From positions 1 through 30,154 of IMG/VR virus record IMGVR_UViG_3300021964_000327: a stretch of 30,154 nucleotides of DNA. One strand, given 5' to 3'. A model generated the notes under the pieces. It was given only the letters and a program-made list of their open reading frames with translations, was not told the DNA's origin and did no database searches. A program made the translations under genes and the position numbers. Shown here piece by piece: positions 1 to 30,154 of the stretch; the first letter of the stretch is position 1; every line of letters begins with the position of its first letter. Origin of the DNA: a virus.

Positions 1-90
1 TCTACCCCACCCACCACCACCGAGACCTCGAGACCTTCTGCGGCGAGATTGACGACCGCATGCAGGGCGTCGACGAGTACGACCTGGTCG
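1..90. repeat. Left copy of the 90-bp near-identical end repeat
   Basis: Bases 1-90 match 30065-30154 at 85 of 90 positions with no insertion or deletion. The core from 13 to 69 (57 bases) is identical, and the differences are at 7, 12, 70, 73 and 76. Both copies encode the same reading frame of the same small gene, so the natural reading is circular closure or terminal redundancy of the phage genome, with sequence variation between the two ends. Whether the packaged DNA is circularly permuted or has fixed ends cannot be told from this. Confidence 0.93.
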
Positions 91-356
91 TGCGCAGCGA
101 GGTCAAGGACGCCGACGGCAAGGCCTTCAAGCTCTGGATGCGCTTTGTGCGCTCGCCCGGCTCCGATGGCACCGTGGTGCTCGGGGCAGGCATCCGCGCC
201 ATCTTGCCCGCCACGCTGCCCCGCAAGCGGGTCGAGGTGCCCCTCGCCGACCGCTGCCTCTCCTCCAACGTCTACGACCTGCGCAACGGGTGGCAGCTCG
301 CAGAGCACGAGGGCAAGACCTTCGGGCACGTCCTGCGCGCGGTGACGGCAGGATGA
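1..356 (+). CDS. Hypothetical protein, 3' part (gene crosses the contig junction)
   Basis: The frame is open from base 3 to the TGA at 354-356, and its 5' end is at 30043 on the other side of the junction. Joined, it gives about 125 aa starting MNNIHQTIYLTYHHRDLE. It has several charged segments, no signal peptide and no membrane helix. I do not recognise the family. The stop overlaps the next ATG (353-355) as ATGA, so the two are translationally coupled. Position at the front of the rightward operon, ahead of the primase-helicase, makes an early accessory role plausible, but that is inference from context only. The two end copies differ at five residues here. Confidence 0.75.
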   Translation, partial: YPTHHHRDLETFCGEIDDRMQGVDEYDLVVRSEVKDADGKAFKLWMRFVRSPGSDGTVVLGAGIRAILPATLPRKRVEVPLADRCLSSNVYDLRNGWQLAEHEGKTFGHVLRAVTAG

Positions 357-634
357 GCTCGCCCCGCCTCACCCCCGAGCGGGTGCGCCGCAAGCTCCTC
401 CTCGTGGTGGGGCGCCAGGTGTCCGCCACGCTCGCCTTCGACGGCGTGCCCCTGGCGGGCTGGATGCCCCTCCTGCGCACCTCTGGCCCCACTGCGGGCC
501 GGCGGGTCTGGCTCAAGTGCAAGGGCCGCCCGCACCTTCGCTACACCGAACCCCGGGCGTTCCGGCATGCTGCCGCCGCCCTCACCTACTCAGAGGCTGA
601 GCAGCTCCGCCTCGAGTTTTACCGGAGAGACTGA
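353..634 (+). CDS. Hypothetical early protein (93 aa)
   Basis: This ORF starts at an ATG that overlaps the upstream TGA (ATGA at 353-356). Upstream in-frame codons exist but lie inside the preceding gene, so the coupled start is preferred. The protein opens MSSPRLTPERVRRKLLLVV and is basic, with a cluster of Arg and Lys in the N-terminal helix and around residues 45-65. No signal peptide or membrane helix is visible. I do not recognise a family. It sits between two other small early genes ahead of the primase-helicase. Confidence 0.7.
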   Translation: MSSPRLTPERVRRKLLLVVGRQVSATLAFDGVPLAGWMPLLRTSGPTAGRRVWLKCKGRPHLRYTEPRAFRHAAAALTYSEAEQLRLEFYRRD

Positions 635-635
635 C

Positions 636-818
636 ATGTCCACGAAGCCAACCAAGTACCGCATTGAAGTGAGCACCGACCACCAGAAGGAGCTGCGGAT
701 GGCGGCTGCCCTCGCCGGCCTCTCGGTGCCCGAGTATGTCGAGGTCGTTCTGCGGCCGAAGGTGCGCGCCGACCTCCAGGGCCGGATGGTTGCCCAGGGC
801 CTCACCGCCAACAAGTAG
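636..818 (+). CDS. Small ribbon-helix-helix-like protein (60 aa)
   Basis: The ATG at 636 lies one base after the previous stop and is preceded by GGAGA at a suitable distance. The fold pattern by eye is a short strand (KYRIEVS, residues 7-13), a helix (about 14-28), a turn at GLS and a second helix starting SVPEYVEVVL. That is the strand-helix-helix layout of MetJ/Arc-type DNA-binding proteins. Such proteins dimerise and bind operators through the paired strands. If real, it is the only obvious candidate transcriptional regulator in the genome, and the repeats at 3984-4100 or 29311-29345 would be candidate targets. The family assignment is a pattern judgement; a non-DNA-binding small protein is possible. 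Confidence 0.55.
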   Translation: MSTKPTKYRIEVSTDHQKELRMAAALAGLSVPEYVEVVLRPKVRADLQGRMVAQGLTANK

Positions 819-826
819 GGGACACC

Positions 827-3076
827 ATGGACGCGCAGACGTTGCGGGTATGGCCGACGCCGCCCGAAGAGCACATCTATGTTCGCCAGACCCTGCGGGG
901 CGGTGATTACATCTCGACGGGGCAGTTCCCTCGGCGTGCCATCGGCCGCAACGGCGCGGGGCGCACGGTCGACAACTGCACGGCGGTCACCTCGTTGTTC
1001 TTCGACGTTGACCTGCTCACCCTCGCCGACGCTGCCCGCCAGGCCGCAGGCAAGGTGCTCGAGGTGCGCAGCGCAGACCGCAAGGCTCACCTCTACAAGG
1101 AGCGCCCCGAGGTCGTGCACCGGCTCAAGGAGCTCCTCTACCAAGACATCGTGCCGTGCATCGAGACGGCCGTGGGTCTGCCCGCCTCCCTCGTCATCGA
1201 CTCGGGCTGGGGGTTCCACCTGCACTACGCACTCGCTCCCGACGTGGGCGACCGCAAGCTCTACCTGCAGCAGATTGCCGGGGCGCTCATCGCCGAAGCG
1301 AACCGCCTGGCGGCCGAGGTGGCCCTCGGCTACTCGCCGGCCCTGCAGCTCCCTGCGGCCTTCGATGCCACGCACGACGTGGGCGCAAGGCTCGCCCGAG
1401 AGCCCGGCAGCACGAACACGAAGGCACCGGGCAACCCTCGGCCCGTTGTCATCGTGGCGGCCTCTGACACCGTGCTCGACCATCGCAAGCTCGAGCAGTT
1501 GCGCGGGGCCTACTTTAAGCCGGGCGTGCTGCCCGAGCAGCTCCTCGAGGAGCCGAGCGTGCCGACCGTCGCCCGCCCTCGGCAGCAGGCCGCAGAGGAT
1601 GTCGACTTCCGCACCATGCGCCTCTCCGACGGCCGCACCTGGCAGACCGTGGTCGAGGCCCTGGCGCCTGGGGAGCGCACCCGCGTCGTCTGCCCCTTCG
1701 GGGGCACGAGTGTCGGCTCTGGCTTCTTCCACGTCGAGAGCGATGGACGTGCGCGCTACCACTCCGGCCCGCAGGCGAAGACGTACTGGAACACCTACCA
1801 GCCGCCGCAGCGCTCGGGGCGTGCCCAGCTCATCCGCAGCATCGACCGCCAGGGCCGAGCAGGCCTGCCCCTCAACACGGCCGCCAACCTGCTCACCATG
1901 CTCGAGAACGACGACGCCTTCGACCTCTGGTATGACGGGTTCGCCGAGCTCGAGATGGACGGCGCGCAGCCGCTCAACGATGTGACCTGGGTGCGCGTGC
2001 TGCAGCACATGAACACGGCCTACGACTGGCACTGGCGGCCCGGGCGTGAGCTTGTCTGGTCCACCATCGAGCAGGTGTGCAAGGACCGCACGCGCAACCC
2101 CGTGCGCGACTACCTCAAGGGCCTCTCGTGGGACGGCGTGCCCCGCTGCGACCGCTGGCTCATCGACACCTTCGGGGTGCCCGACACCGACATCCACAGG
2201 CTCTACGGGCTGCGCTGGTGCATCGGCCTCGTGGCGCGCGTCATGGAGCCCGGGTGCAAGCTCGACACGATGCTCGTGCTCACCGGCCCGCAGGGTGCCG
2301 GCAAGTCAACCGCCTTCCGCAAGTGGTCGACGGTGCCGGGCGTGGGCGAGCTGTTCTCCGACACCCGCTTCAACCTGCGCGACAAGGATGCCTACCTGCA
2401 GATTTACGCGGCGTGGGTCTTTGAGGATGCCGAGCTCTCGGGGTACAACGCTGCCGACAAGGAGGCGCGCAAAGGCTTCCTCTCCTCGAGCACCGACCGC
2501 TTCCGCCCTCCCTTCGGCCGCAAGATTCGCACCTACAAGCGGCACACCATCATCGTCGGCACCACGAACGAGACCGACATCTTGCGCGATGCCACGGGCG
2601 ACCGGCGGTACTGGGTGGTCGAGCTGCCGCAGAACACCAGCGCAGACCTCGAGTGGCTCGAGACGCACCGGGCCGACATGCTTGCCGAGGCGGTCTACCG
2701 CTACGAACAGGGAGAGGCCTGGTGGTTGACCCGCGAAGAGGAGGGCCTGCGGGAGAACAACAACCGCACCTTTCGCTACGTCGACTTCTACACCGAATGC
2801 GCCGAGCTTGTGTACATGGCGAACGGCGGGGGCACCTCGTGCCGCATCACCGCCTCGCAGTTCGGCCGCGCCATCGACGAGCGCATCGACGTGCAGCGGC
2901 AAGGCCTGCACCTCTCGCGTGCCCTCAACCGCGCCGGCTTCGTCAAGCAGGTGTCACGAGGCCGCACCTACTACTTCAAGGACACCCTCAACGCTCACGA
3001 CCACGACGGCCTCGAGGCCATCGAGAACCACAGCCGCACCCTCTACCTCGCGGCCAACAACCCGGAGACGGCATGA
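827..3076 (+). CDS. AEP primase / VirE-type superfamily 3-like helicase fusion
   Basis: A 749-aa protein with two recognisable parts. The N-terminal part has archaeo-eukaryotic primase motifs: the metal-binding D60-V-D62 in FFDVD, the SGWGFHLHY motif at 126-134, and REPGSTNTK at 191-199, which corresponds to the third AEP motif. The C-terminal part matches the virulence-associated E (VirE, PF05272) ATPase. It has a conserved NPVRDYL..L.WDG.PR lead-in, Walker A GPQGAGKST at 487-495, Walker B WVFED at 530-534, sensor GTTN at 578-581 and a GDRRYW arginine motif at 591-596. It would prime and unwind phage DNA at the origin. The ATG follows AGGGGA closely. The stop overlaps the ERF start. No phage polymerase is encoded, so this enzyme presumably hands over to the host replisome. 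Confidence 0.92.
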   Translation: MDAQTLRVWPTPPEEHIYVRQTLRGGDYISTGQFPRRAIGRNGAGRTVDNCTAVTSLFFDVDLLTLADAARQAAGKVLEVRSADRKAHLYKERPEVVHRLKELLYQDIVPCIETAVGLPASLVIDSGWGFHLHYALAPDVGDRKLYLQQIAGALIAEANRLAAEVALGYSPALQLPAAFDATHDVGARLAREPGSTNTKAPGNPRPVVIVAASDTVLDHRKLEQLRGAYFKPGVLPEQLLEEPSVPTVARPRQQAAEDVDFRTMRLSDGRTWQTVVEALAPGERTRVVCPFGGTSVGSGFFHVESDGRARYHSGPQAKTYWNTYQPPQRSGRAQLIRSIDRQGRAGLPLNTAANLLTMLENDDAFDLWYDGFAELEMDGAQPLNDVTWVRVLQHMNTAYDWHWRPGRELVWSTIEQVCKDRTRNPVRDYLKGLSWDGVPRCDRWLIDTFGVPDTDIHRLYGLRWCIGLVARVMEPGCKLDTMLVLTGPQGAGKSTAFRKWSTVPGVGELFSDTRFNLRDKDAYLQIYAAWVFEDAELSGYNAADKEARKGFLSSSTDRFRPPFGRKIRTYKRHTIIVGTTNETDILRDATGDRRYWVVELPQNTSADLEWLETHRADMLAEAVYRYEQGEAWWLTREEEGLRENNNRTFRYVDFYTECAELVYMANGGGTSCRITASQFGRAIDERIDVQRQGLHLSRALNRAGFVKQVSRGRTYYFKDTLNAHDHDGLEAIENHSRTLYLAANNPETA

Positions 3077-3729
3077 ACCACGAACTCTTCACCACCTCGG
3101 AGGAGGTCGCAGGCCTCTTCGCTGCCCTCGCCAAGGCACAAGGCTCGATGGGGCCGGCGCTCAAGGACAGCAAGAACCCGCACTTCCGCAGCAGCTACGC
3201 GAGCCTCGCGGCAATCCTCGAGGCCATCCTGCCCCACTTCAACGCGAACGGCCTGGCGCTCACGCAGCACCCGGGCTTCGGCGACGGCGTGGTCACCCTC
3301 ACCACACTCATCTCGCACTCGTCGGGGCAGTGGATGAGCAGCACGGTCTCGACGCCCCTGGCGCGCAAGCAAGACGCCCAGGCGGTCGGCTCGGCCATCA
3401 CCTACCTTCGCCGCTACGCTGCCCAGAGCATCGCAGGCTTGCCCGTCGAAGACGACGACGGAAACCGTGCGAGCGCTCGCTCTCCTCGGCCGTCTTCGGT
3501 CGTCCCTACGCAGCCGAAGCCCCTCACCGCTGCCGAGCTGGGCATCCGCCTCGAGGGCCTCGACCTCACCCTGCGCGACATGGTCACCTACTGCGAGGAG
3601 AACGGGAAGCCCGTGCCGCAGAACATGACGGCCGCCCGTCAGCAGCAGATGCTCTCGTGGCTCGCCGGTGCCGGTGCTGCCCAGGTGCGCGCCTGGTTCG
3701 CTGCGCAGGAGATGGGAGGTGAGGAATGA
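3073..3729 (+). CDS. erf: ERF-family single-strand DNA annealing protein
   Basis: This 218-aa protein matches the ERF family (PF04404), recombinases of the P22 Erf type that anneal complementary single strands. Diagnostic stretches are LKDSKNPHFRSSYASLAAIL near residues 30-50, the GLALTQHP segment, HSSGQW near 90, QAVGSAITYLRRYA near 118-131 and the acidic VEDDDGN close to 140. A Pro/Ser-rich linker then leads into a helical C-terminal part, as usual in the family. The ATG overlaps the primase-helicase stop. Together with the exonuclease at 4592-5395 and SSB it makes a complete two-component recombination system, useful for circularising terminally redundant DNA and for concatemer formation. 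Confidence 0.95.
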   Translation: MNHELFTTSEEVAGLFAALAKAQGSMGPALKDSKNPHFRSSYASLAAILEAILPHFNANGLALTQHPGFGDGVVTLTTLISHSSGQWMSSTVSTPLARKQDAQAVGSAITYLRRYAAQSIAGLPVEDDDGNRASARSPRPSSVVPTQPKPLTAAELGIRLEGLDLTLRDMVTYCEENGKPVPQNMTAARQQQMLSWLAGAGAAQVRAWFAAQEMGGEE

Positions 3730-3983
3730 GCGCGCTCATCGGCTGCATGGTTACCGCCTGCTTCCGCAGCAGAAACAACCCGTACCAAATCGACCAGGGG
3801 GCCGCGAAGGTCGGCCGCGTGGTGGCCTGCCAGCTCGACACGAAGGGGCAGTCCAACGGGTCGCGCTGCGACGACTTTGGGCCGTCGTTCCGGGTGCTGG
3901 TCTTCTGCGAAGACGGTGAGCTGCGCGAGGCCTGGGCGCACGATTGCCTCCCGCTGCCCGGCGAGTTTGTGCTCGATGTGTAG
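3726..3983 (+). CDS. Hypothetical protein (85 aa)
   Basis: The ATG overlaps the erf stop (ATGA at 3726-3729), so it is coupled to recombination-gene translation. The 85-aa product has several Cys residues and looks strand-rich, with a short hydrophobic start (MSALIGCMVTACF) too short for a confident membrane anchor. I do not recognise a family. It ends just before the repeat-rich gap at 3984-4100. A role in replication or recombination is suggested only by position. Confidence 0.7.
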   Translation: MSALIGCMVTACFRSRNNPYQIDQGAAKVGRVVACQLDTKGQSNGSRCDDFGPSFRVLVFCEDGELREAWAHDCLPLPGEFVLDV

Positions 3984-4026
3984 CGGTACACCGTTTTAAG
4001 ATTTCGGTGTATTTGGGTGTACCGGC
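3984..4026. repeat. AT-richer patch with inverted repeat CGGTACACCG / GGTGTACCGG
   Basis: Directly after the 85-aa gene lies CGGTACACCG (3984-3993). The reverse-complement element GGTGTACCGG occurs at 4016-4025, and a partial copy CGGTGTA at 4005-4011. The spacer (TTTTAAGATTT and ATTT) is conspicuously AT-rich for this genome. Together with the adjacent direct repeats this looks like a protein-binding site, either an internal promoter/operator or part of a replication origin. The role is inferred. Confidence 0.5.
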
Positions 4027-4049
4027 ACTGTGCGGGCATTCTCAGCGAG

Positions 4050-4100
4050 TGTCCCACACTGTCCCACAAGTTGTCCCACACTGTCCCACAAGGTGTCCCC
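4050..4100. repeat. Iteron-like array of TGTCCCACA direct repeats
   Basis: TGTCCCACA occurs at 4050-4058, 4060-4068, 4072-4080 and 4082-4090, with a fifth, truncated TGTCCCC at 4094-4100. Start-to-start spacing is 10, 12, 10 and 12 bases, so the higher-order unit is an almost perfect 22-bp repeat, and sites fall on about the same face of the helix. It lies inside the replication operon, immediately upstream of the RuvC-like gene. Such an arrangement is typical of iterons or of a cooperative operator. It could be read through as protein sequence in frame with the downstream gene, but the repetitive translation argues against that. Confidence 0.65.
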
Positions 4101-4595
4101 TTGACTATTCTCATCGGCATTGACCCCGGCCCCACCACCTCGGGGCTCGTGGTCTACCAGCTCGAGGCCGACGGCTCGGGCCGTGTCATCCGGTCGCAGA
4201 AGGACGCAACCCTCGGCGACCTGCGGGGCGTGCTCGACCTCGTGCAAGGGGCCGAGGTGGTCTTCGAGCGCACGCAGGCCGGGCCGCCCTCGACCTCAGT
4301 GGTCAAGACGACCGAGGTCGTGGGGCGCCTCATGGAGGCCTGTGAGGCCCGCAGGCTGCCCTGGACGGCCTACTACCGGCGCGAGGTCTTGCAGCTCCTC
4401 GGCTGCGCTCGCAAGGGCAACAAAGACGCCCTCGTGCGCGCTGCGTGCATCGAGCTCCATGGCGGACACAAACAGGCCGCCATCGGCAAGAAGGCAAGCC
4501 CTGGGCCGTTGTACGGCGTATCTTCTCATGCGTGGCAGGCTCTCGGGGTCGTCTGCGCGCATCTTCTCACTCGACCCTCGGAGACGGCACAATGA
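4101..4595 (+). CDS. RuvC-like Holliday junction resolvase / RNase H-fold nuclease
   Basis: Read from the TTG at 4101 the protein is 164 aa and starts with the core strand TILIGIDPGPTTSGLVVY, the RuvC first-motif with catalytic Asp at residue 8. A second acidic residue lies in VVFERTQ (E56), and a KDALVRAA helix (108-115) is followed by a C-terminal SSHAWQALGV segment (141-150). RuvC-type enzymes cut branched DNA, here probably before packaging or during recombination. The frame is open back to 4017, but that part is the direct-repeat array; the TTG has AAGGTG six bases upstream and puts the first strand at the N-terminus, so it is preferred. The usual C-terminal Asp is Gln in HAWQAL, so the fourth acidic position is uncertain. 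The stop overlaps the exonuclease start. Confidence 0.8.
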   Translation: MTILIGIDPGPTTSGLVVYQLEADGSGRVIRSQKDATLGDLRGVLDLVQGAEVVFERTQAGPPSTSVVKTTEVVGRLMEACEARRLPWTAYYRREVLQLLGCARKGNKDALVRAACIELHGGHKQAAIGKKASPGPLYGVSSHAWQALGVVCAHLLTRPSETAQ

Positions 4596-5395
4596 ACGAC
4601 GAACGAGACTACCGGGCAGCGCCCGGGGTGAACTACTCCAACCTGAAGCACATGCGGAAGAGCGCTGCTCACTACCGGCAGAACCTCCTCGCACCTCCCA
4701 AGGACAACCCGGCGTGGGCACGTGGGCGGCTCATCCACTGCCTCACCCTCGAGCCCTTCTCCTTTGACGACGACTTCTTCGTCTACGAAGGCCGACGGGA
4801 TAAGCGCACCAAGGCCTACCAGGCTGCCCTCGAGGAGGCTGCGGGCCGCGACATCGTTACCCCTGTCGAGCACGAGCTCGCCCTCGAGGTGGCGAAGGCG
4901 GCGACCGCACACCCGACGCTTGCCGCCATGCTGGCGCAGGATGACGCCCAGGTCGAGCGCCCGCTCTTCTGGGAGGAGGCACCCGTCGGCACCTGCAAGG
5001 GCAAGCCCGACGTGTACGTGGTCACGAGCGACAAGCACATCCTGCTCGACCTCAAGACCTTCCCCACCACCGACGAGCACACGGTCTCCCGGGCAGCTGC
5101 CCTGGGCGGGTGGCACCTGCAGGTCGCCCACTACCTGGCGGGCCTCGAGGCAACCTACGGCAAGCCGCAGAGCGTTGAAGCGCACCTGCTCGTTGCCGAG
5201 GTCGAGGCACCCTTCGACGTGCGCTGCTTCACCTGGGGCGAGGCGAGCATCGAGGCCGCAAAGGTCGAGCGTGCAGACCTGCTCGCCCAGCTCGCCGACT
5301 GCCTCGAGACCGACAAGTGGCCCGGGCGTCCTGCCTTCGGCACCCTCGACCTGCCCGCCTGGTACCTCAACAAGCACATCCCCTCGGAGTTTTGA
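4592..5395 (+). CDS. PD-(D/E)XK exonuclease, RecE/YqaJ-like
   Basis: This 267-aa protein opens with MNDERDYRAAPGVNYS, a typical lead of phage exonucleases in the DUF3799/RecE-like PD-(D/E)XK group. The fold signature is clear: GRLIHCLTLEP near 45-55, an acidic residue in QVERPLFW (E122), GKPDVYV with D140, then ILLDLKT with D153 and K155, and a QVAHY helix motif at 177-181. Enzymes of this kind resect double-stranded ends 5' to 3' and deliver the strand to an annealase; here the partner is the ERF protein at 3073-3729. The ATG overlaps the RuvC-like stop (ATGA). Confidence 0.88.
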   Translation: MNDERDYRAAPGVNYSNLKHMRKSAAHYRQNLLAPPKDNPAWARGRLIHCLTLEPFSFDDDFFVYEGRRDKRTKAYQAALEEAAGRDIVTPVEHELALEVAKAATAHPTLAAMLAQDDAQVERPLFWEEAPVGTCKGKPDVYVVTSDKHILLDLKTFPTTDEHTVSRAAALGGWHLQVAHYLAGLEATYGKPQSVEAHLLVAEVEAPFDVRCFTWGEASIEAAKVERADLLAQLADCLETDKWPGRPAFGTLDLPAWYLNKHIPSEF

Positions 5396-5396
5396 C

Positions 5397-5789
5397 ATGC
5401 CTGCATCAATCACCCTTTCGGGCCGCCTTGCTGCCGACCCCACCGTGCGCGAGACCCGCTCGGGCAACCTTGTCGAGCTGCGCATCCCCATCGACACCGG
5501 CTTCGGCGAGCGCAAGCAGACGACGTGGTGGCGGTGCATCCTCTTCGGCAAGCGTGCCGAGCAGGCTGCCCGCATGCTCACGAAGGGCACTTGGGTCTCG
5601 GTGACCGGCGAGCCGAAGGTCGACGAGTATGAGAAGCGCGACGGCACCCGGGGCTACCAGCCCGAGGTGCGGTGCTTCGACTGGCACTTCGTCGGCGCGA
5701 AGGTGAGCGGGGGTGAGAGGCCGGCCTCTCGTGCCCCGGCCCCTCGGTCCCCGTCTGGTGCCTACTCAGACGAAGACCTCCCCTTCTGA
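5397..5789 (+). CDS. ssb: Single-stranded DNA-binding protein
   Basis: A 130-aa SSB with the OB-fold core (ITLSGRLAADPTVRETRSGN at the start, TTWWRCILFGKRAEQAA near 42-58, KGTWVSVTGEPKVDEYEKRDG following). A Gly/Pro/Ser linker then leads to the acidic tip DEDLPF that ends bacterial-type SSBs and docks partner proteins. The start at 5397 is preceded by GGAG. It is the last gene of the rightward operon, and its final 28 bases overlap the end of the opposing membrane-protein gene. The palindrome at 5715-5730 lies within its linker codons. It would coat ssDNA for the primase-helicase, exonuclease and ERF protein. Confidence 0.95.
   Translation: MPASITLSGRLAADPTVRETRSGNLVELRIPIDTGFGERKQTTWWRCILFGKRAEQAARMLTKGTWVSVTGEPKVDEYEKRDGTRGYQPEVRCFDWHFVGAKVSGGERPASRAPAPRSPSGAYSDEDLPF
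5715..5730 (-). terminator. 16-bp palindrome, possible end hairpin of the leftward operon
   Basis: GAGAGGCCGGCCTCTC is a perfect palindrome that can form a six-pair stem with a CCGG loop. It lies 31 bases past the end of the last leftward gene, inside the linker region of ssb. There is no T-run after it on the minus strand, so intrinsic termination would be inefficient; pausing or Rho-assisted termination are alternatives. Chance occurrence in GC-rich DNA cannot be excluded. Confidence 0.3.
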
Positions 5790-6133
5790 GAGTCTACCAC
5801 AAGCGCCTCGACCGCATCGCAGTCGGGGCGCTGCGCTGCACTCTGCCCGTACTGCCAACAAGCCATGAGCAGGCAGGCCGGGCTCAAGGGGTCGCCCCCG
5901 AGCTCCTCGACGCAGGCCGGGGGCACTGACGCAAGCGTGGCGCGCACCTCGGCGTCAATGACCACGGGCCGCCCTGCGACCTCCACGAGCTCGCGCTGCC
6001 CGTCTTGGATGGCGCCGATGAGCTGCGTCTGCTCCTCGAGAATCTTGTGGGTCTTGTCTCGGTTGAGCGCGACGCCCGTGGCGATGCCGCCCCCGAAGAG
6101 CAGCACCCCGCCCACGACGAGGGCCGCAATCAT
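5762..6133 (-). CDS. Single-pass membrane protein, possible inner-membrane spanin
   Basis: The 123-aa product starts MIAALVVGGVLLFGGG, an N-terminal membrane helix of about 20 residues, followed by a charged helical stretch (DKTHKILEEQTQLIGAIQD) and a C-terminal periplasm-like part with four Cys. This N-in anchor plus coiled-coil layout, directly downstream of the endolysin, is what Rz-type i-spanins look like. No separate or embedded o-spanin lipoprotein was identified, and a holin-like role is an alternative. The start overlaps the endolysin stop (ATGA at 6130-6133). It is the last gene of the leftward operon, and its 3' end overlaps ssb by 28 bases. Confidence 0.6.
   Translation of the reverse strand: MIAALVVGGVLLFGGGIATGVALNRDKTHKILEEQTQLIGAIQDGQRELVEVAGRPVVIDAEVRATLASVPPACVEELGGDPLSPACLLMACWQYGQSAAQRPDCDAVEALVVDSQKGRSSSE
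5802..5832 (+). terminator. 11-pair hairpin after ssb, possible end of the rightward operon
   Basis: The arms AGCGCCTCGAC (5802-5812) and GTCGGGGCGCT (5822-5832) pair over 11 positions with one G-T wobble and a nine-base loop. The hairpin begins 13 bases after the ssb stop, where a terminator would be expected, but it has no T-tract and lies within the opposing gene. It could act as a U-less terminator, a Rho-assisted pause or an RNA 3'-end stabiliser. Confidence 0.4.
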
Positions 6134-6549
6134 GTTCCGACCCGGTCGAGCTGGTAGTGCGGCATGTCTACGAACGTCCTCCAATGCCCCCCCCACGAAA
6201 GAGTGTAGTTCCCGCTCGTCTTCTCCTCCTGCACGAGTCGAGACCAGACGGCGAGGATGTGCTCGGCGAGGCGCTGGTGGTCTTCCTCCACCCACGAGAT
6301 GCCGCCGATGTAGGGCGCGATGTCGACCGCCAGGGACGGGTAGGAGTTGTGCCGACTGTGAGGCCACGAGAGCTGGCTCTTGCCCTGGTCCTTGAGCATG
6401 TCCTGCCGTTCTTTCGTGCGGTGCCCCTCGACGATGGTGATGTCGCAGGGGCACTCGGGGTCGGCGAGTGCCTCCACCATGAGCAGCTGCAGGTCGGGGT
6501 GACAGCTCGTGAGCCGGTCGATGCTTCGCTGCGAGTATGCCCAGGCCAT
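6130..6549 (-). CDS. Endolysin: L-alanyl-D-glutamate peptidase (M15/VanY-like)
   Basis: A 139-aa single-domain zinc peptidase. The visible signature is VEGHRTKERQ at 40-49, the zinc-ligand segment with H67 (SRHNS) and D76 (AVDIAP), SWGGHW near 118-123, and the catalytic/zinc end DMPHYQL with D128 and H131. This is the T5 endolysin / peptidase M15 arrangement, cutting the L-Ala-D-Glu bond of peptidoglycan at lysis. There is no cell-wall binding domain and no signal peptide, so release would need a holin; 7167-7487 is the candidate. A strong AGGAGGTGA precedes the ATG on the minus strand. Confidence 0.93.
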   Translation of the reverse strand: MAWAYSQRSIDRLTSCHPDLQLLMVEALADPECPCDITIVEGHRTKERQDMLKDQGKSQLSWPHSRHNSYPSLAVDIAPYIGGISWVEEDHQRLAEHILAVWSRLVQEEKTSGNYTLSWGGHWRTFVDMPHYQLDRVGT

Positions 6550-6553
6550 CGGG

Positions 6554-6904
6554 TCACCTCCTCGGGGTCTTCTGAGTTGGAGCTCGCTTGCCGGCTCTCT
6601 TCGCAAAGAGCGCCTTCTGCTTGTCGGCCTTCGAGACGCGCGTCTTCGGCGTCTTCTTCTTGTTGCGGATGATGCGCGGGCGGCAGTACTCGGGCCGGTC
6701 GTCCTTGTCATGGCCGCACTCCTCGCCGGTACGGGTGTCCACCCACTTCTCGCGCGCCCACCTGCGGAGGCTCTTGCCCTTCTCGCCCTTGCGCACCTTG
6801 CCCTTGCGCTTGCGGCACTTGGCAATCGCCTGCGAGGCGCGGGCCGAGGGGAACTTCTTGTAGGAAGCTTTGACCTCGCGGTAGCAGGCGTCTTTCTCGG
6901 CCAT
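6554..6904 (-). CDS. Lys/Cys-rich protein, DUF5872-like
   Basis: The 116-aa product is very basic. Two stretches resemble the DUF5872-like proteins seen in aquatic phages and large DNA viruses: DACYREVKASYKKFPSARAS at 5-24 followed by AKCRKRKG, and RRWAREKWVDTRTGEECG at 47-64 followed by EYCRP and TPKTRV. Cysteines in pairs suggest possible metal binding. The function is unknown; basic composition could suit a DNA-bound virion protein. It sits between the endolysin and another basic protein. The family label is from recalled pattern, not a search. Confidence 0.65.
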   Translation of the reverse strand: MAEKDACYREVKASYKKFPSARASQAIAKCRKRKGKVRKGEKGKSLRRWAREKWVDTRTGEECGHDKDDRPEYCRPRIIRNKKKTPKTRVSKADKQKALFAKRAGKRAPTQKTPRR

Positions 6905-6907
6905 CGG

Positions 6908-7165
6908 TCAACCCTTCACGATCTTCGAGACGGGCTTCTTGCTCCACATCTTGCAAGACCAGTAGCGCGCCTTGTTGGGCGGCCCTGGGTCGTCGCAGTT
7001 CATGCGGTCGCGAAAGGCCTTGCGGCGCTTGGGGTCGTCGCGCCGAATCTCCATGTCCGGGTCGCCGAAGCGCACGGTGTACTTCTTGCCCTTGTAGGTG
7101 CCGGTGGCGACGAACTTCTTCTTGCCGTAGCCGGGCTCGCCCTTCTTGATGCGGCGGGCGGGCAT
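6908..7165 (-). CDS. Small basic protein of a type found in marine phages (85 aa)
   Basis: The 85-aa product has a conserved-looking core, KKYTVRFGDPDMEIRRDDP followed by KRRKAFRDRMNC and KARYWSCKMW, that I recognise from many aquatic phage genomes where it is annotated only as hypothetical. It is Lys/Arg-rich with two Cys spaced by about 20 residues. No membrane helix. Its role is unknown; association with the virion or with DNA is possible. It lies two genes after the endolysin in the lysis-proximal cluster, and the gap to the next gene upstream is one base. Confidence 0.65.
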   Translation of the reverse strand: MPARRIKKGEPGYGKKKFVATGTYKGKKYTVRFGDPDMEIRRDDPKRRKAFRDRMNCDDPGPPNKARYWSCKMWSKKPVSKIVKG

Positions 7166-7166
7166 C

Positions 7167-7487
7167 TCAGGCGCCCAGGCTGGGCAGGCGCTGGGCGATG
7201 TCGCGGATGGCTCCGAGAATCATCTCGTGCTCGTGGCTCTGCTCGTGGCTCAGCTTCTCGTACCGTGCACCCATCTCGCGAATGTGCGCGAGGTGAGCCT
7301 GCACGCTGTCGCTGTGCCGCTTGTTGGCGCGCTCGAGCTCCTCCATGTGCCGGTTGACGGTCGCCGACACGAGCGGAATGCCGTACTGCACCGTGAGCTT
7401 GTACAGCGCACCGAAGACGGCGAGCAGCACGATGACGGCTGCCCCCGGGCCGGCGAGGAACGGTGCGATACCTTCGAGCGACTCCAT
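7167..7487 (-). CDS. Holin-like membrane protein with coiled-coil tail
   Basis: The 106-aa product has one strong hydrophobic segment (PFLAGPGAAVIVLLAVFGALY, about residues 8-28) followed by a long charged helix rich in Glu, His, Arg and Leu that looks coiled-coil forming. A small membrane protein in front of the endolysin is the natural holin candidate; a spanin-like or phage membrane structural protein is also possible. ATG at 7487 is chosen over the GTG directly before it because GGAG is then five bases away; the ATG overlaps the stop of the upstream gene. Confidence 0.6.
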   Translation of the reverse strand: MESLEGIAPFLAGPGAAVIVLLAVFGALYKLTVQYGIPLVSATVNRHMEELERANKRHSDSVQAHLAHIREMGARYEKLSHEQSHEHEMILGAIRDIAQRLPSLGA

Positions 7488-7729
7488 CACGGCTCCTCGG
7501 CTGCTTTCTTGAGGGCGTCGAGCACCGCCCGGGCGATGATGCGCGAGTCGGCTGCGCTCGGGCTGTAGTCGTTGCTCGGGTCGTAGGCTGCGAGCCAGGG
7601 GCCGACCTCCGACAAGGGGATGCAGACCGGAATGGCGAACACGTCGCCCTCCCAGGAGGTGCCGTCGGTGGCTTCGGTGCCTCGCCCGTCCTGCTCTACG
7701 GCTGGGTAGTCAATGTAAACGTCAGGCAT
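7487..7729 (-). CDS. Hypothetical acidic protein (80 aa)
   Basis: This ORF encodes an acidic 80-aa protein starting MPDVYIDYPAVEQDGRG with a helical Ala-rich C-terminus (SRIIARAVLDALKKAAEEP). GAGG precedes the ATG. No membrane helix or familiar motif is visible. It is coupled to the holin-like gene through a stop-start overlap at 7487-7489. Similar small acidic proteins occur near lysis genes of several podoviruses, but no function can be assigned. Confidence 0.65.
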   Translation of the reverse strand: MPDVYIDYPAVEQDGRGTEATDGTSWEGDVFAIPVCIPLSEVGPWLAAYDPSNDYSPSAADSRIIARAVLDALKKAAEEP

Positions 7730-7740
7730 GGCGGCCTCTA

Positions 7741-8526
7741 CTAAGGCAGGTTGAAGACGATGACGCGGTAGTAGACCTTCACCTTGGCGTCTTGGCCGGC
7801 GGTGATGGTGTTGGCACCGGTGACGCCGAGCCCGACCATGACGTTGAGGTCGGTGGTCGTGTCGGTGTACGTCATGCCGCTGTTACGAGACGAGCCTGCG
7901 ATGGCGACCTCGCTGCTGTTGACGTTGACGAAGGCCACGGCCTGCGCCCTCCCGCCGGCGTGGTTTGCGGTCGAGACGTTCTGATGAAAGCTGCTGTCGA
8001 CGCCGCCTTTCTGGGACGAGGCTCCGGTGAAGCAACCACCGTTGGGCAGGCCGCTCGCTGCAATGATGAGCAAGCCGCCCTGCGCCTTGTTGGCGCCGCT
8101 GGTCGTCGCGGTGCCGTCTTCTGCAGAGGCCACGACAATCTCGGCGGGGAAGTCGTCGTCAGGTGTCACGTACTCGATGACGGTCTGCAGGATGTAGGCG
8201 TCACCCGACGTGACTCGAACGTCACCGCCCGTAGCGTCTGCGGCGTTGAGCTCGCGGGTCCAGCGGGGCGCGCGCTGCGTCGTGCTCGTGCTCCACGCGT
8301 AATCGTTGCTGCCCGCTGCAAGGGCGTTCATTACGACCGTGTTGACTCCGGCACTGTGGCTAACGGTGTCGACCAGGCCGTCGGGGTCGGTGAGGGTCCA
8401 CGACCCATCGGTGAGGTCGACCTCGACAAAGCCGAGGGCCGAGAGGTCGGCACCTCCGCCGCCTCCGCCGCCCTGCGAGCCGCCCGAAGCGCCGGTCGTG
8501 GGGTCGAAGCAAGGAGCGATCGGCAT
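7741..8526 (-). CDS. Putative virion surface protein with glycine-rich linker
   Basis: A 261-aa protein whose N-terminal 35 residues hold a run of Gly (GGSQGGGGGGGADLSALG) and whose remainder is strand-rich, with many Thr, Ser, Val and Asn. The composition is that of a beta-sandwich or appendage protein. The ATG at 8524-8526 is taken because upstream codons fall in the neighbouring gene. With the 146-aa gene next to it, it follows the ejection-protein genes, where podoviruses often place tail-fibre or decoration proteins. The assignment is by composition and position; I recognise no family. Confidence 0.55.
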   Translation of the reverse strand: MPIAPCFDPTTGASGGSQGGGGGGGADLSALGFVEVDLTDGSWTLTDPDGLVDTVSHSAGVNTVVMNALAAGSNDYAWSTSTTQRAPRWTRELNAADATGGDVRVTSGDAYILQTVIEYVTPDDDFPAEIVVASAEDGTATTSGANKAQGGLLIIAASGLPNGGCFTGASSQKGGVDSSFHQNVSTANHAGGRAQAVAFVNVNSSEVAIAGSSRNSGMTYTDTTTDLNVMVGLGVTGANTITAGQDAKVKVYYRVIVFNLP

Positions 8527-8530
8527 GGCC

Positions 8531-8971
8531 CTACTCCTGCCAGGTGATGCAAGACTGCGCGAAGACCGGGTTGCCCGTGCCGTCGTCGACCTTGGCGAAG
8601 AGGTACAGCGAGCCGTTGCCTGGGCTGTTGAGAATCTGGAAGAGGGGCAGGTTGACCGAGAAGGCTGCGCACTTCGTGGTGGCCGTGGTAACGCCTGCGA
8701 CGAGCGTGGCCTCGGTGTCGGGGACAAGCGTGTAGTCTCCGTCGGCGTCGGCGCACACCCGAATGGTCACCTTCGTCGGGCTGCTCGCGCTCGTCAACCG
8801 GACGTGGATGCCGTTCACGATGCCCTGGAAGTTGCGCCCCTTGCGCTGAAACTCGGGGAGCTTGCTCTGCAGGTCGTGCTCGTGCACGTCGGCGGTGTCG
8901 AAGGCGGTGCCCAGGACCTGCGAGCCGGTCTGCAACGAGTCGTGAAGGAAGTGCGAGATGCGCGTCGGCAT
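8531..8971 (-). CDS. Putative virion protein (146 aa)
   Basis: The 146-aa product begins MPTRISHFLHDSLQTGSQVL and is strand-rich after residue 45, with alternating hydrophobic and polar residues (IHVRLTSASSPTKVTIRVCA, LYLFAKVDDGTG). It looks like a compact beta-fold of the kind found in phage tail or capsid accessory proteins. GAGGAG precedes the ATG. It is four bases from the next gene, and 28 bases separate it from the giant protein gene upstream. Function unknown. Confidence 0.6.
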   Translation of the reverse strand: MPTRISHFLHDSLQTGSQVLGTAFDTADVHEHDLQSKLPEFQRKGRNFQGIVNGIHVRLTSASSPTKVTIRVCADADGDYTLVPDTEATLVAGVTTATTKCAAFSVNLPLFQILNSPGNGSLYLFAKVDDGTGNPVFAQSCITWQE

Positions 8972-8999
8972 GTGGGTGCTCCTCTATGGACGGCCGCCC

Positions 9000-11900
9000 C
9001 TACTCTATCGCACTCTCGAGCTGCCCGCCCACTGCTCTCGCCTGCTCGCTCACACCCAGCTCGCCGGGAAGCGTGCCCGTGCGAGGCAGCACAAGCTCGC
9101 CCAGGGCCTCGGCAGGCGTCTCGGGTAGCAGCGGGCTGCCGTAGACGCTGCGGGGCGTGTTGCGGCCTTCCTTGGGGTTCTGCAGGACGTTGTACAGAGG
9201 CAGCACGCGCTCGATGCCGTCGGGGGTGAGCGTGCGCAAGACGCGCAGGTTGCGCAGGCCTGCCTCGCTCGGCTCGAAGGAGTAGTAGACGGGCTCGCCG
9301 TCGACGACATCCCACAGCACATGCGGCACACCCTCGGGCGGCTGCCTGCGCCAGGCCCCCGGGTACTTCTCCGAGGCGAGCTCGGCAGGCGGCTCGACGA
9401 CCTCGGGCTGCACGACCCGCTCGAAGAACGACCACGCCCCGCTCGTGTGCTCGGGGTCGCGGTTGTGCGCAAGCAGCGCCAGCGCCCACGCTGCCTTCGT
9501 GTCGGTCATGCTGCCCGCACCCTCGACCGACTGGGCGCTGTAGCTGTCGCCCTGCCCGGTGAAGCGCTCGAAGGCCCGCAGCACCGCAGGCGCCACGACC
9601 TCACCGCCGAAGCGCAGGGCCGCCTCGGGGCCGGTGACCTCTCGGGCTCCCTCGCCGACTCCGCCCAGCTCCTGCGAGGCGAAGCGCATGTTGTCGATGA
9701 GCAGGTCGGCGTTGCGCACCATCGAGATACCTGTCTCGATGGGCATCATAAAGGGCAACGACGGCAGGTAGTACTCGTCGCCGTCGGGTGCGGTCACGAT
9801 GCCGAGCGACTTGAGCGCCTTGTCGCCGTGCAGGTTGTAGGGGTCTTGCACCTCGGCCTTCGCCCGAAGCCCCTTGAGCGTCGTGCGGGCTGCCCCTGGG
9901 TTGCGAGCGAGCGAGGTGAGGCCCTCGGTGCTCAGCTTGTAGAGCAGGGCAGACTCGCCGATGTAGCGGCCGAGGGTCTCCTTCACCACGTCGGGCACCT
10001 CGGCATAGTTGAACTGCGACTTGCGTGCGAGCTCGGCTGCATCGGTGGGGGCATCGCCTCGAGCGAGCGCCATCTCGAAGACGCTCTGCCGGAAGTTGAG
10101 CTCGAGCGACTCGGCGAGGCGCAGGAAGTAGCCCCGGTCGGCAGGGTTGAGCATCTCGATAGAGTCGACGACCGGCCCGGCCTTCTGCCGCAGGGCGAGC
10201 TTGCGGGCGTCTCGCGCCAGGTCGAAGGCGAGGGTGCCGACCCGCTCGGTGTCGAGCTGGGATGCTCCGAGGCCGTAGCTCTCGCCCAGGCGCTGCAGCT
10301 CGGTCGGGGAGTAGTACACCCCGTTGGCGTCGGTGATGCCGCCCCCGTGCAAGCGTCGACGGGTGACGGTCGAGAGGGCACGCTGCCCGGCCCGCCCGAA
10401 GGCCTCGAGGGTGTTGCGTGCTCCGATGGTGACCATCGGCACGACCGCGAGCTGCAACAAGCGCCCGAGCTGCACCGGCAGGTTCGGCACGATGTAGCCA
10501 TAGGCGAAGCGCTGCAGCACATTGCGCCGACCGGTGCGCAGAAGCATGTCGGCAGCATCGGCGGCCATGCGCTGCACGTCTGCCCGCTGGCGCACGGGCA
10601 CGTTGTCGAGCATGCGGAAGAGGGCCTCGCCGGAGCTGGCCAGCTCGCGCTCGGCGAACCCTGCGGCCTTGTCGTAGACGATTGCGTTGCGACCCGTCGC
10701 AGGCTGCAGCTCCTCGGGCACGTCGACGCGCACGCCCTCTCGAGGAAAGGGCAGGAGCTGGCGGGCACGCTCTGCAATCTCTGCCTCGGTGAGCTCCTCG
10801 AGGTCTCCCACGATGTCGGAGCCCCGGAGCTGGCGAGCATCGAAGGGCAGCCGACGCTCGGCGATGAGGTTCTTGCGGATGCCGTTCTCGAGGATGGTCT
10901 TGAGCATGCCGCCCAGGATGTCGGGCGCGAGCAGGCGGTCGCCGGGGAGCAGGTTGCCCCCCTTCTCCGAGCTCAAGATGCCGTCAATGGCGCGCAGGCT
11001 GTCGGCCGTCGGGTACTGCACGATGGTGTCGCCCCTCATCTCGACCAGGGCCTCACCGCCAGCACGGGGACTCTTGAGCGCTCCGAGCACCTTGTCCTTG
11101 AACTGGTCGCCGTAGAGGTGCCCGAGCACCGCTTCCCACGCCTGCTCCGGCGTCTCTCCGCTCGCCCGCAGCTCGGAGCGCAGGAGGTTGTCGAGGGCCG
11201 TGTCGTAGTTGCCCGAGCGCTGCACGCCCCGCAGTACCTTCTCGCGCAGGGTCCGCAGGGAGGTCGCCCCGGCCTGGGCAATCTCTCGGGCCGCCTGCGA
11301 GGCGCTCATGGTCTCCGTCTGCAGCTTGCCGAAGCGTGCAGCGATGCGTCGGCCCTTCGGAGAGTCGAAGAGGCGGGAGCCGAAGAAGCGGTTGAGGGCG
11401 TCGAAGTTTTGCTCGGCCGTGTCGAAGTAGAGCTGGGCGCGGGTCGTGTCGGAGGCGAGGCGGGCACGCTTGCCGAACTTCTCCACCATGCGAACGTCAT
11501 GCGCGTCGAGTGCTGCCCGGCGAAGCTCGGGTGGTACCTCCTCCCACGAGTCGAAGCGGGCGAGCTGCTCGCGCAGAGCGGTGCTCGCGTTCTCGAACAC
11601 GTCGACCGGCTTGCGCTGGTCGAAGCGCCGGGCAAACTCCGCAGGGTTCTCGATGTTCAGCTCGCGGGCCGCTGCCCGTGCTGCCTGCTGCACCTTGCCC
11701 CGTGTGCGCCTCGAGAGACCGCCGAAGCCGCTGCCCGCAGTCGTGGCCTCGTCAACCTCGTCGAGCGCCTGCCGTGCAATGCGGAGGGCGTTGTCTCGCA
11801 CCCTGCCTTCGGGCAGCCGTTCCGCCAGGTCGAAGAGGTCGTCGACGACGGTGCGGGTAGGCTTGACGAAGAGCTCCTGCCGGGTCTGCTTGAGCACCTG

Positions 11901-13718
11901 GCGCGCGGTCTTGACCTCGGCCCGCGGAACTGCGATAGCATCGGTCAGCATTACATAATCGCCGGGGACGTTCTTGTAGACGAGCGAGCCAATCGCCCGG
12001 GCTGCGTCCTCGTCTCCGATGGCACCCGACACCCGGCTCACCACCTCGCCGATGGTCTGCGGGCCGTCGCCTGCCTTGATTGCCGCCACGGCCTGGCGCT
12101 TTGCGTCAGTGTCGCCCAGCACCGTCGACGCGGCCTTCTCGCCAATCTTGCCCAGCAGCTTGCTGTCGTAGTCGCCCGCTGCCTCGAGCAGACCGTCAAG
12201 CCTGCCCTGCGCGGCGTCGAGGCTCTTGCGTACCTCGGTGGCATCCTCCCCGAGGGCCTCGGCCTGGGTGACGGCCGTGCGAAGGTTGTGCACCGTCTCC
12301 TCTGCCCGCTTGACCTTGCGCGCCTCCTTGGCTGCCCGGGAGAGGCCTGCGAGCGAGGCTGCACCCGTGGCACCCTTTGCGATGAACCGCAACGGCAACG
12401 CCAGGCTCGGCATGAGCACCTCGGGCACCATGCCGGCGAGGTAGGCATGGTCGGGGTCGCCCGTAGCGTCGGCGTAGTAGTCGCGCACGGCAGGCGAGTC
12501 GAGGTACTCGTCTCCCCAGGTGCGGCCCTTCGCGACGTTCTGGGCGATGCGCGTGGCCTCGGCCTTGAGCCATCCCTGCCCCGAGAAGGGCGAGGGCACC
12601 TGCACGTCTTCGACCCTGCGCCGGCCCTCGGGGTCGAAGGTGGTGCGCTTGCGCGTCATGCTCTCAGTCGCGACACCCGGCAGGGGCACAACGACCGCTG
12701 GCAGCTCGGGGATGCCGAGGGCCCGGTACACCTTGTTCACCGGCGCAGTCGGCTCGAGCACCTCGGGGATGCCGACGGCACGGCGAGCCTTCGCAACGGC
12801 AAGTCCGAAGTCGTTGGGGTCTACCGGCTGCCCCTCAGCGTCGACCTCGTACCCGAGGCCCCGGAAGTAGCCCTCGGCTGCTGCTGCCGAGCTCCACGAG
12901 AAGAGCGAGCGCAGAGCCGCGCCCAGGGGCGTCTCGACAACCCCTGCGCCCTCCTCGGGGCGGGTGAGCACGCCCGAGATGAGCGGGCCGACGTGGCGCT
13001 CGTAGAAGGGCACGTCTTCGCCTGCCTCGATGCGCTTGCGCACGGCCTCGCGCTCGGCCTGTAGGTCGGCCTGCGTCTGCCGCAGCGCCTGCTCGCTGCG
13101 TTCCGTCTGTAGGGCGAAGGCCTCGGTGAACTCGTCCGAGAGGGTCGGGGTGCGCCGCTCACCCGTCTCGGGGTCGGTGTAGACGCGCACGATGCGGGGG
13201 CGCAGGGTGCGGGGGTCGAGGGGTGCCGGCAGGTCGGCCTCGGGGACCGTGGCGGCCCGCTGCCGTGCCTCGAACTCCTCGGGCAAGAGCACCCCCTCGC
13301 CTTCGACGGGGGCAACGACGCGGCCGACCTCCTCGGTCACCCGGGTCGGGCGGAAGCTCGGCAGGCCTTCGCGCGTCACCTCGACGGGCTCGAGCTGCCC
13401 TGCAGGGATGGGGCGCCGGGTCTCTCTGAGGGCCTCCTGCCGTCGTCTCTCGGTCTCTGCCTCTCGCTCGGCAATGACATCGGGGGACGTGGTGAGGCGA
13501 GGCTCAAGGGCCTCCTGCGCCTCTTCTGCGGCGCGTGCTGCTGCCCCGGCTTCGACTGCGGCCCGCTCGGGCACCTGCGGGATGCCCCGGGCCTCTCGTG
13601 CCATCGGCTCGGCGACCTGGCGCTGCTGGTAGCGCTGCAGCACAAGGCGCGCGTCGTCTTGGCGCCCTTGCTGTAGCAGGCTCTCGGCAAGGTCGAGCAG
13701 CTCGCGGTCGGTTGCCAT
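9000..13718 (-). CDS. Giant internal virion (DNA-ejection) protein, 1572 aa
   Basis: The largest gene of the genome. The N-terminus (DRELLDLAESLLQQGRQDDA) looks like a TPR-type helical pair; a long Glu/Arg-rich, partly disordered region follows. The middle and C-terminal parts are helical with scattered hydrophobic stretches, for example near residues 430-460 and around YGYIVPNLPVQLGRLLQLAV. A segment with FNYAEVP, GRYIGESALLYKLSTEGL and ARNPGAA resembles the C-terminal helical domain of large ejection proteins of aquatic phages. No lysozyme or transglycosylase motif was seen. The size, position after two shorter coiled-coil genes and tail-gene context match T7 gp16-like internal core proteins. 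The start overlaps the upstream stop as TAATG. Confidence 0.75.
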   Translation of the reverse strand: MATDRELLDLAESLLQQGRQDDARLVLQRYQQRQVAEPMAREARGIPQVPERAAVEAGAAARAAEEAQEALEPRLTTSPDVIAEREAETERRRQEALRETRRPIPAGQLEPVEVTREGLPSFRPTRVTEEVGRVVAPVEGEGVLLPEEFEARQRAATVPEADLPAPLDPRTLRPRIVRVYTDPETGERRTPTLSDEFTEAFALQTERSEQALRQTQADLQAEREAVRKRIEAGEDVPFYERHVGPLISGVLTRPEEGAGVVETPLGAALRSLFSWSSAAAAEGYFRGLGYEVDAEGQPVDPNDFGLAVAKARRAVGIPEVLEPTAPVNKVYRALGIPELPAVVVPLPGVATESMTRKRTTFDPEGRRRVEDVQVPSPFSGQGWLKAEATRIAQNVAKGRTWGDEYLDSPAVRDYYADATGDPDHAYLAGMVPEVLMPSLALPLRFIAKGATGAASLAGLSRAAKEARKVKRAEETVHNLRTAVTQAEALGEDATEVRKSLDAAQGRLDGLLEAAGDYDSKLLGKIGEKAASTVLGDTDAKRQAVAAIKAGDGPQTIGEVVSRVSGAIGDEDAARAIGSLVYKNVPGDYVMLTDAIAVPRAEVKTARQVLKQTRQELFVKPTRTVVDDLFDLAERLPEGRVRDNALRIARQALDEVDEATTAGSGFGGLSRRTRGKVQQAARAAARELNIENPAEFARRFDQRKPVDVFENASTALREQLARFDSWEEVPPELRRAALDAHDVRMVEKFGKRARLASDTTRAQLYFDTAEQNFDALNRFFGSRLFDSPKGRRIAARFGKLQTETMSASQAAREIAQAGATSLRTLREKVLRGVQRSGNYDTALDNLLRSELRASGETPEQAWEAVLGHLYGDQFKDKVLGALKSPRAGGEALVEMRGDTIVQYPTADSLRAIDGILSSEKGGNLLPGDRLLAPDILGGMLKTILENGIRKNLIAERRLPFDARQLRGSDIVGDLEELTEAEIAERARQLLPFPREGVRVDVPEELQPATGRNAIVYDKAAGFAERELASSGEALFRMLDNVPVRQRADVQRMAADAADMLLRTGRRNVLQRFAYGYIVPNLPVQLGRLLQLAVVPMVTIGARNTLEAFGRAGQRALSTVTRRRLHGGGITDANGVYYSPTELQRLGESYGLGASQLDTERVGTLAFDLARDARKLALRQKAGPVVDSIEMLNPADRGYFLRLAESLELNFRQSVFEMALARGDAPTDAAELARKSQFNYAEVPDVVKETLGRYIGESALLYKLSTEGLTSLARNPGAARTTLKGLRAKAEVQDPYNLHGDKALKSLGIVTAPDGDEYYLPSLPFMMPIETGISMVRNADLLIDNMRFASQELGGVGEGAREVTGPEAALRFGGEVVAPAVLRAFERFTGQGDSYSAQSVEGAGSMTDTKAAWALALLAHNRDPEHTSGAWSFFERVVQPEVVEPPAELASEKYPGAWRRQPPEGVPHVLWDVVDGEPVYYSFEPSEAGLRNLRVLRTLTPDGIERVLPLYNVLQNPKEGRNTPRSVYGSPLLPETPAEALGELVLPRTGTLPGELGVSEQARAVGGQLESAIE

Positions 13719-15727
13719 TAGAGGCCGGCCTCGCGCAGGAGGCGGGCAAGGCGGGCGTCGTCAGACTCGGCAGCAGGCTCCGGCATGGGCGGCCCCGCAG
13801 GCTCGAAGCTCGGGTCGGCCGGTGCCTCGAAGGCTGCAGGGGCGGGGGCCGGTGCGGGTGCGGGTGCGAGCGGGGCCTCGCCCTCGCCTACTCTCGCGAT
13901 GCTTGTGGCGGCCCGGGTGCCTGCCTGGGCGGTGCCGGTCTTCTTGCCGTCGCGGAAGATGTCGAAGCCGCCCTCGGGGCGCTCGCGATAGACCGCACCG
14001 TCTCGGGGGTCGGTGAACTCGCGCATGACCTGCTGCACGGGAAGCTCGATGGTGGGCTGCGGGCGAGGAATGGAGAGCCCCTCGACCTCCTCGCCGGGCT
14101 GCGTCTGCCGCAGAACCCGTTCGCGCTCGGTGCGCTCTGCAAGCGCTGCCCGGGCCTCCTCGGCGCTCATGCCGGAGACGCGGAGCCGCTGGTACTCGCC
14201 GGCGAGGTCGCGCTCCTTCTCGAGGGCACGGCGTGCAAGCTCGGCCTGCGCCGCAATGTTGTCCTGCTCTCCGGCGATGTCGGCCGTGAGCTCCTCGGCC
14301 CGCTCGGCCTGGCGCTCCTGGGTCTGCTTGGCGACCTTGAACTGCTCGGCCTGCGCCTCGATGCCCTCGAGGGTCTGGTCTTCACCGCCCGCCTCGATGT
14401 AGGCCATGGTGAAGGCGATGGCGTCTTCCTGCTCCTTGCCCTTGATGCCTGCCCGCTGCAGTTGCTTGCGAAGCTGGGCGATGTCGACGGGGCGGCCCCG
14501 GTTGAGCCGCATGGTGGCGAAGGTGCTGGCGACCTCCTCGCCCCGGGTCTGCGGCTCGAGCAGTCGACGCTCGGCGAGGGCCTCGGTGTAGCGCTCGTAG
14601 GCGCCCAGGTAGAGCGGGTAGTCTTCTGTCTTCTGGTAGCGCAAGTAGGCGTTTTTCCACGCTTCCTCGCCCTCGTAGACCTGGTAGCCCCGCGCCACGA
14701 GCTCGCGCCGGGCGGCCTCCTTGGCAGGGTCGTCGTAGGCTCCGGCAATCTTCTCGCGCTCGGTCTCGAGGCCTGCGAGACGCCGGCGGCTCTCGAGCAC
14801 GCCCTGGTCGAAGTCGGCCGCCTGGTCGTTGCGATAGGCCTGCGTCTGCCGTGCCTCTTCGTAGACGCTGCGGGCGTACTCGTCTTCGATGGTGGACGGG
14901 TCACCGCTGGCACGCACGACGGCGAGGGCAGCCTGCAGGGCGTCTTCTGCGGTCGCGTAGGCGCTTGCCTCGAGGGCGTCGGCCTTCGCCTTGAGGCGGT
15001 CGGCGCTTGCCTTGTCCTCCTCGACCTCTGCCCGCTCCTTGAGGGCCTCGGCGGTGAGGCCTCGGAGCTGCGCAACCTCGAGGCCTGCGAAGCCGCCCTT
15101 GATGCCTGACGGGCTGGCGAAGTAGAGCGCCTCGCGGGTCTCGCGGATGTCCTCCTCGCGCTCGGCAAACTGCTCCCGCAGCTCGGGAGAGACGCCGACG
15201 CTCGCGGGTCTTGCCTCGGAGACGGCCGCACGCAAGCGCGCGAGGTCGGCGTCAGTAACTCCCGACGCCGCGCGGGTGCGCTCGACCTCGGCAAGGACCG
15301 CCCGAGAGGCGGCGGGGCGTGCCCGCATGAGCTCGAGGGCGGTCTGCACGGTGGCGGCCTGGCGGTTTGCAGCGACCTGCCCCGTCACTGCACGCGAGAG
15401 GGCCTCGGCGTCGTCGCCCGTGAGGCGGGCGGCACGGGCTGCGGCTGCTCGTCCTCGGGCCTCTGCGATGCCGATGTCGGTGTCGAGCTGCTCCTGCTCC
15501 TTGAGCAGTCGGCGGAGCTCGGCAGTGTCGGCTGCCTCGACGCGCAGGGCGTCGGTGAGCACGGTGAGGTTTTGCCTCTCCTGCCCGATGAGGCTGTCGA
15601 AGTACTGCACCCGGGCCTGCTCGGCCTTGATGTCCTCGCGGATGCGCTCGGTGCGGTAGGCCGCCGCCAGGGTGCGGGCGTAGCGGTCGAGGTAGGAGGG
15701 CCGACGGCCCCGAAGTGCGTCTGCCAT
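13718..15727 (-). CDS. Coiled-coil internal virion protein, 669 aa
   Basis: Almost entirely helical, rich in Ala, Glu, Arg and Gln, with repeated heptad-like runs (ERIREDIKAEQARVQYFDSL near residue 30). A C-terminal Pro/Ala linker (APAPAPAPAPAAFEAP) is encoded by a short tandem repeat, and the protein ends in DDARLARLLREAGL. Position between a 216-aa and a 1572-aa helical protein and after the tail-tube genes fits the middle internal core protein of podoviruses (T7 gp15-like role). Both ends use TAATG overlaps, so the three proteins are probably made in coupled amounts. The homology itself cannot be shown by eye. Confidence 0.7.
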   Translation of the reverse strand: MADALRGRRPSYLDRYARTLAAAYRTERIREDIKAEQARVQYFDSLIGQERQNLTVLTDALRVEAADTAELRRLLKEQEQLDTDIGIAEARGRAAAARAARLTGDDAEALSRAVTGQVAANRQAATVQTALELMRARPAASRAVLAEVERTRAASGVTDADLARLRAAVSEARPASVGVSPELREQFAEREEDIRETREALYFASPSGIKGGFAGLEVAQLRGLTAEALKERAEVEEDKASADRLKAKADALEASAYATAEDALQAALAVVRASGDPSTIEDEYARSVYEEARQTQAYRNDQAADFDQGVLESRRRLAGLETEREKIAGAYDDPAKEAARRELVARGYQVYEGEEAWKNAYLRYQKTEDYPLYLGAYERYTEALAERRLLEPQTRGEEVASTFATMRLNRGRPVDIAQLRKQLQRAGIKGKEQEDAIAFTMAYIEAGGEDQTLEGIEAQAEQFKVAKQTQERQAERAEELTADIAGEQDNIAAQAELARRALEKERDLAGEYQRLRVSGMSAEEARAALAERTERERVLRQTQPGEEVEGLSIPRPQPTIELPVQQVMREFTDPRDGAVYRERPEGGFDIFRDGKKTGTAQAGTRAATSIARVGEGEAPLAPAPAPAPAPAAFEAPADPSFEPAGPPMPEPAAESDDARLARLLREAGL
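13840..13880. repeat. Short tandem repeat encoding an Ala-Pro linker
   Basis: A GGTGCG-like hexamer repeats several times around 13850-13868 (GGTGCGGGTGCGGGTGCG), encoding alternating Ala-Pro on the minus strand in the 669-aa virion protein. Such tracts vary in copy number and give a stiff extended linker before the C-terminal tail. Confidence 0.55.
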
Positions 15728-16377
15728 TATGCCCCCATCCCAAAGCCAGGTGCGCCGCCTGCTCCGCCTTGCAGCCTGATGAGCGCATCGAGCTGCTGCC
15801 CTCGGGCCTCGGCTTCGGCTTCTTGCATCTGTCGTTGCTGTAGAATCGTTGCGCTTGCCTGCGCCGCCTCTGCACCTCCTGCGAGGCCGAGGCTCACGGC
15901 CTGCGCAATGCCTGCCCGGCGCTGCGCTTCGGCTGCCTTCTGCTGGGCAATCTGCGAGTCGATGCGCGCCTGCTCGCGTGCCCGTTCGGCCTCGTCGGCC
16001 TGCTGCATGAGCACGTTCTGCTGCTGCCTAATCTGCCGCTCTGCCTGCGCCTCGGCCTGCTCGGCGAGGAACACCTCACGCCCCGAGACACCGCCTGCCA
16101 GGCCTCGGGCGGCTGCCTGCTGCAGCGCCTGCGCCTCGAGCTCGCGCTGCGCTCCCGCCTGCTCGGCGAGAAAGCGCTGCTCCATGACGCCCCGCTCGCG
16201 CTCGGTGAGGCCGAGCTCACCCCGGCGCCGACGCTCAAGCAGCTCGTCGAGCTCGCGCTGCTCGTCTTCGGTGAGCCGCATGGCCTTGCCCGCCTGGGCG
16301 GTGCCGATGCCCTGCGCAACGCCGCCCGCTGCGGCTGCGGTGCCTGCGCTGATTGCAAGGGTGAGGGGGTCTGCCAT
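15727..16377 (-). CDS. Small internal virion protein, T7 gp14-like
   Basis: The 216-aa product opens with a hydrophobic, small-residue helix (LTLAISAGTAAAAGGVAQGI, residues 5-24) followed by a long Glu/Gln/Ala/Arg coiled coil (LDELLERRRRGELGLTERER) and ends in a Gly-rich tail (GGAGGAPGFGMGA). That is the pattern of the smallest podovirus ejection protein, which inserts into the outer membrane of the host. The ATG at 16375-16377 is used; the frame extends upstream to 16518 but into the preceding gene. It heads the internal-protein trio, with the next gene starting on its stop (TAATG). Confidence 0.72.
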   Translation of the reverse strand: MADPLTLAISAGTAAAAGGVAQGIGTAQAGKAMRLTEDEQRELDELLERRRRGELGLTERERGVMEQRFLAEQAGAQRELEAQALQQAAARGLAGGVSGREVFLAEQAEAQAERQIRQQQNVLMQQADEAERAREQARIDSQIAQQKAAEAQRRAGIAQAVSLGLAGGAEAAQASATILQQRQMQEAEAEARGQQLDALIRLQGGAGGAPGFGMGA

Positions 16378-16384
16378 TGCGTCC

Positions 16385-17128
16385 TCAGAGGTAGAAGGCT
16401 TCGATAGCGATGCCCCAGTTGACCACACCCGCGCGACCGGCGAGGGAGTGGACTGCGAGGCCGAAGGAGTGCGTGCCGAGAGCGCGCTCGCGCACGACGG
16501 TACCCTGCCGGGAGCCATAGCCGCCCGTCACGGTGAACGGGGCAGAGGCGCCGATAGGGCTGGTGCCCTTGATGCTGCTGCCCGAGGCCTGCGAGCCGTT
16601 GCGAATCTCCTGCGCCTGATGCGAGAAGAAGCTCGCGCCGGTGCCGCTCAAGGCGTCCTCGAGGTCGCCAATGTAGGGAATGACGTGCACCCGGCGCGCT
16701 GCGAAGTCGGTCTCTTGGTACGACGCTGCAGAGACGTCGGGGCCCACCTCGACCTCGAACCAGTAGTGGAAAAGGCAGTAGGCCGTGCGCCGCAGCTCGA
16801 GGGTGAAGGCGGCCTGCGGGAGGTGGTGCACCGCGACGTTGCCCGGGCGGCCCTGCCCCGAGAGGTACTTTGTGGCGAAGGTGAGCCGAATCTCGGCACC
16901 GCCTGCCCACTGCCCGCCCTGGTAGCCGGTGACGCCGTGCTGCAGGCCGGTGACGGGGCTCTGCTCGGGCGGCTGTACGTGCTGCGTGTCGAGCACCTTG
17001 GCGCTCTCGAGGTCGCCGGTGACGATGCCTTGATGTAGGTAGACCCGCAGGGCCTCGAAGTTGCCCTCGAGGTCGTCGCTGGTGAGCGTCGTGCCGTCGG
17101 CGAACGTGTTGGGAGGCGAGTAGCTCAT
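16385..17128 (-). CDS. Putative tail appendage protein A (247 aa)
   Basis: The N-terminus, FADGTTLTSDDLEGNFEALR (residues 9-28), matches a motif common at the start of phage tail-fibre and appendage proteins. The remainder is strand-rich with many aromatic and Gly residues, compatible with a beta-sandwich. It lies between two relatives and the ejection-protein genes. The three neighbouring genes share the N-terminal layout and probably form one appendage or a set of attached subunits. Receptor binding is plausible but not demonstrated by the sequence. Confidence 0.62.
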   Translation of the reverse strand: MSYSPPNTFADGTTLTSDDLEGNFEALRVYLHQGIVTGDLESAKVLDTQHVQPPEQSPVTGLQHGVTGYQGGQWAGGAEIRLTFATKYLSGQGRPGNVAVHHLPQAAFTLELRRTAYCLFHYWFEVEVGPDVSAASYQETDFAARRVHVIPYIGDLEDALSGTGASFFSHQAQEIRNGSQASGSSIKGTSPIGASAPFTVTGGYGSRQGTVVRERALGTHSFGLAVHSLAGRAGVVNWGIAIEAFYL

Positions 17129-17131
17129 GGC

Positions 17132-18034
17132 CTACTTCGTCCGCATGAGGAGGGCTTGAAGCGCGCCGCCATTGTAGTCGAGACGGGCGGCTGCGGCTGC
17201 GTCGTCGGCGCGCACGAGGTAGTTGTCGGTGCCGTCGGTGTATGCCCCGAAAGGGCCAGAGAAGACGACGCGCAGCCCGTAGACCGTCGTGCCCGCCCCG
17301 GGCTCGAGGTAATGCCAGGCACCGTCGGCGGCCGTCCACCCGACCACGGCCTCGCGCTTCTTTGTGGCTGCAGCCGTAGCCTCGCCGTCCTCGGGCGAGA
17401 TGAACGTCTCGTGCACCGTCGGCACGATGCTCGTGCTTTGGCAGTCGTCGAGCTGGTTGCCGCCCCGGGTCGAGACCACGACCGTATTGAAGTCACCCTG
17501 CCCGGGGACGTTGACGAAGTTGGTGAGGGCGTTGCTCGTGGTGTCCCACTGCAGCCAGAACGCCCAGCACCCGAAGGCGTTGGCGATGTCGACGAAGCCG
17601 CCACCCACGACGGGGAAGGTGTACTTGAGGTAGGCGTCGGCGAGCCAGGGCTGCGACCCTTCCCAACGAGGCCGTACCGAAAGGTCCCAGTAGACGCGCA
17701 GCACCTCGCCAGGGGACACGGTGACGCCGCCCGCGCCGAAGGAGAGCACCGTATCGGTGCTGCCCGCGTCCTGGGTGACGTAGGGCGAAGCGCCCGTGCT
17801 CTGCCCAGTCACCGTGTTGGTGCTGGTGTGCGTCCAGTCGTTGTTGCCGATGATGGCCGAGAACTGCTCGGGGGCAAGGAACCGGGCGTTGGTGAAGTGC
17901 GCCAGGTCGAGCGCACCGTCGCGCAGGTTGAAGCCGTTCAGGTCGGTCTGCGTGTAGTCGTCGAAGCGGTCGTTGAGGCTGGCGGCGTTGAGGGTGTCGC
18001 CGTCGACGATGCGGCCCCGTGTGATGCGGCTCAT
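17132..18034 (-). CDS. Putative tail appendage protein B (300 aa)
   Basis: Begins MSRITRGRIVDGDTLNAASL followed by NDRFDDYTQ, the same DG-x-TL-x(3)-DL/SLN type opening as protein A, then a short connector (LNGFNLRDGALDLAHFTNAR) and a strand-rich body with numerous Trp, Tyr and Gly. The ATG overlaps the stop of the upstream gene (18031-18034). Such short N-terminal anchoring motifs attach fibres to a tail hub in other phages. No collagen-like repeats, chaperone domain or enzymatic motif is visible. Confidence 0.62.
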   Translation of the reverse strand: MSRITRGRIVDGDTLNAASLNDRFDDYTQTDLNGFNLRDGALDLAHFTNARFLAPEQFSAIIGNNDWTHTSTNTVTGQSTGASPYVTQDAGSTDTVLSFGAGGVTVSPGEVLRVYWDLSVRPRWEGSQPWLADAYLKYTFPVVGGGFVDIANAFGCWAFWLQWDTTSNALTNFVNVPGQGDFNTVVVSTRGGNQLDDCQSTSIVPTVHETFISPEDGEATAAATKKREAVVGWTAADGAWHYLEPGAGTTVYGLRVVFSGPFGAYTDGTDNYLVRADDAAAAARLDYNGGALQALLMRTK

Positions 18035-18696
18035 CGGTGCCTCCCGACAATCAGATACCGGTTGTTCCAGACGTGACAATAGGGCGTGTTGTCCCCGCTG
18101 TCGGTGTCGGCGCAATCCTGCGAAGCGGGCGTGCTCTTGAACTGCAGCGCGACCTCGAGCGTGCCCTGCGGGAAGAGCTGCGAGGCCATGAGCCGGCTCG
18201 TCTGGTGGCCGTAGCCGCCTCGACGCTCGGCGATGTTTACGCCGTTCACGAGGATGCGAAGGCGCACGGTGTTCGGGCTACCGGGCAGGCCGTCGTTCAA
18301 GCCGAAGGCGAAGATGTTGTGCGCGTAGACGTTGCACGACCACTCGATGAAGAGCTGCCCGCCGGCGAAGTCAATCTCGAAGGGCGTGGAGACGTTGCGC
18401 CACCCGCCCGTCTGCACCTGCAGGGTCTCGCTAATCCACCCGATGGTGCCCACGTCGGCGTCTCGGGCTGCGTCCTGCTCGCCGGGTGAGCTCCCGCCCG
18501 AGGGGTAGAGCTTCTCGGCGTAGACCCGGTGCAGGGCGTAGTCCTTGAGCCGCGTGTCGTCGATGCTGTTGGCGGGAAGCTGGGTGCGGTCGAGCGAGGT
18601 GATGGCGCTCTGCTGTGCGCGCAGCTCGGTGTTGACGAGCTCGGGCGAGACGGTGAGGCCGGTGGTCGCCTCGCGCTGCGTCCACTTCTTGGTCAT
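18031..18696 (-). CDS. Putative tail appendage protein C (221 aa)
   Basis: Starts MTKKWTQREATTGLTVSPEL and contains a helical connector ending in DRTQLPANSIDDTRLKDYAL (residues 37-56), a segment with the look of fibre attachment regions, followed by a strand-rich domain (GGQLFIEWSCNVYAHNIFAF, LRILVNGVNIAERR). The end contains three Cys. The start overlaps the stop of the gp12-like gene and its stop overlaps the next start, so it belongs to a tightly coupled tail block. The match to proteins A and B is in layout rather than in obvious sequence identity. Confidence 0.6.
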   Translation of the reverse strand: MTKKWTQREATTGLTVSPELVNTELRAQQSAITSLDRTQLPANSIDDTRLKDYALHRVYAEKLYPSGGSSPGEQDAARDADVGTIGWISETLQVQTGGWRNVSTPFEIDFAGGQLFIEWSCNVYAHNIFAFGLNDGLPGSPNTVRLRILVNGVNIAERRGGYGHQTSRLMASQLFPQGTLEVALQFKSTPASQDCADTDSGDNTPYCHVWNNRYLIVGRHR

Positions 18697-20864
18697 ACCC
18701 GCACCCCTGCCACGACCCGCGTGCCCTTCGAGGTGTACTCGTACTCGTACCCAACGAGCACCAGGTCGTCGGTCGTCTCAATCTCGAAGCAGAACCAAGC
18801 GGCCGACTGGTGGGCAACCGAGAAGCGCAGGGGCACAAGGCGCTCGTCTCGATACGCACCCTTCCCCAGCTCGGCAGAGTCGAGCACGAGCATTTCGGCC
18901 GCGTCGGGCGGCTGCGCTCGATAGGTCGCCTCCTTCGTCGCGGTCAAGCTGAAGTCCTTGTAGTGCCGAATCTGGACCTCGGGCTGCCCCGTGGTGAGCA
19001 TCCACAGGGTCACGTAGCTCACCTGTTTCTGCTGCTGCGGGTCGCCGAAGGCGTGCCAGGCGCTGCGGTAGACGCTCGTGGGCGGGTCGTTGTCCACAAG
19101 TGCACCGCCGCTCCTCGTTGCCCCGAGCGCACGCTTGCCGGACATGACGAAGACGCCCCGCTCGGTGTCCGCGTCGCCGCTCTCGTCTCCGACGTTGTGC
19201 CCGAAGAGCACCGTGCCGTCGTGCAGGGTTGCGAGCGCGCCGACGGGGAAGCCCTCGCGGCTTGTCCAGGGGCTCAAGGTCTCGATGACGGCGAGCCGGT
19301 CGAGGTGCAGCACGAGGCCGAGGTTCGGCCGGTCGTTGCCGTCGACGGGTACGTGGAGCTGGTACTCGCGCTCCTTGCTGGAGTACACCGCAACGGCCCG
19401 GGGGTGCAGGTCGGGTGTGATGCGCTCGATGAGGCCGTCGAGGCTCACCGTGAGGTTGATGAGGTCGGAGGTCGCCCCGCCCTCGAAGCCGCCGGTGAGT
19501 GCGTACACACCATCTCGGGCGAGGAAGACGACGCCCAGGCCGGGCACGGTGGCGATGCTGTGCGGAGCCCTGCACGTCACCGAGTCGGAGATGGTGGAGA
19601 CGGTGAAGCCGCCCCCCTCGTTGCGCCGCACCACGTCGATCGACTCCTCGCGGAAGACGAGCAGGTCGTTGTAGTGGGGAAACAGGGCGGTGATGCCTCC
19701 GCCCCTCGAGGCGAGCTCGATGAAGTTGGTGTCGGGGAACTGCTCGATGAGGCCGGCGGTCGAGAAGAAGAGCGTGCGCGGCTCTGCGACGCCCCCGTCG
19801 AGGAACATGCAGCCCGCGAACAAAGCCGAGAAGCGTGCAGCGGGTGCAGGCAACGGCAGGGTGAGCCGCTCGGGCGCAGGGTTGCCGAGGTTCGCGGTGC
19901 GCACGGCGTCGAGGAAGATGGTGTCGACGTTGTTGCGGATGATGTCGATGAGGTAGAGCGCCGTGTCTTCGGGGTTCTTCGCGTCCTGCGAGTAGTTGGC
20001 GGTGCGGTAGAGCTTGCGCGCAACGACGCCCTGCGGCCCTGTGGGCAGGTTGACGGCGACCCCGTTGCGGAACCCTTCGGCACTGCCCGGGAGCTCCCAC
20101 GACTGCTCTGCGGGCGTGCTGAGGGGTCCTTCGCTGCCCGTGTCGGTGACGAAGGACACGGACCAGGCGAAGAGGCTCTCGGCCCCCGGGTTGGTGTCCT
20201 CGTTCTTGCCGAGGCCGATGCCCCACCTGCCCCCGTCGGGCACCGCGTCGCCTGCCGTCGGGCACCAGAGGGTCACCGCACCGCCCCCGCTAATCTTCGG
20301 CGGGTTGGCCGCCGGGCTTGCTGGGTAGGGCTTCACGAGGTTCGCCAGGGCGGGCGCTGGGCGGCCCTCGAAGCCGAAGCCCCGGATGACCTGCGGCAAG
20401 GCGCTCGTGCTCTCCGCTGCGGTGCCCAGGGGCCACGGCTTGACGATGACGGGGCGGTCTACGCCGTTTGTAATGACGGTGCCGTAGGCCGTATCGGTGT
20501 ACCAGCTCCCCGCCTCGGTGGGTGCGGGGACGTGCCGGTCGGTGGCGAGGGTGCGCAGGAGGGTCGTGGTGCCCGAGGCCTCGTAGACGAGGTGCAGGTT
20601 GCCGTCTTCCTCGAAGAGGATGTGCTGCCGAGCTCCTCCGGTCAATCCCTGGGCGACGTGGAGCGAGGTGATGGGGCCGACGCTTGCGAAGGGGTCCCAG
20701 TCGGTGGCACCGGTGACGTAGGGCTCGTAGCCGACGCGGGTTGACCAGCCGCCTGTGCGCTTGTCAATGCGAAGGTTCTGCGCCTCGCTCGCGTTCTGCG
20801 GGTTCTGCTGCAGGCGCGTCTCGATGCCGCCCGGCACCGGAGTCTGGTAGACATTCTGCCTCAT
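18693..20864 (-). CDS. Tail tube / stabilisation protein, T7 gp12- or P22 gp10-like
   Basis: A 723-aa, strand-rich protein beginning MRQNVYQTPVPGGIETRLQQ, followed by QNASEAQNLRIDKRTGGWST, the opening seen in podovirus tail tube B / stabilisation proteins, where QN-x-R and TGGW are conserved. Later blocks such as FPDTNFIELASRGGGITALF, NDLLVFREESIDVVRR and GLGVVFLARDGVYALTGGF are beta-propeller-like repeats typical of this family. The protein would form the lower part of the short tail, below the gp11-like adaptor encoded just upstream, whose stop overlaps its start as ATGA. Confidence 0.82.
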   Translation of the reverse strand: MRQNVYQTPVPGGIETRLQQNPQNASEAQNLRIDKRTGGWSTRVGYEPYVTGATDWDPFASVGPITSLHVAQGLTGGARQHILFEEDGNLHLVYEASGTTTLLRTLATDRHVPAPTEAGSWYTDTAYGTVITNGVDRPVIVKPWPLGTAAESTSALPQVIRGFGFEGRPAPALANLVKPYPASPAANPPKISGGGAVTLWCPTAGDAVPDGGRWGIGLGKNEDTNPGAESLFAWSVSFVTDTGSEGPLSTPAEQSWELPGSAEGFRNGVAVNLPTGPQGVVARKLYRTANYSQDAKNPEDTALYLIDIIRNNVDTIFLDAVRTANLGNPAPERLTLPLPAPAARFSALFAGCMFLDGGVAEPRTLFFSTAGLIEQFPDTNFIELASRGGGITALFPHYNDLLVFREESIDVVRRNEGGGFTVSTISDSVTCRAPHSIATVPGLGVVFLARDGVYALTGGFEGGATSDLINLTVSLDGLIERITPDLHPRAVAVYSSKEREYQLHVPVDGNDRPNLGLVLHLDRLAVIETLSPWTSREGFPVGALATLHDGTVLFGHNVGDESGDADTERGVFVMSGKRALGATRSGGALVDNDPPTSVYRSAWHAFGDPQQQKQVSYVTLWMLTTGQPEVQIRHYKDFSLTATKEATYRAQPPDAAEMLVLDSAELGKGAYRDERLVPLRFSVAHQSAAWFCFEIETTDDLVLVGYEYEYTSKGTRVVAGVRV

Positions 20865-22225
20865 GTGAACTTCAACGGGCCGAACGGGTTGCGCACGTAG
20901 CGGTAGCCGGCGGTCGGCGTGCCCTTGATGATGCGCCTCGGCACCATCTTCAAGAAGCGCTGCTCCATGCCCTTGTAGAGCACGTCCTTCTTGCGGGCGT
21001 AGACCGCCGAGAGGGCCGGGTTCGCGACCTTGAGCGTGAGCTGCTCGAGGGCGGCGTAGGCGATGAGCTGCGCGTAGCTGTGCGGCACGAGCGGGCTGTC
21101 TTGGTCCTCGAGCATGCGCGGGGCGGTGATGAGCATGCGCACGTTGAGGTCCTGGTCGGCCGACGGGTGCGGGTAGAGCTGCACCGACTGGTAGACCGCC
21201 GACTGGTTCCAGCGGTACCGCACGGCCTCGCTCTGGAACGCCTGCCCGCTCAAGGTCGAGAGAGAGAGGTCGGGCTTGAGGGTGACGCCGCCCTGCGGGG
21301 GCACGGTGTCAACGTTGACAGCCACGCCGCCCTCGGCGTTGGCGTTGCGGATGCGGACGGGGGCGAGGATGTTCGCCTCTTCGCAGGTGAAGTAGTACCG
21401 CCGGTAGAGGCCGGTGCGCTTCTCGAGGGTCTCGGGCGTGAGCTCGAGGGTCTGCGTGTCGCTCAAGGAGTAGGTGCCGACCTTCGAGAAGGCGCTCTCG
21501 AAGCCGTCGGAGACGTTGAGCGGGTACACCGCGAAGTTCGTGGCGGCGGGGCCGCGCACGTTGACCATATACAGGTTGATGGTGCGGGTGCCCTGCCCGA
21601 CGGCTGCGACCGTGGCGACGCCCCTGGGCGTCTGCGGGGCGGGCACGCTGCGCCCCTCGGAGGGCAGGTAGGCCTCGATGGTGCCGAGCAGGTCGGGGTC
21701 GAGGTTCGCATCCTCGCGCTCGAACTTCGACAAGAAGAGCGCCTTCGCAGGGATGCCGACGTGCGGGTCGGACACGTTGTCGACCGTCATGCAGTCGGAA
21801 GGCAGGTAGACCTCGCGCTGCCTGGTCGTCGTGGTGTAGGTGCCCGAAGCGCCCAGGTAGGGGCGGTCGAGGTGCGCGACGCTGGCGCTCTCGACGTAGG
21901 CAACCGTGTGCTCGTGCGTTGCGCCGGTGCTGTCGGTGAAGAGCAGCACGGCCCCGGTGAGCGTACTGCCCGGGGTGACGGTCGACGTGTTGAAGTCGAA
22001 GGTGCCCGAGAGCACCGCCGAGCCGTTCGTGTAGCCGATGTCTTGCGAGCCGTCGGTGTAGACCTTGAGCACGCGGTCGCGCATGGCGAACGCCCAGGGC
22101 CTATCGGTGAGACACCGGGTCTGCGCGTCGTTGAGCAGGTTGACGAGCTGCTCGCGGTACGCGGTGTTGGTTGGGTCGTAGTCGAGAAGGTTGCCGACGA
22201 AGTCGACGAGCTGGCCGAGGTTCAT
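20861..22225 (-). CDS. Head-tail adaptor, T7 gp11-like
   Basis: The 454-aa protein starts MNLGQLVDFVGNLLDYDPTN, followed by REQLVNLLNDAQTRCLTDRPWAF, a helical N-terminus characteristic of gp11-like adaptors, and ends in a helical block (YAQLIAYAALEQLTLKVANP). In between is a strand-rich insertion. Such proteins form the dodecameric ring joining portal to tail. A TTG two codons upstream is in frame, but the ATG at 22225 has GGAGG six bases before it and is preferred. It sits between the capsid genes and the gp12-like gene, as expected. Confidence 0.78.
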   Translation of the reverse strand: MNLGQLVDFVGNLLDYDPTNTAYREQLVNLLNDAQTRCLTDRPWAFAMRDRVLKVYTDGSQDIGYTNGSAVLSGTFDFNTSTVTPGSTLTGAVLLFTDSTGATHEHTVAYVESASVAHLDRPYLGASGTYTTTTRQREVYLPSDCMTVDNVSDPHVGIPAKALFLSKFEREDANLDPDLLGTIEAYLPSEGRSVPAPQTPRGVATVAAVGQGTRTINLYMVNVRGPAATNFAVYPLNVSDGFESAFSKVGTYSLSDTQTLELTPETLEKRTGLYRRYYFTCEEANILAPVRIRNANAEGGVAVNVDTVPPQGGVTLKPDLSLSTLSGQAFQSEAVRYRWNQSAVYQSVQLYPHPSADQDLNVRMLITAPRMLEDQDSPLVPHSYAQLIAYAALEQLTLKVANPALSAVYARKKDVLYKGMEQRFLKMVPRRIIKGTPTAGYRYVRNPFGPLKFT

Positions 22226-22243
22226 CGGCAACCTCCAAGGGGC

Positions 22244-22690
22244 TCAGAACTTGGCGATGACGTAGACGGGCGCGTACCCGGCAGTGTCAGCGTCGAGGGC
22301 GATGCCGCACACGCTGCCCGTCGTGGTGCCGGGCACCTCGATTTCGGCCTGGCCAGCGGTCCCGATGGGGCCGACCAGGGCGTCACCGGCGACGGTAGCG
22401 CCTGCAACGGAGGCCTCGGAGACGTAGCCGGAGACCACGACCCGCACCTGCTCGTCGGCTGCAGCGTCGTCGATGGCGACACCGAAGGCGGCAGCGTTGC
22501 CCTTCGTGGCGACCGTTGCGGCCTCCTTCACGAAGAGCACGCGGTCGGCGCCGGTCTTGCTGTCGTCGAACTGCACCCAGTCGCCCTTGGCGATGGCACC
22601 GGAGGCCAGAAAGGTCTCGAGCTGCCGGCGGTTGCTGGTGTCGCCTGCCTCGCCCTCGGCGAGGAACTGAATGAGAGTAGAGGTAGCCAT
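22244..22690 (-). CDS. Putative capsid decoration protein
   Basis: A 148-aa, Ala/Gly/Val-rich, strand-forming protein directly after the major capsid gene. Segments such as KGDWVQFDDSKTGADRVLFV and GNAAAFGVAIDDAAADEQVR followed by VVVSGYV look like the beta-barrel of head-decoration proteins (DUF2190-like), which bind the outside of the expanded capsid. Its position three bases from the capsid gene implies high expression. Alternatives are a head-tail connector or fibre anchor. The fold assignment is by pattern only. Confidence 0.6.
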   Translation of the reverse strand: MATSTLIQFLAEGEAGDTSNRRQLETFLASGAIAKGDWVQFDDSKTGADRVLFVKEAATVATKGNAAAFGVAIDDAAADEQVRVVVSGYVSEASVAGATVAGDALVGPIGTAGQAEIEVPGTTTGSVCGIALDADTAGYAPVYVIAKF

Positions 22691-22693
22691 GGC

Positions 22694-23728
22694 TCAGGCC
22701 TCCGCGTCGATGAGGATTGCGTGGGATGCGAGATGGCCGGTCACAATCTGCATGCGGCAGAAGACCATCGCGGCCTCGGTGGCGGTGCCGGGGACCGGCA
22801 TCATGTCCGAGACGTTGAAGAAGCCGTCGGTGTCGACGTAGAGCTGGAACTGGTCGGAGCTCAGCAGGTAGGCCGAGACGGCCTTGGCGCCCATGCCCGA
22901 GCCGGCGTTCGCGGTGAAGCCGAGGTTCGGGTCGACGTAGATGCGGGCACCCCGGTAGGTGGCCACCATCTGGGCGTTCAGGCCCTCGCGGTCGGTCACG
23001 TTGATGTACTGGATGCGGTTGTCCATGAGGGCAAGGAAGGCCGCGTAGCACTGGGGCGACATGAGCATGATGTCGGGGGTCGTGCCGCTCGGGTTGTAGA
23101 GCTGGGTGTTGATGAACATCTCGTCGATGTCCGCCAGCGCCAGGGTACCGCCCGCGTCGGTGAACTGGTTGTACCAGTTCTGCGCCTGGTAGGTGGTCTT
23201 GGAGAGACCGCCGACGCTGTTGGCCTGCGAGGCCTGGGCGACGCCCTCGAGCCAGCCCGTGGAGCTCGCTGCGAGTGCGGTGGTGCCGTTGCCGTTCAGG
23301 GTCTGCAGGGTCGTGATGCGGCTCGAGTCGCCGACGATGATCTGCTTGCAGACCTCCTTCTTGAGCGACAACATGACGTTGCGCATCTTGCTCTCAAGGA
23401 TGTTCACAACGGCGAGGTCGCCCTTGTTCGCAGCCTTCTCCACGGCCGAGAGGATGATCGGCTGGGTGAAGTTGGAATATTCGAACTTTGCGGTGTGGAA
23501 GGGGTCGGTGACCGCCATGCTCACGGGCTCGAAGCCGTTGGACAGCTCGGTGATGCTGCTGTGATCGCCGAAGATGACGGGCTGGTCAACCCGAGCACCG
23601 CCGGACACCTGCACGAGGTTGCCGGCTTCTTCGATGGCGCGGATGAGCGGGTGGGCGAGGAAGGAGTTGTCGACCAGCTTGTCCCGCAGGAGCTGCAGGG
23701 TGGTCGTAAGAACGGACTGGGGTGCCAT
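22694..23728 (-). CDS. Major capsid protein, HK97 fold
   Basis: The 344-aa protein has the features of a HK97-type coat: helical N-terminal arm (SVLTTTLQLLRDKLVDNSFL), an E-loop-like segment near DQPVIFGDHSSI, a long spine helix (KANKGDLAVVNILESKMRNV region, about residues 100-125) and a P/A-domain with DIMLMSPQCYAAFLALMDNR. The C-terminal part ends in short strands (MVFCRMQIVTGHLASHAILI). Length is typical of the family. GGAGG precedes the ATG, and the scaffold gene lies 130 bases upstream, leaving room for a dedicated promoter or leader that would raise expression. There is no fused protease domain. Confidence 0.9.
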   Translation of the reverse strand: MAPQSVLTTTLQLLRDKLVDNSFLAHPLIRAIEEAGNLVQVSGGARVDQPVIFGDHSSITELSNGFEPVSMAVTDPFHTAKFEYSNFTQPIILSAVEKAANKGDLAVVNILESKMRNVMLSLKKEVCKQIIVGDSSRITTLQTLNGNGTTALAASSTGWLEGVAQASQANSVGGLSKTTYQAQNWYNQFTDAGGTLALADIDEMFINTQLYNPSGTTPDIMLMSPQCYAAFLALMDNRIQYINVTDREGLNAQMVATYRGARIYVDPNLGFTANAGSGMGAKAVSAYLLSSDQFQLYVDTDGFFNVSDMMPVPGTATEAAMVFCRMQIVTGHLASHAILIDAEA

Positions 23729-23858
23729 GTGGTGGCCCTCCGATGGGATGGTGGAACTCTACGGTAAAGCGTGCCCGGTGCTCGGGTGCTCGGCCGCAGG
23801 GTCCACGGAGGGGTGCCCTACGCTCTGCCCGCACTGTAGCGCAGGCGGCTCGCCGTTG
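23729..23858 (-). promoter_or_regulatory. 130-bp leader before the major capsid gene
   Basis: This is the longest gap within the leftward operon. It carries the strong GGAGG site of the capsid gene, a short duplicated CCGAGCAC element on the minus strand and a weak stem (AGGG/CCCT arms). I see no convincing -35/-10 pair. A capsid-specific promoter, an mRNA processing site or an attenuator would all fit the position; none is shown. Confidence 0.35.
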
Positions 23859-24677
23859 CTACCGTCGCCGGTTCGTGCTCATCGTCTTCGCCAGGGCGAG
23901 CAGGTCGGCGTTGCTCATGCGCCGCAAGTCGCCGTTGGGCGGGCGGCCCGTGCCCGGTGCGCGGCGGGCGGAGCCGGTGCCCTTGAGCGCTGCCTCCTTC
24001 GCTGCCTTGCGCTTCGCTGCCTCTGCCCGCTTGTTCTCTGCGGCCTGGTGCTTCGCCTGCCTGCCCTTCGCTGCCCAGTAGGCCGTCTCGAGGTCGAGGC
24101 CGCTGTTGCCCTCGAGGAGCAGCTGCACCTCGTTGCGCAGGTCGGTGTCGGTCTTGAACTCGGGGTGTTCCACGAGGAACGCTTGGTAGCTGTCCTCGGC
24201 CGCCATCTGCTCGTATTCGCGCTGCATCGGCTCAAGCACCTCCTGCAGGCGTCGGGCGACCTCGCGCTCAATGCGGGCATTGATGGTGCCCTCGTCGAAG
24301 GGGTCGTAATCCGGCACCTCGTCGGGCGCCTCGATGGCGTCGCGGCCCTTGAGCAGCGCCTCGCGCTCGCGCAGGAGCTCCTTGCGCTGGTCGGCGAGCT
24401 CTTGAGTCTTGCGGGTGTAGTCGCCCTGCATGTTGCGCATGAGCTTCGCGATGTCGGGCGGCACGCGCTTCAAGGCGTCGTTCCACGAGAGGCCCTTCGT
24501 CGTGGTCTCACCCTCCTCGCTCGTGGTCTCGACCTCGACCTCGACGGCCTGGTCGCTCGCCTCGGCCTCGGCAACCTGCGCCTGCGCCTGCTCGAGCACG
24601 GTCTGCGCGGTGCTCTGAATGGGGGGTGCGTTGCTCTCTGGGGTGAGGCTGGGTGCCTCGCTCGTTGCTTCGCTCAT
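23859..24677 (-). CDS. Capsid scaffold protein
   Basis: A 272-aa, helical, highly charged protein directly upstream of the capsid gene. The N-terminal third is acidic and Gln/Ala/Glu-rich, the middle has coiled-coil helices (DYTRKTQELADQRKELLRER), and the C-terminus is basic (AAENKRAEAAKRKAAKEAAL and a final NRRR). An acidic N-terminus and a basic coat-binding C-terminus are typical of podovirus scaffolds such as those of P22 and T7, which are expelled or degraded on maturation. No protease motif is seen. Confidence 0.85.
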   Translation of the reverse strand: MSEATSEAPSLTPESNAPPIQSTAQTVLEQAQAQVAEAEASDQAVEVEVETTSEEGETTTKGLSWNDALKRVPPDIAKLMRNMQGDYTRKTQELADQRKELLREREALLKGRDAIEAPDEVPDYDPFDEGTINARIEREVARRLQEVLEPMQREYEQMAAEDSYQAFLVEHPEFKTDTDLRNEVQLLLEGNSGLDLETAYWAAKGRQAKHQAAENKRAEAAKRKAAKEAALKGTGSARRAPGTGRPPNGDLRRMSNADLLALAKTMSTNRRR

Positions 24678-24689
24678 AGGTCCGTCTCC

Positions 24690-25166
24690 CTACTTGATGA
24701 GTGCAATCGGGGTGCCCACTCCCGAGTAATAGGCGGGGTTCCAGTCGGGTGCGGTCACGAACTGAATCGGCCGCCCGAAGATGCGGGTGCCCAGCTCGAG
24801 GATGCTCGGGCCGGTGATGCGGCCGATGATGAACGTGCGCCAGCCCGGGAGGTCGCCGGTGGCGCTGGCGCTCTGCGGGTCGACGTACATGTGCAGGTAC
24901 GTCGTGCCGTTGTCGCCGACCCACATGGCGTGGGGGTTGCCGATGCGCATGCCGAGCTTGCCGATAACGCCGTCGGGCTGCCACTTGTCGTCATAGTAGA
25001 ACGAGACGGGCTGCTTGCGCTCGATGGCCGAGATGAGCGTTGCGCGAACGTCACCGCCGAAAGCCTGCACGTACTGCGCCCCACGGCTGCGGGGTAGCAC
25101 GGTGCGAGCCCTGCCCCCGAAGCCGAAGGCCTTCTTGAATCGTGCGCGCAGGCTCTCAAAGGCCAT
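24690..25166 (-). CDS. WYL-like domain protein in the capsid-assembly cluster
   Basis: The 158-aa product has, after a basic N-terminal 20 residues, the pattern LISAIERKQPVSFYYDD (44-60), RIGNPHAMWVGDNGTTYLHM (74-93) and GDLPGWRTFIIGRITGP (104-120). This is the helix-strand-R.xxPH.xx-g-x-L and W-R-x-F-x-x-x-RI layout of WYL domains, ligand-binding modules best known from bacterial regulators and phage-defence proteins. It lacks a winged-helix DNA-binding domain, so it is not a WYL regulator. Homologues with this NPHA...WRTF pattern occur in other phages as hypothetical proteins. It stands between scaffold and an acidic protein. The stop of the upstream gene is one base from its start. Its role is unknown. 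Confidence 0.6.
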   Translation of the reverse strand: MAFESLRARFKKAFGFGGRARTVLPRSRGAQYVQAFGGDVRATLISAIERKQPVSFYYDDKWQPDGVIGKLGMRIGNPHAMWVGDNGTTYLHMYVDPQSASATGDLPGWRTFIIGRITGPSILELGTRIFGRPIQFVTAPDWNPAYYSGVGTPIALIK

Positions 25167-25167
25167 G

Positions 25168-25698
25168 TCAGCCCCGAGGCCGCATGCGTGCGCCGAAGTC
25201 GAAGTCGGCCTCTTCCTCGACCTCTTCGCCGTCGGGGGCCTCGATGTTGATGTCGACATCGACCTCGCCCTCGGGCTCACCGTCGACGGGGGCGTCGAGG
25301 AAGGCCTCGAACTCCTTGTCTTTGGCCAGCTCGAGCAGGTGCGCGGTAATCGCGGTGAGGTCGGCGTCGCGTCGCACGTCGGCGAGCTCGACGGGGAACG
25401 GCTTGCCGAAGTCGTCGGCGGCCGCGTAGAGCATCGAGAGGAAGCGCACGAGGTCGGGCTCGAGCTCGGTGGTGGCCTCGGAGTACTGCTCCGGCATCAC
25501 CTCGATGCCCATGACCTTCGCGGCGTCTGCGACGGCCTTGGCGAGGGCGTTGAGCACCTTGGTGTTGTACGGGCTCTCGGCGGGCTGCATGAGCATCGCG
25601 AGCTCGTCACCGACGGCCGCGTCGGCCTGCCCGGCGAGCATCGCCAGCTCGGGTGGGACGTCGCGCATGGGGACGGAAGGGCCGACGGAGATGGGCAT
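25168..25698 (-). CDS. Acidic protein between portal and scaffold genes (176 aa)
   Basis: The 176-aa protein is strongly acidic at its C-terminus (EVDVDINIEAPDGEEVEEEA) with a helical middle (YNTKVLNALAKAVADAAKVM) and several Met residues in the first 35. The position directly after the portal gene and before the WYL-like and scaffold genes suggests a role in head assembly, for example as a portal-associated or assembly-chaperone protein. No protease or nuclease motif was seen. The portal stop lies three bases before its start. No family recognised. Confidence 0.62.
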   Translation of the reverse strand: MPISVGPSVPMRDVPPELAMLAGQADAAVGDELAMLMQPAESPYNTKVLNALAKAVADAAKVMGIEVMPEQYSEATTELEPDLVRFLSMLYAAADDFGKPFPVELADVRRDADLTAITAHLLELAKDKEFEAFLDAPVDGEPEGEVDVDINIEAPDGEEVEEEADFDFGARMRPRG

Positions 25699-25701
25699 GG
25701 G

Positions 25702-27399
25702 TCAGACTCCAGGCGGCAACGCCGCCGGCGGGAGGGGTGCACCTTCGGCTTCTGCGACGGCCTCGGGTGCGGGTGGAGGTGGGGCAGGGGTCGCAAGGTT
25801 CTCGGGGAGCTGGAACACGCGCACCATCTCCTCGAGGATGAGGGCGGGGTCGGCTCCGAGCTGCACGAGCACGGGCGCCAGGCGCTCGAGGCTCTGCTGC
25901 TTCGACAGGTCGCTCATCGGCGTCGTGCCCGCGTCCACTGCCCAGTAGCCGAAGTCGCCCGTGAGGTCGTCGGCCGAGAGGATGGTGGGGCCGACGGGGT
26001 TGGGCAGGGCGAGGGGCTCGGCGTCGTCGCCCAGCACCACCGAGAGCATGACGTTGTACGTGCGGGCGATGCCGGTGATGACGGCGTCGCGAATGCGCGC
26101 CATGCGCCCGATCTCGCTTGAGGTGTAGGCGGCGAGCAGGTTCTGCTCGGTTGCCGTGCTCTTCGTCACCTCGCCCCGGGTGAAGGGTGCGAGCAGCCCG
26201 GCGTCGCGGATGTCCCCGTCGACGGTCGCGGCGTACAAGGTGATGTCGCCCGGGATGGGCGCCTGGGGAACGGGGAGGATGTTGCCCTCGAGGGGCAGGC
26301 CGGGCGCCAGGTCGACCTCGACGAACTCGCCGTCCATGCCCTGGGCAATCTTGGCGGCTGCGTCTTCGGACAAGAAGCCGGCCTTGACCATCCACTGCCG
26401 AGCCATGCGCCGCACGCCCTGCGCCTGATAGGTGCGCATGACGTTCATCTCGCGGAACTGGTCGAGGGACCGTGCGAGCAGGCTGTAGCCGCGCATCGGG
26501 GTGTCGGGGTCGCGCGAGAAGTAGAGCGGGAGGATGGGCACGACGGGGCGGCCCGAGGCGCTCTTGAAGGGGATGCCGGTGCGCTCGTGCTCGAGCTCGA
26601 CTTCGGGGGCCTCGGCCTCGGCGTCTGCCTCGCGGTCGAGGGCACCTACCTGCACCGTCACCCCCTCGAAGAGGAAGGACTGCCCGTTGTCGTAGTCGGC
26701 AGACCAGACGAGCAGGCGGTCTTCGCGCAAGTCGTACAGCTCGACCACCCGAACCCACTGCTCCTTCGTCGGCACGGCCCCGGCGTTCGCCTCGATGTTG
26801 CGCATGCGGGTGTTCGCGGTGCCGGCCTGCTCAATCCACTTCGAGTACGACCGGCTCGTGAAGGCCTCCTCGGGCTTCGAGAAGCGCACGGCCGCCTCGT
26901 CGAGGGGCATGAGGTAGACGTGCCCGACGTGGCGCTGCTGGTCCCACGAGCACGCGGTTGCGTCAACGATGACTTCCCAAGGCGGGAGGGCGGCGCACGA
27001 GACGCGCTTGAGCGGGTCGACGCTCTCCTCGGGGGCGAGCTTGAGGAAGGCGCACGGGTAGATGAGCGCCAGGCGGGTCGCGTCCTCGAGCTGCTCGCGA
27101 ATGGTGAGCAGGTACTGATTCGCCGTCGCCTCGGCGACCTCGGGGTTGCCCCGGTCGCGCAGGTCGGGCTCGACGCGCACTGCCGGGTTCTTCGCGTAGA
27201 GGCTGCCCAGGTAGCTCTCGACCACGGCGTAGGCCTTCGGCACCTCGGTGCGCAGGATGCCGTCGAGGGCGTTCTCGCTCTCGTTCTGCCAGAACCGCGT
27301 CATGTAGAGGCGGCGGAGCTCGCGCAGCTCGTCGCGCCGGCCCTCGAAGTAGAGGTCGTGCTGCTCAACGAGGTCGGAAACGTCGGAGGGTTCGAGCAT
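25702..27399 (-). CDS. Portal protein
   Basis: A 565-aa protein of the correct size and position after the large terminase. It begins MLEPSDVSDLVEQHDLYFEG followed by a helical stem region and RFWQNESENALDGILRTEVP, a segment in which portal proteins carry a conserved N-x-L/I pattern before the helix YAVVESYLGSLYAKNP. Further on are PPWEVIVDATACSWDQQRHV and MPLDEAAVRF blocks like those of podovirus portals, and a long helical region (NVMRTYQAQGVRRMARQWMV) in the crown part. The C-terminus is Pro/Ala-rich. Twelve copies would form the DNA channel. The start follows GAGG eight bases after the TerL stop. Confidence 0.85.
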   Translation of the reverse strand: MLEPSDVSDLVEQHDLYFEGRRDELRELRRLYMTRFWQNESENALDGILRTEVPKAYAVVESYLGSLYAKNPAVRVEPDLRDRGNPEVAEATANQYLLTIREQLEDATRLALIYPCAFLKLAPEESVDPLKRVSCAALPPWEVIVDATACSWDQQRHVGHVYLMPLDEAAVRFSKPEEAFTSRSYSKWIEQAGTANTRMRNIEANAGAVPTKEQWVRVVELYDLREDRLLVWSADYDNGQSFLFEGVTVQVGALDREADAEAEAPEVELEHERTGIPFKSASGRPVVPILPLYFSRDPDTPMRGYSLLARSLDQFREMNVMRTYQAQGVRRMARQWMVKAGFLSEDAAAKIAQGMDGEFVEVDLAPGLPLEGNILPVPQAPIPGDITLYAATVDGDIRDAGLLAPFTRGEVTKSTATEQNLLAAYTSSEIGRMARIRDAVITGIARTYNVMLSVVLGDDAEPLALPNPVGPTILSADDLTGDFGYWAVDAGTTPMSDLSKQQSLERLAPVLVQLGADPALILEEMVRVFQLPENLATPAPPPPAPEAVAEAEGAPLPPAALPPGV

Positions 27400-27406
27400 C
27401 GGGGCC

Positions 27407-28957
27407 TCAGAAGGGCAGGGAAGAGGAGCGCAAGCGGCGGGCGCGCGAGGCAGAGATGAGGTCGTCTATCCGGGTGCGGGAAGACTGGAGAGCCTGCGTG
27501 CGCCACGAGGGCGGCACGTCGCGCAGGCATCGGTAGGCGAGCGCCAGGGCGACCGCGCTGTCATCATACCCCCCGCGAGGTGCCTCGGGGGCAACCTTCC
27601 CAGCGGGCACGGTGAGCGCTCGCAGCTCGAGCCACGTCACCCGGTCGAGCACCTGCACGACCTGCATCGCCTCCCGCAGGGTGTCGAGGGCCTCGAGCTT
27701 GCTCTGCAGAGTGGTGACCCACGGCTTGCCCTTCGGCCCGCGCCACTGCTGCCGGTAGCCGCAGTGCTCCATCTCGAGCAGCAGGGCGTGCCCGTGGTTG
27801 TTGCTCTCGGCGAGCACGAGCGCCTGGTTGTAGCGGCTGGCGACCTGCACGACCCGATGCGCCCAGGCCGCAGGCGTCACCCGGTTGTTGCGTTCCATGT
27901 ACACCGGTTGCCGGGTGCTCACCGAGACGACGGCGAGGGCCGAGTAGTCACCGCCCACGCCCCCGCCCACGTCGACGCCCATGACGTAGCGGTCGTGGTT
28001 GTGCGGCCCTTCAATCTCCCTGCCCCCGTGGTCGCCCACGAGCTCGTGCGCGACGACGTGCATGGCCTGCAGGCTCGCGTCGTCAAACCACCCGCCCTCT
28101 CGCTGCAGGAAGCAGTCGTCGAGGGTGGCGGGGTACTCGCGCCGGAACTTGTGCGGGCCGAGGGTCTGCTCATACCTGCGCCGCCAGGCGAGCTGCCCGA
28201 GGGTGAGGTGGTGGGCCGCCTGCTGCTGCTTCTCCTCGGCGGTCGGCTCGAAGTCGTCGGGCACCGGGTCGGTGTACGTCGGGTGCTCGTGCCACCAGTG
28301 CGTGAGCACAAGCCACCCGTTCTCCGGTGCGCCGGCGATGAGGCGGGAGAAGGCGTCGCCCGGGTTGTTCGCGGTGCTCTCCACCATGAGCAGCCCGTCG
28401 CCGACGGCGCTGAGGGCCTGGGCGAGCAGCTCGTCTTGGTCGAGGGCGAAGGCAAACTCGGAGAGGAGAACGGCCTTGGGAGAGAAGGACCGCAGCCCGG
28501 TCGAGCTCCTCGAGGTGAAGGCCTTGAGCGTGGCGCCCGTGTCGGCGAGGCGAAGCTCGCCCTTCGCCCTCGTGTCGAGCTCGCGGCGCAGGATGGTGGG
28601 CGGGTCGTCCATCCACCTGCGGTTGTCGTCAAGGAGGGCCGTGGCGCTCTCTGCCCGAAGCGAGACGATGGCGAAGAGGGCGGCGTGCCGGGTGGCCGAC
28701 CACCTCTGGTGCAAGACCATCTTGCACGCGGTCGTCGCCGCGACCTGGCGCGCCTTCACCACGAGAATGCGGTTGTGCCCCGCCTCGACCGCGTCGAAGA
28801 TTTTCTGCTGCATCGGCAGGGCGTCGAAGGGGATGAGGGCGGCGCTGTCCTTGTCCTGCACGCGGTGCAGCCGAGCGAAGGCCGAGGGGCACCCCATGAG
28901 CTGCCCGACCTGGGGCACGAGCTGCGGGGGCACGGCCCCGGGTACAAAGGGCCTCAC
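27407..28957 (-). CDS. terL: Terminase large subunit
   Basis: A 516-aa packaging ATPase-nuclease. The ATPase part has a non-classical Walker A (VVKARQVAATT, residues 66-76), Walker B (VLLSEFAF, 163-170) and the coupling motif ESTANNPG (193-200). A YPATLDDCF..EGGWFD linker follows. The nuclease part has the three metal ligands in the expected order: D329 (VMGVDVGGG), E384 (VLAESNNHG) and D465/D466 (GGYDDSAVALA). The start is a GTG at 28957 that overlaps the stop of the upstream gene as GTGA. It cuts concatemers and drives DNA through the portal encoded next. Which end type it produces cannot be read from this. Confidence 0.95.
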   Translation of the reverse strand: MRPFVPGAVPPQLVPQVGQLMGCPSAFARLHRVQDKDSAALIPFDALPMQQKIFDAVEAGHNRILVVKARQVAATTACKMVLHQRWSATRHAALFAIVSLRAESATALLDDNRRWMDDPPTILRRELDTRAKGELRLADTGATLKAFTSRSSTGLRSFSPKAVLLSEFAFALDQDELLAQALSAVGDGLLMVESTANNPGDAFSRLIAGAPENGWLVLTHWWHEHPTYTDPVPDDFEPTAEEKQQQAAHHLTLGQLAWRRRYEQTLGPHKFRREYPATLDDCFLQREGGWFDDASLQAMHVVAHELVGDHGGREIEGPHNHDRYVMGVDVGGGVGGDYSALAVVSVSTRQPVYMERNNRVTPAAWAHRVVQVASRYNQALVLAESNNHGHALLLEMEHCGYRQQWRGPKGKPWVTTLQSKLEALDTLREAMQVVQVLDRVTWLELRALTVPAGKVAPEAPRGGYDDSAVALALAYRCLRDVPPSWRTQALQSSRTRIDDLISASRARRLRSSSLPF

Positions 28958-29202
28958 CGTTCGCCGATGAGCTGCAGCACGTTGCGCAGCTCCTCCACCT
29001 CGGGCGCCTCGAGGCTCGGGGCCTCGTAGTCTCGCGCCATGTCGACCACCCGCCAGGCGGTGTCGAGCTGGGCCTTGTTGGCCTTGGCACTGCCCCGCAG
29101 CACGCGCTCGATGCAGGTGAGGGCCTCGACGGCGAGAGAGGCGAGCTGGCGGTCAATCTGCTCGGGCGAGAGCAGGCGGTCTTCGGACGGTGGGGGGTTC
29201 AT
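28954..29202 (-). CDS. Candidate small terminase subunit (82 aa)
   Basis: The first gene of the leftward operon, an 82-aa helical protein (LSPEQIDRQLASLAVEALTC, ..RGSAKANKAQLDTAWRVVDM). Position directly before terL with a GTGA overlap and the resemblance of the EAL..IERVLR..KA..AQ..AA-like run to the oligomerisation helices of small terminases support that call. It lacks an obvious DNA-binding domain and is short for the family, so it may be a reduced version, with DNA binding elsewhere. AGGAGG precedes the ATG at a good distance. Confidence 0.5.
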   Translation of the reverse strand: MNPPPSEDRLLSPEQIDRQLASLAVEALTCIERVLRGSAKANKAQLDTAWRVVDMARDYEAPSLEAPEVEELRNVLQLIGER

Positions 29203-29291
29203 TGCGGCGCCTCCTATGCAGACACTGTAGCCCCTGCGGCCCTTCTGCGGGAGTTGGTCCCGGGTGGTGGCAAGAAACGCCCCGCGCTTTT

Positions 29292-29345
29292 CTATGACTA
29301 CCCCTTTCCATAGCTAGTACTAGCTAACCCCTAACCACCTAGTAC
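29292..29345. repeat. Palindrome TAGCTAGTACTAGCTA with flanking repeats
   Basis: TAGCTAGTACTAGCTA (29311-29326) is a perfect 16-bp palindrome. CTAGTAC at its centre recurs at 29339-29345. CTATG (29292-29296) and CATAG (29309-29313) form a further inverted repeat that overlaps its left edge, and CTAACC is repeated at 29324 and 29331. A dimeric repressor or initiator binding site is the natural suggestion. Confidence 0.6.
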
Positions 29346-29397
29346 CACTCAAGGAGAAGCAGGGAGGCGTCGGGCGGGAGGCGTGGTGGGGGGTGAA

Positions 29398-29503
29398 ATA
29401 GTGCAAATACTATAGGAATGGCGAGAATGGGCGCGGGGTGGGGGTTCTCACTGTCCCCACTCTTTTTCCCACCATTCCGCCGGATTGTCCTTGCACCATT
29501 CCG
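29398..29503. repeat. CCATTCC elements and ATAGT inverted repeat upstream of the rightward operon
   Basis: ATAGT(6)ACTAT is an inverted repeat at 29398-29413. ACCATTCCG occurs at 29471-29479 and 29495-29503 (24 bases apart), and its inverse core GGAATGG at 29415-29421. These sites flank the likely rightward promoter and could be operators. Their short length leaves room for chance. Confidence 0.45.
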
Positions 29504-29565
29504 ACCAACCTGGTAAGTATGGAGTGTGCCAAGGGAATGAACCCTCCACGCTGCGCGGAGTCAGA

Positions 29566-29784
29566 ATGCGCCCCTCCTCCTCCTCCTTCTTCGTTGACTC
29601 CTTCAACGCTGGCCGCCAGGCTGGCAAGGCCGTCGCCTTTGCCATCACGAAGGGTTGGGCGGCGTCGGCCTCCCTGGATGTCTGCGAAGACTACGCCGAT
29701 GGCCCTACCGGCTGGCGGCTCGCCGACTGGCGGCGCGGCTATCTCCAGAGCCTCGAGGCGCAGGGCTACGCGCACCTCGCCTAA
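29566..29784 (+). CDS. Small hypothetical protein, first gene of the rightward operon
   Basis: The ATG at 29566 has GGAG six bases upstream; the frame is open back to 29485 but that part overlaps the promoter-like region, so the shorter version (72 aa) is preferred. The product contains DSFNAGRQAGKAVAFAITKG and a C-terminal GWRLADWRRGYLQSLEAQGY. I do not recognise the family, though the compact, conserved-looking GWRLADW..GY pattern suggests a real protein. It is the first rightward gene and so probably expressed at the very start of infection. Confidence 0.65.
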   Translation: MRPSSSSFFVDSFNAGRQAGKAVAFAITKGWAASASLDVCEDYADGPTGWRLADWRRGYLQSLEAQGYAHLA

Positions 29785-29801
29785 GCGGCCCCGCTCGCCC
29801 C

Positions 29802-29828
29802 GCCCCCTACCGCTCCGGCGGAGGGGGC
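29802..29828 (+). terminator. Strong GC-rich stem-loop between two early genes
   Basis: A seven-pair GC-rich stem (GCCCCCT / AGGGGGC), one bulged A, then four more pairs (CCGC/GCGG) closed by a TCCG loop. It lies 17 bases after the stop of the first rightward gene and 26 bases before the next start. Only TT follows, so full intrinsic termination is unlikely; partial attenuation or mRNA processing may set the relative expression of the first gene and the rest of the operon. Confidence 0.45.
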
Positions 29829-29854
29829 TTCAGCGGTGCAACCTCGGAGACACC

Positions 29855-30046
29855 ATGCGACACGGACTTCACCCCCTCGACGGCGAGCCCCTCCGCCCCC
29901 CTGCCGGGTGGACGCCCAACCCTGAGTTCCCCAAGGCCACCCAGGCCGACCTCGAGCAGCTCGGCACCGAGCCCGTCGCGGTCTTCGGCGTCTTCTCCCT
30001 CTGGCTCTTTGCCGTCGTCTACGTCGCGTGGGCGGTGACGCTGTGA
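29855..30046 (+). CDS. Small single-pass membrane protein (63 aa)
   Basis: The 63-aa product has a hydrophilic, Pro-rich N-terminal half and a C-terminal membrane helix (VAVFGVFSLWLFAVVYVAWA, residues 41-60). A GGAGA site precedes the ATG. Its TGA overlaps the GTG start of the junction-crossing gene (GTGA at 30043-30046), which supports both genes. Small early membrane proteins of phages often inhibit a host membrane process or block superinfection, but nothing in this sequence identifies such a role. Confidence 0.65.
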   Translation: MRHGLHPLDGEPLRPPAGWTPNPEFPKATQADLEQLGTEPVAVFGVFSLWLFAVVYVAWAVTL

Positions 30047-30154
30047 ACAACATTCACCAGACCATCTACCTCACCTACCACCACCGAGACCTCGAGACCT
30101 TCTGCGGCGAGATTGACGACCGCATGCAGGGCGGCGCCGGGTACGACCTGGTCG
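30043..30154 (+). CDS. Hypothetical protein, 5' part (gene crosses the contig junction)
   Basis: The GTG at 30043 overlaps the stop of the preceding membrane-protein gene and opens the frame that continues, after joining the circle, at bases 91-356. The first codons read MNNIHQTIYLTYHHRDLE. Compared with the left copy, this end has Leu for Pro and Tyr for His near residues 10 and 12, and Gly-Ala-Gly for Val-Asp-Glu near residues 31-33, while the frame stays intact. Confidence 0.75.
   Translation, partial: MNNIHQTIYLTYHHRDLETFCGEIDDRMQGGAGYDLV
30065..30154. repeat. Right copy of the 90-bp near-identical end repeat
   Basis: This is the partner of bases 1-90 (85 of 90 identical, no gaps). It ends at the contig end exactly as the left copy starts at the contig start, which is what an assembly of a circular or terminally redundant genome gives. 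Confidence 0.93.

Follow-up and report, generated by a model that had tools for sequence, protein, structure and literature searches.

The DNA analyzed here, called the window throughout, is a 30,154-nt stretch. Judged from its sequence, it is a complete, circularly permuted phage genome of ~30.06 kb, since the contig L030 runs from its right end across into its left end with 99.7 to 99.9% identity. The two ends overlap imperfectly over ~90 bases (1 to 90 and 30065 to 30154). The array of short direct repeats that concerns us lies within a run of replication and recombination genes in the order RHH-like protein, PriRep (VapE), ERF annealing protein, small open reading frame (ORF), array, RuvC-like protein, and DUF3799/ExoVIII-like protein (Table 1). 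GC skew has its minimum near 6.5 kb and its maximum near 29 kb, both at gene-strand switches. Because the skew follows gene orientation, the GC-skew check suggested in a preliminary description of this DNA was uninformative, and skew was dropped as an origin indicator.

Table 1. Features of the window discussed in the text
Feature	Coordinates	Strand	Remarks
Small RHH-like protein	636..818	+	Weak ParD match; conserved in the clade with and without array
PriRep	827..3076	+	AEP-type primase fold, N-terminal, plus VapE/SaPI-Rep helicase core
ERF-type ssDNA annealing protein	3079..3729	+	
Small ORF	3726..3983	+	Relative found in L017
Gap with inverted repeat, AT-rich patch, and array	3984..4100		117 nt
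Inverted repeat	3984..4024		Perfect, 9 bp; CGGTACACC (3984-3992) and GGTGTACCG (4016-4024)
Repeat array	4050..4099	+	Four exact TGTCCCACA plus a partial fifth copy (TGTCCC); spacing 10/12/10/12
RuvC-like Holliday junction resolvase	4101..4595	+	TTG start; phrog_1770, E 3.6e-10
DUF3799/exonuclease VIII-like PD-(D/E)XK nuclease	4592..5395	+	
Terminase large subunit (terL)	27407..28957	-	Terminase_6C, weak
TerS-like small ORF, upstream of terL	28954..29202	-	Assigned from position only

Domain matches identify the phage initiator as a fused primase and VapE/SaPI-Rep-type helicase, here termed PriRep, that is, an element-encoded initiator helicase of the Rep/Cch type that accompanies iteron origins of the SaPI/PICI/SCCmec kind. 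PriRep contains a VapE domain (E 3e-69) and aligns with the VapE-like chain of PDB 7PDS (PriRep1 with dsDNA; E 1.7e-42), and its N terminus is primase-polymerase-like, with a match to the S-2L PrimPol domain. The C-terminal region is predicted with low confidence to form a helix-helix-helix-strand-strand, winged helix-turn-helix (wHTH)-like fold; the AlphaFold model (mean pLDDT, 61.5) is weak in the helicase and the C terminus.

The preliminary description counted five repeat copies. Four are exact, starting at 4050, 4060, 4072, and 4082, and the fifth, at 4094, is reduced to its first bases. These starts confirmed the alternating 10/12 spacing noted earlier, and the nearly perfect 22-bp higher-order repeat was borne out by units 4050 to 4071 and 4072 to 4093, which differ at one base of 22. 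Identical 9-mers at 10- to 12-base spacing formed chains of up to four in the real window but of no more than two in 60 first-order Markov shuffles of it, and chance is excluded as the source of the array. Several short, phased direct repeats are also what iteron origins of the SaPI/PICI/SCCmec type contain. Comparison with annotated phages gave no matches beyond short chance ones, and a literature search for the array word returned only primers, ribosome-site tables, and unrelated text.

The genes of relatives overlap or abut at the place where the window has its 117-nt gap, which therefore looks like an insertion. As described previously, the array sits amid replication genes beside an inverted repeat and an AT-rich patch; the patch (3993 to 4014, about 23 nt) lies between the arms of the inverted repeat, and both are ~26 nt to the left of the array. 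The inverted-repeat region folded no better than its shuffles (z = -1.3). The preliminary description also placed the array directly before a TTG-started gene. This start of ruvC is plausible on sequence grounds, because the last unit of the array supplies an AAGG seven bases ahead of the TTG and because ruvC homologues begin at the same ILIGIDPGP point, without a repeat-coded extension. Homologues do not share the in-frame extension that would begin farther upstream, at GTG 4017, which indicates that the window array is non-coding and not, as had been considered in the preliminary description, a conserved N terminus of the RuvC-like protein.

To place the array in its lineage, we compared viral loci encoding a RuvC-like protein (13 loci) or a protein aligning with PriRep (48 loci; 49 with the window included). 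Three or more phased copies of TGTCCCACA at 10- to 12-base spacing were present in 10 of the 49 PriRep loci, again counting the window, and 25 permuted motifs gave no array in any of them. When phased arrays of any word were counted, PriRep loci showed just a slight excess (2.3 per 100 kb, versus 1.3 in other DNA), so that only the specific word counts as evidence. The arrays occupy four sites. In the window, the site is before ruvC. In L016/L017 (= L188/L187), the array lies in the linker of the ERF gene (copies at 0, 10, and 21), and in L018/L019 (= L189/L218), it is again in a linker, that of a 61-aa ORF located 0.94 kb upstream of PriRep (0, 10, and 22). In L009, L208, L209, L210, and L228, it is found between terS and terL, ~2 kb upstream of PriRep, with copies at 0, 10, 21 or 0, 11, 21; the order of the linkers thus swaps (10/11 versus 11/10) at a constant total of 21. 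The expectation that relatives carry the same array therefore held in part: the array recurs, but elsewhere in the genome, and most relatives lack it.

All arrays of the lineage share one orientation relative to the genome. In the L210-type phages this orientation is opposite to local transcription, which argues for a DNA element rather than an RNA one. Where the array falls within genes (L018/L019 and L016/L017), its copies are translated in different frames, suggesting that what is kept is the DNA word and not a peptide. Some homologues of the genes concerned are array-free (the 61-aa ORF in G027/G028; ERF linkers), which, together with the mixed frames, gives the arrays the look of insertions where constraint is weak. 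A neutral tandem repeat or a by-product of coding is another conceivable source, and GTCCCACA does code for VPQ/CPT/SH in proline-rich linkers. We regard this as highly improbable, since a 10/12 spacing does not keep the reading frame, copies within genes differ in frame, the array of the window is non-coding, and no arrays are obtained with permuted motifs; a coding repeat as such was rejected on the first two grounds.

A pair of close relatives illustrates how the array comes and goes. L228 and L206 are 87 to 89% identical over most of their length; the terS-terL interval of L228 carries the array (3693 to 3740), and exactly that piece is absent from L206 (3386 to 3420), with 4-bp direct repeats at the indel junction. 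The PriRep C termini of the two are nearly identical. Most relatives with a closely similar PriRep, C-terminal end included, are likewise array-free contigs, some of which are fragments, and the whole contigs of 26 relatives (25 array-free at the locus) contained no further array. The repeats are thus not kept wherever the initiator is kept. The RHH-like protein is equally present with or without the array, and a search for a DNA-binding protein or gene co-varying with it returned none that was convincing, the matches being mostly shadow ORFs. Because the PriRep C termini of L228 and L206 are alike and the RHH-like protein is independent of the array, the array cannot be an obligatory target of either protein across the clade, unless array-free phages use another sequence.

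These observations bear on the proposal of the preliminary description that the array is a cooperative operator. On this reading, a repressor or activator, for example the RHH-like protein, would bind the array and thereby regulate the part of the early operon that holds ruvC and the exonuclease gene. RHH proteins are known to bind short direct repeats. The 117-nt gap directly before ruvC, in an otherwise tight operon and with an inverted repeat alongside, would suit such a role, as would the position of the L009/L210-type array ~26 bp upstream of terL. However, a search for sigma-70-type signals found no promoter-like sequence or terminator within 3700 to 4400, the arrays of L016/L017 and L018/L019 lie inside genes, and the RHH protein is just as present in phages without the array. 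Upstream of ruvC, relatives do not have the array at the same position, and this movement weakens the operator proposal, which we now consider unlikely.

Arrays of the word TGTCCCA also occur outside the lineage. Three copies with 3- to 5-nt gaps were found in at least 119 stretches of IMG/VR, a count covering roughly half of that database, as inferred from the order of known matches. A full IMG/VR scan with the reversed word gave 40 stretches; since most of these are runs of DnaA boxes or repeats within coding sequence, the reversed word is an imperfect control. Bacterial chromosomes seldom carry the triple array, which was present in 4 of 398 genomes. Among the matches listed, 14 of 66 distinct viral neighborhoods outside the lineage had, within 6 kb, a primase-helicase of the two main families, and in 13 of these 14 the array was at most 500 bp from it (random mean, 4.5; maximum, 11). 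A Pfam and PHROGs census of neighbors among the same matches was led by AAA_25, VapE, DUF5906, and Prim-Pol, with terminase small subunits (phrog_57) as a smaller second class; the control set had few neighbors of this kind. Thus, the earlier description of an iteron-like element in a replication module stands: PriRep is SaPI-Rep-like, and arrays of the word adjoin such genes in unrelated phages. We followed one word through the databases, so that the privilege of TGTCCCA among phage iterons is a rough estimate. In L037, L060, L083, and L089, symmetric TGTCCCA...TGGGACA arrays with short palindromic centers lie beside or inside primase-helicase genes.

In other phages, the initiators encoded next to TGTCCCA arrays are unrelated at their C termini; hence either different proteins came to use one word or a common factor reads it. 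One account is that the array is gained recurrently, is read by a host factor or spread horizontally, and has no fixed role in the replication of the phage. Its sporadic presence, the clean indel flanked by 4-bp direct repeats, the low constraint of the insertion places, the occurrence of the same 7-mer next to unrelated initiators, and the lack of a co-varying phage gene are consistent with a non-essential array. In contrast, its confinement to ~5.5 kb around PriRep and the terminase, its single orientation, and its rarity in bacterial chromosomes argue against this account, and we think it, too, rather unlikely. A broader possibility, to which we give little credence, is that phages whose initiators are unrelated share TGTCCCA arrays as a recognition element that is acquired again and again, at any position but in a fixed orientation, and that a single factor, from phage or host, reads them all. 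The arrays would then be a transferable tag for replication or packaging and not origins specific to one initiator.

The terminase neighborhood raises a further alternative, that the array is a packaging-recognition site bound by the terminase small subunit. Short-site arrays near terS in some relatives can be likened to lambda cosB and pac sites; the window array is far from the terminase. This alternative is retained because in L009/L210/L228 the array occupies precisely the interval from terS to terL; several further TGTCCCA arrays are immediately next to terminase small subunits of phrog_57, and genome polarity is fixed. We nevertheless judge it very improbable, given that the terminase is kilobases from the array in the window and in L016-L019 and that close relatives with the same terS are array-free. 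In L268, L271, L274, L276, L280, L295, and L082, TGTCCCA occurs in both orientations at the start codon of the terminase small subunit; these TerS genes begin MTTMNQSQYAQ..., and that of L082 belongs to phrog_57.

Among known systems, the SaPI/PICI rep-ori arrangement resembles the window in its initiator, PriRep being homologous to the PriRep1/VapE-like helicase of 7PDS, and in having short direct repeats within the replication module. Phage P4 alpha, with ori and crr, likewise has a primase-helicase as its initiator and recognizes iterons at separate sites, although its repeat differs from that of the window. In known PICI origins, an AT-rich region is flanked by two iteron sets just 3' of rep (PMC6092414). 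The window, in contrast, has a single set, which follows the PriRep stop at a distance of 974 bp on the 3' side, with its AT-rich patch on one side only, and the phage array moves and is often absent. Because the position and the two-set layout differ and the repeats are not conserved along with the initiator, we do not claim membership of the SaPI/PICI origin class. The putative SCCmec Cch2 origin is similar in combining a few short direct repeats with an initiator helicase, and in L003, TGTCCCACA arrays adjoin an initiator that carries HTH_56, the HTH domain of Cch. However, the Cch2 site is conserved, lies directly 3' of cch2, and has demonstrated binding (PMC7581432), features that the window array does not share.

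Taking these comparisons together, we tentatively favor, at somewhat less than even confidence, an iteron-like site whose helically phased repeats are bound by a sequence-specific DNA-binding protein and which has a role in replication. Such a site best accounts for the phasing, the DNA-level conservation, the polarity, and the neighborhood of the array. What we infer here is that a protein binds, which protein it is, and that replication is affected. The C-terminal domains of SaPI Rep and SCCmec Cch2 helicases recognize short direct-repeat iterons (PMC7581432), and by this analogy PriRep would be the first suspect: several copies may line up along one face of the DNA, each bound through its wHTH-like C-terminal end, the total phasing of 21 to 22 bp corresponding to two helix turns. 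A partner such as the RHH-like protein may bind instead. The array could then serve as an accessory or alternative site of initiation or control. On the best reading of the sequence comparisons, it was gained by insertion and is tied to replication. Of the candidate replication origin proposed in the preliminary description, the iteron-like element thus survives, but an obligatory origin is probably not what the array represents, since relatives with the same initiator are array-free and the array moves. If the array is the binding site of the initiator, an iteron-type element hops around the replication region and is gained and lost between close relatives, and the turnover of origins or control sites in PriRep-helicase phages would be directly testable. 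A conserved-looking repeat in one genome is not enough to call an origin.

Repeats of other words, such as array-free phages might use instead, were also observed. In L189 (the same phage as L018), about eight AGTGCAGGGT 10-mers in both orientations occupy a divergent late/early intergenic region (3440 to 3720), and related repeats of a similar word occur in L201 and L214; the L189 cluster is a good rival origin or operator. L206 and L228 contain ACCCGTCCCT-like repeats. Different phased arrays were seen in three PriRep relatives, with 11-bp CACCAGCTG units in L191 (3232 to 3320), 17-bp CTATAGCGACCCGCTTG units in L217 (823 to 905), and GTGGCCGAAT units in L029 (2710 to 2750). The same 10/12 alternation recurs with a different word, TCCGCCAGC, in seven copies in L169 (9967 to 10045).
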